DNA from: Dokdonella fugitiva
GTDB lineage: Bacteria > Pseudomonadota > Gammaproteobacteria > Xanthomonadales > Rhodanobacteraceae
Assembly: GCF_014138265.1 (NCBI RefSeq)
Contig: NZ_JACGXL010000001.1
Span: 1,000,525 to 1,064,524, forward strand
DNA length: 64,000 nucleotides
Reading direction: 5' to 3'
A model generated the notes under the pieces. The model ran no database searches. It was not told the DNA's origin and saw only the letters and a list, made by a program, of their open reading frames with translations. The translations under genes and the position numbers were made by a program. Below are positions 1 to 64,000 of the stretch, one piece after another; the first letter of the stretch is position 1, and each line of letters opens with the position of its first letter.

Positions 1-69
1 ACACCCGAAGATCGGATCTCGACCTTCCGAGTTCTTCGCGAGCTCGCTCGGCGTCGCCGCGCCGGACCC

Positions 70-504
70 TCAGCGTACCGGGTAATACCCGCCGTACGGC
101 CCGTACCCCGGTCCCTTGCTTTGCTGAAGATGGATGCGCACGCCGACATCGCGCCCGCCATCCGTCTGCCCGCTGATATCGAAATCCGCCGCCTCGAACG
201 TCGTCGTGCCGTAGCCGCTCGAATAGCCGATGCCGGCCGTGACACTGCCATGCACCTCCGGCCCGCGCTTGCGCTCGCTGGCCGCGCTGTCCTGCGCATC
301 GACGACTGCGTTGTCCGACGTCTCTTCCGGCGATGTCGCCGTCACGGGCTGCGCGGGCATCTCCAACTGCAACGGTGCGGCGGCCTCCCTGCCCTGGATG
401 GAATCCTGCGCCGGTGTCGCTGATTGCGCGCAAGCGAAGCTCGCGCTCAGGCATAGCACGGTTGAAGAGAGGGCCCAGCGGCCCGGAACAGCGGGGAGGT
501 TCAC
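70..504 (-). CDS. Hypothetical secreted protein
   Basis: I do not recognise the family. The GTG start at 504 is chosen because an AGGAG ribosome binding site lies just upstream; a longer in-frame ATG start (585) has no such site and would put extra residues before the signal peptide. The N-terminus looks like a Sec signal peptide: a short basic stretch, a hydrophobic core around 'ALSSTVLCLSASFACA', then 'AQS'. A low-complexity Ala/Pro/Glu linker follows. The C-terminal ~55 residues are Gly/Tyr-rich with alternating polar and apolar residues ('GSVTAGIGYSSGYGTTTFEAA'-like), which could be a few beta strands of an envelope protein. About 144 residues. It stands alone next to the restriction island. 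Function unknown. Confidence 0.6.
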   Translation of the reverse strand: MNLPAVPGRWALSSTVLCLSASFACAQSATPAQDSIQGREAAAPLQLEMPAQPVTATSPEETSDNAVVDAQDSAASERKRGPEVHGSVTAGIGYSSGYGTTTFEAADFDISGQTDGGRDVGVRIHLQQSKGPGYGPYGGYYPVR

Positions 505-658
505 GATCGACTCCTGCGTCGGCAGCAGTCCGGCGGCACGCGCCGGATTGCCGCTATTGGACGCATGCGACGGTGCACAGTTCAAGGAGAAACCGTGGAT
601 TTACAACCCGCGCGACGGCTGCGGTTCAGATGGCACCACCAAAGCAAATCGCTGCGCA

Positions 659-1084
659 CTAACCCAGCAACGCCGAGAGACGTTTCGTTAGCCTGGCTAC
701 TGAAGCCTCGCGCATCGTGTCGCATTCCCAAATCACGAACACCCGAAAACCAAGCGCACGCAGCTGGCGTATTACACGATGATCACGCTTCACGTTCGCA
801 TCGAACTTGGCTTCCCAAAACGAGCGATTCGTCTTCGGCGTCGTGGTTCTGTTGCACCCGACATGGCGGTGCCAGAAACAACCATGCACAAAGACCGCGA
901 ACCGCCGGCGACGATTGGCCAGGTCCGGAGATCCCGGCAGATCGGTATTGTCGAGAGAATAGCGAAGCCCCAAAGAGGAGACCAATCGCCGCACTACGCG
1001 CTCGGGCGCTGTGTCCGTACGTCTCACACGCGCCATATGACTCGATCGATCCGCTGTCGTGAACAAGCGACGGCGACCGATCAT
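659..1084 (-). CDS. vsr: Very short patch repair (Vsr) DNA mismatch endonuclease, intact copy
   Basis: Vsr nicks DNA 5' of the T in T:G mismatches that arise when 5-methylcytosine deaminates, starting very short patch repair. It therefore usually accompanies a cytosine-C5 methyltransferase, as here. Hallmarks visible: 'DTAPERVVRR', 'LPGSPDLA' with the catalytic Asp, and 'HGCFWHRHVGC' with the two active-site His and zinc Cys, followed by 'SFWEAKFDANVKRD' and the C-terminal 'VIWECD'. The ATG at 1084 gives 141 residues, the usual family length, and has AAGGGCGG upstream. Two more ATGs (1114, 1129) would add 10-15 residues. It lies about 50 bases after the methyltransferase stop and is probably co-transcribed with it. 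Confidence 0.9.
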   Translation of the reverse strand: MIGRRRLFTTADRSSHMARVRRTDTAPERVVRRLVSSLGLRYSLDNTDLPGSPDLANRRRRFAVFVHGCFWHRHVGCNRTTTPKTNRSFWEAKFDANVKRDHRVIRQLRALGFRVFVIWECDTMREASVARLTKRLSALLG

Positions 1085-1137
1085 CTGTCCGCCCTTGAAC
1101 GCTTGTTCGACCATAGCCGCCCGGTGCATTCGACTTG

Positions 1138-2385
1138 CTACAGAGCGGATATCGATTCGAGGTGCTTTTCCACAGCTTTGATGAAACCCGGTGGAAAGTT
1201 CAACTTCGCGACACGCGTACGACTCAAAAAACCGCTGGTTGCCTTCGGCGACAACAGCGTCGTCTTGTACGAAAGAAATTCGTCGAGACGGCGCGAGGCC
1301 TTCCGTAGGGGCCATTCCGACGCCGCCACCGTGAGGCGGCCGTCACCCACGTTCCAAGCGGCGCTGGGCCAATAGCGATGACCTCGCATCGGAGCCACGT
1401 CGAAGTCGAGAAGCTTGCCCGGTTTGCGCATGCGTCGACCGATCCACGCCGCCGCAGGCACGCTCACTGCGTTGCCGACGAGTTTCCAGCGGGAACCCTT
1501 CTTCGCAACGGATTCGGCCGCCTTGGTCCAGCCCGCAGGAAACCCCTGGAAGCGCTCGCCATCGCGAATATCGGGGGTAACGAGTCGGCCGTCGGGCAGC
1601 CAGATCGCCGGCGGCGACGGAATGCCGATGGTCGAACCGCCCTTCAGCGTGGGGATCGCATCGACGGCCCAACCGAGGCCGCGCAGTCCTTCGGTCCAAT
1701 AAAAGCCGCAAGCCACAGGATGACCATTGAGCACGGGTTCTGGCGGAGCACCTGCGTCGTCCGCGAAGAGAATATGACGCGGATCGCCCTCCAGGCTCGC
1801 CAACAAGTAGACACGCCGGCGTCTTTGCGGCAAACCGAACGCACGCGAATCGACGACGCGATACGCCCACTTGTAGCCCAGCTCTTCGAGACGCTCTGTG
1901 ATGACGTTCATCGCTTCGCCGCGCCCGAGCTGAAGCATGAAGGGTACATTTTCGAGGAGCACCCACGGCGTCCGATTCGCCTCGATCAGGCGGAACACTT
2001 CCCCGACTAAACCGGATCGCGCCCCTGCAATACCGCGCGTGGCACCAGCCTGTGACAAGTCTTGGCATGGAAACCCTGCCACGACGAGCGAGGTCTTCTT
2101 CGGGAGCGAACGAAGCGTCCGGACGTCGTCGTGAAGCTGCACATCCGGAAATCGATCGCCGAGAACGGCCATCGCCGCCAGATCGTTCTCACAGAACAGC
2201 AGCGTTTCATGGCCCGCGCGACTCAAGCCCCGCTCGACTCCGCCTATCCCGGCGAACAAGCCGACGACGCGATGCCGGATACCCTCCGGCGCTCGCATGC
2301 GACCACGCGCAGCCGACTGCCTTCTCAAATCAAGATCAAGTTGCCCGTACGGTCGCAATGCACCTGCGTCGATCGAGCGGTTCAT
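1138..2385 (-). CDS. DNA (cytosine-5-)-methyltransferase of a type II system
   Basis: Transfers a methyl group from S-adenosylmethionine to C5 of a cytosine in a specific DNA sequence. Motif I 'FAGIGG' is at residues 44-49, motif IV 'PCQDLSQAG' carries the catalytic Cys at about 107, motif VI 'ENV' is at 145-147, motif VIII is 'QRRRRVYLLAS', and motif X is near 'GNAVSVPAA'. The target-recognition region lies between VIII and X. About 80 residues follow motif X, a C-terminal extension ending in a basic/hydrophobic helix-like tail. 415 residues. The ATG overlaps the stop of the upstream ribbon-helix-helix gene by 4 bases (translational coupling). Vsr follows and a PD-(D/E)xK-like protein is divergent, so a restriction-modification role fits better than an orphan Dcm. 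Target sequence unknown. Confidence 0.93.
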   Translation of the reverse strand: MNRSIDAGALRPYGQLDLDLRRQSAARGRMRAPEGIRHRVVGLFAGIGGVERGLSRAGHETLLFCENDLAAMAVLGDRFPDVQLHDDVRTLRSLPKKTSLVVAGFPCQDLSQAGATRGIAGARSGLVGEVFRLIEANRTPWVLLENVPFMLQLGRGEAMNVITERLEELGYKWAYRVVDSRAFGLPQRRRRVYLLASLEGDPRHILFADDAGAPPEPVLNGHPVACGFYWTEGLRGLGWAVDAIPTLKGGSTIGIPSPPAIWLPDGRLVTPDIRDGERFQGFPAGWTKAAESVAKKGSRWKLVGNAVSVPAAAWIGRRMRKPGKLLDFDVAPMRGHRYWPSAAWNVGDGRLTVAASEWPLRKASRRLDEFLSYKTTLLSPKATSGFLSRTRVAKLNFPPGFIKAVEKHLESISAL

Positions 2386-2588
2386 TCTTCACCTCGCGGC
2401 TTCGCCAAAAGCGGCCACTGCTCGACCACATAGCGCTCGGCCGCTTCGCGCACGACCCACGCTAGCGATACCTTCTTGGCCGCAGCGATGCGCTCCAACT
2501 CGGCATAGACTTCTGCGGGGAAGCTCACCGACGCCCGGGTCGATTCGCTGCCGATCCTAGGTTTGGCGATAGATCTGTCCGAGGCCAT
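2382..2588 (-). CDS. Ribbon-helix-helix (CopG/Arc-like) small DNA-binding protein
   Basis: A 68-residue protein with the RHH pattern: a strand 'TRASVSFPAEVYAEL' leading to helix A, then 'ERIAAAKKVSLAWVVREAAERYV' as turn and helix B. RHH dimers insert a two-stranded sheet into the major groove and are often autorepressors. The ATG at 2588 has a CGGAG-type ribosome binding site; a GTG 13 codons upstream lies inside the predicted promoter and is unlikely. Its stop overlaps the methyltransferase start (ATGA). An inverted repeat sits in its own promoter, so autoregulation is likely. Given the position, it may take the role of a C (controller) protein for the restriction genes. It could also act as an antitoxin, but no toxin-like gene is adjacent. 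Confidence 0.8.
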   Translation of the reverse strand: MASDRSIAKPRIGSESTRASVSFPAEVYAELERIAAAKKVSLAWVVREAAERYVVEQWPLLAKPRGEE

Positions 2589-2609
2589 GATGTCCCGCTC
2601 CGGAGTGGC

Positions 2610-2644
2610 TGCACCACAATACACCACTCTGGTGCAATCAACAA
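2610..2644 (-). promoter_or_regulatory. Predicted promoter with embedded palindromic operator for the RHH-methyltransferase-vsr operon
   Basis: Read on the minus strand, TTGTTG (2644-2639) is a -35 and TATTGT (2621-2616) a -10, with exactly 17 bases between. The spacer contains a perfect inverted repeat CACCA-CTC-TGGTG (2622-2634). A wider pair, TGCACCA (2610-2616) and TGGTGCA (2630-2636), is also inverted, so three half-sites of the same word overlap the promoter. A protein bound here would block RNA polymerase. The RHH gene starts about 22 bases downstream and the divergent nuclease candidate starts on the other side, so both could be controlled from this site. Seen directly: the repeats and spacing. 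Inferred: promoter activity and the RHH protein as ligand. Confidence 0.65.
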
Positions 2645-2713
2645 TCAGAGCGGGCCTCCCATGCCTAACCCCTTGTTTTGTCGTTAGTTTCAGGCAGAAT
2701 CACTCCCAACTAC

Positions 2714-3595
2714 ATGCTTAATGTGCCTATGTCATTCGGACTGCAGATCCTCGTTAGATCGCTGAGCACCCCCAACTCGGGCGCCGGAAAGGGCTATGCA
2801 TACGGGAACAAGTGGCAGTACCACCCCCGATCGGATCGGCACTCCAAGATTCTTTGCTGGGGCATCGCCTTCGACCTGCTTCTCCGCGACAACCTCATCC
2901 GCCGGCACATTCGCGACGAGAAGACGAGCTTCGGCATCAACCACACGATGGTCGACTTCACGAATAAGCGGAGGAAGGACCTCGACCTCGTCATATGCCA
3001 GCGCGGTACCCCAGTCAGCGGGAAAGCGGTGGCGAGCTTCGCCGACATGGTTGATGCCTACGAGATCGAGCTGTCGCAAGAAGAAGAAAAGCTTCTCCGA
3101 CAGCTTCCGGCCATACCCCACACAGGCGTGCGATCGGCTCTGCTTGCGCTGGAAGCAAAAGCGGCCATGACGGAATTCGGCAAGGCGCGCCCAAGGCTTT
3201 ACGACGAACTGAATAGCTCACATCAAGCCATTCACGGCGATACGGAAGCAGCCATCGCGGGCGGGTTTGCTCTCATCAACACCGCGTCCAGCTTCGTGTC
3301 TCCATTGAGAAATCACTGGAAGATCGGTGAGCGTAAAACCGACGTGACCAAACTAAAACAGCCCGACGAAGCGCTGAAAACGGTCCAAAAAGTCGAACAA
3401 CTTCCGCGCCGAGCAAGCATTGGCGGGCATGGCTTCGATTCATTCGGGATAGGGATGATCGAGTGCTTCAATGATGGCAGGCCGATTCGGCTCGTTAGTG
3501 ATGCGCTCTCCCCTCCAGCTGGCAGCCCATTCCACTACGATGCATTCATCGAACGAATCGAAACGATTTACGCCACGCGATTCGCTGGAATCTAG
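2714..3595 (+). CDS. Probable type II restriction endonuclease (PD-(D/E)xK-like), partner of the methyltransferase
   Basis: I do not recognise a named family. The sequence has the layout of a PD-(D/E)xK nuclease core: 'KDLDLVICQRG' (Asp at about 89 and 91, followed by a hydrophobic strand) and, about 55 residues later, 'LLALEAKAAMTEFGKARPRL' with Glu147-x-Lys149 and a following basic helix. 'LYDELNSSHQAIHG' after it looks conserved in style. About 293 residues. The start is uncertain: ATG 2714 is used; ATG 2729 and TTG 2678 are in frame, and none has a strong ribosome binding site. It is divergent from the RHH-methyltransferase-vsr operon with the palindromic operator between. Nuclease function and partnership with the methyltransferase are inference from motif and context. 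Confidence 0.65.
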   Translation: MLNVPMSFGLQILVRSLSTPNSGAGKGYAYGNKWQYHPRSDRHSKILCWGIAFDLLLRDNLIRRHIRDEKTSFGINHTMVDFTNKRRKDLDLVICQRGTPVSGKAVASFADMVDAYEIELSQEEEKLLRQLPAIPHTGVRSALLALEAKAAMTEFGKARPRLYDELNSSHQAIHGDTEAAIAGGFALINTASSFVSPLRNHWKIGERKTDVTKLKQPDEALKTVQKVEQLPRRASIGGHGFDSFGIGMIECFNDGRPIRLVSDALSPPAGSPFHYDAFIERIETIYATRFAGI

Positions 3596-3690
3596 CAAGT
3601 CATTTCCCCGGATAATTTCCTCCGTCCCCTTTTTCGTTCAGGGTGATGCGCCGCGGCCAACATCGCTACGATGCCCCGGACCACCTCGGG

Positions 3691-4140
3691 CTACACGCGA
3701 GCCCATACCGCGCGAAGGGAATGCCCAATCACCTTCTGCAGCTCGCCCATCTGTTCCGCCGTCAATTCGTTTTCCGATGGATTGACGGCCTCGAGCGCGA
3801 AGCAACCGAACGCCGCGGGCCAGGCATAGCGCAAGTCGTTGAGCGAGACGCGGACACCGCAGCATGGCGCAGTAACAATCAGGTCATTGAACTGCGCCTG
3901 CGACGCTGCATCCATCGCGTCGAACCACCAGGGCTCGGCATCGGCACCACAAGCCGCGCACGCAACGCCGGACCAGTTCTCGCCAGGATCGAAGAATTCG
4001 ACGCCGTCCTTGAACGCGACGGTCACCTCATCTGCCTTCGGCAGGAATGACTGAAGCAGGTCGCGAGCGCGATTGGCGTCGTCGACTGTGGGTCGATACG
4101 TTGGGTCCGAGGGGATCAGCAGCAGCACTTGGTCGGACAT
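3691..4140 (-). CDS. Hypothetical protein with paired cysteines
   Basis: 149 residues; the ATG at 4140 is supported by GGAAAGAGAT directly upstream. No family recognised. A 'CAAC' pair (Cys61 and Cys64) and a 'CC' pair (Cys93-Cys94) could form one metal site or a zinc-ribbon-like knuckle between an N-terminal alpha/beta-looking half ('VLLLIPSDPTYRP', 'EVTVAFKDGVEFFDPGENW') and a C-terminal acidic and aromatic part. No signal peptide or membrane segment. Such small soluble Cys-pair proteins also occur as immunity or cargo proteins in mobile islands, but nothing here proves that. It lies between the restriction cluster and the truncated vsr, on the same strand as both minus-strand groups. Confidence 0.6.
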   Translation of the reverse strand: MSDQVLLLIPSDPTYRPTVDDANRARDLLQSFLPKADEVTVAFKDGVEFFDPGENWSGVACAACGADAEPWWFDAMDAASQAQFNDLIVTAPCCGVRVSLNDLRYAWPAAFGCFALEAVNPSENELTAEQMGELQKVIGHSLRAVWARV

Positions 4141-4235
4141 ATCTCTTTCCAGCGACGTGGCGCGCATCATTGACGGCCCACTGGTCTACACGCAACGGGG
4201 CCTGAGACAGCCGGCGATAAGGCACTCTGGCCCCG

Positions 4236-4532
4236 TTAGTTATCACGTTCGTCATTTTCCGAGAACTTCTGCGCCCAAAACTCTACGTTTGACCTGGGCG
4301 TGGACGCTCTAGAACAGCCAGTGTGTCGATGCCAAAAGCAACCATGAACAAATACCACAAGCCGATGGCGCGCCAAAACGATATCGGGGCGACCAGGCAG
4401 GTCGATACTGTGTAAGCGAAAACGCGCGCCAAGCGAATGAAACAGTATTCTGACAACAATTTCAGGCTTCGATCCTTTTTGACGCACGGAGCGCATCAGG
4501 GCGCTCCTTCGCTCAACGGTCAGCTTGTCCAT
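4236..4532 (-). pseudogene. Truncated second Vsr endonuclease
   Basis: The N-terminal two thirds of a Vsr protein are clear: 'LTVERRSALMRSVRQKGSKPE', 'LPGRPDIVLARHR' with the catalytic Asp, 'HGCFWHRHTGC' with the His and zinc Cys residues, and 'NVEFWAQKFSEN'. The frame then stops after 98 residues. The intact copy at 659-1084 has about 40 more residues, ending in the conserved 'WECD' region, and none of the frames downstream of this stop restores it. The ATG at 4532 fits the family N-terminus; a second ATG at 4550 is 8 bases after the ATPase stop. It is the third gene of a minus-strand group with the ATPase and the Mrr-like protein. Either a decaying gene or a shortened protein of unknown competence. 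Confidence 0.75.
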
Positions 4533-4557
4533 CAAACCATACCATCTCAATGCTGGA

Positions 4558-6207
4558 TCAGATACCCAGCAAGCTTCTAATCCTACCTTTAATATTCTCG
4601 TACTTTAACCTGAGGTGCGCTTTCCCATTCTTTGTCAGCAGCCCCGTATGCCCAACGACGTTCCGAACGGGTGCGTAGGCAATCGCGTCGTCACACAAAG
4701 ACTGCTTTCCACCTCGGTCCTTCTTCCCTTCCACGGTTAACGCCAGCTCATCCATTCCAAGATAGCCAAGATCGTCTTCACCCTGACGAATGGAGAAACT
4801 GAGATTGGCCTTCCCCTTCTTGTCGGCCTCCCGCTGTCGCCATTTGGCTGCCTCAGATTTGACGCCTTCCTTTAGTTGGATATTTTTTTCCTTTATGAAC
4901 CTACGCACTAGATTCTCAGAAAGAAAGCAATCGGCATACGACGAGAGGTTGAACTCGGCGTCGTCCCGCAGCTTATCAAGCCAAGCTGCTACCTGATCGG
5001 ATTCTTCGCTCTCGGAATCGGACTCATAGTCCTCACGCGAGGCCGCGTACAAATCCAGAGCCTTCCTTTCCTTCTTTGATTTCCTGGGATTATCCTCATC
5101 GCCCTCTTCGCCACGCTTCAGGCGATACTTATCCCACATATCAAAGATGCGCGGGAACGCCTCACCTTTCAGATATGCAAGCAGTTCTTTGAAATCCACA
5201 TCGTCATCTACGATGCCTTCGCGGCTGCTGGTGAATGGATCCTTGCCAAGACCATCCATCACGTCGAAATGAACTTGACCGTACAAATAGCTCTCGACAA
5301 TCCGCTGGGTTGGTATGTGCCTGAGGATGTTCCTTTCGCGCAAACGGCCATTGACGAACAAGTCTACGGTAGCTCGCTCGTCTGTACCTACAATTTTCAA
5401 GTTTCTAGGTTTCTGGACTGACGAAATGAAGCCGCGAACATCCAATGCAGCCGTCATCGCAAAAGCCTTATGCCGAAGATTCCCGAATCCAGATACAAAT
5501 TCGTCTTCGTAGCCATTGATGCACCATACAAATTCCGTAGCGTCCAGCAGATCCTTCAGGTCATTGACAGTAACCTTATCGCCGTTGACGTGAATAGTGA
5601 AACTTTCATCTATTAGACTGAAACGAAAGCTCATCGCCAGCATTTTTTTAATGTGCGCAACTGAGTTTCTGATCTGCTCTTTTGCATCCTCGAAAACAAT
5701 AATTGTACCGTGCTTATGCTTGTTGCTAAGTTCGGCAACAAGGGTCGGATCGAACGGCTCTAGAGGGTACTTTTCCGGAGTGAGATCACTAGTGATAGCC
5801 TCATCAAGGCCAGCATTATCAATCACGCCGCCGACGTAGTCCCCTCCGCGCTTCTTTGTAAATATCGATATCCTGCGAGCACAAGAAAGTAGCGCTAGCT
5901 TACCGATCCCTTTCGCTCCAATGAATGGTCGGTTTCTTGGGGTCGCGATTCTGCCTTTGGCACGCTTCGAATAGCCAATTTTAAGAAATCTGTTTTGGAA
6001 ATCGTCCTCATCCATACCGACCCCATCGTCCTTGATGCTGAAGGTTCGGCTTTCCCTATCGATGGAAATCCAAACATTCTTGGCGTCGGCGTCCCATGAG
6101 TTGGAGATCGCTTCGCCGAGAACCGTAATGAAATTTCGATACAGATTTCTCCCCAGATGGTTCAGCACGCTGAGAGAAATTGCGAACTTGAATGATTTTT
6201 TTCGCAC
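4558..6207 (-). CDS. GHKL (Hsp90/MORC-like) ATPase of a defence island
   Basis: The N-terminal ATPase domain has all Bergerat-fold boxes: N box 'GEAISNSWDADAKNVWI' (Glu32, Asn36), 'IKDDGVGM' at about 59-65, and 'GAKGIGKLALLS' at 97-108. A transducer-like middle part follows, then a highly charged linker ('KSKKERKALD', 'SDSESEESD') and a Lys-rich C-terminal half. Such ATPases act as ATP-driven clamps; MORC-type members are known next to Dcm, Vsr and nuclease genes in defence loci. The GTG at 6207 gives 549 residues, is preceded by GAGGG and lies 24 bases after the Mrr-like gene's stop. The frame remains open upstream but is then only a shadow of that gene. Codons and base composition are clearly more AT-rich than the flanks, suggesting transfer. 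Confidence 0.85.
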   Translation of the reverse strand: MRKKSFKFAISLSVLNHLGRNLYRNFITVLGEAISNSWDADAKNVWISIDRESRTFSIKDDGVGMDEDDFQNRFLKIGYSKRAKGRIATPRNRPFIGAKGIGKLALLSCARRISIFTKKRGGDYVGGVIDNAGLDEAITSDLTPEKYPLEPFDPTLVAELSNKHKHGTIIVFEDAKEQIRNSVAHIKKMLAMSFRFSLIDESFTIHVNGDKVTVNDLKDLLDATEFVWCINGYEDEFVSGFGNLRHKAFAMTAALDVRGFISSVQKPRNLKIVGTDERATVDLFVNGRLRERNILRHIPTQRIVESYLYGQVHFDVMDGLGKDPFTSSREGIVDDDVDFKELLAYLKGEAFPRIFDMWDKYRLKRGEEGDEDNPRKSKKERKALDLYAASREDYESDSESEESDQVAAWLDKLRDDAEFNLSSYADCFLSENLVRRFIKEKNIQLKEGVKSEAAKWRQREADKKGKANLSFSIRQGEDDLGYLGMDELALTVEGKKDRGGKQSLCDDAIAYAPVRNVVGHTGLLTKNGKAHLRLKYENIKGRIRSLLGI

Positions 6208-6230
6208 GCCAGTTGCCCTCGCTGCACTGA

Positions 6231-7382
6231 TTACTCGGACTGCTGCCCCTTGAATAACGCCCTCACCTCCGGCGCCACCACATCCACCTGCCGCTTCCGC
6301 TGAAATAACGCCCTCTGCCCCTCCGCCAACTGGCAATTGCGCGACAGCGTCGTCGCGCCGTCGGCGTGTTGGGCGGTGATGTCCTGGACGTTGACGACGA
6401 CGGCAAGTGTGTCGCCGAGGGGTTCGAGCGCGAGGCAGACGTCGTCGATCATCGCCATCGAGCGGTGGTCGGCACCGTCGACCATCACGACGAAGTTGTC
6501 GTGGTCGAGCCAGAGCGCGCTGCGTACGCCCGAGACGTTCTTCGCCGCCATGCGCGCGGCTTCGTGGTCGATGGGGCGTCGCGTGTCGGGGATGCCCGCT
6601 TCGCGCAGATACGTCGTTGTTGCGCGCTCCATGGGTTCGGAGACCGCGCGCAGGCGGCCGGATCGTTCTGGGGTATGCGTGGGCGTCGCGGGTGCGGTGT
6701 TGGGGATTGTTGGGTAAGGCGCCGGCGCGAGCGACCCTTCCCGCGTCCGCGCAGGCGCGCGCGTGGTCGGGCTCGTCGTGACGGATCGCAGCGGAAGGAC
6801 TACGAAGGCAAGAAACGCAATCAGTGCCACCGCGGCGGCTATAGCGCCGACGGACGCACCTTGGCCCGTGGGCGAACGTGGCGCCGAAGCCCGATCGGTG
6901 CCTCGTTGCGTGAAGACGTGCGTCCAATCATCTGTCCCGGCGGAGCCGCCCGATGGTTCTCGAGCCGCTTCCGCTTCGAGCGCAGCGAGGTCGATCCATC
7001 GGCGCACCATTTCGCCATCGACGAGTTGCACGCTCGGCTGTCGGCTCGCGGCGACGAGGGCGGCGTGGGTGAATTCACCGCAGGTCACGAGGACGGCGCC
7101 GGTCGCGTGCTCGGTGAGCATCACGCCGATCAACTCGTGCACGTCGTTGTGCGGGACCTGTTTCGCGGTCCAACGCTTGCATTGCACGACCACGTACGCG
7201 TCGCCGCGACGAAGCTTCAGATCGATGCCGCCGTCGTACTTTCGCCCGGTCGCTTCGGCGCCGACGCGGTCGACGGACCAGCCTTCGGCGCGGTAGTGAT
7301 CGGCGATGAGCGCTTCGAAGCGCGTGGCATCGACGCGCGACAACGCATCGTTCCAGCGCGTGCGGTTGGGTTTCAGCGGCAT
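6231..7382 (-). CDS. Mrr-type restriction endonuclease domain protein with membrane anchor
   Basis: The first ~130 residues form an Mrr-like PD-(D/E)xK nuclease: 'FEALIADHYRAEGW', 'KYDGGIDLKL' with the catalytic Asp at about 54, and 'YVVVQCKRW' with the Q-x-K motif at 67-69. Such domains cleave modified or foreign DNA. A single hydrophobic segment ('AIAAAVALIAFLAFVVLPL', about 180-200) follows, then a Pro/Thr-rich linker and a C-terminal alpha/beta region of unknown role that would lie on the other side of the membrane. 383 residues from ATG 7382; an upstream TTG (7499) is in frame but unlikely. It heads a group with the GHKL ATPase and the truncated vsr. GC content is high, unlike the ATPase, so the two may have different histories. 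Confidence 0.82.
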   Translation of the reverse strand: MPLKPNRTRWNDALSRVDATRFEALIADHYRAEGWSVDRVGAEATGRKYDGGIDLKLRRGDAYVVVQCKRWTAKQVPHNDVHELIGVMLTEHATGAVLVTCGEFTHAALVAASRQPSVQLVDGEMVRRWIDLAALEAEAAREPSGGSAGTDDWTHVFTQRGTDRASAPRSPTGQGASVGAIAAAVALIAFLAFVVLPLRSVTTSPTTRAPARTREGSLAPAPYPTIPNTAPATPTHTPERSGRLRAVSEPMERATTTYLREAGIPDTRRPIDHEAARMAAKNVSGVRSALWLDHDNFVVMVDGADHRSMAMIDDVCLALEPLGDTLAVVVNVQDITAQHADGATTLSRNCQLAEGQRALFQRKRQVDVVAPEVRALFKGQQSE

Positions 7383-7526
7383 GCGACGGCCTGCATCTGC
7401 AGGACGCACGACGGTACTGCAGCGGCGGCCATGGGCCGCGGCGCCCCTTCCTTCCCCATCTTCGCCCCCTGTGGCGTCGATAGGTGGAGTAAGCAACAAT
7501 GGGAGTCTGCGATCAACCCTGCCGGT

Positions 7527-7544
7527 TGTAGGAAATTTCCTACA
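7527..7544. promoter_or_regulatory. Perfect 18-base palindrome with two inverted TTTCCTA heptads
   Basis: TGTAGGAAATTTCCTACA is fully self-complementary. Its core is the inverted pair of TTTCCTA heptads known as the primary BvgA site of the Bordetella fhaB promoter, so a NarL/LuxR-type response regulator is the most likely class of ligand. It lies about 145 bases upstream of the Mrr-like gene start on the minus strand. No response regulator of this class is encoded in the window, so the ligand is inferred from the motif only. Confidence 0.55.
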
Positions 7545-7608
7545 CGAGGGGATCTGGGTGCTCGGGGAAGAGCGTTGGGGCGGTGAGGCTAGAGTTCCCT
7601 CACCCTAG

Positions 7609-7632
7609 CCCTCTCCCGCGAGCGGGAGAGGG
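7609..7632. repeat. Hairpin repeat downstream of icmF, possible terminator
   Basis: Perfect inverted repeat CCCTCTCCCGC / GCGGGAGAGGG with 11-base arms and a 2-base loop, preceded by CCCTCACCCTAG. This word is a dispersed intergenic repeat common in beta- and gammaproteobacteria. It begins 32 bases beyond the icmF stop codon on the minus strand, where a strong hairpin could end transcription or protect the mRNA 3' end. There is no T tract. Confidence 0.6.
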
Positions 7633-7664
7633 GATCTAGCGGGTTGAGGGATTGGGAGGCCTTG

Positions 7665-10600
7665 TTACATGTTGCGGCGATATTCGCCGCCGACGTCGTA
7701 CAGCGCGTGGCTGATCTGGCCCAGGCTGTGCGTTCTCACCGCCTCGATCAGCGCCGCGAACACGTTCTTGCGGTTGCGGGCGGTGTCCTGCAGGTAGGCG
7801 AGGCCGTGGCCGTCGTGGACGACGTCGGCTTCCTCGTCGCTGCCGGCGGTGTGGGCGTGCGAGGTCTCGCCGCTCGGCGCGAGCGCGTTGCGGTTCTGCT
7901 GGTAGGCGCGCACGTTGGCGATCTGCTGGCCCTTCTCTTCTTCCGTGCTGCGGATCAGTTCGATCTCGGTGACGATGTCGCCCGCGTGTTCCTTCGGCAG
8001 GAAGGTGTTGACGCCGACGAGCGGCAGGCTGCCGTCGTGCTTCTTGTGTTCGTAGTAGAGGCTTTCTTCCTGGATCTTGCCGCGCTGGTACATCGTGTCC
8101 ATCGCGCCGAGAACGCCGCCGCGCTCGCTGATCGCTTCGAATTCCTTGTAGACGGCTTCCTCGACGAGGTCGGTGAGCTTGTCGACGATGAAGCTGCCCT
8201 GCCAGGGGTTCTCGCAGAAGTTGAGGCCGAGTTCCTTGTTGATGATCATCTGGATCGCGACCGCGCGGCGCACGCTTTCTTCGGTCGGCGTGGTGATCGC
8301 TTCGTCGTAGGCGTTGGTGTGCAGCGAGTTGCAGTTGTCGAACAACGCGTACAACGCCTGCAAGGTGGTGCGGATGTCGTTGAACTGGATCTCCTGCGCG
8401 TGCAGGGAACGGCCGCTGGTCTGGATGTGGTACTTCATCATCTGGCTGCGCTCGTTGGCGCCGTAGCGCTCGCGCATCGCGCGCGCCCAGATGCGGCGGG
8501 CGACGCGGCCGATGACGGTGTATTCCGGGTCCATGCCGTTGGAGAAGAAGAACGACAGGTTCGGCGCGAAGTCGTCGATCTTCATGCCGCGCGCGAGGTA
8601 GTACTCGACGATCGTGAAGCCGTTCGACAGCGTGAACGCGAGCTGCGAGATCGGGTTCGCGCCGGCTTCGGCGATGTGGTAGCCGGAAATCGACACCGAA
8701 TAGAAGTTGCGCACCTTCTGGTCGACGAAGTACTGCTGGATGTCGCCCATCATGCGCAGCGCGAATTCGGTCGAGAAGATGCAGGTGTTCTGCGCCTGGT
8801 CTTCCTTCAGGATGTCCGCCTGCACGGTGCCGCGCACGGTCGATAGCGTGTAGGCCTTGATGCGCGCGTAGGTTTGCGCATCGACGACCTGGTCGCCGGT
8901 GACGCCGAGCAGGCCGAGGCCGAGGCCGTTGTTGGTCGGCGGCAGGTCGCCGTGGTAGCGCGGACGATCGCGGCCTTCGAACAACTTGGCGATCACCTTC
9001 TCGGCCGCGGCCCAGCGCGCGGGATCTTCCTTGAGGTGCTTCTCGACCTGCTGGTCGATCGCGGTGTTCATGAACATCGCGAGGATGATCGGCGCGGGGC
9101 CGTTGATCGTCATCGAGACGGACGTGGTCGGCGCGCAGAGGTCGAAGCCGGAATACAGCTTCTTCATGTCGTCGAGCGTCGGCACGTTGACGCCGGAGTT
9201 GCCGATCTTGCCGTAGATGTCCGGGCGCGGCGCGGGGTCTTCGCCGTACAGCGTGACGCTGTCGAACGCGGTCGACAGGCGCGCGGCGGGCAGGCCCTGG
9301 CTCAGGTAATGGAAGCGGCGGTTGGTGCGCTCGGGCGTGCCCTCGCCCGCGAACATGCGGATCGGATCCTCGCCGCTGCGGCGGTACGGATACACGCCGC
9401 CCGTGTACGGGTAGTAGCCGGGCAGGTTTTCCTTCTGCAAGAACGTGAGCAGCTCGCCCCAGCTCTTGTAGGTGGGCGCGGCGATCTTGGGGATCTTCTG
9501 GTGCGAGAGCGATTCGCGGTAGTTCTCGACGCGGATGGTCTTGCCGCGCACTTCGTATTCGGTGATCTCGTCGACGATCGACTTCAGGCGCTGCGGCCAT
9601 TCGCGCAGCAGCTTCTGCGCGTCGGACGAGAGCGACTGCACCGCGTCGTTGTAGCGCTGGCGCAGGGTGACGAGCGAGCGGTCGACGGTCGGCGCGGACG
9701 TGGTCGGCTGGCTCGAAGCCGCGTGCGCGCGCTGTTCCTCTTCCTCGCGGCGCAGCTCCCAGTTGAACTTCTGCTTGCGGCGGTCGCCGTTGCTGGTGCG
9801 GCGCTCGCCGCACGCGGGGAAATCGGCCGAGGACGAATCGCGCGGGACGTAGAGATCGTCGGCGTCGTAGAGGTCGAGCGCCTTCGGCAGCTTCGGGTCC
9901 TCCAGGTCGCGCAGCGCCTGCCAGTACGACTGCGCACGGTCGGCGACGTCGGACTGCTTCTCGATCGTGCCGTTGATGCCGCGACCCTGCTCGGCGATCT
10001 CGGCGAGGTAGCGCACGCGGCTGCCGGGGATGAGGACGGTCGCACGCGGCTCCTTCAGCGAGGTGTCGAAGTGCGGGGTCCAGTCGATGCGGCTGGTGGC
10101 GTCGCTCTTGCTTCCTGTGGGAGCGGCGGAAGCCGCGATGCTTTTCTGATCCGGGGAAGAGAGCATCGCGGCTTCCGCCGCTCCCACAGAAGCCGTGCCG
10201 AGATGGAGCTTGGTGCGCAGCAGGCGGCACAGGTTCGTGAACATCCAGGTCACGCCCGGATCGTTGAACTGGCTCGCGATGGTCGGGTAGACCGGGATGT
10301 CGTCGTCCTTGAGCTGGAACGCGACGCGGTTGCGCTTCCACTGCTTGCGCACGTCGCGTAGCGCGTCTTCGGCGCCGCGCTTGTCGAACTTGTTGAGCAC
10401 GACGAGTTCGGCGAAGTCGAGCATGTCGATCTTCTCGAGCTGGCTCGCGGCGCCGTAGTCGCTAGTCATCACGTACATCGGGAAGTCGACGAGGTCGACG
10501 ATCTCCGAATCGCTCTGGCCGATGCCGGCGGTTTCGACGATGACGAGGTCGTAGCCCTGCCCCTTGAGGAACGCGATGCAGTCCTTGAGCATCGCGCTGG

Positions 10601-11462
10601 TCGCGACGTGCTGGCGACGCGTCGCCATCGAGCGCATGAACACGCGATGGCTGCGCAGCGAGTTCATGCGGATGCGGTCGCCGAGGAGCGCGCCGCCGGA
10701 GCGGCGGCGCGTCGGGTCGACCGCGAGCACGGCGATGCGCATCTGCCCGAAGGCCTGCAGGAAGCGCAGCATTAGCTCGTCGACGACCGACGACTTGCCC
10801 GCGCCGCCGGTGCCGGTGATGCCGATGACCGGCGTGCGGCCGCCGGCGAGCTGCCATTCCTTGCGCAGGCGGTCGAGCACGAGCTCGTCGTGGCGGCCTT
10901 CCTCGATCGCGGTGAGCGCGTGGCCGACCGCGATCTCGTCGTCGATCGACACCTGCGCGGGCGGCACCGCGTCGTTGCCTTCGGCCGCGACGCGCGCGGC
11001 CTGTGCGTCGCGCGTGCGCTTGATCACGTCTTCGATCATCGCGACGAGACCCATGTGCATGCCGTCGTTCGGATGGTAGATGCGCTCGACGCCGTAGGCC
11101 TGCAGCTCGCGGATTTCCTCCGGCGTGATCGTGCCGCCGCCGCCGCCGAACACGCGGATGTGGCTGGCGCCGCGCTCCTTCAGCATGTCGACCATGTACT
11201 TGAAGTACTCGACGTGGCCGCCCTGGTAGCTCGACAGCGCGATCGCGTCGGCGTCCTCCTGCAGCGCGGCGCGCACGACGTCCTCGACCGACCGGTTGTG
11301 GCCGAGGTGGACGACCTCCGCACCCTGCGCCTGGATCAGCCGGCGCATGATGTTGATCGCGGCGTCGTGGCCGTCGAACAGGCTGGCTGCGGTGACGAAC
11401 CGCAGCGGTGCCTGCTCGGCCGAGGCGTCGTGGAGGGGAAGAGTCCGGGCGGTCGTGCTCAT
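7665..11462 (-). CDS. icmF: Fused isobutyryl-CoA mutase
   Basis: Adenosylcobalamin enzyme that interconverts isobutyryl-CoA and n-butyryl-CoA (some members also act on isovaleryl/pivalyl-CoA). The three-part fusion is clear. The B12-binding domain has 'FDGHDA' (His32 as lower ligand). A MeaB-like G-protein chaperone domain has P-loop '[12 protein letters not shown]' (214-225), 'ETAGIGQSD' and 'NKFD' (357-360). The large TIM-barrel mutase domain follows. 1265 residues, somewhat longer than the ~1090-1100 I expect for the family. One extra piece (about residues 426-449) is encoded by an in-frame REP-like element. Single gene on the minus strand, ATG 11462. It would connect valine/leucine carbon to butyryl-CoA metabolism alongside Ldh and Ivd. 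Substrate choice cannot be read with certainty. Confidence 0.95.
10116..10188. repeat. REP-like element, family A, inside the icmF coding sequence
   Basis: Inverted repeat with arms TGTGGGAGCGGCGGAAGCCG... and its complement ...CGGCTTCCGCCGCTCCCACA around a short unpaired centre. Almost the same unit occurs at 12652, 15305 and 17963 between genes. Here it lies within icmF and is translated without a stop as an Ala-rich segment, '[20 protein letters not shown]'-like, in the linker between the G domain and the mutase domain. Confidence 0.9.
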
Positions 11463-11568
11463 CGGCGCGGTCGGTTCGGGGAAAAGAGGATGCGATTGTA
11501 ACGCCGCCGGTGGTGCGGGCGCCCGGGGCGGGCCGTGCGGGGGCGTGCGGAGGCATGCGCGCGGGGCT

Positions 11569-11650
11569 GGGAAAAGGGGACGGAGTCATTTTTTCGATCC
11601 GTCCAATTCACGCGCCAACGCTAGGAAAAATGACTCCGTCCCCTTTTCCC
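11569..11650. repeat. REP-like element, family B, intergenic
   Basis: Perfect 25-base arms: GGGAAAAGGGGACGGAGTCA followed by T5, and the inverted copy ending GACTCCGTCCCCTTTTCCC, around about 32 unpaired bases. It lies between icmF and fpg, both on the minus strand, and could fold into a long hairpin in RNA. Diverged copies of the same unit are at 13226-13304 (in a gene) and 17012-17093 (intergenic). Confidence 0.9.
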
Positions 11651-11668
11651 GGTGCGCCAGGGCGCACC

Positions 11669-12550
11669 CTACGCGAGGTCATCGATGTGTTTCGGCCAGC
11701 TGTCCTTGAGCAAGCGGCTGAACGCGCGGTCGGCGAGCAGGCGGCCGCCGGTCTGGCAGCGCGCGCAGTAGTTCGCCTCGTTGTCGGCGTAGACGATGCG
11801 CTGCACGGGCGAGCCGCAGGTCGGGCACGGCTGGCCGTAGCGGCCGTGCACGGCCATCTCGGGATGGAACGCGGTGACCTTCTCCGGCCACGCGCCGGCC
11901 TCCGTGCGCAGGCGCGTGGTCCACTCGTCGAGCACGGTGCGCGTGGCGAGGTGCAGGCGCTCGATCGTCGCGTCGTCGAGCGACTGCGTGAGCGCGAACG
12001 GCGACAGCTGCGCGCGATGCAGGATCTCGTCGCTGTAGGCGTTGCCGATGCCGCTGAACGCGCGCGGGTCGGTGAGCGCGCGCTTGAGCGTGTGGTTCTC
12101 GCGCACGAGGCGTTCGCGGAATGCGGCGAGGTCGGCGACGAACACGTCGATGCCGCCGGGGTCGAGCGCGGCGAGTGCGGCGGCGCCCTCGACGACGTGG
12201 ATCGACGCGCGCCGCTTCGTGCCTGCTTCGGTGAGCACGAGCTGGCCGTGGTCGAACACGAACGCGGCGAGCGCGATGCGCCCCGGCGTCTTCGCCTGTG
12301 CCGCGAGCCAGCGCAGGCGCCCCGCGATCATGAGGTGGATGACGAGGAACAGGCCGCCGTCGAACTCGAGCACGACGCGCTTGCCGAGGTTGCGCGCGTC
12401 GACGACGGTGCGCCCTTCGAGCGCCGTGACCGGCGGCACCGCGGTGCGCAACACAAATGCGTTGAGCATGCGTACGCTGCGCAGCACCTCGCCCTGCAAC
12501 ACGTCGCGTACGCGTTCGACGTAGACGGTGATGTCGGGCAGCTCGGGCAA
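11669..12550 (-). CDS. mutM: Formamidopyrimidine-DNA glycosylase (Fpg/Nei family)
   Basis: Base-excision repair glycosylase/AP lyase that removes oxidised purines such as 8-oxoguanine. It begins 'PELPDI': the N-terminal Pro (nucleophile) and Glu must directly follow the initiator, which fixes the start at a TTG codon (12550) preceded by GAAGAG. The 'GKRV' Lys is present, as is the helix-two-turn-helix around 'SGIGNAYSDEILHRA'. The C-terminal zinc finger is 'CPTCGSPV...YCARCQ'. 293 residues. It has 'DITVYVE' rather than the common 'EVE' after the catalytic turn, so it may be one of the divergent Fpg/Nei-like clades with altered substrate range. Intergenic REP-like elements flank it on both sides. 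Confidence 0.92.
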   Translation of the reverse strand: MPELPDITVYVERVRDVLQGEVLRSVRMLNAFVLRTAVPPVTALEGRTVVDARNLGKRVVLEFDGGLFLVIHLMIAGRLRWLAAQAKTPGRIALAAFVFDHGQLVLTEAGTKRRASIHVVEGAAALAALDPGGIDVFVADLAAFRERLVRENHTLKRALTDPRAFSGIGNAYSDEILHRAQLSPFALTQSLDDATIERLHLATRTVLDEWTTRLRTEAGAWPEKVTAFHPEMAVHGRYGQPCPTCGSPVQRIVYADNEANYCARCQTGGRLLADRAFSRLLKDSWPKHIDDLA

Positions 12551-12651
12551 GGCGCGGGCTCTTCGCACGGCGACGGCGCGCCGGTGCAGGCATGGTAGTC
12601 GCGATGCGCGGGGATTGCAGGTGGGGCCGCGAAGCCCCACCGCCTGCCTCG

Positions 12652-12735
12652 GTGGGAGCGGCGGAAGCCGCGATGCTTTTCCCGCCTGGAGCGCCAGACA
12701 CCGTGGAAGAGCATTGCGACTTCCGTCGCTCCCAC
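12652..12735. repeat. REP-like element, family A, intergenic
   Basis: GTGGGAGCGGCGGAAGCCGC... pairs with ...GCGACTTCCGTCGCTCCCAC, a slightly diverged second arm. It occupies the stretch between the divergent fpg and winged-helix regulator genes. Together with the variant element at 12756-12832 it fills most of this 337-base gene-free region; the remaining sequence just before the regulator start presumably holds its promoter, but I see no clear boxes. Confidence 0.85.
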
Positions 12736-12755
12736 AACAGCACGCGGCATTCCTC

Positions 12756-12832
12756 GTAGGAGCGCACCTTGTGCGCGACCGCACCTCCCGGCGACTCGAG
12801 AATCCGCGGTCGCCCACGGGGTGGGCTCCTAC
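12756..12832. repeat. REP-like element, family A variant (GTAGGAGC type)
   Basis: Arms GTAGGAGCGCACCTTGTGCG-CGACCGC and its imperfect complement GCGGTCGCCCACGGGGTGGG-CTCCTAC. It resembles family A (GTGGGAGC...) but uses GTAGGAGC and an inner GCGACCGC. It sits immediately downstream of the family A element at 12652, as a pair of related hairpins. Confidence 0.8.
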
Positions 12833-12887
12833 CTTTGGTGACCAGCGGCTAGGATTCCGACCTTTGCACCCCGGCAGTCCGCGCCCC

Positions 12888-15281
12888 GTGCCAGCCCCCA
12901 CACCCCGCGCTTACCGCTTCGGCGAGTACCGCATCGACCCGGCCGCACGCGAGCTGCGGCGCGGCGGGCGGCTGCTGTCGTTGCCGCGGCGCGTGTTCGA
13001 CGGCCTCGCCTACCTGGTCGAGCACCGCGAGCGCGCGGTCGGCCACGACGAACTGATCTCCGCGCTGTGGGGCCGCGTCGACGTCGCCAACGCGCAGCTG
13101 AGCCAGCTGATCATGCAGGTGCGCCGCGCGGTCGGCGACGACAGCCAGCTGCAGCACAGCGTGCGCACGATCGCAGGGTTCGGCTATCGCTGGGTGATGC
13201 CGACGGACGTGATCGACGGCGAACCGAAACGGGGCCAGGGGCATTTTTCCGAACCGCCCGCTTCGACTGCGGAGGTCCGGAAAAATGACTCCGCCCCCGT
13301 TTCCTCCGCCGCGCCGTCCCGCCGAACCCGGCCTGCATACGCGCGCACCGGTGCGCTCGCGCTGGCCCTGCTGGTCCTCGCCGCGCTGCTCGCCGCCGGC
13401 TGGCGATGGTTCGGCCCGCGTCCGTTGCAGACCGCGACGGGCGAAGCCCTCGTCGTGTTGCCGTTCGACATCGACGCGGCCGAGGACGTCGACTCGACCT
13501 GGGCGCGCCTCGGCCTCATGGACATGGTCGCCGCGCGCCTGCGCCGTGCCGGCCTGCCGGTGCCGCCGAGCGACGGCGTCGTCGCTGCCGTGCATGCGAC
13601 CGCCGGACTGCCCGCGGCGGAACGCGAAGCCGCGTTGCGCCGCACGCTCGGCGCCAACCTGCTCGTGCGCGGCGTCGCCACCCACGCGAAGGACGGCTGG
13701 ACCGTCGAACTCACGGCCGATGCGACCGACGACGCGCGCCGCCGGGTCGAATCCGGGCGGCACGAACTGGTCGACTCGGCGCGGCGTGCGTCCGACCTGC
13801 TGCTCGCGTCGCTCGGTCGCCCGTCGAGCGACGACGCCGACGCCGACGCGCCGCTCGAGGAACGCCTGCAACGCGCGCGTGCGGCCCTGCTCGCGAACCA
13901 GCTCGACGCCGCGCGCACGACGATCGAAAGCGCGCCCGCAGCGATGCGCGAGACGCCGGAACTGCGCTACGAACTCGTGCGCGTCGAGTTCCACGCGGGG
14001 CAGCTCGATCGCGCCGAGGCGATCAACGATCGCGTGCTCGCCGACCCGGCCGTCGCGGCGATGCCGCGCCTGCGCGCGCGGGCGCTGCGCATGCGCGGGT
14101 GGATCGCGATCGGCAAGGATCGCGGCTGGGCCGCGGCGCTGCCGTCGTTCGACGCCTCGGTGCAGCTGCTGCAGGACCAGCATGCACCGGGCGACCTCGG
14201 CATGGCATTGGCCGAACGCGGCGCGGCTCGCGTGATGCTGCACCAGCTCGACGAGGCCGCGCTCGACCTCGGCCAGGCGCGCGCGCAACTGCAGATCGCC
14301 GGCGATCGCAAGACGCTCGGCGAGATGAACAACTACCTCGGCCACCTCGAACGCGCGCGCCTGCGCATCGACGCGGCGCTGCCCTACTTTCGCGCCGCGA
14401 CCGACATCAACGACGCATTCGGTTCGATCGACGCGCTGCGCTACAACCTGAGCGCGGTGCTGCAATCGCAGATGCGCCTGCTGCAATGGCCCGACGCGCT
14501 CGCCACCGGCGAGCGGCTGTGGGCGCTGCGCGAGCGGCTCGAGAACCCCGGCCTGCGCGCGGCGAGCGAGGGTTACTACGCACTCGCCTTGATCGGCAAC
14601 GGCCGCCTCGGCGACGCCGAACGCGTGCTCGCGCCCTACCCGACCGACATGCAGCCCGCGTTCGCGCCGGAATACCTGCGCTACACGATGCTCGCGCGCG
14701 CCGAACTCGCGGCGCTGCGCGGAAACGCGCGCGACGCGCGCGCAGCGGCGGCGCGCGCGCTCGACGTGTGGCCGCCGGAAGCCGACGCCGACGGCGAGGA
14801 ACGCGCACGCGCGGCGCTGCTGCGGCAACGCGCCTCCATCGCGCTCGGCCAGCCGGTCGAGGCGCGCATCGGCTCGCTCGCGCCGCGCGGCGATCCCGGC
14901 GTGGCCGTGCCCGACCTCGTCGCTCGCGCCGAATGGGCTGCCGCCGGCCACCACGACGCGGAAGCCGACGACCTGTTCCGCCAGGCCGTCGAGACCGCGG
15001 ACGCGCAAGGCGTGCCGGACATGATCGTGCTCGCGACGAACGCCTGCGTACCGTGGCTGCTCGCGCACGCACGCGCGGCCGATGCGCAGGCGCGCAGCGG
15101 GCGCATCGGCGTCTGGGCCGACCGCGATTTCGACAGCGCGCTGCTGCAGGCCGCGGTGTTCCATGCCGGCGGCGAAGCGGGGGCCTGGACGCGGGCGCTG
15201 GAGCAGGCGCGCAAGCTCGCGGGGGAGCGCGCCATACCGCCGGGGTTGCAGGACCCGCCGGAGCCGGCAGCCGGGCGCTGA
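12888..15281 (+). CDS. Winged-helix (CadC/OmpR-type) membrane regulator with TPR-like C-terminus
   Basis: The N-terminal trans_reg_C winged helix is clear ('YRFGEYRIDPAARELRRGG', 'LPRRVFDGLAYLVEHR', 'ISALWGRVDVANAQLSQLIM', 'TIAGFGYRWV', about residues 5-105). A linker of about 60 residues, partly encoded by a family B repeat, leads to one membrane helix ('GALALALLVLAALLAAGWRWF', about 155-175). The rest is Ala-rich and helical, with TPR-like repeats ('RARAALLANQLDAARTTIE', 'YLGHLERARLRIDAALPYF'). One-component membrane regulators of this type bind DNA from the membrane in response to periplasmic signals. No ATG is usable: GTG 12888 is given (797 residues); TTG 12864, 8 codons upstream, has a slightly better ribosome binding site. 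Target genes unknown. Confidence 0.85.
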   Translation: MPAPTPRAYRFGEYRIDPAARELRRGGRLLSLPRRVFDGLAYLVEHRERAVGHDELISALWGRVDVANAQLSQLIMQVRRAVGDDSQLQHSVRTIAGFGYRWVMPTDVIDGEPKRGQGHFSEPPASTAEVRKNDSAPVSSAAPSRRTRPAYARTGALALALLVLAALLAAGWRWFGPRPLQTATGEALVVLPFDIDAAEDVDSTWARLGLMDMVAARLRRAGLPVPPSDGVVAAVHATAGLPAAEREAALRRTLGANLLVRGVATHAKDGWTVELTADATDDARRRVESGRHELVDSARRASDLLLASLGRPSSDDADADAPLEERLQRARAALLANQLDAARTTIESAPAAMRETPELRYELVRVEFHAGQLDRAEAINDRVLADPAVAAMPRLRARALRMRGWIAIGKDRGWAAALPSFDASVQLLQDQHAPGDLGMALAERGAARVMLHQLDEAALDLGQARAQLQIAGDRKTLGEMNNYLGHLERARLRIDAALPYFRAATDINDAFGSIDALRYNLSAVLQSQMRLLQWPDALATGERLWALRERLENPGLRAASEGYYALALIGNGRLGDAERVLAPYPTDMQPAFAPEYLRYTMLARAELAALRGNARDARAAAARALDVWPPEADADGEERARAALLRQRASIALGQPVEARIGSLAPRGDPGVAVPDLVARAEWAAAGHHDAEADDLFRQAVETADAQGVPDMIVLATNACVPWLLAHARAADAQARSGRIGVWADRDFDSALLQAAVFHAGGEAGAWTRALEQARKLAGERAIPPGLQDPPEPAAGR
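13226..13304. repeat. REP-like element, family B, inside the winged-helix regulator gene
   Basis: GAAACGGGGCCAGGGGCATTTTTCCG at one end and CGGAAAAATGACTCCGCCCCCGTTTC at the other are inverted copies, recognisably the same unit as 11569-11650. It is read in frame as about 26 residues (about 114-140) in the linker between the DNA-binding domain and the membrane helix, a place that tolerates length change. Confidence 0.85.
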
Positions 15282-15304
15282 CGGAGCGGCCTCTCTCCTT
15301 ATCT

Positions 15305-15376
15305 TGTGGGAGCGGCGGAAGCCGCGATGCTTTCAGGTTCTTGGAGAAGAGCATCGCGGCTTCCGCCGCTCCCACA
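15305..15376. repeat. REP-like element, family A, intergenic, with extra half copies
   Basis: Perfect 27-base arms from TGTGGGAGCGGCGGAAGCCG at 15305 to its complement ending at 15376. Three further partial 'GCTCCCA' words follow at about 15380-15415, as if decayed arms. It lies just after the stop of the regulator gene. The rest of the 315-base gap up to the secreted protein start at 15597 shows no other clear signal. Confidence 0.9.
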
Positions 15377-15596
15377 GATCGCTCCCACAGATGGCTCCCA
15401 CAAACTCGGCTCCCAGGGACTCGACTCAGCCACGAAATCCTTTCGAATCCGTGCATTTGAATCGGTTTGCAGACGGTTTCGAATGCAGGCCGAACGACGG
15501 CCGCATGCTCCGGTACTAGGTTCGGCCTCTGCGGTGCCGGCGGCGCCGCTCCGGCGCGCCGGCGGATCTCCCGGCCCTCTCCGAACGGATGTCTCC

Positions 15597-17006
15597 ATGC
15601 CCACGCCTCCCCGTCCACGCCGCGCCTTGCCGCTTGCCCTCGCCGCCATCCTCGCCTCGCCGGTCGCCGGCGCCGCGACGATCACCGTGACTACCCTCGC
15701 CGACGGTTCGGTGCCGGGCGAATGCACCTTGCGCGACGCGACGATCGCCGCGAACACGAACGTGGCCGTCGCGGGGTGCGCTTCCGGCGAGGCTGGCCAC
15801 GACGACATCGTGTTCGCCCCGGGCGTCACCGGCACGATCGCGTTGACCGGCGGCCAGCTCACGATCGGCGACCTGGTCACGATCAGCGGCCCCGGCGCCG
15901 CCGCGCTGACGATCGACGCGCAAGGCCAGTCGCGCGTCTTCGACATCGGCGGCGACCAGACGACCTCGTACGAAACGACGCTGTCCGGGCTCACGCTGAC
16001 CGGCGGGCGCACCAATGGCGACGGCGAGAACGGCGGCGGCGTGCGCAGCATGTCCGCGTTCCATCTGATCGACTCGGTCGTGACCGGCAACTCCACCGTC
16101 GGACCCAACAGCGTCGGCGGCGGCCTCGCCACGGCGACGACGACCGAGATCACGCGCAGCCGAATCATCGGCAACTGGACCAAGGGTTACGGCAGCCTCG
16201 CCGGCGGCGCGATCGTGATCTTCGGCTCCGCCGCGGTGACCGACAGCACGATCGCCGGCAACTGGACCGAAGGCGACACCGCCGGCGGTGGCGGCATCAT
16301 CGTGTTTTGGGGCTGGTTCGACGGCACCTTCGTCAACAGCACGATTTCGGGCAACGAAACGCGCGGCAACAGCAGCCAGGCCGGCGGCCTGGCCGCGGGC
16401 GGCAACGTGTTCCTGACCAACAGCACCGTGTCCGGCAACCGCACGCTCGGCGACAACGGCTCGGGCGGCTTCATCGACGGCGCCGCGATGAGCGTGACCG
16501 GCAACATCACGCTGACCAACAGCACGGTCGTCGACAACAGTTCGCAATCGGTCGGCGGCGTATCGATCGCGATCGGCGCCAATCCCGGCACCGGCCTCAT
16601 CATCGCGAACAACAGCGTGATCGCCACGACCACGGCCGACACGACGGCGCTGTGCAGCAAACCGATGGACAGCGCGTCGAGCTCGCACGATTTCGCGACC
16701 GACGCGAGCTGCGGCGGCGACGCGCTCATCGGCGGCACGCCCGTCACCGCGACCGCGCTCGCGCTCGCGCCGCTCGCCGACAACGGCGGACCGACCTGGA
16801 CGCATGCGCTGCTCGCGGGCAGCGCGGCGATCGACGCCGGCGACGATGCGGTCTGCGCCTCGGCGACCGTGGGCGACCTCGACCAGCGCGGCCGCGTGCG
16901 CCCGCAGGACGGCGATGCGAACGGGACCGCGACCTGCGACGTCGGCGCCTACGAGGCGGACGACGCGGATCGCATCTTCGACGACGGCTTCGATCCCGCG
17001 TCCTGA
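15597..17006 (+). CDS. Secreted right-handed beta-helix protein (CSLREA/choice-of-anchor type)
   Basis: Sec signal peptide ('[20 protein letters not shown]'), then '[20 protein letters not shown]', which is the CSLREA-type N-terminal module. Many short repeats such as '[19 protein letters not shown]' and '[14 protein letters not shown]' follow, typical of a parallel beta-helix. '[20 protein letters not shown]' near the end is the choice-of-anchor Q-like signature. The last residues '[12 protein letters not shown]' match a tail shared with other secreted proteins in this window. 469 residues from ATG 15597. Extracellular or surface adhesin-like role is likely; no enzyme motif is seen. A similar protein is encoded at 20158-21909. 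Confidence 0.85.
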
Positions 17007-17011
17007 GCGGG

Positions 17012-17093
17012 AACCCCGGGACAGGGGTCGGAGTCCTTCACATGGACCGTCATCCCCCGCGCGCCAGGGAATGACTCCGACCCCGGTTTTTTC
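17012..17093. repeat. REP-like element, family B, intergenic
   Basis: AACCCCGGGACAGGGGTCGG-AGTC at the left and GACTCCGACCCCGGTTTTTTCC at the right are inverted, imperfect copies of the family B unit. It lies between two convergent genes (beta-helix protein and DUF4440 protein), where its hairpin with a T tract could terminate transcription from the left. Confidence 0.8.
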
Positions 17094-17108
17094 CGCAGCC
17101 GGCGTCGC

Positions 17109-17834
17109 TCAGCCGGCGCGCTTCAGCACGAGGTCGTGGCCTTCGCGGCGACTCACGAACCCGGTCACGCGGCCGGCGGCGTCGCGCTGGAAGATGCGGC
17201 GCGTGCGCGGCTGCCCCGGCGTGAACAGCACGTCGCGCAGCTCGGCCTTGAGCGCGACCGGCTTGCCGCCGTCGGGCGTGCCGGTGAGTTCGTCGCCGTG
17301 GCGTTCGATGCGATAGACGAAATCGCCGGCCTGGTAGCGACCGACGTATTCGTCGAGCGTCTTCGCGGGCAGCGCGACCGCGGGCGGATCGTCCTGCGCG
17401 GCCATCGTCTGGCTCGAGATCATCTTCCAGCCGTCCGCTTCCTTGAGCCAGACCTCGGTCGAGAGGTATTTCGCGTGCAGGGTCTGGCCGTGGAACTGCA
17501 CGGTCGACACGTCGGTGAACGACGTGACCGCGACGTTGCCGTGCAGCTCGACGCTGAGGCCTTCCTGCACGAGCGTGTTCGACATGCCCTTCGCCGGCGG
17601 CTGCGCGCCGTCGACGATGTCGTGCTTGGTCGCGGTCTCGCCGCTTTCGTTCATGAACACGACGTGGTCGTCGAGCAGGCGGCCGAGCACGGCCGCGTCG
17701 CCGCTCGCGGACGCATCGGAGAATTCCTGCGACTGGCGCTTGATGACGGCGAGGTCGTCCTCGGCCGCGGCGGCGGCGGCGGCGGACGAGAGCAAGGCGA
17801 GCGACAGCGGTACGAGCACGAAGCGCGGCGGCAT
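17109..17834 (-). CDS. Secreted SnoaL/DUF4440-type (NTF2-like) protein
   Basis: Signal peptide 'MPPRFVLVPLSLALLSSAAA' at the start; ATG 17834 has AGGAATT upstream. Residues about 28-135 look like an NTF2-fold DUF4440 domain ('IKRQSQEFSDASASGD', 'LLDDHVVFMNESGE', 'STEVWLKEADGWKMISSQ'). A C-terminal small beta domain follows ('YVGRYQAGDFVYRIERHGDEL', 'DRDAAGRVTGF'-like, DUF3471 style), as often attached to beta-lactamase-like or NTF2-like exported proteins. 241 residues. Members of this fold bind small hydrophobic ligands or act as assembly factors; the exact job is unknown. Single gene between repeat elements. Confidence 0.8.
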   Translation of the reverse strand: MPPRFVLVPLSLALLSSAAAAAAAEDDLAVIKRQSQEFSDASASGDAAVLGRLLDDHVVFMNESGETATKHDIVDGAQPPAKGMSNTLVQEGLSVELHGNVAVTSFTDVSTVQFHGQTLHAKYLSTEVWLKEADGWKMISSQTMAAQDDPPAVALPAKTLDEYVGRYQAGDFVYRIERHGDELTGTPDGGKPVALKAELRDVLFTPGQPRTRRIFQRDAAGRVTGFVSRREGHDLVLKRAG

Positions 17835-17962
17835 GAGGAATTCCTCGACGGGGGAACACGCAGCATCGGCGCTCGTGCGTCGATTCGTCCATGTGCCGCA
17901 GGTCACGGCGCCGCGGTCGCGCGGCGCCCGTTCGCGCTGTCGCTCATGCGCGAACGGCATCC

Positions 17963-18033
17963 GTGGGAGCGGCGCAAGCCGCGATGCCATTCGCAATTCC
18001 GGAAGAGCATCGCGACTTCCGTCGCTCCCACAT
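17963..18033. repeat. REP-like element, family A, intergenic
   Basis: GTGGGAGCGGCGCAAGCCGC... pairs with ...GCGACTTCCGTCGCTCCCAC across about 25 unpaired bases. It lies between the DUF4440 gene and the lrp-like gene. A further lone GTGGGAGCGTCAC half word occurs at about 18070. Otherwise the 261-base gap holds nothing I can name. Confidence 0.85.
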
Positions 18034-18095
18034 AAGCGCGCATCGGTCGCTCGCGGGCGATCGGCCGCCGTGGGAGCGTCACATCGCGAACACGC

Positions 18096-18599
18096 TCAGC
18101 CCGGCAACGGCGGCGCGCGCGGCGGCACCGGGGTCGACTGCACGATCGAGCTCGTCGTGTTGCCGTAGGCGAGGAGCTCGTCGAGCACGGCTTCGAGCAG
18201 TTCGACGCGACCGACCAGCACCTTCATGATGAAGCAGTCCTCGCCGGTCACGCGATGGCACTCGACGATCTCGGGGATCGTCTTCACGAGCTGCGAGATC
18301 GCCTGCAGCTGTCCCGGCATCGGTCGCACGCGCACGAACGCGCTGATGCCGAGGCCGAGTGCCGCGGGCTCGAGTTCGAGCCGCGTACCACGGATGACGC
18401 CGCCTTCGTGCAGGCGCTGCACGCGCTCGCTGACCGCCGGTGCGGACATGCCGACGCGACGCGCGAGCTCGCTCGTCGGCAGGCGCGGATCGTCGAGCAA
18501 CTCGCGCAGGATCGCGAGATTGGTCGCGTCGAGCAGCTCGCTCGGGCGATCGAAGGAATTCCTGGTCGTTTTCTTTCGCATACGTGGAAATCCGCGCAT
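18096..18599 (-). CDS. Lrp/AsnC family transcriptional regulator
   Basis: N-terminal AsnC winged helix ('LDATNLAILRELLDDPRLPTSELARRVGMSAPAVSERVQRLHEGGVI') and C-terminal RAM ligand-binding domain ('ISAFVRVRPMPGQLQAI', 'PEIVECHRVTGEDCFIMKV'). Lrp-type regulators assemble as dimers to octamers and respond to amino acids. ATG 18599 has GAAGG at good spacing; ATG 18581, six codons later, is possible. 167 residues. It is divergent from an EamA exporter with about 76 bases between the starts, the classic arrangement of an Lrp regulator controlling an amino-acid exporter. Confidence 0.92.
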   Translation of the reverse strand: MRGFPRMRKKTTRNSFDRPSELLDATNLAILRELLDDPRLPTSELARRVGMSAPAVSERVQRLHEGGVIRGTRLELEPAALGLGISAFVRVRPMPGQLQAISQLVKTIPEIVECHRVTGEDCFIMKVLVGRVELLEAVLDELLAYGNTTSSIVQSTPVPPRAPPLPG

Positions 18600-18675
18600 C
18601 AAGCCTTCGATCCTGCATTCACGCAGGCGCCCGTGGCTTCGACAATGTACACCCGTTCCCTGCCCGGAGGCGGCC

Positions 18676-19584
18676 ATGTCCGGTTCGATCCGATCCACGC
18701 GTTCCGCGCGCGTTCCCGCCGAGCTGTATTTCCTCGTCAGCGCGGTATTCCACTACCTCGGCCCCGCGTTCGCGGTGCTGCTGTTCAGCGCGCTCGCGCC
18801 GCTCGGCGTCGCGTGGCTGCGCATCGTCGTCGCCGCGCTCGCGTTCGCGCTGTGGCGCCGCCCGTGGCGCACGTTCGCCGCGGCGACCCCGGCGCAACGG
18901 CCCCTGCTCGTCGCGATGGGTGTCGTGCTCGCGCTCATGAACTCGGTGTTCTACCTCGCGATCGCGCGCCTGCCGCTGGCGACGGTCGGCGCGATCGAGT
19001 TCCTCGCGCCGATCACGCTCGCGTTCGTCGCGCTGCGCGACGCGCGCAACGTCGCCGCGCTCGGCCTCGCCGCCGCCGGCGTGTCGCTGCTCACGCGCAT
19101 CCACTTCGGCGGCGAACCGCTCGCCTACCTGTTCGCGTTCGCCAACTGCGCGCTGTTCGCAGGCTACCTCGTGCTCGGCCACGCGATCGCGCGCGACGGC
19201 GGCGCGTCCGGCATCGACCGCCTCGGCGCTGCGATGCTCGTCGCCGCCGTCGTCGCGCTGCCGTTCGGCCTGCACGACGCGCTGCCCGCGTTCGCCGAAC
19301 CGCGCCTGCTGCTCGCGGCGATCGGCGTCGGCGTGTGTTCGTCGGTGATTCCCTACGTGTGCGACCAGCTCGCGATGGCGCGCCTGCCGCGCGCGACATT
19401 CGCGCTGATGCTCGCGCTGCTGCCCGCGTCCGCCGCTTTGATCGGCGCGCTCGTGCTGCAGCAGCGGCCGACGCCGCTCGAATGGGCCGGCATCGCGCTC
19501 GTGATCGCGGGCGTGCGCCTGCATCGCAGGGACGGGCCGCACTCCGCTCCCGTGGAAGGCACCGGATCCAAGTCGGAAGCCTGA
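18676..19584 (+). CDS. EamA/RhtA-type inner membrane exporter
   Basis: Ten hydrophobic helices in two halves, typical of the DMT superfamily EamA proteins ('YFLVSAVFHYLGPAFAVLLF', 'VGAIEFLAPITLAFV', 'IPYVCDQLAMARLPRATFAL', 'PLEWAGIALVIAGV'). The overall pattern is closest to RhtA, a threonine/homoserine exporter. 302 residues, ATG 18676 with GGAGGC. The last ~20 residues are hydrophilic and end within the start of a dispersed repeat, so the original C-terminus may have been altered. Divergent from the Lrp-type regulator, which probably controls it. Substrate not proven; amino acid or small metabolite is likely. Confidence 0.9.
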   Translation: MSGSIRSTRSARVPAELYFLVSAVFHYLGPAFAVLLFSALAPLGVAWLRIVVAALAFALWRRPWRTFAAATPAQRPLLVAMGVVLALMNSVFYLAIARLPLATVGAIEFLAPITLAFVALRDARNVAALGLAAAGVSLLTRIHFGGEPLAYLFAFANCALFAGYLVLGHAIARDGGASGIDRLGAAMLVAAVVALPFGLHDALPAFAEPRLLLAAIGVGVCSSVIPYVCDQLAMARLPRATFALMLALLPASAALIGALVLQQRPTPLEWAGIALVIAGVRLHRRDGPHSAPVEGTGSKSEA

Positions 19585-19675
19585 AACACGGAGCACACGG
19601 AGGAAGAGCTTTTCCTGCTCATGGGTTCCACCCTCCTCTTGCTTTCCCCGTGTGCTCGGTGTGCTCCGTGTTTCA
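19582..19675. repeat. Inverted repeat, family C (ACGGAGCACACGGAGG type)
   Basis: TGAAACACGGAGCACACGGA at the left and its inverted copy CCGTGTGCTCGGTGTGCTCC-GTGTTTCA at the right. The left arm begins on the stop codon of the EamA gene. A related, larger nested element lies at 44335-44544. Such 'GGAGCACACGGAG' words are dispersed intergenic repeats in several proteobacteria. Confidence 0.8.
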
Positions 19676-19728
19676 ATCTTCGATCTTCAGTCGCGCACCG
19701 CGCGCGGCTCGATCCGGGAGGAGACGAC

Positions 19729-20154
19729 ATGACGAACCCATCGCACGAAGGCGGCTGCCTTTGCGGCGCGATCCGCTACCGCGCCGAAGCGGACGCGGTC
19801 GCGCGCACGCATTGCCACTGCCGCAGCTGCCGCCTCGCCGCCGGGGCACCGTCGCTCGCGTGGGCGGTGTTTCCCAGCGCTGCGTTCCGCTTCACGCGGG
19901 GCGAGCCGACGCGCTACGCGTCGTCGCCCGGCGTGACGCGCACGTTCTGCGGGCGCTGCGGCAGCACGCTCACCTGGCAGGACGACGGCGAGGCGCGCAC
20001 GATCGACATCGCAAGCGCGACGCTCGACGCCGCCGACGCGTTCGCGCCGACGCGCGAGATCTGGGTCGCGGAGAAGCTCGCCTGGGACGCGCTCGACCCC
20101 GCGTTGCCGCACTATCCCGGCAGCAGCCGCGACACGCAGGCGCTCAATCGCTGA
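19729..20154 (+). CDS. GFA (glutathione-dependent formaldehyde-activating-like) family protein
   Basis: Zinc-binding fold of the GFA/CENP-V family. 'GGCLCGAIRYRAE' gives the first Cys pair, 'THCHCRSCRLAAGAP' the second set and 'RTFCGRCGSTLTWQ' the third, in the family order. Members bind zinc and, in the founding case, accelerate S-hydroxymethylglutathione formation; most have unknown substrates. 141 residues, close to the usual size. The ATG at 19729 is preceded by GGGAGGAGAC. It stands alone between a repeat element and a convergent beta-helix gene. Confidence 0.9.
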   Translation: MTNPSHEGGCLCGAIRYRAEADAVARTHCHCRSCRLAAGAPSLAWAVFPSAAFRFTRGEPTRYASSPGVTRTFCGRCGSTLTWQDDGEARTIDIASATLDAADAFAPTREIWVAEKLAWDALDPALPHYPGSSRDTQALNR

Positions 20155-20157
20155 GGC

Positions 20158-21909
20158 TCACGGGATCGGCGCATTCCATTCGAACGCGCCGCTGTCGCAG
20201 ACGGTCGCGGCGCGCACGGCACCGCGCGCGTCGGTGGCCGGGCAGTCGCCGTCGGCCGCGTCGATCAGCACGCTCGCCGGCGACACGATCCCCGCCAGCG
20301 CGAACAGGCCGCCGTAGTAGCCGTAGGCGAGAGCGAGCGTAGCCGGATCCACGCCGGCACGGTCGCCGCTGCCGGTGCAGGTGTACGCGGACGTGTCGAC
20401 GTTCGCGCCGAGCGTGGCCAGCGCCGACGGCGTGCCGTAGGCGCAGCCGCCGGTGTAGACCGACGCACGCGTGGTGGCGCCGTTCTCGCTGCGGGCGAAG
20501 CCGCCACGACCGTCCGCGACGCGCTCGTTCTCGACGTAGACGTCGGCGGCGCCGTCGAAACTCGTCGAATGGTTCGCGAGGAAGCTCGCGTAGTGCACGT
20601 CGAGGCGGGCGTAGCCGTGCACGCCCGCACCGTTGCCGATCGCGATGCCGGCGCCGTGGTTCGCGCCGTTCGCATGCACGCTCGCGTTCACGAGCGACAC
20701 GCCGGCGACGTCGCAGGCACCCAGGGCGTGAAGGTCTCCCGATGCATAGTAGATCGCGCCGCCGAGGTAGGTCGCGTGGTTGTCGTCGAACGCGGTGCGA
20801 TCCACGTACACGGCCCCTTGCCCGCCCCAGATCGCACCGCCGTCGACGGCGGCGGTGTTGCCGAGCAGCAGGCTGTCGAATACCGCGGTGGTCGGGCAGA
20901 ACGGCGTCGGCAGCGACCGGCGCATGTTCAACGCGCCGCCGCGGATCGCTCGGTTGGCCTCGAGGCGCACGCGGGCGAGCACGAGCGCGCCTTCACCGAG
21001 GAACGCGCCGCCGTTGCCGCCGACCTCCGCCGGCAACGACTCGTTCGAGACGAAGCGCGCGAATGCACCAGGCGCGTCGACGTCGTCCTCGTCGAGCGAG
21101 ACGTCGAGGCCCTTGCCGCTCTCGACGAAGACCGCGCCGCCGCCGTACGTGGCGCGGTTGGCGTCGACGAGGCTGCCCGCATCCATCACGACGATCGCGC
21201 CGTGCGCGATCTCGCCGTGCGCATCGGCGACGCCGGCGCGCGCGTCGAGCGCGCCACCCCAGTCGGCCTCGTTCGCGTGCAGGCGCGCGTGGTTGCGAAG
21301 CGCCAGGCGCGGGTCGGAGCCGTCCATCGCGATGCCGCCGCCGATCGCCGCGCGATTGCGTTCGATCGACGTGCCGTCGAGCGCGAGGTGGCCGCCCCTC
21401 ACGTGCACGGCACCGCCGATGTAGCCGGCGCTGCAGTTGGCGAGCACGTCGTCGGTCAGGGTCACGTCGGCGTTCTCGGCGTAAAGGCCGCCGCCGCCGT
21501 GCGCCGCCTGCGCTTCCGGCACCTCGCCGTCGAGCAGCGCGACGCCGACGATGTCGAGGCGCGTCGACCACGCATCGAACACGCGATAGCGCGCGTGCTG
21601 GCGGATCGTCGTGCTGCGCGCGCCGAGGCCTTGCACGGCGAGGTCGTCCTGCACATGCAACGCGCCGCCGGGGATCAGGTGGAACGGCGCCAGCGCAAGG
21701 TCGTATTCGCCCTTCGACAATCGGATCACGTCGGGACCGGGATTCGCGTTCGCGGCGATGACCGCGCTGCGCAGCGAACAGTCGCGTGGCGTGCACGCGA
21801 TCACCGCGGGATCATCGTGGCGCGTGACGACGTACGTCGCGGCGCGCGCGACGGGCATCGCGGTGACGGCCGCCAAGGCGACGAGGCTCGACGAACGGCG
21901 AATCGACAT
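20158..21909 (-). CDS. Secreted right-handed beta-helix protein (CSLREA type), second copy
   Basis: Signal peptide 'RRSSSLVALAAVTAMPVARA', then 'CTPRDCSLRSAVIAANANPG', a clear CSLREA-type module. A long repetitive domain follows, with Asn/Ala/Gly turns ('NRAAIGGGIAMDGSDPRLALRN', shortened motif seen many times), and the end 'CDSGAFEW' is a choice-of-anchor-like finish. 583 residues; ATG 21909 with GGAGGAAC upstream. Compared with the protein at 15597 it shares the N-terminal module but has a longer helix and lacks the 'IFDDGF' tail. No catalytic motif seen. Likely exported to the surface or outside. Confidence 0.82.
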   Translation of the reverse strand: MSIRRSSSLVALAAVTAMPVARAATYVVTRHDDPAVIACTPRDCSLRSAVIAANANPGPDVIRLSKGEYDLALAPFHLIPGGALHVQDDLAVQGLGARSTTIRQHARYRVFDAWSTRLDIVGVALLDGEVPEAQAAHGGGGLYAENADVTLTDDVLANCSAGYIGGAVHVRGGHLALDGTSIERNRAAIGGGIAMDGSDPRLALRNHARLHANEADWGGALDARAGVADAHGEIAHGAIVVMDAGSLVDANRATYGGGAVFVESGKGLDVSLDEDDVDAPGAFARFVSNESLPAEVGGNGGAFLGEGALVLARVRLEANRAIRGGALNMRRSLPTPFCPTTAVFDSLLLGNTAAVDGGAIWGGQGAVYVDRTAFDDNHATYLGGAIYYASGDLHALGACDVAGVSLVNASVHANGANHGAGIAIGNGAGVHGYARLDVHYASFLANHSTSFDGAADVYVENERVADGRGGFARSENGATTRASVYTGGCAYGTPSALATLGANVDTSAYTCTGSGDRAGVDPATLALAYGYYGGLFALAGIVSPASVLIDAADGDCPATDARGAVRAATVCDSGAFEWNAPIP

Positions 21910-22004
21910 GAACGTTCCTCCGGGCCGGATGGCCGATCCCGGAGGTGAATGCGCGGCTGCGCCGAACCGAACGCGGCCGCACATCGCCGGCAACGGTCAA
22001 CGGT

Positions 22005-22931
22005 TCACGCGAACCCGTACGGCAGGTTCGGCGACGACACGACGCGCTCGCCGATCGCCTCGCCGCGCAGGAAGCACAGTGCGTGGTCGATGACGGCGCG
22101 GTCGTCCGCGATGCGGTTGTGGCCGAGGCCGGTGGTGGTCAGCAGGCGTGCACCCGGCCAGTGGCGCGCGTAGCGCTCGCCTTCGGCCCACGGGACTTCG
22201 CGATCGTCGAGGTCGTGCACGATCAGCGCGGGTCGTGCGATCGCCGGCGCCTTGAGATGCGCCTGCAAGGTCGCGACGCGCAGCGGGTGCTTCGCTTCGT
22301 ATTCGTCGAACAGGTGTCGCGTGAGGTAGTCGTTGAGACCGACGAAGCGGCCGAAACGCGAGGCGGCGTCGATCGGATCGGCCGCGGGCGCGATCAGGAT
22401 CGCGCGTCCGGTCGCGAGGCCGTCGGCGAGCGCGAGCATCGTCGCCGCACCGCCGAGCGAGTGGCCGATGACCGCAGCCGACGGGCCGTGCCGACGCGCG
22501 ATCTCGGCGAGCACCGCGGCGAAATCGGGCAAGGTCGCACGCCGCCCGCTGCTGCGTCCATGGCCGACCTGGTCGAAACCGACGACCGCGTAGCCGGCTT
22601 CGCGCAGTGGCGCGATCCACGGCAGGAACCGCGTCGCGTGGCTCGACCAGCCGTGCGAAAGCAGCACGTACGGCTGCGCCGACGGATCACCCCAGGTGTA
22701 GAGGCTCACCTGCTCGCCGCCGATCGCGAGCGAGCCGAGCGCGGCGCCGCCGGTGTCGGTCGCGAGCGCGCGGCGGCGCGTGACCGACAGCGGCGTGCAG
22801 AACAGGCGATACGCACGACGCAAGGTCGCCGCCGGCCGCAGCCAGCTGCCGAAGGCGAAGCCTGCGCGCAGGAGCGCGAAGCGGATATTACGAACGATCG
22901 TGCTATTTCTTGCGGCGACAAGGGTGGCCAT
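22005..22931 (-). CDS. Alpha/beta hydrolase
   Basis: Lysophospholipase/esterase-like hydrolase. 'LLSHGWSSHATRFLPWI' gives the oxyanion strand, 'IGHSLGGAATML' the nucleophile Ser, 'HDLDDREVPW' the acid, and 'TGLGHNRI' the His. 308 residues. The ATG at 22931 has GAGGTCC upstream and lies 22 bases after the TetR stop, so the two form an operon. The first ~20 codons contain a second copy of the sequence found upstream of the TetR gene, which suggests operator control inside the transcribed region or a start further downstream (no other ATG nearby). Substrate unknown; TetR linkage suggests induction by a hydrophobic compound. Confidence 0.88.
   Translation of the reverse strand: MATLVAARNSTIVRNIRFALLRAGFAFGSWLRPAATLRRAYRLFCTPLSVTRRRALATDTGGAALGSLAIGGEQVSLYTWGDPSAQPYVLLSHGWSSHATRFLPWIAPLREAGYAVVGFDQVGHGRSSGRRATLPDFAAVLAEIARRHGPSAAVIGHSLGGAATMLALADGLATGRAILIAPAADPIDAASRFGRFVGLNDYLTRHLFDEYEAKHPLRVATLQAHLKAPAIARPALIVHDLDDREVPWAEGERYARHWPGARLLTTTGLGHNRIADDRAVIDHALCFLRGEAIGERVVSSPNLPYGFA
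22888..22907. promoter_or_regulatory. Candidate TetR operator, copy 1 (within hydrolase 5' end)
   Basis: TTACGAACGATCGTGCTATT. Its inverted form matches the sequence 9 bases upstream of the TetR start (23564-23582) at 17 of 19 positions, with the self-complementary core ACGATCGT. Only these two sites are seen in the window, one at each gene of the operon. Confidence 0.6.
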
Positions 22932-22952
22932 GGCGGACCTCGGGCGTGTGCT

Positions 22953-23555
22953 TCAGGGGAAATGGGCGGCGAACAGGCGCTCGATCGCCCGCTCGGCCTG
23001 GGTGCGCGCGAGCTTGGGATCGAACAGGCGGGTGTCGTGGTGCAGCGCGAGCGCGATGCCGAAGATCTCGAACGACAGTTGCTGCGGATCGGTGTCCGCG
23101 CGCAGCTCGCCGCTGTCGATCGCCATCTGCGTCGCGCGCGTGGTGTCGCTGCGCCATCGCTGCACGCGCGCGACGACCGCGTCGTGCAGCGGTCCGGGGC
23201 GCGAGTCGTATTCGCTGATCGCCGACATCACGAGGCAGCCGTGCTGGTTTTCCCGTACCCAGTCGAACCAGCCGTCGATGATCGCGCGCAGGCGCACGAG
23301 GCCGCGCGGCTTGCGCAACGCGGGGATCAGCACGAACTCGCCGAAGCGGCGACCGCCTTCGTCGAGCACTGCCAGTTGCAGGTCTTCGCGCGAACCGAAA
23401 TGCGCGAACACGCCGCTCTTGGACATGCCGACCGCTTGCGCGAGATCGCCGATCGACAGGCCCTCGAGGCCCTGGCGACTCGCGATCGCGTAGGCGCGAT
23501 CGATGATGAGTTCGCGCGTCGCGGCCCCCTTGCTGCTGGCAGGCTGACTGCTCAT
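22953..23555 (-). CDS. TetR family transcriptional regulator
   Basis: N-terminal HTH 'TRELIIDRAYAIASRQGLEG' followed by 'SIGDLAQAVGMSKSGVFAHF', a textbook TetR recognition helix. The C-terminal ligand domain ('GWFDWVRENQHGCLVMSAIS', 'LSFEIFGIALALHHDTRLF') resembles the YsiA/TetR_C groups involved in lipid or xenobiotic control. 200 residues from ATG 23555; the longer frame upstream is not needed. It is the first gene of an operon with an alpha/beta hydrolase. An inverted element overlapping the region just before its start suggests autorepression. Confidence 0.92.
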   Translation of the reverse strand: MSSQPASSKGAATRELIIDRAYAIASRQGLEGLSIGDLAQAVGMSKSGVFAHFGSREDLQLAVLDEGGRRFGEFVLIPALRKPRGLVRLRAIIDGWFDWVRENQHGCLVMSAISEYDSRPGPLHDAVVARVQRWRSDTTRATQMAIDSGELRADTDPQQLSFEIFGIALALHHDTRLFDPKLARTQAERAIERLFAAHFP

Positions 23556-23563
23556 GCGCTGAA

Positions 23564-23582
23564 AATAGTACGATCGTTCGTG
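23564..23582. promoter_or_regulatory. Candidate TetR operator, copy 2 (upstream of the TetR gene)
   Basis: AATAGTACGATCGTTCGTG, 9 bases before the TetR start codon, where it would overlap the promoter or ribosome binding site. It is the inverted counterpart of 22888-22907. Two matching copies at two co-transcribed genes make a shared regulator likely. Confidence 0.65.
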
Positions 23583-23787
23583 TTTTTCAACCCATGCCCC
23601 GTCCGGACCTGCGGCCACTGTCGCCGCCGGGCGGGCGGGACTACACTACGCGCCGCATTTTGCCGGCACCGCTCCGGCAATCCGCAAAACCGAATTCCCA
23701 TCAATTACTTGCAGCTCGTCCTTCGCCCGGTTCCGCGATCGCGCAACGGGTCGGGACGGGTATTTCCACGCGTCGCCAGGAGCAGCC

Positions 23788-24891
23788 ATGATTTTCGAAA
23801 CCGTCTCGCAGACCGGCCATGAGCAGATCGTCTTCTGCCACAGCAAGGACGCCGGCCTGAAGGCCATCATCGCGATCCACAACAGCGTGCTCGGCCCCGC
23901 CCTCGGCGGCCTGCGCATGTGGCCGTACAAGAGCGAGGCGGAAGCGCTCAACGACGTGCTGCGCCTGTCGCGCGGCATGACCTACAAGAACGCGGTCGCC
24001 GGCCTCAACCTCGGCGGCGGCAAGGCGGTCATCATCGGCGACCCGAGCAAGGACAAGTCCGAGGCGCTGTTCCGCGCGTTCGGCCGCTTCGTCAATTCGC
24101 TCAACGGCCGCTACATCACGGCCGAGGACGTCGGCATCGACGTCAACGACATGGAGTGGGTGTTCCGCGAGACCGAATTCGTGACCGGCGTGCACCAGGT
24201 GCACGGCGGTTCGGGTGACCCGTCGCCGTTCACCGCCTACGGCACCTTGCAGGGCCTGATGGCGACGCTGAACAAGAAGTACGGCAACGAGGACGTCGGC
24301 AAGTACAGCTACGCCGTGCAGGGCGCCGGCCACGTCGGCATGGAGTTCATCAAGCTGCTGCGCGAGCAGGGCGCGAAGGTATTCGTCACCGACATCAACA
24401 AGGAACTCGTGCAGCGCGCGGTCGACGAGTACGGCTGCACCGCGGTCGGCCTCGACGAGATCTACGACGTCGACGCCGACGTCTACAGCCCGTGCGCGCT
24501 CGGCGGCACGCTCAACGAGAAGACTATCGACCGCATCAAGGCGAAGATCGTCTGCGGCGCCGCCAACAACCAGCTCGCGACCGACGCGATCGGCGACGAA
24601 CTGACCAAGCGCGGCGTGCTATATGCGCCCGACTACGCGGTCAACGCCGGCGGCGTGATGAACGTTTCGCTCGAGATCGACGGCTACAACCGCGAGCGTG
24701 CGATGCGCATGATGCGCACGATCTACTACAACCTCTCGCGCATCTTCCAGATCGCCGAGCGCGACAACGTGCCGACCTACAAGGCGGCCGACCGCATGGC
24801 GGAAGAGCGCATCAGCGCGATCGGCAAGATCAAGCTGCCGACGATGGGCAACAACGGCCCGCGTTTCCTCGGGCGCATGCGCGGGCAGTAA
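23788..24891 (+). CDS. ldh: Leucine dehydrogenase
   Basis: Oxidatively deaminates leucine, valine and isoleucine to the 2-oxo acids with NAD+, the entry to branched-chain amino-acid catabolism. Glu/Leu/Phe/Val dehydrogenase family: 'GPALGGLRMW', 'GMTYKNAVAGLNLGGGKAV' with the two catalytic lysines (about 67 and 79), and the Rossmann 'VQGAGHVG' near 180. 367 residues, as in Bacillus enzymes. ATG 23788 follows an AGGAGCAGCC ribosome binding site. Monocistronic; a strong hairpin lies about 100 bases downstream. Related Phe/Val dehydrogenases are hard to exclude by eye, but nearby ivd and the methylcrotonyl-CoA carboxylase subunit support leucine. Confidence 0.92.
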   Translation: MIFETVSQTGHEQIVFCHSKDAGLKAIIAIHNSVLGPALGGLRMWPYKSEAEALNDVLRLSRGMTYKNAVAGLNLGGGKAVIIGDPSKDKSEALFRAFGRFVNSLNGRYITAEDVGIDVNDMEWVFRETEFVTGVHQVHGGSGDPSPFTAYGTLQGLMATLNKKYGNEDVGKYSYAVQGAGHVGMEFIKLLREQGAKVFVTDINKELVQRAVDEYGCTAVGLDEIYDVDADVYSPCALGGTLNEKTIDRIKAKIVCGAANNQLATDAIGDELTKRGVLYAPDYAVNAGGVMNVSLEIDGYNRERAMRMMRTIYYNLSRIFQIAERDNVPTYKAADRMAEERISAIGKIKLPTMGNNGPRFLGRMRGQ

Positions 24892-24988
24892 CCGTAGGCG
24901 CAGGATCGGGCATCCTGCCGCGACCTGCGTGCAAACGAGCGCGGCCGAGCCGCGCTACGTTTGCCGCCTCAGCCGCGAAGCGGCTTCG

Positions 24989-25016
24989 GCGGGCGATGCA
25001 TCCCTGCATCGCCCGC
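24989..25016. terminator. Hairpin terminator between convergent ldh and collagen-like gene
   Basis: GCGGGCGATGCA, loop TCCC, then TGCATCGCCCGC: a perfect 12-base stem with a 4-base loop. On the plus strand it is followed within about 15 bases by a GGTTTTT tract. Placed between the ends of two convergent genes, it can serve both. Confidence 0.75.
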
Positions 25017-25100
25017 GCTTCTTGGGGTGGTTTTTCGGAGCGCAGGGTCGGCGGGCCTGTCGCGACCTGCGCAGCAACGACCTCAGCACACGCAATGCAT

Positions 25101-26084
25101 CTACTGGATGCGCTCGATCGTCAGCGATGCATTGTTGACGCCCGCCGGAAGCGTCTGCGCGGTGCCTCCCAGGTTGCTGATCTGCACCACGTCGCCTGGA
25201 TTGAAACTGATGATCGCGTCGCCGGTGGCGTACGGAGAGCCGGCGCACGGGAACCGGTTGGAAGCGGACGACAATCCGTTGACCATGATGGCGAACGTGC
25301 ACGGTGTCGTCGAGGCATAGACCCGCAGCTGCAGGTGGTACGTGCCAGCCACGTTCACGAAGACGAACGACGAGCCCGCATTGTGGGTGATGTTTCCACC
25401 GAGAAACGCGTTCGTGTCGAACAAGACTGCATTGCCGGCCACGACGAACTGCGTCGACAGGTTCGTGATCTGCGCGAGTTCGGAAAATGCGGGACCGGTC
25501 GGGCCGGTCGGACCCGTTGCACCTGACGGACCTGTTGCACCCGCGGGACCCGTGTCGCCTGCAGGTCCCGTCGCACCCGTGGGACCTGGCGCGCCCGCTG
25601 GTCCCGTTGCACCCGTCGGTCCGGTCGCGCCCACGGGCCCCGTTGCCCCCGCAGATCCTGTTGCACCGGCAGGTCCAGCCGGTCCCGCGGGACCCGTCGC
25701 ACCCGGCGGTCCGATCACGCCGGCGAGCGCGTACTGCGCGACCGGCAGCGCGTTGACGGCCTGGCGCGGGCTCAGCGTCTGCGTGCCGACCGTGACGTCG
25801 AGCCACAGTTGGGTACCGCCGAACGCGCCGGGAAAATCGAGGTCGATGGTGAAGGCGCCGGCCACGACCGGAAACTGCGCGATCGAGATCGTGTCGCCGA
25901 CCTGCGTGCCGCCCTCGGCCGCGTCGAACAACCTGAACGCGAGATCGTAGTTGCCGTCGGCGGGCTGCCCGTTCGCGCTCAACGTGCCCTGGTAGGTGAA
26001 CGCGGTCGATTGCGGCGACGCATCGACCGCGCCCGCCTGTATCGACAAGGCCAGCGCGATCGCGAGAGCGCTGCGTGTGATCAT
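25101..26084 (-). CDS. Secreted collagen-like protein with globular C-terminal domain
   Basis: Signal peptide '[18 protein letters not shown]', then an N-terminal beta domain of the bacterial fibre type ('[20 protein letters not shown]', '[17 protein letters not shown]'). Residues about 125-199 are 25 uninterrupted Gly-X-Y triplets, many of them GAT, GPA and GPT. A ~125-residue C-terminal beta-rich domain follows ('[20 protein letters not shown]', '[11 protein letters not shown]', '[17 protein letters not shown]'), which resembles the BclA/C1q-TNF-like trimer heads. This predicts a trimeric rod with a globular tip on the surface or secreted. 327 residues. Its ATG overlaps the stop of the small secreted gene upstream by 4 bases. 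Triple-helix formation is inferred from the repeat. Confidence 0.88.
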
Positions 26085-26356
26085 GGCGCGCAGTCCTCGA
26101 ATCCGGAGAAGAAGACGTCATCCGCGCCGCGTGCGGTGGCGCGGAATCCGCCGGCGATGGCGTAGTCGGCACTCGACGCGAAGCCGGCGACCGCTTCGGC
26201 GATCGTCGCCCGCAGGCGGAAGCACGCGCTGCCCGCGCGCGCGGACGAGCCCGCGCCCACGACGTGCGCATTGATGGAATAGACCGGATCGGCCGCGGCG
26301 ACGGCCGCGCACGCGCACGCGAGGAGACCGGCGAGCGCTGTCTTTACAATTACCAT
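26081..26356 (-). CDS. Small secreted protein with FxSGFE-type C-terminal tail
   Basis: 91 residues: signal peptide '[20 protein letters not shown]', then a short module '[29 protein letters not shown]' (pattern F-x-L-x-x-T-I near the start and Y-x-I-x-G-G-F at the end). This is a recurrent motif of exported proteins of unknown function in Xanthomonadales and metagenomes. The C-terminus '[11 protein letters not shown]' matches the tail family seen at 16970-17000 and 61540-61575. It is translationally coupled (ATGA overlap) to the collagen-like gene, so the two products may be exported or assembled together. No enzyme motif. Confidence 0.75.
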
Positions 26357-26497
26357 GAGCGTCCCCTGATCGCCCTTTGCGCCTCGCCGAGGCTACGGTT
26401 GGGCGGCGATGCCGTCAAACCACCGGCGGCCGCCTGCTTCCGCGGCGAGCACGGCAGCCGGTAATATCCGGCCTTTCCGAACCATGGCTGGTCGATC

Positions 26498-27655
26498 ATG
26501 CGCCCATTCCCCCTCGGTGAAGAGCTCGATCTGCTGCGCGAAAGCGTGCGTGCATTCGCCGACAAGGAGATCGCACCGCGCGCCGACCTGATCGACCGCG
26601 ACAACGCGTTCCCGCAGGACCTGTGGGCGAAGCTCGGCGACATGGGCCTGCTCGGCGTCACCGTGTCGAGCGACTACGGCGGCTCGGAACTCGGCTACCT
26701 CGCGCACGTCGTCGCGATGGAAGAGATCTCGCGCGCATCGGGTTCGGTCGGCCTTTCCTACGGCGCGCATTCGAACCTCTGCGTCAACAACATCTACCAC
26801 AACGCGAGCGAAGCGCAGAAGCAGAAGTACCTGCCGAAGCTGTGCAGCGGCGAATACGTCGGCGCGCTCGCGATGAGCGAGCCGGGCGCGGGTTCCGACG
26901 TGGTCGGCTCGATGACCTGCCGCGCAGAACTGCACGGCGACACCTGGGTCGCCAACGGCTCGAAGATGTGGATCACCAACGGCCCCGACGCCGACGTGCT
27001 GCTCGTCTACATGCGCACCGCGCATCGTCCCGCCGGCTCGCGCTGCATGACCGCGTTCATCGTCGAGAAGGGCATGAAGGGTTTCTCGACCGCGCAGAAG
27101 CTCGACAAGCTCGGCATGCGCGGCAGCAACACCTGCGAACTCGTGTTCGAGGATTGCGAGATCCCCGACAGCCAGCGCGTGGGCGAGGTCAACGAGGGCG
27201 TGCGCGTGCTCATGAGCGGCCTCGACACCGAACGCCTCGTGCTCTCGGGCGGCCCGATCGGCCTCATGCAGGCCGCGCTCGACAGTGCGATGCCGTACGT
27301 GCGCGAACGCAAGCAGTTCAACGCGCCGATCGGCACCTTCGGCCTGATGCAGGGCAAGATCGCCGACATGTACACCGCGCTGCAGTCGTCGCGCGCGTAC
27401 GCCTACCTCGTCGCACAGAACTACGACCAGGGCATCAAGTCGCGCATCGACCCCGCCTCGTGCCTGCTGCACGCCTCGCAGAGCGCGGTGCAGGTCGCGC
27501 TGGAAGCGATCCAGGCGCTCGGCGGCAACGGCTACATCAACGAGTACCCGGCCGGGCGCATCCTGCGCGACGCGAAACTCTACGAAATCGGCGCGGGTAC
27601 GAACGAAATCCGCCGTATGCTGATCGGCCGCGAGCTGTTCCACGGCAAGTCCTGA
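26498..27655 (+). CDS. ivd: Isovaleryl-CoA dehydrogenase
   Basis: FAD flavoprotein of the acyl-CoA dehydrogenase family that converts isovaleryl-CoA to 3-methylcrotonyl-CoA in leucine breakdown, passing electrons to ETF. Signatures: '[15 protein letters not shown]', '[14 protein letters not shown]', and '[11 protein letters not shown]'. The IVD-specific position of the catalytic Glu lies in '[13 protein letters not shown]' (Glu at about 245), unlike straight-chain enzymes where it is near residue 370. The C-terminus reads '[20 protein letters not shown]'. 385 residues, normal length. Monocistronic here; the methylcrotonyl-CoA carboxylase carboxyltransferase subunit lies 7.6 kb downstream rather than in one liu operon. 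Confidence 0.95.
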
Positions 27656-27737
27656 ACGGGTCCGGCGCGGTTCCGGCCGCCACCTTAGATCGGGCTTCCC
27701 GCGTCGTCGCTTAGGAGTACACTGGCCGCGTCCACTG

Positions 27738-29279
27738 GTGGGGGGTGGCGTGGGCCGAGCGGACGACAATCTGCAGTTCAGCGCCATCGAGGCACGGGAC
27801 GCTGCGCCTACCTGGAAGATTTTGATCGCGGACGACGAGCCCGAGGTGCATGACGTCACGCGCCTCGTGCTCGGCAGTTTCCGCTTCGCCGACCGCAAGC
27901 TCGAGTTCCTCAGCGCGCACAGCGCGAACGAGGCGCGGCGCGTGCTCGAGCAGCATCCGGACGTCGCCGTGCTGCTGCTCGACGTCGTCATGGAATCGGA
28001 ACAGGCGGGTCTCGCGCTCGTGCGCAGCATCCGCGAGGAGCTCGGCAATCCGTTCGTGCGCATCGTGCTGCGCACCGGCCAGGCCGGCCAGGCGCCCGAG
28101 CACGAGGTCATCGCCGCCTACGACATCAACGACTACAAGGAAAAGACCGAGCTCACCGCGTCGCGCCTCGCGACGACGATGTACTCGGCGCTGCGCGCGT
28201 ACCGCGACATGCGCGCGATCGAGGCGCACCGCGTCGGCCTCGAGAACGTGATCCGCAGCTCCGCACGCATCTTCGCACGGCGCGACACGCGCGACTTCGC
28301 CAACGCGGTGCTCGACCAGCTGGTCGAACTCGTCGGGCTCGAACGCGGCGCGCTGTACTGCACGATCGACCGCCGGCGCGAGGCCGAACCGGACCATTTC
28401 CACATCACCGCCACGAGCGGCGACTACCGCCGCCTGCAGCACGACGACGCCGACGAGGCGCTGCCGCCGGCGATCGTCGCGACGATGCGCGATGCGTTCC
28501 GCGACAAGCGCCACCAGTTCGGGCGCGACCACTACGTGCTGCATTTCATCGACAGCCACCAGACCGAGAGCCTGCTGTTCGTCGGCGAGGCGTGGAACCT
28601 GTCGCCGCTCGACTACAAGCTGGTCGAGCTGTTCTGCACCAACGTCTCGATCGCGTTCGACAACCTGCACCTCAACGACGAGCTGCTGTCCTCGCAGCTC
28701 GAGATGGTCTACCTGCTCGCCGGCGCGGCCGAGACGCGCTCCCAGGAGACCGCGAACCACGTGCACCGCGTCGGCCTGCTCGCCGAGATGCTCGGCCACG
28801 CGCTCGGCCTGCCGCCGGCGATGTCCGAGACGTTGCGCTACGCCGCGCCGCTGCACGACATCGGCAAGATCGGCATTCCCGACACGATCCTCAACAAGCC
28901 CGGCCCGCACACGCCCGAGGAAGCCGTGGTCATGCGCACGCACGCCGAACTCGGCGCGCGCCTGCTCGGCAACTCGAACCGGCCGGTGCTGCGCCTCGCC
29001 GCGGAAATCGCCGCCTCGCACCACGAGAACTGGGACGGCAGCGGATACCCGAAGGGCCTCGCCGGCGCGGCGATCCCGATCGGCGGGCGCATCACGATGG
29101 TCGCCGACGTGTTCGACGCACTCGGCAGCAAGCGCTGCTACAAGGATCCGTGGGACTCCGCGCGCATCCGCGCGTTCATGCTCGAACACCGCGGCACGAA
29201 GTTCGATCCGGACGTCGTCGATCGCCTGTTCGAACGCTGGGACGAAGCGCTCGCGCTGCGGCGCGAACTGCCGGACTGA
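27738..29279 (+). CDS. Response regulator with DUF3369 and HD-GYP cyclic-di-GMP phosphodiesterase output
   Basis: Residues about 26-150 are a receiver domain ('ILIADDEPEVHDV', phospho-acceptor Asp at about 82 in 'LLLDVVMES', 'LRTGQ'). Residues about 165-320 form a DUF3369 sensory domain. The last ~180 residues are HD-GYP with 'NHVHRVGLLAEML', 'HDIGKIGIPD', 'RTHAELGARLLG', 'ASHHENWDGSGYPKGLAG', so metal ligands and the GYP loop are intact. It should hydrolyse cyclic-di-GMP when phosphorylated. GTG starts at 27738 or 27750 (513 or 509 residues); no ATG. The stop is 38 bases from the stop of the convergent propeller histidine kinase, a plausible but unproven partner. Confidence 0.92.
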   Translation: MGGGVGRADDNLQFSAIEARDAAPTWKILIADDEPEVHDVTRLVLGSFRFADRKLEFLSAHSANEARRVLEQHPDVAVLLLDVVMESEQAGLALVRSIREELGNPFVRIVLRTGQAGQAPEHEVIAAYDINDYKEKTELTASRLATTMYSALRAYRDMRAIEAHRVGLENVIRSSARIFARRDTRDFANAVLDQLVELVGLERGALYCTIDRRREAEPDHFHITATSGDYRRLQHDDADEALPPAIVATMRDAFRDKRHQFGRDHYVLHFIDSHQTESLLFVGEAWNLSPLDYKLVELFCTNVSIAFDNLHLNDELLSSQLEMVYLLAGAAETRSQETANHVHRVGLLAEMLGHALGLPPAMSETLRYAAPLHDIGKIGIPDTILNKPGPHTPEEAVVMRTHAELGARLLGNSNRPVLRLAAEIAASHHENWDGSGYPKGLAGAAIPIGGRITMVADVFDALGSKRCYKDPWDSARIRAFMLEHRGTKFDPDVVDRLFERWDEALALRRELPD

Positions 29280-29316
29280 CCGCTCGCCCTTTGGCAGCAG
29301 CCATCGGCTACCGACG

Positions 29317-32300
29317 TCACGAACGCTGCTGCAGCACCTCGCCGCCGAAGCGGATCACGAAGCGCGTGCCCTGCCCCGGCGCGCTCTCGCAATCGATGTG
29401 GCCGTGCAGGACCTGCGAGACGAGGCTGTAGACGATGTGCATGCCGAGGCCCGAGCCGCCCTGCCCGCGCCGCGTCGTGAAGAACGGCTCGAAGATGCGC
29501 GCGCGCACCGCGTCGTCCATGCCGCGGCCGTCGTCACGGTAGTCCACCTGCACGATGCGGTTCTCCAGCGTGACGTCGATGCGGATCGTGCCGGCGTCGC
29601 CTTCGACGAAGCCGTGCATGAGCGAGTTCATCACGAGGTTCGTGACGATCTGGTAGAGCGCGCCGGGCGCCGTCTCGATGATGAGTCCGGCCGGGCAGTC
29701 GAGCACGGCGCGGTGCGGCGTCTTCTTCAGGCTCGGGCCGAGCGTCGTGAGGATCTCGTTGAGGCAGACGCCGAGGTCGACCACGCGCCGGTCCTCGCTC
29801 GACTGGTCGACCGCGACCTGCTTGAAGCTCTTCACGAGGCGATCGGCACGCTGCAGGTTGCGCAGGATCATGTCCGAACTCTCGCGCGCGGTGCGCTGGA
29901 ACTCGTCGAGGTCACGGGTCGCCAGGCTGCCCTCGCCGATCAGGCGCGAGATGCGCTGCGCTTCCTCCTGCAGGTGGGATGCCGCGGTCACGCCGATGCC
30001 GAGCGGCGTGTTGATCTCGTGCGCGATGCCGGCGACGAGGCCGCCGAGCGAGGCGAGCTTCTCCGCTTCGAACAGCTGGCGCTGCGCCAGCGTGAGCCGC
30101 TCGAGCGTGCTGCGCAGCTCGAGGTTGGCGTTCTGCAGCGCGGCGGTGCGCTGCTCGACGCGCGATTCGAGTTGCTCATTGAGCGTGCGCAGCGCGGCCA
30201 ACGCCTGGTTCAGCGCGTTGATGTCCGACGTGGTGCCGCTCATGCGCTGCGCGCGCCCGTTCTCGTCGCGCTCGACGATGCGGCCGCGCGTGAGCACCCA
30301 GACCCAGTCGTGCCGCGTGTCCTGCGTGCGGTAGCTCGCCTCGAACGTCGGCAAGCGCCCCGACAGGTGCGCGCCGAGCGCGCGCTCGAAGCGCTCGATG
30401 TCGTCCGGGTGCACGTACGGGCGATATGTCGTGAGCGAGTGGTCGCCCACCTCGTGCGTGACCGCGAGGTGCTCGAGCTGGTTGTCGCGATGCATGCGAC
30501 CGCTGCCGAGGTCGATATCCCACAATTCGCTGCCGCTGCCCCAGAGCGCGAGCTTGAGCCGCTCTTCGGACTGGCGCACGGTCTCCTGCACGGCGTCGCG
30601 TTCGCGCCGCGCGCGGCGTGCGCGCAGCCAGACGAAGGCAGCGAGCATCGCGGCGCACACCGCGTAGACGGCGATCGCGATGTGCGACAGCCACGGCGCC
30701 GGCAGCACGGTCAGCGACAGCGTCGCTTCCTTCTCGCCCCACGGCTGGCCCGGATAGCGCGCGCGCACGCGGAAGCGGTAATCACCCGGCGGCAGGCGCG
30801 TGTAGGTCGCAGTGCGCAGGTCGGCGTCGGTCTCGATCCAGTCCGCGTCGTGCGGATCGAGTCGATAGGCGAACCGCAGGCCGGCCGGCGCGAACGCCGA
30901 CGGCGCACCGTAGTTGATCGACAACATGCCCTGGTGATGGTTGAGGCGCACGTTGCCGCCGCTCCACGGCGCCTGTTCGAGCGGCGAGTCGGGGTCGCGC
31001 CAGCGCGGCAGCACCGGCGTGTTGAACAGGCGCAGCTCGGTGAGCACCGGTTCGGGCACGGGCAGCGCCGGAATCTGCGAAGGGTCGAAGATCGTCGCGA
31101 CGGTGGCGCCGCCGAACACGATGCGCCCATCGCGGCCGTGGTCGACCGAGGCGATGAAGTAGCCGCTCGCCGACGCGCCCTGGTCGGCGCCGACGTTGAC
31201 GATGCTGCGGTCGCGCGGGTCGTAGCGCGAGATGCCGACCGTCGTGCTCATCCAGATGCGTCCCTGCGCATCCTCGGCGAGGCCGCCGATCGCGTCGGCG
31301 GCGAGTCCCGCGTGCGCGTCGATCGTCTCGAAGCGCACACCGTTCGGATAGAGGTCGAGCAGGTGCGCGAGGCCGCCGCCGCGCGTGCCGAGCCAGAGTT
31401 CGCCGCGGCGGTCGCGATGCAGGTCGGTCACGGTGTTGCTCGGCAACGACGCCGGATTGCGCGGATCGCTCGGGAAGTCGCGCACGCGGCCACTCGCCGG
31501 ATCGAGCAGCGCGAGGCCGCCGCGCTCGGTGCCGATCCACAGCTGGCCGTGCTCCGCTTCGAGGATCGCGTACACGCCGCCGGGTGCGAGGCTGTCGTCG
31601 ACCCCGTCCACGTGCGTGTAGTGGCGGAACTCGCTGCAGCCGTCGCAGAGCGCGTCGACACCGTAGTCGGTGGTGCCGATCCACAGCGTGTTCGCGGCGT
31701 CGAGATACAGGCGCTGCAGGTTGTTCGAAGCGAGGCTGCGCGGATCGGCGGCGTCGTGCTGGTAGTGCTCGAACGCGTTCGCTTGCGGGCGCAGGCGATC
31801 GAGCCCACCGCCGCGCGTGGCGATCCACAGCGAACCGTCGCGGCCTCGCAGGGTCGCGACGACGAAGTTGTGCGCGAGGCTCGCCGGATTGCGCGGATCG
31901 TGCACGAAATGCTCGAGCAGGCCGTTCTCGAGATCGAAGTGGCTGAGGCCGCCGTTCTCGGCCGTGCTGAACCAGAACGTGCCGTCGTCGTCGGCGAGCA
32001 CCGACAGCACCGACGCGCCCGGCAGCGAACGCCCGCCGCCGCCCGTGTGCACCGACACGAAGCCGGCGGCGCGCGGATCGAACACGCTGATGCCGTTGCT
32101 CCAGGTGCCGACCCAGATCTGCCCGTCGCGATCCTCGAACACGCTGAAGGCGCGATTGCCCGCGAGCGAGCCGGGTTGCTCCGGCGCGTGCGTGAACGTT
32201 TCCAGGCGCCGCGCGTGCGGATTGAGCCGCGACAGGCCCGCGTTCTCGCTGCCGAACCAGATCGCGCCGCTGCGGTCGATGTGCAGGCCGGTGAGGTCCG

Positions 32301-33111
32301 TGTCGTCGAGCGACGGCGACGTCTGCGCGTCGTAGTGCTCGATCTCCATGCCATCCGCGCCGAAATGGAACAGGCCCTGCTTGGTCGCGGTGAGCCAGAC
32401 TTCGCCGGCTTCGGTGGTGACGATCGTGCGCACGACGAGGCGCGCGCCCGATCGCGCCACCCACTCGCGCATCGTGCCGTCGGCCGGGTCGCACTCGAAC
32501 AGGCCTGCCGCCGTGCCGATCAGGAGGTGGCCGCCGCTGCGCGCGACGAGTGCGTTCGGCCGGCGCAGCGCATCGTCGCGACAGCGCGATTCGACGAACC
32601 CGCCGCGCGCTTCGTCGTAGCTCTGCAGGCCGTGGTTGCGCGTCGCCACCCACAGCGTGCCGGTTGCATCCTCGAGCATGGCGCCGACGTACTCGCTGCC
32701 AATCGCGTCGCTGCGCGAAGGGTCGGGCACGAAGTTGTCGAAGCGGTCGAGGCGCTCGTCGTAGCGGCTGAGGCCGCCGCTGGTCGTGCCGACCCATAGC
32801 CGCCCCTGGTGGTCGACGAGCAGGCGGTGCACGTTGTTCGCGGCGAGCGAAGACGGGTCGCTGCGGTCGTGCTTGTAGACGCGGAAGCCGTAGCCGTCGA
32901 AGCGGTCGAGACCGTCCTGCGTGGCGACCCAGATGAAGCCGTGGCGATCCTGCGCGATGTCGACGCCGCTCGCCTGCGACAGGCCCTGCTCGACGCCGAT
33001 GTTGCGGAAGCGGACGCGCTCGACGCCGTGGTTGGCGCGACCCTGCGCGTGCGCGGGCGCGCCGGCGCACGCCAGCACGGCCATCGCGATCCAGCATGCT
33101 GCCCGTCGCAC
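29317..33111 (-). CDS. Periplasmic propeller-sensing membrane histidine kinase
   Basis: Signal peptide (1-23), then a very long periplasmic part of about 14 Reg_prop repeats ('IAQDRHGFIWVATQDGLDRF', 'DHQGRLWVGTTSGGLSRYD' pattern) forming beta propellers, and a Y_Y_Y domain ('YRFRVRARYPGQPWGEKE'). One membrane helix ('IAIAVYAVCAAMLAAFVWL') leads to a PAS/PAC domain ('LALWGSGSELWDIDLGSGRM'). The HisKA has its phospho-acceptor His at about 1031 in 'GIAHEINTPLG', and the HATPase has 'NLVMNSLMHGF', 'DDGRGMD' and 'GGSGLGMHIV'. 1264 residues. Unlike Bacteroides hybrid two-component proteins of this design, it has no receiver or HTH at the end, so it needs a separate regulator. Convergent with the HD-GYP regulator. 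Confidence 0.93.
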   Translation of the reverse strand: MRRAACWIAMAVLACAGAPAHAQGRANHGVERVRFRNIGVEQGLSQASGVDIAQDRHGFIWVATQDGLDRFDGYGFRVYKHDRSDPSSLAANNVHRLLVDHQGRLWVGTTSGGLSRYDERLDRFDNFVPDPSRSDAIGSEYVGAMLEDATGTLWVATRNHGLQSYDEARGGFVESRCRDDALRRPNALVARSGGHLLIGTAAGLFECDPADGTMREWVARSGARLVVRTIVTTEAGEVWLTATKQGLFHFGADGMEIEHYDAQTSPSLDDTDLTGLHIDRSGAIWFGSENAGLSRLNPHARRLETFTHAPEQPGSLAGNRAFSVFEDRDGQIWVGTWSNGISVFDPRAAGFVSVHTGGGGRSLPGASVLSVLADDDGTFWFSTAENGGLSHFDLENGLLEHFVHDPRNPASLAHNFVVATLRGRDGSLWIATRGGGLDRLRPQANAFEHYQHDAADPRSLASNNLQRLYLDAANTLWIGTTDYGVDALCDGCSEFRHYTHVDGVDDSLAPGGVYAILEAEHGQLWIGTERGGLALLDPASGRVRDFPSDPRNPASLPSNTVTDLHRDRRGELWLGTRGGGLAHLLDLYPNGVRFETIDAHAGLAADAIGGLAEDAQGRIWMSTTVGISRYDPRDRSIVNVGADQGASASGYFIASVDHGRDGRIVFGGATVATIFDPSQIPALPVPEPVLTELRLFNTPVLPRWRDPDSPLEQAPWSGGNVRLNHHQGMLSINYGAPSAFAPAGLRFAYRLDPHDADWIETDADLRTATYTRLPPGDYRFRVRARYPGQPWGEKEATLSLTVLPAPWLSHIAIAVYAVCAAMLAAFVWLRARRARRERDAVQETVRQSEERLKLALWGSGSELWDIDLGSGRMHRDNQLEHLAVTHEVGDHSLTTYRPYVHPDDIERFERALGAHLSGRLPTFEASYRTQDTRHDWVWVLTRGRIVERDENGRAQRMSGTTSDINALNQALAALRTLNEQLESRVEQRTAALQNANLELRSTLERLTLAQRQLFEAEKLASLGGLVAGIAHEINTPLGIGVTAASHLQEEAQRISRLIGEGSLATRDLDEFQRTARESSDMILRNLQRADRLVKSFKQVAVDQSSEDRRVVDLGVCLNEILTTLGPSLKKTPHRAVLDCPAGLIIETAPGALYQIVTNLVMNSLMHGFVEGDAGTIRIDVTLENRIVQVDYRDDGRGMDDAVRARIFEPFFTTRRGQGGSGLGMHIVYSLVSQVLHGHIDCESAPGQGTRFVIRFGGEVLQQRS

Positions 33112-33273
33112 CGTGCGGTGCCCCCTGTCATGCCTGGGCCGAGGCTAGCGTGTGGCGCGCGCCGAGCACAAGGATTACGCCGCCGGCGCGCAATTGTCGC
33201 AGCGCAACAGGACGCGCATAATCGGCGTCTAACCCGGCCTCGCGCCGACTCGTCATCCATCCCGGAGGGTTCC

Positions 33274-34446
<1,173 letters not shown>

Positions 34447-34614
34447 TCCCCGCCGGCGTCGGGCGGCATGCGGCTGCCCGACGATGCGCCCGAAACTGAA
34501 CAGCCCTGCTAGAATCCGACGCGATCCACACGTCGCGGACGGTTGCGTTCGCACATTTCGGGCCGCAGGGGCTGCACAGGCAGGCCGACGGCCGACCAAC
34601 GGGAGGCAGACCAG

Positions 34615-35118
34615 ATGACCAGCAAGATCCTGAAGTTCGCGCTCGGCACGGCCCTCATCGCCACGCTGGCCGCGTGCGACGACTCGCAGAAGCAGGCGCA
34701 GGAAGCTGCCGACAAGGCAGCTGCCGCGACGAAGCAGGCCGCCGCCGATGCGCAGGCTGCCGCAAAGAAGGCCGCCGACGCCACGGCTGCCGCCGCGCAG
34801 CAGGCGGCCGATGCCGCGAAGCAGGCTGCAGCGACCGCGAACACCGCGGTGAGCGACGCGGCGAACCAGGCCGCCGACGCGACGAAGAGCGCCGCCGAGC
34901 AGGCGAAGGACGCCGCGGCGAAGGCCGTCGACGCGAGCAAGGAAGCGGCCGCGAACGCGGGCACGATGGTCAAGGAAGGCGCCGAAGCGACCGGTGCGGC
35001 GATGAAGGCCGCCGGGCACGAGGTCAAGGAAGGCGCGAAGGAAGTCGGCCACGACATCGCCGAAACGGCGAAGGACGCGAAGGACGCGGCCACCGACGCG
35101 GCGAAGAAGAAGGAGTGA
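34615..35118 (+). CDS. Ala/Lys-rich lipoprotein with coiled-coil (LEA-like) repeats
   Basis: Lipoprotein signal peptide 'KILKFALGTALIATLAAC' with lipobox L-A-A-C. The mature part consists almost only of Ala, Lys, Asp, Glu and Thr in 11-residue-like repeats ('AADKAAAATKQAAADAQAAA' style). These predict a long amphipathic helix similar to LEA group 3 or apolipoprotein-like proteins, which protect membranes or bridge envelope layers. 167 residues; ATG 34615 follows GGGAGGCAGACC. Located between the thiolase and the carboxylase subunit, with no functional link to them evident. Low complexity makes homology assignment unreliable. Confidence 0.82.
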   Translation: MTSKILKFALGTALIATLAACDDSQKQAQEAADKAAAATKQAAADAQAAAKKAADATAAAAQQAADAAKQAAATANTAVSDAANQAADATKSAAEQAKDAAAKAVDASKEAAANAGTMVKEGAEATGAAMKAAGHEVKEGAKEVGHDIAETAKDAKDAATDAAKKKE

Positions 35119-35307
35119 TCCGCGCGCGCTTGCGCGCGTGACGCTCGACACGCACCGGCCGCCTCGCGCGGCCGGTTGCGTATTGCGAACCCGCCGCACC
35201 CCGTGCGGCGCACACCACCGCAGCGCAATCGGACGCCGCGGGCAAGACTGGCTTGCAACCCTGCGCTGTGTTTACATCGGGATTTCCCGCTCCCGCGCCG
35301 ATCGCCC

Positions 35308-36915
<1,608 letters not shown>

Positions 36916-37043
36916 CGGGAGTCGCTCGTCTGTGCCCGTCGCCACTGTCTTCTTCGACGACGGACGTAGTACGAATGTCTTCGTTGACAGGTCGCGCGCA
37001 GCGCGCTAGGGTTTGTCCCCGCAACCATCAGCGGAGCTGCCTC

Positions 37044-37868
37044 ATGGACCTGCGTGCGATGTGGCTGTCCGGTTCCTTCCTGCTGTGCGCCGCCGCCGCG
37101 GCCGACGACAACCTTCCCCCGCGCTACGACTCGCGCTCCAATGTCGAGCGGCCCGCGACCGATCGCTACGCGACGCCGGAGGACAAGGGGCGCCCCGGCG
37201 AGAAGTTCTATTTCGACGCCGTGCGTGCGGTCGCCAAGAAGGATTTCAGGTTCGCGGTCGACATGTACGAGGTGTCGGCGTCGTGGGCGTACAAGCCCGC
37301 GCAGTACAACCTCGGCGTGATGTACCTCAAGGGCGAAGGCGTTCCGGTCGACCGCTCGCGCGCGATGGCGTGGTTCGCGCTCGCCGCCGAGCGCAGCGAC
37401 GCCGACTACGTGCAGGCGCGCGAACTCCTCTACGCCGACCTCGGCAAGGACGAGTTCGCCCATGCGAACGAGATCTGGCGCGAGCTCAAGACCACCTACG
37501 GCGACGACGTCGCGCTCGCGCGCGCGAAGATGCGCTGGGCACACGTGCGTGCCGAGATGACCGGATCGCCGGTAGGGTCGCCCGGAAACCTCAAGGTCGG
37601 CAGTGCGAGCGGCGGCGTCCATCCGGTGCGCCTCGGCCCCACCGGGCGATCGGAAGTCAACGGCTTCGCCACCGCGGCTTTCGGCGTGCTCGGCGGCAGC
37701 AGCGAAGACGGTTCCATCGCGTATCGCCAGTTGCGCGAGAGCGACAACCCATACGACCCGAAATTCGAATGGCGCACGTCGCCCAATCCCGAGGGCACGG
37801 TCACGGTCGATCCGATCGTGCCGTCACCCGGCGCCGCCGAGGAACATTCCGACAAGCGTGCACGCTGA
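37044..37868 (+). CDS. Secreted SEL1-like repeat protein, first of a tandem pair
   Basis: Signal peptide ('MWLSGSFLLCAAAAA'), then a region with about one and a half SEL1 repeats: 'FAVDMYEVSASWAYKPAQYN' followed by 'LGVMYLKGEGVPVDRSRAMA'. SEL1-like repeats mediate protein contacts. The C-terminal half is unstructured and ends with Pro/Glu-rich sequence. 274 residues, ATG 37044. It is nearly the same as the next gene over its central part, only 22 bases after its stop, so the pair arose by recent duplication and is probably co-transcribed. Function unknown; periplasmic location likely. Confidence 0.82.
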   Translation: MDLRAMWLSGSFLLCAAAAADDNLPPRYDSRSNVERPATDRYATPEDKGRPGEKFYFDAVRAVAKKDFRFAVDMYEVSASWAYKPAQYNLGVMYLKGEGVPVDRSRAMAWFALAAERSDADYVQARELLYADLGKDEFAHANEIWRELKTTYGDDVALARAKMRWAHVRAEMTGSPVGSPGNLKVGSASGGVHPVRLGPTGRSEVNGFATAAFGVLGGSSEDGSIAYRQLRESDNPYDPKFEWRTSPNPEGTVTVDPIVPSPGAAEEHSDKRAR

Positions 37869-37890
37869 ACCCACCGACCGAGGACCCACC

Positions 37891-38748
37891 ATGTCATCAC
37901 GAATCGCCCTGCTCGGCGCACTCTGCGCGATGTTGCCGATCGCATCCCTGCACGCCACGGACACGACCGAGAACCTTCCGCCCCGCTACGACTCGCGCTT
38001 CAACACCGAACGACCGGCGAACCAGCGTTACGCGTCGCCCGAAGACGACGGGCGCCCCGGCGAGAAGTACTACTTCGACGCCGTGCGCGCGGTCACGCGG
38101 AAGGACTTCGGATTCGCGGTCGACATGTACGAAGTGTCGGCGTCGTGGGCGTACAAGCCCGCGCAGTACAACCTCGGCGTGATGTACCTCAAGGGCGAAG
38201 GCGTTCCGGTCGACCGCTCGCGCGCGATGGCGTGGTTCGCGCTCGCCGCCGAGCGCGGCGACACCGGTTACGTGCAGGCGCGTGAACTCCTCTACGCCGA
38301 CCTCGGCAAGGATGAGTTCGCCCACGCGAACGAGATCTGGCGCGAGCTCAAGACCACCTACGGCGACGACGCCGCACTCGCGCGAGCGAAGATGCGCTGG
38401 GCGCACGTGAAGGCCGAGATGACCGGCTCGCGCGTCGGCATGCCCGGCAACCTCAAGGTCGGCGGCGGCAGCAGCGCGGTCAAGCCCGTCGCGGTCGGGC
38501 CGGGCGGGCGCTCGGGCCTCGACGGTTTCGCCACGGCGGCGTTCGGCGTGCTCAAGGGCGGCAGCGAAGACGGCGCGATCGCGTATCGCCAGTTCCGCGA
38601 GAGCAACGACCCGTACGATCCGAAGTTCGAATGGCGCCTCTCGCCGAACGCGACCGGCAGCGTGATCGTGGATCCGCTGCTCCCGGCGACCGCGAAGGGT
38701 GACGCCGCCGCCGATACGACGCCGGCGCAGCAACACCGCTTCTACTGA
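37891..38748 (+). CDS. Secreted SEL1-like repeat protein, second of a tandem pair
   Basis: 285 residues; ATG 37891. The signal peptide ('IALLGALCAMLPIASLHA') differs from that of the first copy, but from 'ENLPPRYDSR' onward the two align without gaps for about 200 residues. Stretches such as 'KPAQYNLGVMYLKGEGVPVD' are identical at protein level and almost identical in DNA. The copies differ in the signal peptide and in the last ~30 residues, which fits duplication followed by divergence of export signal and tail, or gene conversion of the core. Role unknown. Confidence 0.82.
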   Translation: MSSRIALLGALCAMLPIASLHATDTTENLPPRYDSRFNTERPANQRYASPEDDGRPGEKYYFDAVRAVTRKDFGFAVDMYEVSASWAYKPAQYNLGVMYLKGEGVPVDRSRAMAWFALAAERGDTGYVQARELLYADLGKDEFAHANEIWRELKTTYGDDAALARAKMRWAHVKAEMTGSRVGMPGNLKVGGGSSAVKPVAVGPGGRSGLDGFATAAFGVLKGGSEDGAIAYRQFRESNDPYDPKFEWRLSPNATGSVIVDPLLPATAKGDAAADTTPAQQHRFY

Positions 38749-38902
38749 CGCACGCGTCGCGAAGGCGCGGGCCACGGAACGGCCCGCGGCGCATCCGGCA
38801 CGCGCCGGATGCCACCGGATCCCCTGGTCCGGTCCCCGCGGTGCGGCCCCAGGACGGTGCCGCACCGCTTTCCGGGCGCCCAGTGTTCGGCGCACGCCGA
38901 AA

Positions 38903-38931
38903 ACGTCACCGCAGGTTCAAGAAAGCTTCAT
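38903..38931 (+). promoter_or_regulatory. Candidate Pho box upstream of the phosphatase operon
   Basis: Three TCA words at 38906, 38917 and 38928 are spaced exactly 11 bases apart in ACGTCAC-CGCA-GGTTCAA-GAAA-GCTTCAT. Pho boxes are direct repeats of a CTGTCAT-like 7-mer with 11-base period, so this gives three weak half-sites. It lies about 65 bases before the start of a gene followed by alkaline phosphatase, where PhoB control is expected. Half-site matches are partial. Confidence 0.45.
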
Positions 38932-38993
38932 CACGGCTGCCTACCGTGAAGCGCTTTCGACGCGGCATCCCTGTGCCGCCTCCTGGGGACTCC

Positions 38994-39572
38994 ATGCAAC
39001 GCTTCACTCTCGCCCTCGCCGGGCTGCTCGCGCTCATTCCGGCGCCGTTCGCGCACGCCAACGGCGCCACCGGCACGTCCGCGACGACGCACGTGCCGGC
39101 CGCACTCGCGGTGACCCGGCGCCTCGGCGCACCGCCCGCAGGCGTCACCGAACTCAAGTTCGCCGACATGTTCAAGCTGCCGGTCGGTCCGAAGGGCCTC
39201 GAACCGACCGATCGATTGCGCACGCTCGACGGCAAGCGCGTGCGCATCGTCGGCTACATGGTGCAGCAGGAGCTGCCGGTGGCCGGCAGCTTCATGTTGT
39301 CGCCGCTGCCGGCCAGCGCGGGCGACGAAGACGAATCGCTCGCCGACGACCTGCCCGCGAGCACGATCATCGTGCAGCTGCCGAACGGGCCGGGCACGAT
39401 CGTGCCCGACCTGCACGGACTGATCCGCGTGACCGGCGTGCTGCACGTCGGCGCGACCGAAGTCGCGCGCACCGAACGCGTCGCTGCCGCGCGGGTGACG
39501 CTCGATGCGCGCACCGAACGCGCCCTGCTGCGCCTCGCGCGCGAAGCCGCCGCGCGCAAGAAGGCGCGTTGA
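38994..39572 (+). CDS. Exported protein resembling DUF3299
   Basis: Signal peptide 'FTLALAGLLALIPAPFAHA' and a mature part with 'LRTLDGKRVRIVGYMVQQEL' and 'IIVQLPNGPGTIVPDLHGLI', the OB-fold-like pattern seen in DUF3299-type exported proteins. These are small periplasmic proteins of unknown function that often sit with transport or metal genes. 192 residues; ATG 38994 after GGGGACTCC. It lies 65 bases upstream of the alkaline phosphatase gene on the same strand, behind a candidate Pho box, so a role in phosphate scavenging is a reasonable guess. Assignment to the DUF is by eye. Confidence 0.65.
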   Translation: MQRFTLALAGLLALIPAPFAHANGATGTSATTHVPAALAVTRRLGAPPAGVTELKFADMFKLPVGPKGLEPTDRLRTLDGKRVRIVGYMVQQELPVAGSFMLSPLPASAGDEDESLADDLPASTIIVQLPNGPGTIVPDLHGLIRVTGVLHVGATEVARTERVAAARVTLDARTERALLRLAREAAARKKAR

Positions 39573-39637
39573 ACGCCGCCGCCGTCGCGCGGCGGCCGAA
39601 TCGATTCCTCCCTTCGTTCCTTCAGCAGGAGATGTCC

Positions 39638-41716
39638 ATGCACCGCTCACCGCTGTTTCGCCGTCCGCTCGCTGCGGTCATCGGCAATGCGCTCGTCGGC
39701 GCCGCGCTGTTCGGCACCGCACTCGCCGGCCTCGCGTCGCCGGCTTCCGCCGCGACGGTCTCGCGCCTGACGCCGCCGAGCGAGCTGTTCTCGTCCGGCC
39801 AGGCGGCGCCCGTGATCGCGCGCTTCCTGCCCGGCCAGCTGTTCGACCTGCAGGCGACCGTGCGCCCCGACGCCGGGCAGACGGTCACCAACTTCTCGTT
39901 CTACGTCGACGACCAGCCGGTGAGCCAACTCGGCACGCCCGCCGGGCGCGCGCGCACGAGCATCGTCACCGAAACCGGTGACGCCGCGCTTTGCATCGAC
40001 GCGGACTCCGGCAAGACGACCGGCAAATCCGGCTGCAAGCTCGTTGCCGGCCTGCCCGGCAACGCCGCGGTCGTCTCGCAGCGCGCGTACTCGAAAGGCG
40101 CTGCGGGCGTGCACGAGCTCAAGTTCATCGCGCAGATGAGCGACGGTACGCGCGTCAGCGCGATCGGCAACTTCGAGATCATCGGCGTCGACAAGGATGC
40201 CGGCAAGACGGCGAAGAACATCATCGTGTTCCTCGGCGACGGCATGGGTGCGGCGCATCGCACCGCCGCGCGCATCATCGCGAAGGGCTACGCGCAGGGC
40301 AAGGCGAAGGGCCTGCTCACGATGGACACGTTCCCCGACACGGGCATGGTGATGACCGCGTCGCTCAATTCGATCGTCACGGATTCGGCGCCGGGCATGC
40401 AGAACTACGTGACCGGCAACAAGGCCGCGAACAACCAGGAAGGCGTGTTCCCCGACGACACACTCGACGCGTTCGACAACCCGCGCGTGGAATACCTGTC
40501 CGAGTACCTGCACACGCTGCAGGGCAAGTCGCTCGGCGTGGTCACCACCGCCGACGTGTTCGACGCGACGCCGGCATCGATGGCCGTGCACACCTCCGCG
40601 CGCGGCAACGGCACCGGCATCGTCGACCAGTTCCTCGACGATCGCGACCTCACCGGCCTCACGGTGCTCATGGGCGGCGGGCGCAAATGGTTCCTGCCGA
40701 ACGGCGGCGACAGCACGAGTCCGCAACCGGCCAATGGCTCGCAGCGCCGCTCGGCCAACGACTACGTACTGCCGGACGACGTCGTCGCCGGCTGGGGCGC
40801 GAGCCGCGGTGCGCTCGATCCGGCACGCGACCTCATCGCCGACTTCCAGGGCGCGGGCTTCGCCTACGCACCCGACAAGAGTGCGCTCGACGGCCTGTTC
40901 GCACACGGGCGCCCGAAGCAGCTGCTCGGCCTGTTCGCGTACTCGAACATGAACGTCGCCTACGACAAGATCGCGGGCCGCCGCGGCGACGGCACCGTCG
41001 TCGACGCGTTCGGCTTCCCCGACCAGCCGATGCTCGACGAGATGACCGCGCGCGCGCTCGACGTGCTCTCGCAGAACCGCAACGGTTTCGTCGCGCTCAT
41101 CGAAGGCGCCTCGATCGACAAGCAGGCGCACCTCATGGACAGCGATCGCTGGCCGCTCGAGGTGGTCGAGTTCGACCGCGCGATCGCGGTGGCGAAGGCA
41201 TTCGCCGAAGACCATCCCGACACGCTCGTCATCGTCACTGCCGACCACGAGTGCTCGGGTGCCGCGCTGATCGGCGCGTCGACCGCGACCGCCGCATCGC
41301 TCGCCGAGCACCCGGATGCGGGTTCGTCGATCGTCGGCACCTACGATGCGGCGAAGTTCCCGAAGTACGTGCTCGCCGACGACGGCTATCCGCAGTCGAC
41401 CAACATCGACGGCAAGCTGCTGATCGGCTACGGCGCGAACGCCGACCGCTACGAAACCTGGCTGCCGAGCGCATTCCCGACCAAAGACACGCAGCAGCCG
41501 TTCCCGCCTTCGCAGTCGCCGGCCGATCCGAACGTGCGCAACAAGGACGTCGGCCACTTCATCGCGGGCCAGGTGCCGGGTGACCAGGCCGTGCACACGG
41601 CGACCGACATCCCGCTGTCCGCGTACGGGCTCGGTTCGCACCTGTTCCACGGCGTGTTCGACAACACCGACGTGTTCTTCAAGCTCGGCCAGGCCGCGGT
41701 CGGCGGCGCCGACTGA
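39638..41716 (+). CDS. phoA: Secreted alkaline phosphatase (PhoA family)
   Basis: Hydrolyses phosphate monoesters in the periplasm or outside. The active-site set is present: 'FLGDGMG' (Asp about 201, metal), 'VTDSAPGM' with the nucleophile Ser at about 250, 'IEGASIDKQAH' with metal ligands, and 'TADHECSG' (Asp536, His537). 692 residues, longer than E. coli PhoA (~470), because an N-terminal ~150-residue beta domain precedes the catalytic part and there are insertions near 'SNMNVAYDKIAGRRGDGTVV'. Signal peptide of twin-arginine-poor, Sec-like type. ATG 39638 has AGGAG at 7 bases; ATG 39632 is too close. Downstream of a DUF3299-like gene and a candidate Pho box. Confidence 0.93.
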   Translation: MHRSPLFRRPLAAVIGNALVGAALFGTALAGLASPASAATVSRLTPPSELFSSGQAAPVIARFLPGQLFDLQATVRPDAGQTVTNFSFYVDDQPVSQLGTPAGRARTSIVTETGDAALCIDADSGKTTGKSGCKLVAGLPGNAAVVSQRAYSKGAAGVHELKFIAQMSDGTRVSAIGNFEIIGVDKDAGKTAKNIIVFLGDGMGAAHRTAARIIAKGYAQGKAKGLLTMDTFPDTGMVMTASLNSIVTDSAPGMQNYVTGNKAANNQEGVFPDDTLDAFDNPRVEYLSEYLHTLQGKSLGVVTTADVFDATPASMAVHTSARGNGTGIVDQFLDDRDLTGLTVLMGGGRKWFLPNGGDSTSPQPANGSQRRSANDYVLPDDVVAGWGASRGALDPARDLIADFQGAGFAYAPDKSALDGLFAHGRPKQLLGLFAYSNMNVAYDKIAGRRGDGTVVDAFGFPDQPMLDEMTARALDVLSQNRNGFVALIEGASIDKQAHLMDSDRWPLEVVEFDRAIAVAKAFAEDHPDTLVIVTADHECSGAALIGASTATAASLAEHPDAGSSIVGTYDAAKFPKYVLADDGYPQSTNIDGKLLIGYGANADRYETWLPSAFPTKDTQQPFPPSQSPADPNVRNKDVGHFIAGQVPGDQAVHTATDIPLSAYGLGSHLFHGVFDNTDVFFKLGQAAVGGAD

Positions 41717-41896
41717 CACCCGCAGTGCGACCGGAGTGCCGATGGCACTCCGGTTGCATGCTCTTCGCGTTCGTTAAGGGCGCAAATATTTCGTTACGCT
41801 TCAAAATGTTAACGCGCATTTCGTGAGTGACATCACAGGTTCAGCATCGGCTTGCCGACTACGCTCAGGGTCCCCTGAAGCGGAGTGCGCAACACC

Positions 41897-42409
41897 ATGG
41901 CCATCTTCAATCAGCAGCCGTCGGCGAAGAAGGAAACGCCCGCCTTTGCCCCCGAGCCGACGCCTGTCGCGACCAAGGAACCCGCTCCGGTCGTCGACTA
42001 CGCGACGCCGTCGCCGGCGTACCGCGCGGAACGCGTCGAAGCGAAGGAATCGCTGATCGCATCCGACATCACGATCGAAGGCAAGATCGAAGGTTCCGGC
42101 CATGTGCGCATCGCCGGCCGCTTCAAGGGCGACGTCAACGTGCAGGGCGACCTCACGATCGAGAAGGACGCCAAGCTCGCCGGCGGCGTGCGCGCGAAGA
42201 AGGTCATCGTCGCGGGCGAACTCGAAGGCAACATCGACGCGGCCGCGCAGGTCGACCTGCTGCAGACCGGCGTGCTCGTCGGCGACCTCAAGGCCGGCTC
42301 GCTCACCGTCGCCGCGGGTTCGCGCATGCGCGGCCAGGTCGAGTTCGGCTGGGAGGAAAAAGGCTCGTCGAAGACGTCGCGCAACACCACGGAAAACGCC
42401 GCCGCGTGA
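41897..42409 (+). CDS. Bactofilin
   Basis: Bactofilins polymerise into stable filaments through a right-handed beta-helix and organise cell shape, stalks or wall enzymes. The core is clear: 'ASDITIEGKIEGSGHVRIAG', 'FKGDVNVQGDLTIEKDAKLA', 'GGVRAKKVIVAGELEGNI' and 'VDLLQTGVLVGDL'. A Pro-rich N-terminal tail (1-45) and a short C-terminal tail flank it, as usual. 170 residues. The ATG at 41897 follows an AT-rich stretch (41770-41830) that probably holds the promoter. Its stop overlaps the start of a small zinc-ribbon gene, suggesting they work together. Confidence 0.93.
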   Translation: MAIFNQQPSAKKETPAFAPEPTPVATKEPAPVVDYATPSPAYRAERVEAKESLIASDITIEGKIEGSGHVRIAGRFKGDVNVQGDLTIEKDAKLAGGVRAKKVIVAGELEGNIDAAAQVDLLQTGVLVGDLKAGSLTVAAGSRMRGQVEFGWEEKGSSKTSRNTTENAAA

Positions 42410-42765
42410 ATGCGCCCCGACCGCGCGTCACGCGCATCTGTCCGCACTGCAAGGCGACGATCCTCGCCAGCGCCGCGGTCTGTCCGTCGTGCCGGCATCA
42501 CCTGCGCTTCGACCCCGCTGCCGCGGCCGCACGCTCGCAGCACGCGATCTCCGCGCTGCGCGTCGAAGGCACGGTGCGCCAGCCGACCGACACCGAGGCC
42601 TGGGAATATTCGATGGTGCTGTCGATCCGCAACGAACGCGGCGAGGAGATCGACCGCAAGATGATCGGCGTCGGCGCGATGCGTCCGGGCGAACAGCGCA
42701 CATTCGCGCTGGCGGTCGAAATCTACGCCGGCGACGGCGACAGCGGCCCGCCACGGCCGCATTGA
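42406..42765 (+). CDS. Small zinc-ribbon protein coupled to bactofilin
   Basis: 119 residues. The GTG at 42406 overlaps the bactofilin stop (GTGA), which decides the start; a nearby ATG at 42410 is in the wrong frame. The N-terminal zinc ribbon 'ICPHCKATILASAAVCPSC' is followed by a beta-sheet domain ('EAWEYSMVLSIRNERGEEID', 'RPGEQRTFALAVEIY') that looks like a small immunoglobulin-like sandwich. No named family recognised, but bactofilin-adjacent genes of this build occur in Xanthomonadales by my recollection. It may bind or cap bactofilin filaments; that is inference from the coupling only. Confidence 0.75.
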   Translation: MNAPRPRVTRICPHCKATILASAAVCPSCRHHLRFDPAAAAARSQHAISALRVEGTVRQPTDTEAWEYSMVLSIRNERGEEIDRKMIGVGAMRPGEQRTFALAVEIYAGDGDSGPPRPH

Positions 42766-42876
42766 GCGCGCGGCATCGCGGCTGGACCCGCGCTCCCGCG
42801 ATCCGAAGCGCCGGTGGGAGCGGCTTCGGTCGCGTTGCTCCTGCCCTGCGCGGCCGTCGCGCGTTCGCGCGTCGGC

Positions 42877-44226
42877 CTACATCAGCACGAGTTCCTCGGC
42901 CGAGGTCGGATGGATCGCGACGGTGGCGTCGAAGTCGGCCTTGCGCGCGCCCATCTTCACCGCGACGGCGAAGCCCTGCAGGATCTCGTCGGCACCGATG
43001 CCGATCATGTGCAAGCCGACGATGCGTTCGTCCTCGCCGACGCAGACGAGCTTCATGCGCGTCTTCTCGCTGCCGTGGGCGAGCGCGGTGAGCATCGGCC
43101 GGAACTGGTTGCGATAGACCTTCACGGCCGCGTCGCCGTGCAGCGCGCGCGCGGCGTGCTCGGCGAGGCCGACCGTACCGATCGGCGGATGCGAGAACAC
43201 GACGGTCGGCACGTTGGCATAGTCGAGCTTCGCATCCGCCTTGCCGCCGAACACGCGATCGGCGAGGCGACGCGACGCCGCGACGGCGACCGGCGTCAAC
43301 GCGAGGCGGCCGGTCACGTCGCCGACCGCGTGCACGTTCGCGACGTTCGTGTCCTGCCAGTCGTCGGCGACGATGAAGCCCTTCGCGTCGAGCGCGACGC
43401 CGGCACGCTCGAGGTCGAGACCGGACGTGACCGCATGGCGACCGGTCGCCCAGATCAGCTCGTCGAAGCCGTCCGCGACGTCGCCGTCGGCGAACCGCAG
43501 CGCGAAGCCGTCGGCCGTTCGTTCGGCGGCCGCCGTCTTGCGCCCGAACGCGAGCTCGATGCCGCGCGCGCGCATCGCTTCGGCGAGCGCGTCGCCGAGC
43601 TCGTGGTCGAAGGCGCTGAGCAAACGCTCGCCGCGCGCGAACAGGCTGACGTCGCTGCCGAGCGCGCGCAGCACGCCGGCGAGTTCGACCGCGATGTAAC
43701 CGCTGCCGACGATCGCGACGCGACGCGGCGCCGCGCGCAGGGCGAAGAAACCGTCGGAATCGATGCCGAGTTCGCCACCGCGAATCGGCTCGCGCTGCGA
43801 GCGCGCGCCGGTCGCGACGAGCACGTGCCCCGCCTCGAGTTCGCGCGTCGGCGTCGCGATGCGATCGGAGGCGAGGAAGCGGCCTGGCTCGGCGACGAGT
43901 TCGACGCCGACTTCGTCGAAGCGGCGGCGATACGCGGCATGGATGTTGTCGATGTAGGCGCTGCGCCGCGCGACGAAATCGGGCCAGCGCAACGCGCCCG
44001 GCTGCACGTCGAAGCCGACTTCGCGCGCGGTCTTCTGTGCCTCGGCGAGCTCGGCCGCGAACCACATCGCCTTCTTCGGCACGCAACCGACGTTGACGCA
44101 GGTGCCGCCGAGCGCGCCGGGTTCGAGCAGCGCGACTTTCGCACCATGCCGCGCCGAGCGCACCGCCATCGCGATGCCGGCCGAACCCGCGCCGAGCACC
44201 ACCAGATCGTAACGCCCGTTCGCCAT
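42877..44226 (-). CDS. gor: Glutathione-disulfide reductase or related flavoprotein disulfide reductase
   Basis: NADPH-dependent flavoprotein of the pyridine nucleotide-disulfide oxidoreductase class I. Motifs: FAD '[11 protein letters not shown]', redox '[13 protein letters not shown]', NAD(P) '[11 protein letters not shown]', second FAD '[17 protein letters not shown]', and C-terminal catalytic '[10 protein letters not shown]'. The redox motif and the 'HPTSAEE' end fit glutathione reductase (GSSG to 2 GSH). 449 residues, usual length. Single gene on the minus strand between the bactofilin pair and a long repeat-rich gap. Trypanothione- or mycothione-type substrates cannot be excluded without alignment. 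Confidence 0.9.
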
Positions 44227-44334
44227 CGCTCTCGCCTCACGCCATCGGAATGCGCACGAACGGTGGGGTCCGTCGTGCCGGTATCAAGGTCCCGACCGCA
44301 CGTTCGGTGCCGCCGCATTGGTCAACACGAGATT

Positions 44335-44544
44335 GAAACGCGAGGGACACCAAGGACACGAAGTAAAGCGGATCGAGGCGCAAAAGAAGAAGAAGAAGGA
44401 AAGAGATCGAAACGCGGAGCACACGGAGGAAAGCCTTCGGAAAAAACTCTTCTCGTCGTTGCACGTCTCCGCATGCTCCGTGCGATCGCTGTTCAGGCTC
44501 CTCAAAAAATGCTCTTGCCCTTCCTTCGTGCCCTTCGTGTTTCA
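44335..44544. repeat. Nested inverted repeat, family C, intergenic
   Basis: An outer pair (GAAACGCGAGGGACACCAAG near 44335 and its imperfect inverse CTTCGTGCCCTTCGTGTTTC near 44525-44543) encloses an inner pair (GAAACGCGGAGCACACGGAG near 44409 and its inverse CGTCTCCGCATGCTCCGTGC near 44463-44482). An A/G-rich AAGAAGAAGAAGG stretch lies between. The inner arms match family C at 19582-19675. It fills most of the 328-base gap between gor and the hydrolase gene; no gene is seen there. Confidence 0.75.
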
Positions 44545-44554
44545 GGCTTCTTCT

Positions 44555-46369
44555 CTATTTTCCACCAACCGAAGACGCCGCCGCGATCGGCACCGTCAAC
44601 GCACTCGGATGCGCCGCATCGTGGTACAGCGTGACCGTGACCTTGCGCGCATCCTTGCCGGATTCCGCGCTGACGACGCCGCCCGCGTTGTAGTTCTTCT
44701 CCGCGTACATCGAGTTCATCGGCGCGATCATGAGGCGCAGGCGGCTGCCCTTGGCGATGCGGCGCGCGACGAAGCTGAAGCGCGAGAAGTCGTAGCGTTC
44801 GATCGCACCGGGCTTCACCGGCTCCGCCTCGCGCAGGCTCTTGCGATAGCGCGCGCGCAGCGAATCGCCCGCGAGATAGACGCTGCTGCCGTCGGCCTTG
44901 ACCTCGCTGACGCCGACCATGATGTCGGTGTCCGGCTGGTCTAGCGAGATCCATGCACCCAGCTTGAAGAAGCCCGCGATGTCGGTGTCCCTGGTGAACA
45001 GCGGCGAGTGGTAGAACAACGCCTTGCCCGAGTAGAGCATCACGCCGCGCTGGTCGACGAGCCCGTTCGGCGAATCCTCCTGTTCCCACTCGGCCGAGCT
45101 CGTGTCGAGCGGGTCGTAGACGTAGCGGTCGGGCTTGCCGCCGCGCGCCTTGTCGCGTCGGAGGTCGCCCGAAGCGAACACGTCGTTCGCGCGCGCATCG
45201 ACCGAGTCGAGATACCAGCTGTCGCCGCGCGCGGTGATCGCGTCGATGCTCGGCGAATAGCGCCATGCTTCCTCACCGGTGACGTACCAGGCGACCTTGT
45301 CCTTGAGGAACTCGGGCTTGCTGCCGCCTTTCATCGTCCAGTCGTACCAGCTCTTGTGCAGGCCATTCATGTCGAGCATCGACGCCGGGCCGAACTTGAG
45401 CCCGCCGACTTCGGCTTTCGGCGTGCGCGTGCCCGCATGGTCCCATGGGCCGATGATCAGGTAATGGCGATCCTTCGCCTGCGCCGAACCGTACTGCATG
45501 TGGTCGCGGTAGAACGCGAGCGCGCCGGGCTGGTCGCCGTCGTATTGGCCGCAGATCGAGAGGATCGGCAGCGACAGCTTCGCGTACTGCTCGGGCGTCG
45601 GGCTGTAACTGTCCCAGTAGGCGTCGAGCGTCGGGTGGTCGAGCCAGGTCTGGAAATGCGGCGACGGGTTGCCGACGTAGCGATCGAGCTCGCGGAACGG
45701 CGCGTGCGCCTCGAACCAGCGGCGGAACTGCGCCGCCCAGAACGTGCCGTCGCCGAAGATGCCTTCCTGCGACGCGCGCCCGCTGACGAGCGTCAGCCAC
45801 TGCGTGTCGTAGGAATAGAACATGTTGTGCTGCATCGGGTAGTCGATGCCCGGCTTCGGCGATGCGACCGGCACGATCGTCGCGAGATGCGGCGGAAACT
45901 CCTTCGCGCTCGCCCACTGGTCGTAGCCTGCGTAGGAGCCACCCCACATCGTCACCTTGCCGTCGCAGTAGGACTGCCCGGCGAGCCATTCGATCACGTC
46001 GTGGCCGTCCTTCGCCTCCTGCAGCAGCGGCGTGAACTCGCCTTCCGAATTACCGCGGCCGCGCACGTCGATGGTGAGGAACACGTAGCCGTGCGCGGCG
46101 AAGTACATGCCGCGCTCGTGGTAGCTCTGCGAGATGTACGGCGTTAGCGTGAACACGCACGGCAGCGGCCCCTTCTGCTCGCGCGGCTTGTACACGGTCG
46201 CGTTGAGGCGGACGCCGTCGCGCAGCGGGATCTTCACGCCCCACTGGAACTCGACCGGATCGCCCTGCGGTGGCGCCTCGTCGGCCTGCGCGGCGGCGAA
46301 GCCGCCGATGGCGAGCGACAGCGCGAGCGCGCGGAGCCAGTGTCGATGCAGCGAGGCGATTCGTTCCAT
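44555..46369 (-). CDS. CocE/NonD family secreted hydrolase (X-Pro/alpha-amino acid ester type)
   Basis: Signal peptide 'ALALSLAIGGFAAAQA'. The alpha/beta-hydrolase core has 'LTPYISQSYHERGMYF', 'IDVRGRGNSEGEF' and nucleophile Ser in 'WGGSYAGYDQW'. 'GQYDGDQPGA' carries the acid and 'IGPWDHAGT' the His. The C-terminal jelly-roll domain ('ISLDQPDTDIMVGVSEVKAD') is typical of CocE/NonD, which includes cocaine esterase, X-Pro dipeptidyl peptidase and alpha-amino acid ester hydrolases. 604 residues. ATG 46369 lies 16 bases after the stop of a D-amino acid dehydrogenase, so they form an operon, suggesting amino-acid-derived amides or esters as substrates. Exact substrate unknown. Confidence 0.9.
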   Translation of the reverse strand: MERIASLHRHWLRALALSLAIGGFAAAQADEAPPQGDPVEFQWGVKIPLRDGVRLNATVYKPREQKGPLPCVFTLTPYISQSYHERGMYFAAHGYVFLTIDVRGRGNSEGEFTPLLQEAKDGHDVIEWLAGQSYCDGKVTMWGGSYAGYDQWASAKEFPPHLATIVPVASPKPGIDYPMQHNMFYSYDTQWLTLVSGRASQEGIFGDGTFWAAQFRRWFEAHAPFRELDRYVGNPSPHFQTWLDHPTLDAYWDSYSPTPEQYAKLSLPILSICGQYDGDQPGALAFYRDHMQYGSAQAKDRHYLIIGPWDHAGTRTPKAEVGGLKFGPASMLDMNGLHKSWYDWTMKGGSKPEFLKDKVAWYVTGEEAWRYSPSIDAITARGDSWYLDSVDARANDVFASGDLRRDKARGGKPDRYVYDPLDTSSAEWEQEDSPNGLVDQRGVMLYSGKALFYHSPLFTRDTDIAGFFKLGAWISLDQPDTDIMVGVSEVKADGSSVYLAGDSLRARYRKSLREAEPVKPGAIERYDFSRFSFVARRIAKGSRLRLMIAPMNSMYAEKNYNAGGVVSAESGKDARKVTVTLYHDAAHPSALTVPIAAASSVGGK

Positions 46370-46385
46370 GCGGGCTCCGTGGAAA

Positions 46386-47639
46386 TCAGTGGAAACGATC
46401 CGGCGCGAACGGCGCCGGATCGAGCGAAGGCGGGCGACCGGCGACGATCTCCGCGACGAGTTCGCCGGTGCCGGCGGACATCGTGACGCCGAGCATGCCA
46501 TGCCCGGTCGCGAGCACGAGATTGTCGATGCCGGGCGCGCGGCCGAGCACGGGCAGGTCGTCGGGAATCATCGGGCGCCAACCGTACCATTCCTCGACGA
46601 GCTCGGGCCCTTCAGGTTCGCGCAGGAACCCGGCCGCGCCGCGGCGCAACGCGTCGAGGCGCACGCGCGTCAGGCGATCGTCGTAGCCGGCGAATTCCAT
46701 CGTGCTGCCTAGACGGTAGCCCGATCCCCACGCCGTCACGCAGACGCTCGGCTCCTTCAAGGTCATCGGCACGCGCGGGCACAGGGCCGGGCGCGAGTAG
46801 GTGATCGAATAACCCTTGCCGGGCTGGATCGGGATGCGCAGGCCGAGCCGGCGCGCGAGCAGCGGCGACCAGGCGCCGAGCGCCAGCACGACGTCGCGAC
46901 CCGCATGCCGATCGTTCGACGCGACCACCTCGCTGATGCGCGAACCATCCAGCACGAACCCTTCGACGCGGGCGCCCTCCTCGATGCGGCCGCCCGCGGC
47001 GCGCACGATGCGCGCGAGCTCGGCGACGTAGCGGTCCGGCCGCAACGACGCGTCCCCGGGATAGAACAGTCCGCCGACGACGCCCGGCTTCAGAGCGGGT
47101 TCGCGCGCGAGCGTCGCGTCGGCATCGAGCGCCTCGGCGCCGACGCCGAACGCGGCGAGGCGCTCGGCCACCGCGCGCGCGTGCGCGAAGTTGGCTTCGT
47201 CGCGGAACACGCTGAGCGTGCCGATCGCCTCGAACTCGCAGTCAAGCCGTTCCTGCCTCACGAGGTCCTCGATGAGCGCGCGCGAGCGCAGCAGCAGCGG
47301 CGCCTTCGCGCGCGTCGCGGCGGTCCAGTCGCGCTCGTTGCAGCGGCGCGCGAATGCGAGCAGCCAGCGTGCGAGCGCCGGATCCATTCGTGGACGGATG
47401 CGCAGCGGCGCGTCGGGCTTGAACAGCCAGCGCAACGCCTGCGCGATCGTGCCCGGCGCGGCGAGCGGTCCCGCATGGCTCGGCGTCAGCGTGCCGCAGT
47501 TGCCGTGCGAACTCGCGCAACCGGCCGTGCCCTGCTCGAGCACGGTCACGCTGCGGCCTTCGCGCAGCAGGTAATGGGCACACGCGAGGCCGATCACGCC
47601 CCCGCCGAGGATCACGACGTCCGAAGGTCGAGCAGTCAT
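46386..47639 (-). CDS. dadA: D-amino acid dehydrogenase (DadA-like FAD oxidoreductase)
   Basis: DAO-family flavoprotein: N-terminal 'VVILGGGVIGLACAHYLLRE' FAD motif, 'CASSHGNCGTLTPSHA', 'GYRLGSTMEFAGYDD', and the C-terminal 'LATGHGMLGVTMSAGTGELV' signature. DadA-type enzymes oxidise D-amino acids to 2-oxo acids and pass electrons to the respiratory chain. 417 residues; ATG 47639. First gene of a two-gene minus-strand operon with a CocE-type hydrolase, which could release the amino acids it oxidises. Related FAD enzymes (hydroxyproline or glycine oxidases) differ mainly in substrate pocket and cannot be separated by eye. Confidence 0.88.
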   Translation of the reverse strand: MTARPSDVVILGGGVIGLACAHYLLREGRSVTVLEQGTAGCASSHGNCGTLTPSHAGPLAAPGTIAQALRWLFKPDAPLRIRPRMDPALARWLLAFARRCNERDWTAATRAKAPLLLRSRALIEDLVRQERLDCEFEAIGTLSVFRDEANFAHARAVAERLAAFGVGAEALDADATLAREPALKPGVVGGLFYPGDASLRPDRYVAELARIVRAAGGRIEEGARVEGFVLDGSRISEVVASNDRHAGRDVVLALGAWSPLLARRLGLRIPIQPGKGYSITYSRPALCPRVPMTLKEPSVCVTAWGSGYRLGSTMEFAGYDDRLTRVRLDALRRGAAGFLREPEGPELVEEWYGWRPMIPDDLPVLGRAPGIDNLVLATGHGMLGVTMSAGTGELVAEIVAGRPPSLDPAPFAPDRFH

Positions 47640-48005
47640 GGCGTGATTGTACGGAGCGGGGTGCGGATCGTGTGCGCTGCGCGCCATCGGCGGACGACGT
47701 CATCGGACGATGCCATTCGCTCGAACGCGCTACCGCGAGGGGTCTGCGATCGGCGAGTCCGATGCGCATGGGCGCGGCGGCGACGCTGCAGGACATGCAA
47801 GCGCGCGCTTGACGGCTCGCGGGCGACCCACGACGGGCCGCCTGCCGGACCCTGGTCATCCGTTGCCGCTCCCGACGGGAGGTCACTCCGTCCACGGACG
47901 GACACCGGATCGCGGCGAGCTCCGGTTCGTCGCTGGCGGCAGCGATCTGGCATCAAATGTGCAGTTTTCCCAGCGAGGGCATGCCGCCCGGTAGGAAATC
48001 CGCCC
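47640..48005. other. Gene-free region between divergent dadA and a small hypothetical gene
   Basis: 366 bases with high GC. Frames on both strands are open only as shadows with no start or codon pattern that convinces. The stretch must hold promoters for both divergent genes, but no clear -35/-10 pair stands out. A short hairpin CCGTCC-AC-GGACGG lies near 47888-47901, and a GGTAGGAAATCC ribosome binding site precedes the gene at 48006. Nothing else is seen. Confidence 0.5.
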
Positions 48006-48317
48006 ATGAAGGTGTCGACGAACGAACTGCTGCTGGCTCTGCGGGCGCCGAACTCCGGCTGGCTCGCCGCGCTCATCTGCGCGCTCGACGAGGCCCTGCA
48101 GGACCCCGATTTCGCCGAGCCGCAGCGCGAAATGGTGCGCAGCCTGCTCGATGCGGGCGGCGTGCCGCACGCCGTGGCGCAGGCCGCCAACGATCGCCTG
48201 ACCCGCTTCGAGGAAACCGTGAAGGACCTGCACTCGCTGCTGGTCATCCCGGAACCGGAAGCGCCGGCTGCCCCGGCCGCCCGTCCGAAATTGACACTCT
48301 GTGTAACCGCGGCCTGA
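48006..48317 (+). CDS. Hypothetical protein, small helical
   Basis: 103 residues, no family recognised. Mostly alpha-helical by composition: 'STNELLLALRAPNSGWLAAL', 'DPDFAEPQREMVRSLLDA', 'ANDRLTRFEETVKDLHSLLV', then a Pro/Ala linker and a short end. No signal peptide. ATG 48006 has a good ribosome binding site (GGTAGGAAATCC), and codon use is like the neighbours, which supports a real gene. Followed after 87 bases by an NlpC/P60 lipoprotein on the same strand. Confidence 0.6.
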   Translation: MKVSTNELLLALRAPNSGWLAALICALDEALQDPDFAEPQREMVRSLLDAGGVPHAVAQAANDRLTRFEETVKDLHSLLVIPEPEAPAAPAARPKLTLCVTAA

Positions 48318-48404
48318 GCCAAGCCCCCAGCGGCGACAAATTCGGTCACTCCCGGACCAAGGCGCAGCGTTGACGCGCCGCGCCATTTCGGCGAGCGTTG
48401 CGCC

Positions 48405-48893
48405 ATGAAGCCGTTCGGGCGCCTTGCCGCCGTTTCCGCGCTCGCCCTCATGCTCGCCGCCTGCGGTGCACTGCCGCACCGTGGCGAACCGCCCTTGATC
48501 GCCGGCACGCCGCGTGCGGGCGCCGCCAATGCGGTGCTGTTCCGTGCGATCGCGCTCGTCGGTACGCCCTACCGCTGGGGCGGCAACACGCCCGAAACCG
48601 GCTTCGACTGCAGCGGCCTCGTCGGCTACGTCTACCGCGATGCGGCCGGGGTGACGCTGCCGCGCACGTCGTCGGCGATGAGCGAACTCGGCCGGCGCAA
48701 GCTCGCGATCGACCTGCTGCAGCCGGGGGACCTGGTGTTCTTCGAAGGCGGCCGCGACATCGGCCATGTCGGCATCTACGTCGGCGAGCGGCGCTTCGTG
48801 CATGCGCCCAACAGCGGCGGCACCGTGCGCCTGGACAGCCTCGACGGCGCGTGGTGGAAGGATCACTTCGTCTACGGCAAGCGCATCCTCTAG
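48405..48893 (+). CDS. NlpC/P60 family lipoprotein (peptidoglycan endopeptidase)
   Basis: Lipoprotein signal 'AAVSALALMLAAC' (lipobox Cys20), then an NlpC/P60 papain-like domain. 'GTPYRWGGNTPETGFDCSG' contains the catalytic Cys69, 'IGHVGIYVG' His121, and 'FVHAPNSGG' His133 as the third polar residue. Cleaves peptide cross-links or stem peptides (gamma-D-Glu-diaminopimelate type) in the cell wall; related to E. coli Spr (MepS)/NlpC. 162 residues, ATG 48405. Monocistronic or with the preceding small gene. Confidence 0.93.
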   Translation: MKPFGRLAAVSALALMLAACGALPHRGEPPLIAGTPRAGAANAVLFRAIALVGTPYRWGGNTPETGFDCSGLVGYVYRDAAGVTLPRTSSAMSELGRRKLAIDLLQPGDLVFFEGGRDIGHVGIYVGERRFVHAPNSGGTVRLDSLDGAWWKDHFVYGKRIL

Positions 48894-48995
48894 GAACGCG
48901 TTGCGGACCGGAAGGCCGAAGGTTCCGCGTCGCCGCAGCGCGCGCATCGCTGCGCGCACTGCCTCATCGGGTCCCGCATCCGGGACCCCGGCCCT

Positions 48996-49484
48996 TCAGT
49001 GGTCGTGACCGCCGGCGCCGTGCGCGTGGCGATGCGCGACTTCTTCCTCGGTCGCGTCGCGGATGTCGGTGATCTCGACATCGAACGTGAGCGTCTTGCC
49101 GGCGAGCGGATGGTTGAGATCGACGTCGATCACGCTCGAACCGATCTTGTGCACGACGACCATGCGCGGACCCGCCTCGCGCGTGTTGAGCACGGTGCTC
49201 ATGCCCGGCTGCAGGTGCTCCGGATGTTCGAAGTACTTCTTCGGCACGCGCTGCGTGAAGTTCGCGCGACGCTCGCCGTAGGCCTCCGCGGGCTGCACGA
49301 CGACTTCGAAGCGGTCACCGACGGCACGGCCGAGCAGCGCCTTCTCGAGGCCGGGAATGATGTTGCCGTGCCCGATCAGCACGCTCAGCGGTTCACCGCG
49401 CTCGCGCGACGAATCCACGGGCTCGCCGCCGCCGTCGCTGACCACGTAATGGAAGGAAACGACCTTGTTCGCCTCGACGTTCAC
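48996..49484 (-). CDS. slyD: SlyD-like FKBP-type peptidyl-prolyl isomerase
   Basis: FKBP fold with the SlyD insert-in-flap arrangement: 'VVSFHYVVSDGGGEPVDSSR', 'VLIGHGNIIPGLEKALLGRA', 'DRFEVVVQPAEAYGERR', 'VPKKYFEHPEHLQPGM' and 'DLNHPLAGKTLTFDVEITDI'. It acts as a prolyl isomerase and chaperone; in many species the His-rich tail delivers nickel. Here the tail is short ('HRHAHGAGGHDH'). The GTG at 49484 has GGAG upstream and gives 162 residues; upstream in-frame codons belong to no conserved part. Convergent with the NlpC/P60 gene. Confidence 0.92.
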   Translation of the reverse strand: MNVEANKVVSFHYVVSDGGGEPVDSSRERGEPLSVLIGHGNIIPGLEKALLGRAVGDRFEVVVQPAEAYGERRANFTQRVPKKYFEHPEHLQPGMSTVLNTREAGPRMVVVHKIGSSVIDVDLNHPLAGKTLTFDVEITDIRDATEEEVAHRHAHGAGGHDH

Positions 49485-49539
49485 CAACTCGCTCCGGAAT
49501 GAAAAAAGCGAGCGAGGATAGCAGGTTGCACCGGCTTCG

Positions 49540-50781
49540 TCATTCCGCTGCGGGTGTCGCCGCAGCGAAGCGCGCGCCATGCGCCTCCGGCCCGAACGCG
49601 GTGACGAGCGCGAGCAGCACGGCGACCACCGCGATGAAGCTCGCCATCGCGAACGCGTAGTCGCCGCCGCGCTGGTCGGCGAACCAGTTGAGGAACGGCG
49701 CGGTCGCCGAAGCAAGCAGGTTGCCGCCCTGGTAGGCGAAGCCCGGCAGGGTCGCGCGCACCGCGTCGGGCGAGAGTTCGTTGAGGTGCACGGGCACGAC
49801 GCCCCAGGCGCCCTGCACCATCACCTGCAGCAGGAACACGCCGACGCCGAGCAGGACCACCGAGCCACCGAACGCCCACAGCGGGATCGCCGGCAGTGCG
49901 AGCAGTGCGGCGGTCACGATCGCGCGCCGTCGCCCGACCTGCTCCGACCACGAGCCGAAGAACAGGCCGCCGACGATCGCGCCGAGGTTCAGCGTGATCG
50001 TGAGCCAGGCGACCGTGCGCGTGTCGAAATGATGCTGCTCCTTGAGGAAGGTCGGATAGAGATCCTGCGAGCCGTGGCTGAACAGGTTGAAGCACATCAT
50101 GAGCACGACGAGATAGGCGAACAGGCCCCAGCGTCCGCGCATCGTCTCGGCGAAACCGGGCCGCGCCGATTCCGCCGCGCTGCGCGTCGCGGTCCATACT
50201 GGTGATTCGGGCACGTGGCGGCGGATGTAGAGCACGAGCAGGGCGGGCAGCGCGCCGACGACGAACATGCCGCGCCAGCCGATGTGGTCGAACAGCAGCA
50301 GGTAGACGAGGCCGCCGAGCAGGTAGCCGCAGGCATAGCCTTCCTGCAGCAGCCCGGACACGACCCCGCGCGCCTTCGGCGGGATCGATTCCATCGCGAG
50401 CGACGCGCCGATGCCCCATTCGCCCCCCATCGCGATGCCGAACAGCGCGCGGATCACCAGCAGCGCGGTCAGCGACGGCGCGAACGCCGACGCCGCCTCG
50501 AGCACGGCGAACAGCACGATGTCGATCATGAGCACCGGGCGCCGCCCGTAGCGGTCGGCGAGCCGGCCGAACAGCCATGCGCCGAGCGGTCGCATCGCGA
50601 GCGTGAGCATCAGCGAGAACGCGACCTCGGTCTTGCCGACCTCGAACTCGCGCGCAACCTCGGGGATCACGAACACGAGCAGGAAGTAGTCGAATGCGTC
50701 GAGTGTCCAGCCGAGGAAGCTCGCGAACACCACCTTGCGCTGGCGCGTATCGAGCTCGCGCAGGACCGCGAGGAAATTCAT
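49540..50781 (-). CDS. MFS transporter, sialate/lactate:H+ symporter-like
   Basis: Twelve membrane helices with MFS loops 'GRLADRYGRRPVLM' (loop 2-3) and 'GSWSEQVGRRRAIV' (loop 8-9). The start 'FASFLGWTLDAFDYFLLVFV' and 'GGEWGIGASLAME' fit the SHS family (sialic acid NanT, lactate Jen1) and related carboxylate symporters. 413 residues, ATG 50781. It lies upstream of slyD with 55 bases between, on the same strand. The substrate is most likely a small monocarboxylate, but this is family inference. Confidence 0.87.
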   Translation of the reverse strand: MNFLAVLRELDTRQRKVVFASFLGWTLDAFDYFLLVFVIPEVAREFEVGKTEVAFSLMLTLAMRPLGAWLFGRLADRYGRRPVLMIDIVLFAVLEAASAFAPSLTALLVIRALFGIAMGGEWGIGASLAMESIPPKARGVVSGLLQEGYACGYLLGGLVYLLLFDHIGWRGMFVVGALPALLVLYIRRHVPESPVWTATRSAAESARPGFAETMRGRWGLFAYLVVLMMCFNLFSHGSQDLYPTFLKEQHHFDTRTVAWLTITLNLGAIVGGLFFGSWSEQVGRRRAIVTAALLALPAIPLWAFGGSVVLLGVGVFLLQVMVQGAWGVVPVHLNELSPDAVRATLPGFAYQGGNLLASATAPFLNWFADQRGGDYAFAMASFIAVVAVLLALVTAFGPEAHGARFAAATPAAE

Positions 50782-50903
50782 CGGCGACCTCGTCCGGACG
50801 AAGGATGCGGAACGCTACCACAGGCGCGCAGGCGCGCCGCGCGCTTCCCGGCGCCGGCAGGGGCCGCTACGCTCGTGCGTTCCAGCACGAGGACGCCAGG
50901 CGC

Positions 50904-51557
50904 ATGCCGCACGCGGAAGACAAGGAGATCGCACGTCGCGTGGCGAACCGCTATCGCCGCCCGTGGCATCGCGACTATGCGCGCTCCAAGCTGCGCATGG
51001 ACCCGGTCTACGCCTTCGTCGCCGACATCGTCGTCGACGGCAGGCCGCTGCTCGACGTCGGCTGCGGCCTCGGCCTGCTCGGCTTCTACCTGCGCGAGCG
51101 CGGCTGGCGCGGCGCCTACCTCGGCGTCGACTTCGACGCGCCGAAGATCGCCGAAGCACGCCGCGCCGCGAACGGCGAACACGACTTCGCGTTCGACGAC
51201 GGCGCCGCGCAGCGCCTGCCCGGATTCCACGGCCACGTCGCCCTGCTCGACGTGCTGCACTACCTCGAACGCGAAGAGCAGGTTGCGCTGCTGCGCGAAG
51301 CGGCCGTGCGCGTCGCGCCCGGTGCGGCGCTGGTCGTGCGCAGCGTGCTGCGCGACCGCGGCTGGCGCTTCCGCGTGACCGTGATCGAGGAATGGTTCCT
51401 GCACGCGCTGCGCTGGATGCCGAGCCCGGCGAAGCACTATCCGGTGCGCGAGGACATCGAACGTCCGCTGCTCGATGCCGGCCTCGTCGTCGAGGTGCAC
51501 CCGCTCTGGGGCAACACGCCCTTCAACAGCTTCGTGATCGTCGCGCGCCGCGTCTAG
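50904..51557 (+). CDS. SAM-dependent class I methyltransferase
   Basis: Rossmann methyltransferase: motif I 'LLDVGCGLGLLGFYL', acidic loop 'LGVDFDAPKIAEA', motif IV-like 'HVALLDVLHYL', and 'LREAAVRVAPGAALVVRSVL'. The C-terminal 'RWMPSPAKHYPVREDIERPL' is unlike standard tRNA or ubiquinone enzymes, so the acceptor is unknown. 217 residues; ATG 50904. Divergent from the MFS gene with 122 bases between. The neighbouring chain includes no lipid or polyketide genes that would suggest a substrate. Confidence 0.85.
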   Translation: MPHAEDKEIARRVANRYRRPWHRDYARSKLRMDPVYAFVADIVVDGRPLLDVGCGLGLLGFYLRERGWRGAYLGVDFDAPKIAEARRAANGEHDFAFDDGAAQRLPGFHGHVALLDVLHYLEREEQVALLREAAVRVAPGAALVVRSVLRDRGWRFRVTVIEEWFLHALRWMPSPAKHYPVREDIERPLLDAGLVVEVHPLWGNTPFNSFVIVARRV

Positions 51558-51581
51558 CGACGCGGGGCGGCAGCGGTTCCG

Positions 51582-52130
51582 TCACGAACGCACGGTTTCG
51601 CGCCGCCCGTCGCGCGTGCGCGTGCGCCGCATGCGCGCCTGCAACTGCGTGCGCAGCGCGGCGAGGTCGCGCGCGTGTGCGCGGCGCACTTCGGCGTCGC
51701 GGAGGTCGTCCTCGAGCGCGCTGCGGAAGCTGCAGAAATCCGCGTACGCCTTGCGCACGGGGCGCATGCGCTGCAGCAGCAGCTCGAGCATGATCGCGTC
51801 GTCGAGCAGGCCGATCACCTCGATCTCGTCGGGGATGAGGTCGTCCGGGTCGCTGAAGTAGACGAGCGTCTCGACGATGTCGGCGCGCTCGGGCCCGGAC
51901 AACGCCCATGCCTCGTCCTCGAGCATGACGATGAGCTTCTGCACCTCGACGACGCGCTTGCGCACGAACGCGGGCACGTCGGCCGTGTTGAGGTGGTCGA
52001 GCGCGTACTTGGCCGCTTCGATGACTTCGATTTCGTCCGCGCACGCGGCCGCGCGCCGCGCACGCGCGAGGGCGGCATGGAAACGCTCGATGTCGGCAGG
52101 TTCGAGTTCGAGGCTGATCCGCATGTGCAT
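51582..52130 (-). CDS. YkvA/DUF1232 family protein
   Basis: The central part 'LVYFSDPDDLIPDEIEVIGL' followed by 'LDDAIMLELLLQRM' is the DUF1232 (YkvA) core, a short pair of hydrophobic helices found in many bacteria with unknown role. The flanks are charged helices ('IERFHAALARARRAAACADE', 'RDAEVRRAHARDLAALRTQL'). 182 residues if it begins at ATG 52130; ATG 52124 is equally possible. Unlike short DUF1232 membrane proteins it carries long soluble extensions. Convergent with the methyltransferase gene. Confidence 0.75.
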   Translation of the reverse strand: MHMRISLELEPADIERFHAALARARRAAACADEIEVIEAAKYALDHLNTADVPAFVRKRVVEVQKLIVMLEDEAWALSGPERADIVETLVYFSDPDDLIPDEIEVIGLLDDAIMLELLLQRMRPVRKAYADFCSFRSALEDDLRDAEVRRAHARDLAALRTQLQARMRRTRTRDGRRETVRS

Positions 52131-52332
52131 CCCCGCAGCGCGGCCGTGACCGCTGGTCGTTCGTCGCCGCTCCCCCCGGAAACGGCACTGTACCGCGTGA
52201 ACCCATGAGCTGCATCATCGCGGCCGAAGCTTGGGCTTGCGGCCGTGCGGGTGTCGCACGACACCCGCGCGCCGCATCACGCAGGCAGCAGCGTTACCAT
52301 GGCGTCACCTGGGGAGGGTTCAAGGGCGGGTC

Positions 52333-55300
52333 ATGCCGCTGCAGGCGCCAGCCACGTACACCGCGGATGCCGCGCCCGGCGGCCGGGTCAGTCTGCTCTG
52401 CGTCGACCTCGTCGACAGCACGGCGCTGATCCAGGCACTCGGCGACGGCCGCGCCGGCGTCGTCCTCGCGCGCTTCGCCGACGCTGCGCGCGAGCTGTTC
52501 CTCGCCCGCGCGGGCCGCGAGATCGACCATACCGACGGCTTCCTCGTCCTGTTCGACGATCCGGTCGCCGCACTCGCGACCGCGCTCGACCTGCACGCGC
52601 GCATCGCCGCGCTCGCGCGCGACCACGCGATCCGCCTCGGCGCGCGCGCGGGCATCCATTGCGGCGAGGCGATCACGCGCGAGAACTCGCCGGACGCGGT
52701 CGCGCACGGCGCCAAGCCACTCGAAGTGGAAGGCCTCGCGAAGGCGATCTGCGCGCGCGTGTGCAGCCTAGCCGGCGCGGACCAGACGCTGCTCACGCAT
52801 GACGCGTTCGAGGAAGCGCAGTACGCACGGCGCGACGCGTTCGGCGATCCCGGGCACCTGCGCTGGCTCAGCCACGGCCTGTACACGCTCAAGGGCGTCG
52901 ACGACGCGCTGCTCATCCACGAGGTCGGCCGCGAAGGCCACGCGCCGCTCGCGCCGCCGCAGGACGTCGAGAAGGCGCGCCACCTGCGCGACGACAACCT
53001 GCTCACCGGCTGGCGCGCGGGCGCCGGCCAGGAGGTCCCCGGCCGCGCGGGCTGGATGCTCGAACGCAAGCTCGGCGAAGGCGGTTTCGGCGACGCCTGG
53101 CTCGCGCGCCACGCGGCGAGCGGCGAGGAGCGCGTGTTCAAGTTCTGCTTCCAGCTCGGCCGCCTGCGCTCGCTGCAACGCGAGGTGACGCTGTTCCGCC
53201 TGCTGCGCGGCGCACTCGGCGAGCGCAGCGACATCGCGCGCATCATCGACTGGCGCCTCGACGAAGCGCCCTACTGCATCGAGTCGGAGTACTACCCCGC
53301 CGGCGATTTCGCGACCTGGGCCGCCGCGGGCGGCGGCCTCGACGCGATCGCGCTCGACACCCGCATCGGCCTCGTTGCCGAGGTCGCAGACGCGCTCGCG
53401 GCCGCGCACGCGGTCGGCGTGCTGCACAAGGACGTCAAGCCCGGCAACGTGCTCGTCGCACGCGGCGCGGATGGCAAGCCGCATGCGCGCCTCGCCGACT
53501 TCGGCATCGCCACCCTGAGCGCGGGCAGCCGCTATCGGCACGGCCGCGGCATCGTGCCGACCGGCATGACCGCCGCGCTCGCCCTCGGTGAAAGCAGCCG
53601 TTCGACCGGCACGCGCATGTACATGGCACCCGAGCAGATCGAGGGGCGCGAGGCGACCACCTACGCCGACGCGTACGCGGTCGGCGTGCTGCTCTACCAG
53701 GTCGCATGCGCCGACTTCGGCAAGTCGCTCGCGCCGGGCTGGGAAGGCGACGTGGCCGATCCCTTGTTGCGCGAGGACATCGCTGGCCTCATCGCGCGCG
53801 AACCGTCGGCGCGCATCGGCAGCCTCGAACAGCTCGCCGCGCGCCTGCGCGCCTTGCCGCAGCGACGCACGCAGCGCGCAGAAGCGGAACGGCGGCAGGC
53901 GCGCGAACTCAAGCGGCGGCGACGCCGGCGCTGGCTCGCGCCTGCGCTCGCGCTGCTGTCGGTACTCGTGCTCGGCCTCGCCTGGGGCATCCGGCGCGTG
54001 AGCCTCGAGGCGCAGCGCGCCAACCGCGAAGCGGCCACCGCGCGCGCGGTCACCGGCTTCCTCGTCGACCTGTTCAAGCAGGCCGATCCCGAGCACACGC
54101 GCGGCGAGCAGCTGACCGTGCGCGAAGCGATGGACCGCGGCGCGACGAACGTGCAGGCGAAGCTCGCCGGCCAGCCCGACGTGCAGGTGCCACTGCTGTC
54201 CGCGATCGGCCAGGTCTATCTCGCGCTCGGCCTGTTCGATCAGGCGCAGCCGCTGCTGAAGCAGGCACTCGACGCCGACGACGCGGTGCTGCCGCGCGGC
54301 TCCGACGAGCGTGCCGAATTGCGCCTCGCTCTGCAGGACACCGAAGACGCCCTCGGCCACTACACGCGTGCGCTCGAACTCGGCGACGAGGCGCTGCGCG
54401 AGGCGCAGGCGCTGCACGGCGACGAGAGCCTCGCCGCCGCGCGCGCGCGCATCGCCATCGGCAACTCCTACAACGGCGAACACGACGCCGAGCCGGCCGT
54501 GCGCAACCTCGAACAGGCGGTCGCGACGCTCGCCGAGATCGCACCGCGCGGCGACGACCACGCCGAGGCACTCTGGAAGCTCGCGGTGAGCTACATCTAC
54601 CTCGCGCGCGAGGACGACGCGATGCGCGTGCTGGAGGAGTCACTCGGCATGCTGCGCGAACATCCGGAAGGCAACCAGACCTCGATCGCGGCCGTGTACG
54701 AGACGATGGCCGGCGTCGAACGCAACCGCGGCAACTTCCGCGCCGCGCTCACGCGCCTGCGCGCGGCTCAGAAGATCTACCTCGACCTCGGGCTCGCCGA
54801 ACACACGTCGTACGCGAGCGACCTGTTCAGCATCGCCAACGCGCAGTCGCTGCTCGGCGAATTCGAGGGCGCTCGCCGCGATTTCGCGGCGAGCCTGGCG
54901 ATCTACCGCAAGGCGTTCGGCGACCAGGCGTATCCGTCGTACGCGCTCAACCTGAAGGCGCTCGGCGGCACGCTGAGCAACCTCGGCCGCTTCGCCGAAG
55001 CGCTGCCGCTGCTGCGCGAATCGTCGGCACAGTACGCGCGGCTGCCGAACCTCGCCGCGAGCAACGTGCCGCGCATGCAGGGGATGATCGGCCTCGCCGA
55101 AGTCGGCAGCGGCGATGTCGAGCGCGGGCTCGCCGACGTGCGCGCTTCGGTCGCGACGCTCGCAGCGGCGGTCGCCGCGGCGCCCGACGACGAGGACGCG
55201 ATCGGCAACTACGTCGAGGCCGCACTGACCGCCGCCGATGCCGAACAACTCGCCGGGCGCGCCGACGGCGCGCATCGCACCTGCGACGACGCGCTCGCGC

Positions 55301-55509
55301 GCGCGCAGCCGCTGCAGCAGCACGCCCTCATCTACAATCGCGTGCGCCGCGCCAAGCTCCTGCTCTGCGTCGATCGCACCGTCGAAGCGGCCCCGCTGCT
55401 GCAGCAGATCGACGCCTCCGGCTACCACGACCGCTTCCTCGACCGCCTGCGCCGCCAGGCCGGTATCGCCACGACGACGACGCCCGATGCCGGGTCCGCG
55501 ATCGATTGA
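52333..55509 (+). CDS. Nucleotide-cyclase-like / Ser-Thr protein kinase / TPR fusion protein
   Basis: Three modules in 1058 residues. (1) About 18-195: a class III nucleotide cyclase fold ('LLCVDLVDST' and 'DHTDGFLVLFDD' give both metal Asp, about 25 and 68). (2) About 240-520: a Hanks-type kinase with 'GEGGFGDAWLA', Lys270 in 'RVFKF', 'VLHKDVKPGNVL' (HKD in place of HRD) and 'LADFGIA'. (3) One membrane helix near 540 ('LAPALALLSVLVLGLAWGI'), then TPR-like repeats to the end. ATG 52333. Both enzyme cores look complete except that the catalytic-loop Arg is Lys, so activation may not need activation-loop phosphorylation. Followed after 130 bases by kynurenine 3-monooxygenase. Confidence 0.88.
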   Translation: MPLQAPATYTADAAPGGRVSLLCVDLVDSTALIQALGDGRAGVVLARFADAARELFLARAGREIDHTDGFLVLFDDPVAALATALDLHARIAALARDHAIRLGARAGIHCGEAITRENSPDAVAHGAKPLEVEGLAKAICARVCSLAGADQTLLTHDAFEEAQYARRDAFGDPGHLRWLSHGLYTLKGVDDALLIHEVGREGHAPLAPPQDVEKARHLRDDNLLTGWRAGAGQEVPGRAGWMLERKLGEGGFGDAWLARHAASGEERVFKFCFQLGRLRSLQREVTLFRLLRGALGERSDIARIIDWRLDEAPYCIESEYYPAGDFATWAAAGGGLDAIALDTRIGLVAEVADALAAAHAVGVLHKDVKPGNVLVARGADGKPHARLADFGIATLSAGSRYRHGRGIVPTGMTAALALGESSRSTGTRMYMAPEQIEGREATTYADAYAVGVLLYQVACADFGKSLAPGWEGDVADPLLREDIAGLIAREPSARIGSLEQLAARLRALPQRRTQRAEAERRQARELKRRRRRRWLAPALALLSVLVLGLAWGIRRVSLEAQRANREAATARAVTGFLVDLFKQADPEHTRGEQLTVREAMDRGATNVQAKLAGQPDVQVPLLSAIGQVYLALGLFDQAQPLLKQALDADDAVLPRGSDERAELRLALQDTEDALGHYTRALELGDEALREAQALHGDESLAAARARIAIGNSYNGEHDAEPAVRNLEQAVATLAEIAPRGDDHAEALWKLAVSYIYLAREDDAMRVLEESLGMLREHPEGNQTSIAAVYETMAGVERNRGNFRAALTRLRAAQKIYLDLGLAEHTSYASDLFSIANAQSLLGEFEGARRDFAASLAIYRKAFGDQAYPSYALNLKALGGTLSNLGRFAEALPLLRESSAQYARLPNLAASNVPRMQGMIGLAEVGSGDVERGLADVRASVATLAAAVAAAPDDEDAIGNYVEAALTAADAEQLAGRADGAHRTCDDALARAQPLQQHALIYNRVRRAKLLLCVDRTVEAAPLLQQIDASGYHDRFLDRLRRQAGIATTTTPDAGSAID

Positions 55510-55639
55510 GCCGGCGGCGCGGCGGCGGGCGTCCCGAGGCGCCCGGCGAAGCGGCCGGCCCTTGCGGGCCCGCGGGGGATTGCAATCCGACCCGCCGATC
55601 GCGCAAGTTCCGCGTTCAGTCCTGGCACGTCGAGGCAGC

Positions 55640-57052
55640 ATGAACGCACGCGGCACCACGATCGTCGGCGGCGGCCTCGTCGGCGCCCTGCTCGCGACCC
55701 TGCTCGCCCAGCGCGGCTTCGAGGTCGACGTGTTCGAACGGCGCCCCGATCCGCGCAAGGCGGGCTACGCGGGCGGCCGCTCGATCAACCTCGCGCTCGC
55801 CGAGCGCGGCCTGCACGGATTGCGCCTCGCCGGGCTCACCGACGAGATCATGCGCCTCGCCGTGATGATGCGCGGTCGCATGGTGCATCACCGCGACGGT
55901 CGCACCGAGCTGCTGCGCTACGGGCGCGACGACAGCGAGGTGATCTGGTCGATCAGCCGCGGACGGCTCAACATCGCGCTCATCGACGCGGCCGAACGCG
56001 CCGGCGCGCGCTTCCATTTCGATCGCCGCCTCGTCGGCGCCGCCTTCGGCGACGGCGTGGCGCTGCGCTTCCACGACGACGTCGCCGACAGCACGCACGA
56101 ACACGCCTGTGCCTACGTGCTCGGCGCCGACGGCGCCGGCTCGGCCCTGCGCGCGGCGATGAATGCGCAACGCGCGCTCGGCGAGCGCATCGAGGAACTC
56201 GGCCACGGCTACAAGGAACTCGAGATCCCCGCGCTGCCCGACTTTCCCGCCGCGTCGCTGCCGCCCGATACGGCGGCCGCGCTCGCGCGCGGCGAGCGCT
56301 TCGCGATCGAGCGCAACGCGCTGCACATCTGGCCGCGCGGCGGCTACATGTGCATCGCGCTGCCGAACGCCGAAGGCAGTTTCACGGTCACGCTGTTCCT
56401 GCCCAATGCGGGCGACCCGAGCTTCGCGACGGTGGCGACACCTGCCGCCGCGCGCGCACTGTTCGAGCGCGACTTCGCCGACGTGCTGCCGCTGATCCCC
56501 GAACTCGAACAGGATTTCGGCGCGAACCCGGTCGGCGTGCTGTCCACGCTCTACCTCGACCGCTGGCATCTCGACGGCCGAGCGCTGCTGCTCGGCGACG
56601 CCGCGCACGCGATCGTGCCGTTCCACGGCCAGGGCATGAACTGCGGCTTCGAGGACGCGGTCGAACTCGCCGGCCTGCTCGGCGAGCACGACGGCGATCT
56701 CGCCTGGACGTTCGCCGAGTTCGAGCGCCGGCGGCGCCCGAACGCGGAGGCGATCGCGACGATGGCGCTCGAGAACTACGTCGAGATGCGCGACTCGGTC
56801 GCCGACGCGGGCTTCCTGCTGCGGCGCGAACTCGGCCGCGTGCTCGCCGAACGCCATCCGGGCCGCTTCGTACCCCGCTATTCGATGGTCACGTTCACGC
56901 GCATGCCGTACGCGCAGGCGTTCGCGCGCGGGGCGATCCAGGACGCGCTGCTGCACGAACTCGCCGCCGGCCGCGAACGCATCGACGACGTCGACCTCGG
57001 ACAAGCCGACGCGCAGGTGCGCGAACGCCTCACGCCGCTGGACGCGTCGTGA
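55640..57052 (+). CDS. kmo: Kynurenine 3-monooxygenase
   Basis: FAD/NADPH hydroxylase that turns kynurenine into 3-hydroxykynurenine in tryptophan breakdown or quinolinate synthesis. Motifs: 'IVGGGLVGALLATLLAQRG', 'YAGGRSINLALAERGL' (KMO-type), 'DGAGSALR', and 'LLGDAAHAIVPFHGQGMNCG'. The C-terminal 'YVEMRDSVAD' membrane-anchor-adjacent region also fits. 470 residues, usual. ATG 55640. Its stop overlaps the GTG of the following kinase gene (GTGA). No kynureninase or tryptophan dioxygenase gene is present in the window. Confidence 0.93.
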   Translation: MNARGTTIVGGGLVGALLATLLAQRGFEVDVFERRPDPRKAGYAGGRSINLALAERGLHGLRLAGLTDEIMRLAVMMRGRMVHHRDGRTELLRYGRDDSEVIWSISRGRLNIALIDAAERAGARFHFDRRLVGAAFGDGVALRFHDDVADSTHEHACAYVLGADGAGSALRAAMNAQRALGERIEELGHGYKELEIPALPDFPAASLPPDTAAALARGERFAIERNALHIWPRGGYMCIALPNAEGSFTVTLFLPNAGDPSFATVATPAAARALFERDFADVLPLIPELEQDFGANPVGVLSTLYLDRWHLDGRALLLGDAAHAIVPFHGQGMNCGFEDAVELAGLLGEHDGDLAWTFAEFERRRRPNAEAIATMALENYVEMRDSVADAGFLLRRELGRVLAERHPGRFVPRYSMVTFTRMPYAQAFARGAIQDALLHELAAGRERIDDVDLGQADAQVRERLTPLDAS

Positions 57053-59391
57053 CGGACGACGCCGTCGTCGCACGGGAACGGCGGCGGCGCGCCTTCGAAC
57101 TGTTGCGCGCGGCGCTCGACGTCGAGCTGGCTTCGCGCCAGGCATGGATCGCGCAGCAGGCGGGCGACGATCGCGACCTCGCCGAAGCGGTGAACGCGCT
57201 GCTCGATGCGACCGGCGCGGACGTGCTCGACCAGGGGGCCGCCGAGATCGCCGCTCGCCTCGTCGGCGACGACGCCGTCGACGACATGCCGGAAGGCTCG
57301 CGCATCGGCGCATGGACGATCGTCGGCGCCATCGGCAGCGGCGGCATGGGCACGGTCTATCGCGCGCGACGCGACGGCGACGGCTACGTGCAGGTCGGCG
57401 CGCTCAAGCGCATCAAGCGCGGCATGGATTCGGACGCGATGCTCGCGCGCTTCCGACGCGAGCGGCAGATCCTTTCGCGCCTCGCGCACCCGGCGATCGC
57501 GCGCCTGCTCGACGGTGGCGTCGCCGAAGACGGCCGACCCTACCTCGTCATGGAATACATCGAGGGCGAATCGCTGTCGACCTGGTCGACGCGCGGCGAT
57601 CGCGACCTCGACGCACGCATCGACCTCGTCCTCGCGTTGTGCGCGGCGGTCGCGCACGCGCACCACCAGCTCGTCGTGCACCGCGACATCAAGCCCGCGA
57701 ACGTCGTCGTCACGGCCGACGGCACGCCGCGCCTGCTCGATTTCGGCATCGCTCGCGTGCTCGAATCCGACACGGACGCCGACGCCACCGCGACCGCGGC
57801 GCGTTTCGTCTCGCGCGCCTATGCAGCGCCGGAACAGTTGCAGGGGCTCGCCGTCACGACGGCGACCGACATCTTCCAGCTCGGTGCGCTGCTGCACGAA
57901 CTGCTGACCGGCCTGCGCCTGGCCAGCGGCGACGCGACGACGCGACCGAGCCAGCGTCTCGCGGCCGCGCGCGAGCGCGCCGGCGCACTCGGTCCCGCCA
58001 CGATCTTCGCGAAGACGCTCGCCGGCGATGCCGGCATCGTCGTCGCGCGCGCGACCGACGCCGATCCGGCGCGTCGCTACGCGACCGTCGAGGCGTTCGC
58101 CGACGACCTGCGCCGCTGGCGCGACGGGCGACCGATCCTCGCCCGGCCGGACAGCACGGGCTACCGGCTGCGTCGCTTCGTCGGGCGTCATCGCTGGTTC
58201 GTGGGGTTCGCCGCGTGCGCGATCGTGGCCGTCCTCGCCGGCGGCGGCGTGGCGCTGTGGCAGGCGCGCGTCGCCGCAAGCCAGGAACGCGTCGCGCTCG
58301 AACGTGCGGCGACCGCCGAGCGCGTGAAGGGTTTCATGATCGGCCTGTTCCAGGCGCCCGATCCCGCACGGGCACGCGGCGCGATGCCGCGCGCGGACGA
58401 GTTGCTCGATCGCGGTGCGGCGCAGATCGCGCACGGCCTCGCCGGCGAGCCTCGCGTGCAGGCCGAGTTGTACGAAACGATGGCGCTCAGCTACATGGGC
58501 CTGGGCCGCTTCGACAAGGGCGCCGAGTTGCTCGAACGTGCGAGCGCGATGGTCGGAGATGCGGGCGACCCGGCCCTGGCCGCGCGCGTCGAGACGCGAC
58601 TCGGTTCCGCGCACGCCGAACTCGGCCACTACGAACAGGCGCTCGCCGCGCTCGATCGCGCGACGCGACAGCGCGAACGTTCGCCGACGCCGGAGCCGGC
58701 CGACGAGGCGCGCATCGAAGCCGTACGCGGGTGGGTGCTGCGCGATCTCGGGCGCTACGCGGAATCCGAAACTGCGCTGCGTCGCTCGCTCGAACGCGCG
58801 CGCGCAGCGCCCGGCGAAATGAACCCGGCCGCGCTGCGTGCGCTCAACAACCTCGCCTACACGCTGCAGCTCGCCGGCCGCAAGCAGGAATCGATCGCCG
58901 CCTACGAGCGGCTCGTCGACTGGTTCGCCGCCCACGAGCCGGCCGACAGCCAGCCGCGACTGTGGGCCGAGTACACGTTCGCCAAGAGCCTGCGCGACCT
59001 CGGCGAACCCGCGCGTGCGCGCGACATCCTCCAACGCATCCGGCCGGCGGTACTACGCGTCGTCGGCGAATCCCATGCCGATCTCGCCGGCCTCGACATC
59101 GCGCTCGCACAGTCCCTCATGGACCTCGGCGACGTCGCCGCGCCCGCGCGCGTCGTCGACGCCGTCGCGCGCAGCCACGCGGCCGTACCGCAGGAGAACA
59201 TGCTCTGGGCGAACGCCGAGTTCGCGCTCGCCGAAGCGGAGCAGCGCGCGGGAAACACGGACGCCGCGACCACGAACTACGAGGCGGCGCGCGCGGCCTA
59301 CGTCGCGCTCGCGGGCGAGGCGCATCCGGCCGTGCACGAATGCACGCGGCGCCTGACGCAGCTCGCGCAGTCCCGCGAAGCCGTCGATTGA
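57049..59391 (+). CDS. Ser/Thr protein kinase with membrane helix and TPR repeats
   Basis: Hanks-type kinase, residues about 87-370: 'IGSGGMGTVYRA' (96-107), Lys120 in 'GALKRIK', 'VVHRDIKPANVVV' with HRD at 211-213, 'LLDFGIA' (DFG 231-233) and 'RAYAAPEQLQG'. An N-terminal 85-residue helical part precedes it. One membrane segment ('FVGFAACAIVAVLAGGGVALW', about 385-405) leads to periplasmic TPR-like repeats ('LYETMALSYMGLGRFDKGAE', 'LGSAHAELGHYEQALAALDR'). 780 residues; GTG 57049 overlaps the kmo stop. The ECF sigma gene follows 34 bases later. This architecture is typical of kinases paired with ECF sigma factors in this group. Confidence 0.92.
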   Translation: MTDDAVVARERRRRAFELLRAALDVELASRQAWIAQQAGDDRDLAEAVNALLDATGADVLDQGAAEIAARLVGDDAVDDMPEGSRIGAWTIVGAIGSGGMGTVYRARRDGDGYVQVGALKRIKRGMDSDAMLARFRRERQILSRLAHPAIARLLDGGVAEDGRPYLVMEYIEGESLSTWSTRGDRDLDARIDLVLALCAAVAHAHHQLVVHRDIKPANVVVTADGTPRLLDFGIARVLESDTDADATATAARFVSRAYAAPEQLQGLAVTTATDIFQLGALLHELLTGLRLASGDATTRPSQRLAAARERAGALGPATIFAKTLAGDAGIVVARATDADPARRYATVEAFADDLRRWRDGRPILARPDSTGYRLRRFVGRHRWFVGFAACAIVAVLAGGGVALWQARVAASQERVALERAATAERVKGFMIGLFQAPDPARARGAMPRADELLDRGAAQIAHGLAGEPRVQAELYETMALSYMGLGRFDKGAELLERASAMVGDAGDPALAARVETRLGSAHAELGHYEQALAALDRATRQRERSPTPEPADEARIEAVRGWVLRDLGRYAESETALRRSLERARAAPGEMNPAALRALNNLAYTLQLAGRKQESIAAYERLVDWFAAHEPADSQPRLWAEYTFAKSLRDLGEPARARDILQRIRPAVLRVVGESHADLAGLDIALAQSLMDLGDVAAPARVVDAVARSHAAVPQENMLWANAEFALAEAEQRAGNTDAATTNYEAARAAYVALAGEAHPAVHECTRRLTQLAQSREAVD

Positions 59392-59425
59392 CGCGAGCAT
59401 CGCCGGCAGCGATGCTCGGCCGCAC

Positions 59426-59986
59426 ATGGACGAAAGCCTGACAGAACTGCTGGACGCCGCAGGCAAGGGCGACGACGCCGCGCAGGGTCGCCTGTTCGCG
59501 TTGCTCTACGACGAGTTGCACCGCTGCGCGCACCGCCAGCTCGGCGGCGGCGGCGAGACGCTCTCGACCACCGCACTCGTCCACGAAACCTACATGAAGC
59601 TCGCCGCGGCCGACCGGCTGCGGCTCGAAAGCCGCCGCCACTTCATGGCGCTCGCCGCGCGCGCGATGCGCCAGGTGCTGGTCGACCGCGCGCGGCGCGC
59701 GAGCGCCGACAAACGCGGCGGCAGCGCCGCGTTCATCACGCTCGACGACCGCGTGCCCGACGCGCCGTCGACTGCAGGCGACGTGCTCGCGCTCGACCGT
59801 GCCCTGACCGAGCTGGAGGGCATCGACGCACGCGCGGCACGCGTCGTCCAGCTGCATTTCTTCGGCGGCCTCACGTTCGGCGCGATCGCCGAACTCGAGG
59901 GCCTCAACGAGCGCACGATCAAGCGCGACTGGCAGGCGGCGCGCCACCTGCTCGCCGCGACGATGGGCGCCGACGGCGCGGCCTGA
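59426..59986 (+). CDS. ECF-like RNA polymerase sigma factor
   Basis: Region 2: 'LFALLYDELHRCAHRQLGGG', 'STTALVHETYMKLA', 'RRHFMALAARAMRQVLVDRA'. Region 4: 'ARAARVVQLHFFGGLTFGAI' followed by 'AELEGLNERTIKRDWQAARH'. This is the 'ECF-like' group with the 'LVHETYLKL' motif that is commonly linked to Ser/Thr kinases with TPR domains. 186 residues; ATG 59426, 34 bases after the kinase gene. No anti-sigma factor gene follows, so the kinase may be its regulator, as shown for the ECF43 factor EcfP with PknT in Vibrio. Usually the sigma gene comes first; here the kinase does. Confidence 0.9.
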   Translation: MDESLTELLDAAGKGDDAAQGRLFALLYDELHRCAHRQLGGGGETLSTTALVHETYMKLAAADRLRLESRRHFMALAARAMRQVLVDRARRASADKRGGSAAFITLDDRVPDAPSTAGDVLALDRALTELEGIDARAARVVQLHFFGGLTFGAIAELEGLNERTIKRDWQAARHLLAATMGADGAA

Positions 59987-60066
59987 GCGCGCACGGCGGA
60001 CGCGGATGTCCCGATTCCACGCGGGACTGCGTACTCCTCCCCCGAATCCACGGGGACCTTTCCGCC

Positions 60067-61578
60067 ATGCCGATCCGATCCATCCTGTTCGCCGCGCTGT
60101 GCGCGCTCGCCTTGCCTGCCGCCGAAGCGGCCGATTCCGCGGTCGATCCCACCTTCGGCGTGGACGGATGGAAACGCCTCTACCAGCCGGGCGGCGGCAC
60201 GCAGGACGAAAGAGGCGTCGGCTTCGCGCGGACGGCCGATGGCGGCTACGTCGTCGTCGTCGAGGTGCCCGGCGGTGCCGCCAATGGCGGTACCGGCAAG
60301 CGCATCGGCCTGTTCCGGCTCGATCGGAACGGCGTCAACATCGGCTTCGGCGCGCTCGGCGACGTCTACAAGGATGCCTGGCTCACCAGCGTGACCGGCA
60401 TGACCATCGATGCACAGGGCAGGATCGTCGTCGTCGGCGCGACGCCCGGACAAGGCGGGCTGTCGGATTTCGGCGTCGTGCGGTTCAAGGCCGACGGCAG
60501 CGACGACGCCACGTTCGCGGGCGACGGCGGCACGTCGTTCAGTTTCGAGGCGGGCTCCACCGGCTACGAGGAGGCACCGACCTCGGTCGTCACCGATCCC
60601 GACGGGCGCATCGTCGTCGCGGGAAACCTCAACTTCGGCGGCTCGGACCAGCGGCTCGGCATCGTGCGCTTCAACAACGACGGTTCGGTCGATTCGAGCT
60701 TCGGCGACCTCAGCGACGGCCTCGGCGGCTTCCGCGGTACCGATGCGACCTTCGCGTCCGGTGCGGCCGCGTATGCCGGGCGCATCCTGCGCGTCGTCGA
60801 CGGCTACTACCTCATCACCGGCACGTCCGTGTTCTCGTCGACCGATACCGACTTCGCGGCGCGCATCCTGACGCCGTCCGGTGCGCCGTGGGCAGGATTC
60901 GTCGGCTCGGGCACGTTCGCGATCGACGAACCCGGCAATGGCGGATCGTTGTACGACACGCTCAATGACGCGGTCGTCGTCGATCCGACCACGGTATTGC
61001 TGTTCGGAACCGCGAGCGGCAAGTTCGCGGCGGCGCGCATCAAGATCAGCGCCGGCACGAACATCGACGCGCGACCGGATGCACCCGGCGGCATCTTCGG
61101 CACCCAGTACACCGACCTCGCGCTCGACCCCACGTTCATCGGCAGCGCGATCCCGGGCCGCCCGTACCGCTACGTCGGCAATACGCCGCAGTCGGATGGC
61201 CGCTCGGCGGCCGTGCGCAGCGACGGTCGCATCCTGCTGGTCGGCGGCACCTCAAGCCTGGCGATCAGCGGATCGTCGATCGTCGACGGCGTCGAACAGC
61301 CTTCCGGCAACACGTTCGCGCGGATCGGCCTCGTGACGCGCCTCCACGCCGACGGCAGCCCCGACTCGGGATTCGTCGCCGGCGGCAGTGCCCCGTATAT
61401 CGCGCCGGGCGGCACCGGATCGAGCTACTACACGACGTTCGAGCAGGTGCGCTTCGACGGTTTCCGCCCGGTGATCCTCGGCAGCGCGGTCGACAGCAGC
61501 ACCGCGATATCGGATTCGGATGCCGTCCTCACGCGTCTGCAGTCGGACGTCATCTTCGCCGACGGCTGCGACGCGTAG
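60067..61578 (+). CDS. Secreted delta-60 repeat protein
   Basis: Signal peptide 'RSILFAALCALALPAAEAAD', then at least four ~55-60 residue repeats of the delta-60 type: 'VDPTFGVDGWKRL', 'TIDAQGRIVVVGATPGQ', 'VVRFKADGSDDATFAGDGG', 'DPDGRIVVAGN', 'IVRFNNDGSVDSSFGDLS'. These form beta-propeller-like or helix-like exported domains. The last residues 'SDVIFADGCDA' are a variant of the 'IFxDGF' tail seen in other exported proteins here. 503 residues; ATG 60067. Immediately downstream of the kinase/ECF pair, so it may belong to their regulon. No catalytic motif. Confidence 0.85.
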   Translation: MPIRSILFAALCALALPAAEAADSAVDPTFGVDGWKRLYQPGGGTQDERGVGFARTADGGYVVVVEVPGGAANGGTGKRIGLFRLDRNGVNIGFGALGDVYKDAWLTSVTGMTIDAQGRIVVVGATPGQGGLSDFGVVRFKADGSDDATFAGDGGTSFSFEAGSTGYEEAPTSVVTDPDGRIVVAGNLNFGGSDQRLGIVRFNNDGSVDSSFGDLSDGLGGFRGTDATFASGAAAYAGRILRVVDGYYLITGTSVFSSTDTDFAARILTPSGAPWAGFVGSGTFAIDEPGNGGSLYDTLNDAVVVDPTTVLLFGTASGKFAAARIKISAGTNIDARPDAPGGIFGTQYTDLALDPTFIGSAIPGRPYRYVGNTPQSDGRSAAVRSDGRILLVGGTSSLAISGSSIVDGVEQPSGNTFARIGLVTRLHADGSPDSGFVAGGSAPYIAPGGTGSSYYTTFEQVRFDGFRPVILGSAVDSSTAISDSDAVLTRLQSDVIFADGCDA

Positions 61579-61637
61579 TCGCCGGGACATCGCGCCGCAT
61601 GGCGTTGCGGCGCGCCTGCGGCTAGCATGCGCGCGGC

Positions 61638-62311
<674 letters not shown>

Positions 62312-62315
<4 letters not shown>

Positions 62316-62995
62316 GGTCCGGCTCGACCGCCGCCGCCTGCGCCGCGCTCGTGCGGCGCGACCTCACGCTGGTCTGGCGCCGGCGCGGCGATGCCGCCAA
62401 CCCGATCCTGTTCGCACTGATCGTCGTCGCGCTGTTCCCGCTCGCGCTCGGCCCGGAGCCGGAACAACTACGCCGCATCGCCGCGGGCGTCGTCTTCGTC
62501 GCGATCCTGCTCGCCGGGCTGCTCGCGCTCGACACGCTGTTCCGCAGCGACTACGAGGACGGCTCGCTCGAACAACTCGTGCTGTCGCCGCATCCGTTGT
62601 CGCTGCTGCTCGCATGCAAGATCGCGGTGCATTGGTTCACCACCGCGCTGCCGCTGATCATCGTCTCGCCGCTGCTCGGCGAACTGCTGCACCTCGCCGA
62701 GCCGCTGCGCGGGCTGCTGCCGCTCGCGCTGCTGCTCGCGACGCCGCTGCTGAGCCTGCTCGGCGCGGTGTGCGTCGCGCTCACGGTCGGCATGTACCGC
62801 TCTGGTATGCTGCTTGCGCTGCTCGTGTTGCCGCTGTACGTGCCGGTGCTGATCTTCGGCGCGGGCGCGTGCAATGCGGCGCAGGCGGGACTGCCGTTCG
62901 CGGCGCCGCTGCTCTGGCTCGGCGCGGCACTCGTGCTCGCGCTCGTGCTCGCGCCGCTCGCCTGCGCGGCGGCCCTCAGGATCTCCCTTTCGTGA
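62312..62995 (+). CDS. ccmB: Heme exporter membrane protein CcmB
   Basis: Six-helix inner membrane subunit of the CcmAB ABC complex. The family start 'LVRRDLTLVWRRRGDAANPI' is present, as is 'SDYEDGSLEQLVLSP', the highly conserved CcmB segment, and five or six hydrophobic helices to the end. 227 residues, normal length. ATG 62312, overlapping ccmA by 4 bases. Part of the ccmABCDE run that continues past the window end. Confidence 0.95.
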
Positions 62996-63005
62996 ACGCG
63001 CCGAC

Positions 63006-63770
63006 ATGAACGCGCTGACCCTCTGGTTCCACAAGACCGGCTCGCCGCCGACCGCCTATCGCCTCGCCGGCCGGATCATGCCGTGGTGCTACGGCCTCGG
63101 CCTCGTGCTCGGCCTCGTCGCGCTGTACGGCGGGCTCGTGCTCGCGCCGCGCGACTACCAGCAGGGCGACGCCTACCGCATCATCTTCATCCACGTGCCG
63201 TGCGCGTGGATGAGCCTGTTCGCATATTTCTTCATGGCCGCGAACGCGTTCATCGCGCTGGTCTGGCGCATCAAGCTCAGCGAAGTGCTGGCGATGGCGG
63301 CGGCGCCGATCGGTGCCGCGTTCACGTTCATCACGCTCGTCACCGGTTCGATCTGGGGCAAGCCGATGTGGGGCACCTGGTGGACCTGGGACGCACGCCT
63401 CACCTCCGAGCTCGTGCTGCTGTTCCTCTACCTCGGCGTGATCGGCCTGCATGCGGCGATCGAAGACCGTCGCCAGGCCGCGCGCGCCGCCGGCTTCCTC
63501 GCGCTCATCGGCATCGTCAACATCCCGATCGTGCATTTCTCGGTGAACTGGTGGAACACCTTGCACCAGGGCTCGACCGTGCGCCTCATGGGCCCGTCGA
63601 AGATCGACGCGTCGATGATCTGGCCGTTGCTGCTGATGGCGCTCGCCACGCACGTATGGTTCTTCGGCAGCGTGCTCGCGCGCACGCGCATCGGCCTGCT
63701 CGAACTCGACGGCGGCAAGGACTGGGTGCGCGCGATCGCGCTCGACGACGACAAGGAGGCGCACGCATGA
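63006..63770 (+). CDS. ccmC: Heme handling protein CcmC
   Basis: Delivers heme to CcmE at the periplasmic face. The WWD (tryptophan-rich) domain 'WGTWWTWDARLTSELVLLFL' is intact, with conserved His in 'IFIHVPCAWMS' and in 'VNIPIVHFSVNWW' as axial heme ligands. Six membrane helices; 254 residues, as expected. ATG 63006, 10 bases after the ccmB stop. Its stop overlaps ccmD (ATGA). Confidence 0.96.
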   Translation: MNALTLWFHKTGSPPTAYRLAGRIMPWCYGLGLVLGLVALYGGLVLAPRDYQQGDAYRIIFIHVPCAWMSLFAYFFMAANAFIALVWRIKLSEVLAMAAAPIGAAFTFITLVTGSIWGKPMWGTWWTWDARLTSELVLLFLYLGVIGLHAAIEDRRQAARAAGFLALIGIVNIPIVHFSVNWWNTLHQGSTVRLMGPSKIDASMIWPLLLMALATHVWFFGSVLARTRIGLLELDGGKDWVRAIALDDDKEAHA

Positions 63771-63943
63771 ACGATTTCCTCGCGATGGGCGGCTACGGAG
63801 CCTACGTCTGGAGTGCGTACGCGGTGTTCTTCGTCGTGCTCGCGTTGGAGGCGCTCGCGCCGCGCGCGACCCGCCGTCGCGTGCTCGCCGACCTGCGCGG
63901 CCGCCTCAAGCGCCGCGACGCCCGCAACGAGGCTTCCGCATGA
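63767..63943 (+). CDS. ccmD: Heme exporter small membrane protein CcmD
   Basis: 58 residues: one N-terminal membrane helix ('GAYVWSAYAVFFVVLALEAL') followed by a basic cytoplasmic tail ('RRRVLADLRGRLKRRDARNE'), the standard CcmD layout. It is needed to release holo-CcmE from the CcmABC complex. ATG 63767 overlaps the ccmC stop, and its own stop overlaps the ccmE start. Divergent in sequence between species, so position in the operon carries much of the call. Confidence 0.9.
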   Translation: MNDFLAMGGYGAYVWSAYAVFFVVLALEALAPRATRRRVLADLRGRLKRRDARNEASA

Positions 63944-64000
63944 CCCCGACCCGCAAGCGCCGCCTCATCGTCGTCTCGCTGATCCTCGCCGCGGTCGGCG
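63940..64000 (+). CDS. ccmE: Cytochrome c-type biogenesis protein CcmE (5' end only)
   Basis: The visible start 'MTPTRKRRLIVVSLILAAVG' is the typical N-terminal cytoplasmic tail and membrane anchor of the heme chaperone CcmE. The ATG overlaps the ccmD stop, matching the ccmABCDE order. The window ends after about 20 codons, so the heme-binding His region is not visible. The identity rests on the anchor sequence and on operon order. Confidence 0.85.
   Translation, partial: MTPTRKRRLIVVSLILAAVG

Follow-up and report, generated by a model that had tools for sequence, protein, structure and literature searches.

Whether a new cell survives the entry of a restriction-modification (R-M) system depends on controllers, and the C proteins of type II systems such as PvuII, Esp1396I and Kpn2I are described as helix-turn-helix proteins in the sections available of two reviews (PMC3874152, PMC12707154). 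The window analysed here, a stretch of 64,000 nucleotides, raises the question of whether a ribbon-helix-helix (RHH) protein can take the place of a C protein. Near one end of the window a small RHH gene precedes genes for a DNA methyltransferase (M) and a Vsr endonuclease (V), and a putative restriction endonuclease gene (R) diverges from them (Table 1). The initial annotation had described this layout, including the translational coupling of RHH to M, and all of it was found in place: the RHH stop codon overlaps the M start within an ATGA (2385-2382), as read from the sequence and its translation.

Table 1. Features of the R-M locus; positions are those of the window.
Feature	Position	Strand	Remarks
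V: Vsr endonuclease gene	659..1114	(-)	last in RHH-M-V run; start ATG at 1114
M: C5-cytosine DNA methyltransferase, 415 aa	1138..2385	(-)	PF00145, E 3e-46
RHH gene (putative controller), 68 aa, ATG start	2382..2588	(-)	RHH_5/RHH_1 (Pfam)
Predicted operator, three half-sites, 10-bp register	2610..2636	(-)	motif, held-out, register and spacing tests
Promoter-like hexamers TTGTTG (2644-2639) and TATTGT (2621-2616)	2616..2644	(-)	read from sequence
R: putative cognate restriction endonuclease, 293 aa	2714..3595	(+)	divergent from RHH-M-V

The M protein also matches the PADLOC model MTase_II (PDLC03324, E 1e-147), and a profile search with the longer ORF of the vsr gene (659-1315) returned PF03852 (E 1e-24) and TIGR00632 (122 bits). 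The R protein has a possible PD-(D/E)xK-like signature; its ORF gave no match in Pfam, NCBIfam or PADLOC searched up to E 1, and its predicted structure had no close Foldseek match, which is not evidence for a new fold. Homologues of R adjoin homologues of M and Vsr in 8 of 9 loci (the exception being L016), a count that leaves out one marginal match (L004) and one archaeal match (H3). From this linkage, the locus very probably encodes an R-M system of type II.

By its profile matches and the fold of its predicted structure, the small protein belongs to the RHH (CopG/Arc/MetJ) superfamily. It scored 27.3 bits with RHH_5 (Pfam cut-off, 26) and matched 6iya in a profile comparison (E 1.3e-4). 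The structural model consists of an extended stretch followed by two helices; its best Foldseek matches were RHH proteins, all with E above 0.001, headed by the RHH antitoxin CopASO (6iya; probability 1.00, E 0.04).

What follows such RHH genes elsewhere was surveyed in 63 scored loci. Fifty of these reached at least 37 bits with the RHH profile, a threshold chosen after inspection, and were taken as members of the family; the other 13 (L050-L060, L068 and L069) scored no more than 33 bits, represent different RHH proteins and were excluded before counting. The members comprise the window locus, L017 (first met through R similarity and later also through RHH) and 48 loci found through RHH similarity alone. 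Of the plasmid matches listed, 17 were retrieved, some with the annotation of neighbouring genes already visible. The cassette next to the RHH gene begins with an intact methyltransferase in 45 members, an interrupted one in 1 (L077), an SNF2 helicase in 3 (L067, L110 and L111) and dndC in 1 (L072, where the ORF matches PAPS_reduct and is annotated dndC), the assignment resting on Pfam matches of the first large ORF in 49 of the 50 members, all except L077. The 45 intact methyltransferases are spread over PF00145, PF07669/PF02384, PF01555, PF02086 and PF05063. Since three cassettes open with an SNF2 helicase, the label "methyltransferase controller" would be incomplete. As a control, the genes next to 28 unrelated RHH_1 genes in relatives were examined: a DNA methylase (PF02384) followed in 1 of 28 and a ParE toxin in 3 of 28, and for the two family members that lay within the control set (one of them L145) the methyltransferase ORF was recovered in both cases. 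The ParE neighbours, like the match to CopASO, are what one would cite in favour of a toxin-antitoxin pair, with the RHH protein as antitoxin, having come to lie beside R-M genes by accident. We consider this highly improbable, as the next gene encodes a modification enzyme or helicase in the 49 member loci tested, coming after a vsr gene in two of them (L025 and L045), and no antitoxin model reached its cut-off with the window protein (BrnA, 13.2 bits against 60).

The initial annotation had also placed an inverted repeat, CACCA-GAG-TGGTG (2634-2622), within the 17-nt spacer of a good promoter, TTGTTG/TATTGT. The palindrome lies there, but it is only part of a three-heptamer element, conserved beyond chance (see below), that reads TGCACCA-GAG-TGGTGTA-TTG-TGGTGCA on the (-) strand, conforming to the general arrangement TGCACCA-N3-TGGTGTA-N3-TGGTGCA with the half-site TGGTGYA. 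This predicted operator lies 21 nt before the RHH start codon and 77 nt before that of R, between both divergent units. To call the promoter good was an overstatement: by our own count the two hexamers agree with the sigma-70 consensus in 3/6 and 4/6 positions, and a consensus scan of 2300-2900 returned no promoter. From the sequence, an extended -10 element, TGG-TGTATT (2626-2618), appears to fit better. On the (+) strand, no clear R promoter was identified.

A de novo search of 41 dereplicated regions upstream of RHH homologues yielded the motif TGGTGTAAaGTGGTGCA, whose log-likelihood was 365; none of 12 dinucleotide shuffles exceeded 79. When each of 24 high-scoring members was left out in turn and scanned on both strands, the site ranked at the top of its own locus in 24/24 cases at width 24 and in 22/24 at width 17; the held-out models were seeded from a consensus already known, and some members are close kin (e.g. 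L030, from Methylomonas sp. EFPC1, and L033). Half-sites in register numbered 60 in the 24 upstream regions (shuffle mean 6.1, maximum 14). The 17 lower-scoring regions contained 29 half-sites (shuffle mean 4.4, maximum 11), which occur in other arrangements or singly, with none in L048. In 22 of the 24, an ATG lies 18-27 nt downstream of the operator. A possible covariation of the central half-site base with the RHH strand (Fisher p 0.009-0.016) is not counted as evidence because the L026 row was misparsed and kinship uncorrected.

In the 4.77-Mb genome to which the window belongs, the only match to the 17-base operator pattern without mismatch is the one in the window; two others have 3 mismatches, and the reversed 17-base control gave two matches within 3 mismatches. 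A strict pattern, derived in part from the three loci that it matched, occurs 3 times in 233 family genomes, each time directly upstream of an RHH-methyltransferase pair (reversed control, 1), and fails to pick up 4 of the 7 family genomes with the RHH gene. Operator scores upstream of the 28 control RHH genes did not exceed -1.9, against 33.6 and 25.1 for the two members in that set. The strict pattern matched viral contigs 4 times: one site (L062, on the contig of L041) precedes an RHH-methyltransferase pair and the other three (L061, L063 and L064) have no ORF matching the RHH profile; thus, in so large a collection the strict pattern does not suffice by itself as a diagnostic. INPHARED phage records contained no RHH match.

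RHH genes are common and R-M relatives occur without them, as might be expected if the RHH-M-V-R grouping and its palindrome were chance neighbours devoid of regulatory meaning; this is contradicted by the operator statistics and by a linkage far above that of the controls, leaving the idea a negligible probability. A non-regulatory role could also be envisaged, with the RHH protein serving the modification enzyme as a targeting partner or as a subunit that binds DNA, in the way that DndE serves the Dnd machinery. The RHH gene is translationally coupled to M, one member precedes dndC, and DndE contains RHH domains, although the account available (PMC10853773) gives it two RHH repeats versus one in the window protein. 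Such a role is nonetheless quite improbable: closely similar RHH proteins head unrelated enzymes (cores that are 83% identical precede an Eco57I-type and an N6_N4-type methyltransferase, respectively), and a conserved sequence at a near-fixed distance over a promoter is something that a regulator needs and a subunit does not.

Initially, homologous loci had been expected to share the RHH gene together with the methyltransferase, vsr and the divergent nuclease. They do not. For the 12 loci L005-L016, which contain relatives of M and/or R, a single blastp search gave no RHH homologue, and no comparable operator was found anywhere in them, the best score being at most 8.4 compared to 15-38 for held-out member sites. 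Because relatives of R and M thus occur without RHH, the four genes were rejected as a conserved unit. Homologous loci that lack the RHH gene or the palindrome had been named in the initial annotation as a refutation, and with respect to the four-gene unit this refutation applies. What stands of the proposed control scheme is an RHH gene in the position of a C-protein gene, preceded by a conserved predicted operator. Judged from these sequence comparisons, the conserved unit is the RHH gene with its operator, recurring before unrelated modification systems.

We consider it highly probable that the RHH protein serves a DNA-modification operon as its dedicated transcriptional autorepressor, a functional analogue of C proteins that differs in fold and is carried, together with its promoter, as a module. 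RHH dimers would bind the TGGTGYA half-sites, spaced by one helical turn over the -10 region of the RHH-M(-V) promoter, and would thereby exclude RNA polymerase. In a naive cell the repressor would be absent, so a burst of M (and Vsr) would ensue; as RHH builds up, the promoter would be throttled to a steady level. The RHH gene and operator would travel as one regulatory module, becoming joined to unrelated modification systems. Since RHH-M-V and the divergent R gene flank the operator, RHH could influence R as well, either directly or through relief of promoter interference, and this is the least certain step. In its strongest form, RHH would be truly C-like, repressing RHH-M while activating or freeing the R promoter, so that one operator orders M first and R later; this would extend the autorepressor interpretation and not exclude it. 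The position of the operator fits, and the part available of a review (PMC12707154) credits C proteins with both actions. Against it, a divergent R gene was seen only in the window among the 50 members, R having been identified in a minority of them. The near relative L017 has R upstream on the same strand, and a search of that locus gave a single operator; direct control of R is therefore not a general feature. In L031, R comes after M inside the operon. As no clear R promoter was identified on the (+) strand of the window either, the C-like arrangement seems rather unlikely. An EcoO109I-like R gene (PF14511) lies within the RHH-led cassette of L041. EcoO109I is a C-protein system.

Autorepression by the RHH protein would resemble the action of C proteins in several respects: a small gene heads an R-M operon, the operator lies in the gene's own promoter, and autogenous control is predicted. 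It would differ in that C proteins are helix-turn-helix proteins whereas the window protein is ribbon-helix-helix, with half-sites in a 10-bp register and relatives that serve many methyltransferase classes. CopG and Arc are RHH repressors that act in plasmid copy number, phage or toxin-antitoxin control. With these, and with omega and PaaR, the window protein shares the fold and, as predicted, the nature of a small repressor; omega and PaaR are RHH repressors, of which omega recognizes repeats within its own promoter, and the part available of the review covering them describes proteins of this type in plasmid copy number, phage or toxin-antitoxin control, with no R-M role (PMC3874152). The closest idea in the literature surveyed, in a different fold, is RptR, an alpha-helical, HTH-like repressor of type I R-M islands (79 aa; site, TAGCTA), as portrayed in the available text (PMC12255303, NAR 2025). 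As is proposed for the RHH protein, it is a small dedicated repressor that heads R-M operons, is conserved with its site across bacteria and has direct repeats overlapping the -10 box (PMC12255303). RptR, however, is linked mainly to type I systems (54/117 homologues; PMC12255303), while the RHH family has another fold, judged from profile and structural matches, another half-site (TGGTGYA) and as partners C5, Eco57I-type, N6_N4, D12 and MT-A70 methyltransferases together with dnd and helicase cassettes. TAGCTA is absent from 2570-2740. BrxR/CapW proteins are regulators linked to several kinds of defence, R-M included, but those of BREX and CBASS have a winged-helix structure and a WYL domain that senses ligands, according to the portions available (PMC12255303, PMC9122588). 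The open-access literature surveyed, with sources available in part, yielded no RHH controller of an R-M system; it did include ParG (PMC3346939), an RHH domain in a Cas13d regulator (PMC9122588), viral anti-defence proteins (PMC11065993) and a CopG/RHH protein among the defence genes of archaeal elements, with no role stated in the available text (PMC6563490).

If the autorepressor interpretation holds, RHH would represent a second controller fold with its own DNA code, the same protein-operator pair heading systems that share no enzyme. Such systems could then be traced by the operator as a short DNA tag, among them an R family that has no Pfam, NCBIfam or PADLOC model. It seems quite conceivable, though we would stop just short of calling it likely, that RHH and its operator-promoter form a portable cassette before unrelated defences. 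With operators that are nearly identical, systems sharing it should in that case cross-regulate, and a resident RHH protein would shut down the promoters of newcomers as they enter, giving rise to incompatibility or tolerance groups. Were this true, the cassette would span C5, several N6A/N4C classes, MT-A70, dnd sulfuration and SNF2-helicase systems, the groups would cut across restriction specificities and even modification chemistries, and cross-regulation between unrelated defences would become directly testable. On an RHH tree of 46 columns and little support, cassettes appear both to cluster and to switch, with 14 changes of cassette class compared to a mean of 18.5 after shuffling.

The arrangement described in the initial annotation was found in full in window 659-3595: a ribbon-helix-helix (RHH) gene coupled through an ATGA overlap to a C5 methyltransferase gene (M), a vsr gene (V) and, divergently oriented, the gene of the putative cognate restriction endonuclease (R). 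Comparison of R with PDB sequences gave a single match, with an E value of 0.96. The CACCA/TGGTG inverted repeat was likewise present as annotated. The promoter called good at this site was confirmed as to its hexamers but not its quality: the hexamers are weak and a consensus scan reports none.

Coordinates of the features discussed (window positions unless a locus is named)
Feature	Coordinates	Strand	Description
V	659-1114	-	Vsr (Pfam)
M	1138-2385	-	C5 methyltransferase (Pfam)
RHH	2382-2588	-	68 aa; RHH_5/RHH_1, RHH_5 barely over the Pfam cut-off
Operator	2610-2636	-	predicted, three heptamers
R	2714-3595	+	no model matched in Pfam, NCBIfam or PADLOC
Second defence cluster	4236-7499		adjoins R
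Large flanking gene	7665-11462
R of L017	L017:5482-6303		orientation opposite to R
Large flanking gene of L017	L017:1617-5150
RHH and dndC region	L072:3968-5534		Aureimonas plasmid
RHH to PstI-like R region	L077:4144-5928		Xanthomonas plasmid
EcoO109I-like gene	L041:6601-7689		PF14511, viral contig

The RHH gene had been presented as part of this particular restriction-modification (R-M) system. That tie did not hold, as a blastp search with the window RHH matched none of 12 loci (L005-L016) carrying relatives of M and/or R. Relatives were then sought through the RHH protein itself. Counting the window's own, they occur in 7 of 233 family, 6 of 369 class, 10 of 398 phylum and 8 of 328 order genomes; three plasmid searches yielded 24, 42 and 36 largely overlapping records, from which 17 matches were fetched for variety of organism, some with annotation already visible, and viral contigs contributed 20 and 8 loci, the second set adding one new contig. 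Scoring of 63 loci with a single RHH profile left 50 members at 37 bits or more: the window, its near relative L017 (first met via R) and 48 found by RHH similarity alone. The other 13 (L050-L060, L068 and L069), scoring at most 33 bits, were rejected as other RHH proteins. Dereplication at <85% core identity reduced the 50 members to 41.

With no site supplied to the program, TGGTGTAAaGTGGTGCA emerged as the top 17-base motif among the 41 upstream regions; its log-likelihood ratio was 365, versus 69.7-79.3 for 12 dinucleotide shuffles given somewhat fewer starts than the real run. A leave-one-out analysis covered the 24 members that reached 80 or more on the profile, some of them kin, and began from a consensus already seen. 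When each member in turn was left out and a 24-base model was trained on the remaining 23, the omitted site outranked every other position on either strand of its locus in 24 of 24 cases; a 17-base model did so in 22 (second in L046 and L070). The palindrome of the initial annotation is conserved, but only as a piece of a larger predicted operator made of heptamers, TG[AGC]TG[CT]A, mostly 10 bp apart. In the window their order is reverse-forward-forward, TGCACCA-GAG-TGGTGTA-TTG-TGGTGCA. The 24 regions hold 60 heptamers, against a mean of 6.1 and a maximum of 14 in 200 shuffles; 17 lower-scoring regions hold 29, some facing each other, against a mean of 4.4 and a maximum of 11. Four of the lower-scoring members (L120, L121, L109 and L116) show the same type of half-site, inverted and 10 bp apart, as though a single half-site code served differing geometries. 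The second spacer (columns 14-16) is conserved and the first (columns 4-6) is free in sequence, a pattern that may be read as an embedded putative -10 element, TGG-TGTAAW. An ATG follows 18-27 nt 3' of the operator in 22 of the 24.

In the genomes and control loci compared, the operator appears confined to the RHH family. Within its own genome the window pattern had one exact match and two with three mismatches, and a reversed control also yielded two. Across the 233 family genomes, TGRTGTAAWRTGSTGCA matched three times (reversed control, once), each time beginning 73-81 bases ahead of the RHH match. As this pattern was derived partly from the same three genomes (G021, G059 and G063) and misses the other four that carry RHH, what is informative is that it matched nowhere else. 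The best operator score in the 12 loci with M or R relatives was at most 8.4. Of 30 loci taken from 61 relatives for their top-scoring general RHH_1 matches, two proved to be members, with upstream scores of 33.6 and 25.1, versus -1.9 or less for the 28 controls. Among the 28 ORFs neighbouring the controls, Pfam identified three ParE toxins and one DNA methylase (PF02384), besides unrelated families. A DNA methylase or methyltransferase thus neighbours 1 of 28 controls versus 45 of 49 members.

For the latter count, Pfam was applied in 49 of the 50 members to the large ORF that opens the next cassette (PF00145, PF07669/PF02384, PF01555, PF02086 or PF05063 in the 45). In three others (L067, L110 and L111) that ORF is an SNF2 helicase, a 940-aa product in place of the methyltransferase, and in L072 it is PAPS_reduct, annotated dndC. 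The L072 RHH gene, with TGATGCA direct repeats, lies directly 5' of dndC in a phosphorothioation cluster. In the one member outside this count, L077, no long methyltransferase ORF was found or listed from RHH to a PstI-like R gene, and the intervening methyltransferase appears to be interrupted. A vsr gene separates RHH from M in L025 and L045. Known R genes farther downstream include BsuBI/PstI (L031) and an EcoO109I-like gene lying inside an RHH-led cassette (L041).

The RHH fold, the gene's leading position in the operon and the repeated site over a putative -10 element make autorepression the most likely function. Such a circuit would allow a burst of M at entry and a low level afterwards. 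As to any control of R, the window operator lies 77 nt ahead of its ATG; R is outside the operon in L017, where a single operator was found, and inside it, behind M, in L031.

Reviews, like the initial annotation, describe C proteins, the controllers of type II R-M systems, as helix-turn-helix; the only RHH proteins in the available part of one from 2013 are omega and PaaR, which belong to toxin-antitoxin systems (PMC3874152), and the word ribbon-helix-helix is absent from that of another from 2025 (PMC12707154). Among the systems compared, the nearest in logic is RptR, a small protein that represses type I systems through repeated sites overlapping the -10 box; unlike the RHH protein, however, it is alpha-helical and has TAGCTA sites (PMC12255303). 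DndE also carries RHH repeats, two of them, yet it forms part of the sulfuration machinery (PMC10853773). Because searches of openly accessible papers gave no RHH controller of R-M systems, we regard this putative one as a new variety of R-M controller that differs in fold, has an operator code peculiar to it and is joined to an exceptionally wide range of partners.

Closely related RHH proteins precede different enzymes. The cores of L042 and L031, 83% identical, stand ahead of N6_N4-type and Eco57I-type methyltransferases, respectively, and the window core shares 72% identity with its counterpart in L114, where the enzyme that follows is Eco57I-type. On an RHH tree with little branch support, cassette class changes 14 times (least possible, 6; shuffled mean, 18.5). 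L017 has the same RHH-M-V run as the window (81%, 77% and 63% identical), but its R is inverted and only 34-35% identical to that of the window, as if R had been swapped, or were evolving very fast, next to a stable RHH-M-V. The same large gene, 80% identical, flanks the R-M loci of both genera, so that defence genes may favour this slot for insertion; the gene resembles a fused acyl-CoA mutase. The second defence cluster of the window contains a short Vsr ORF (104 aa, matching positions 1-98 of 119), an Mrr_cat nuclease and a GHKL ATPase that resembles the BbrUII/HgiDII restriction family, though it scores under that model's cut-off.
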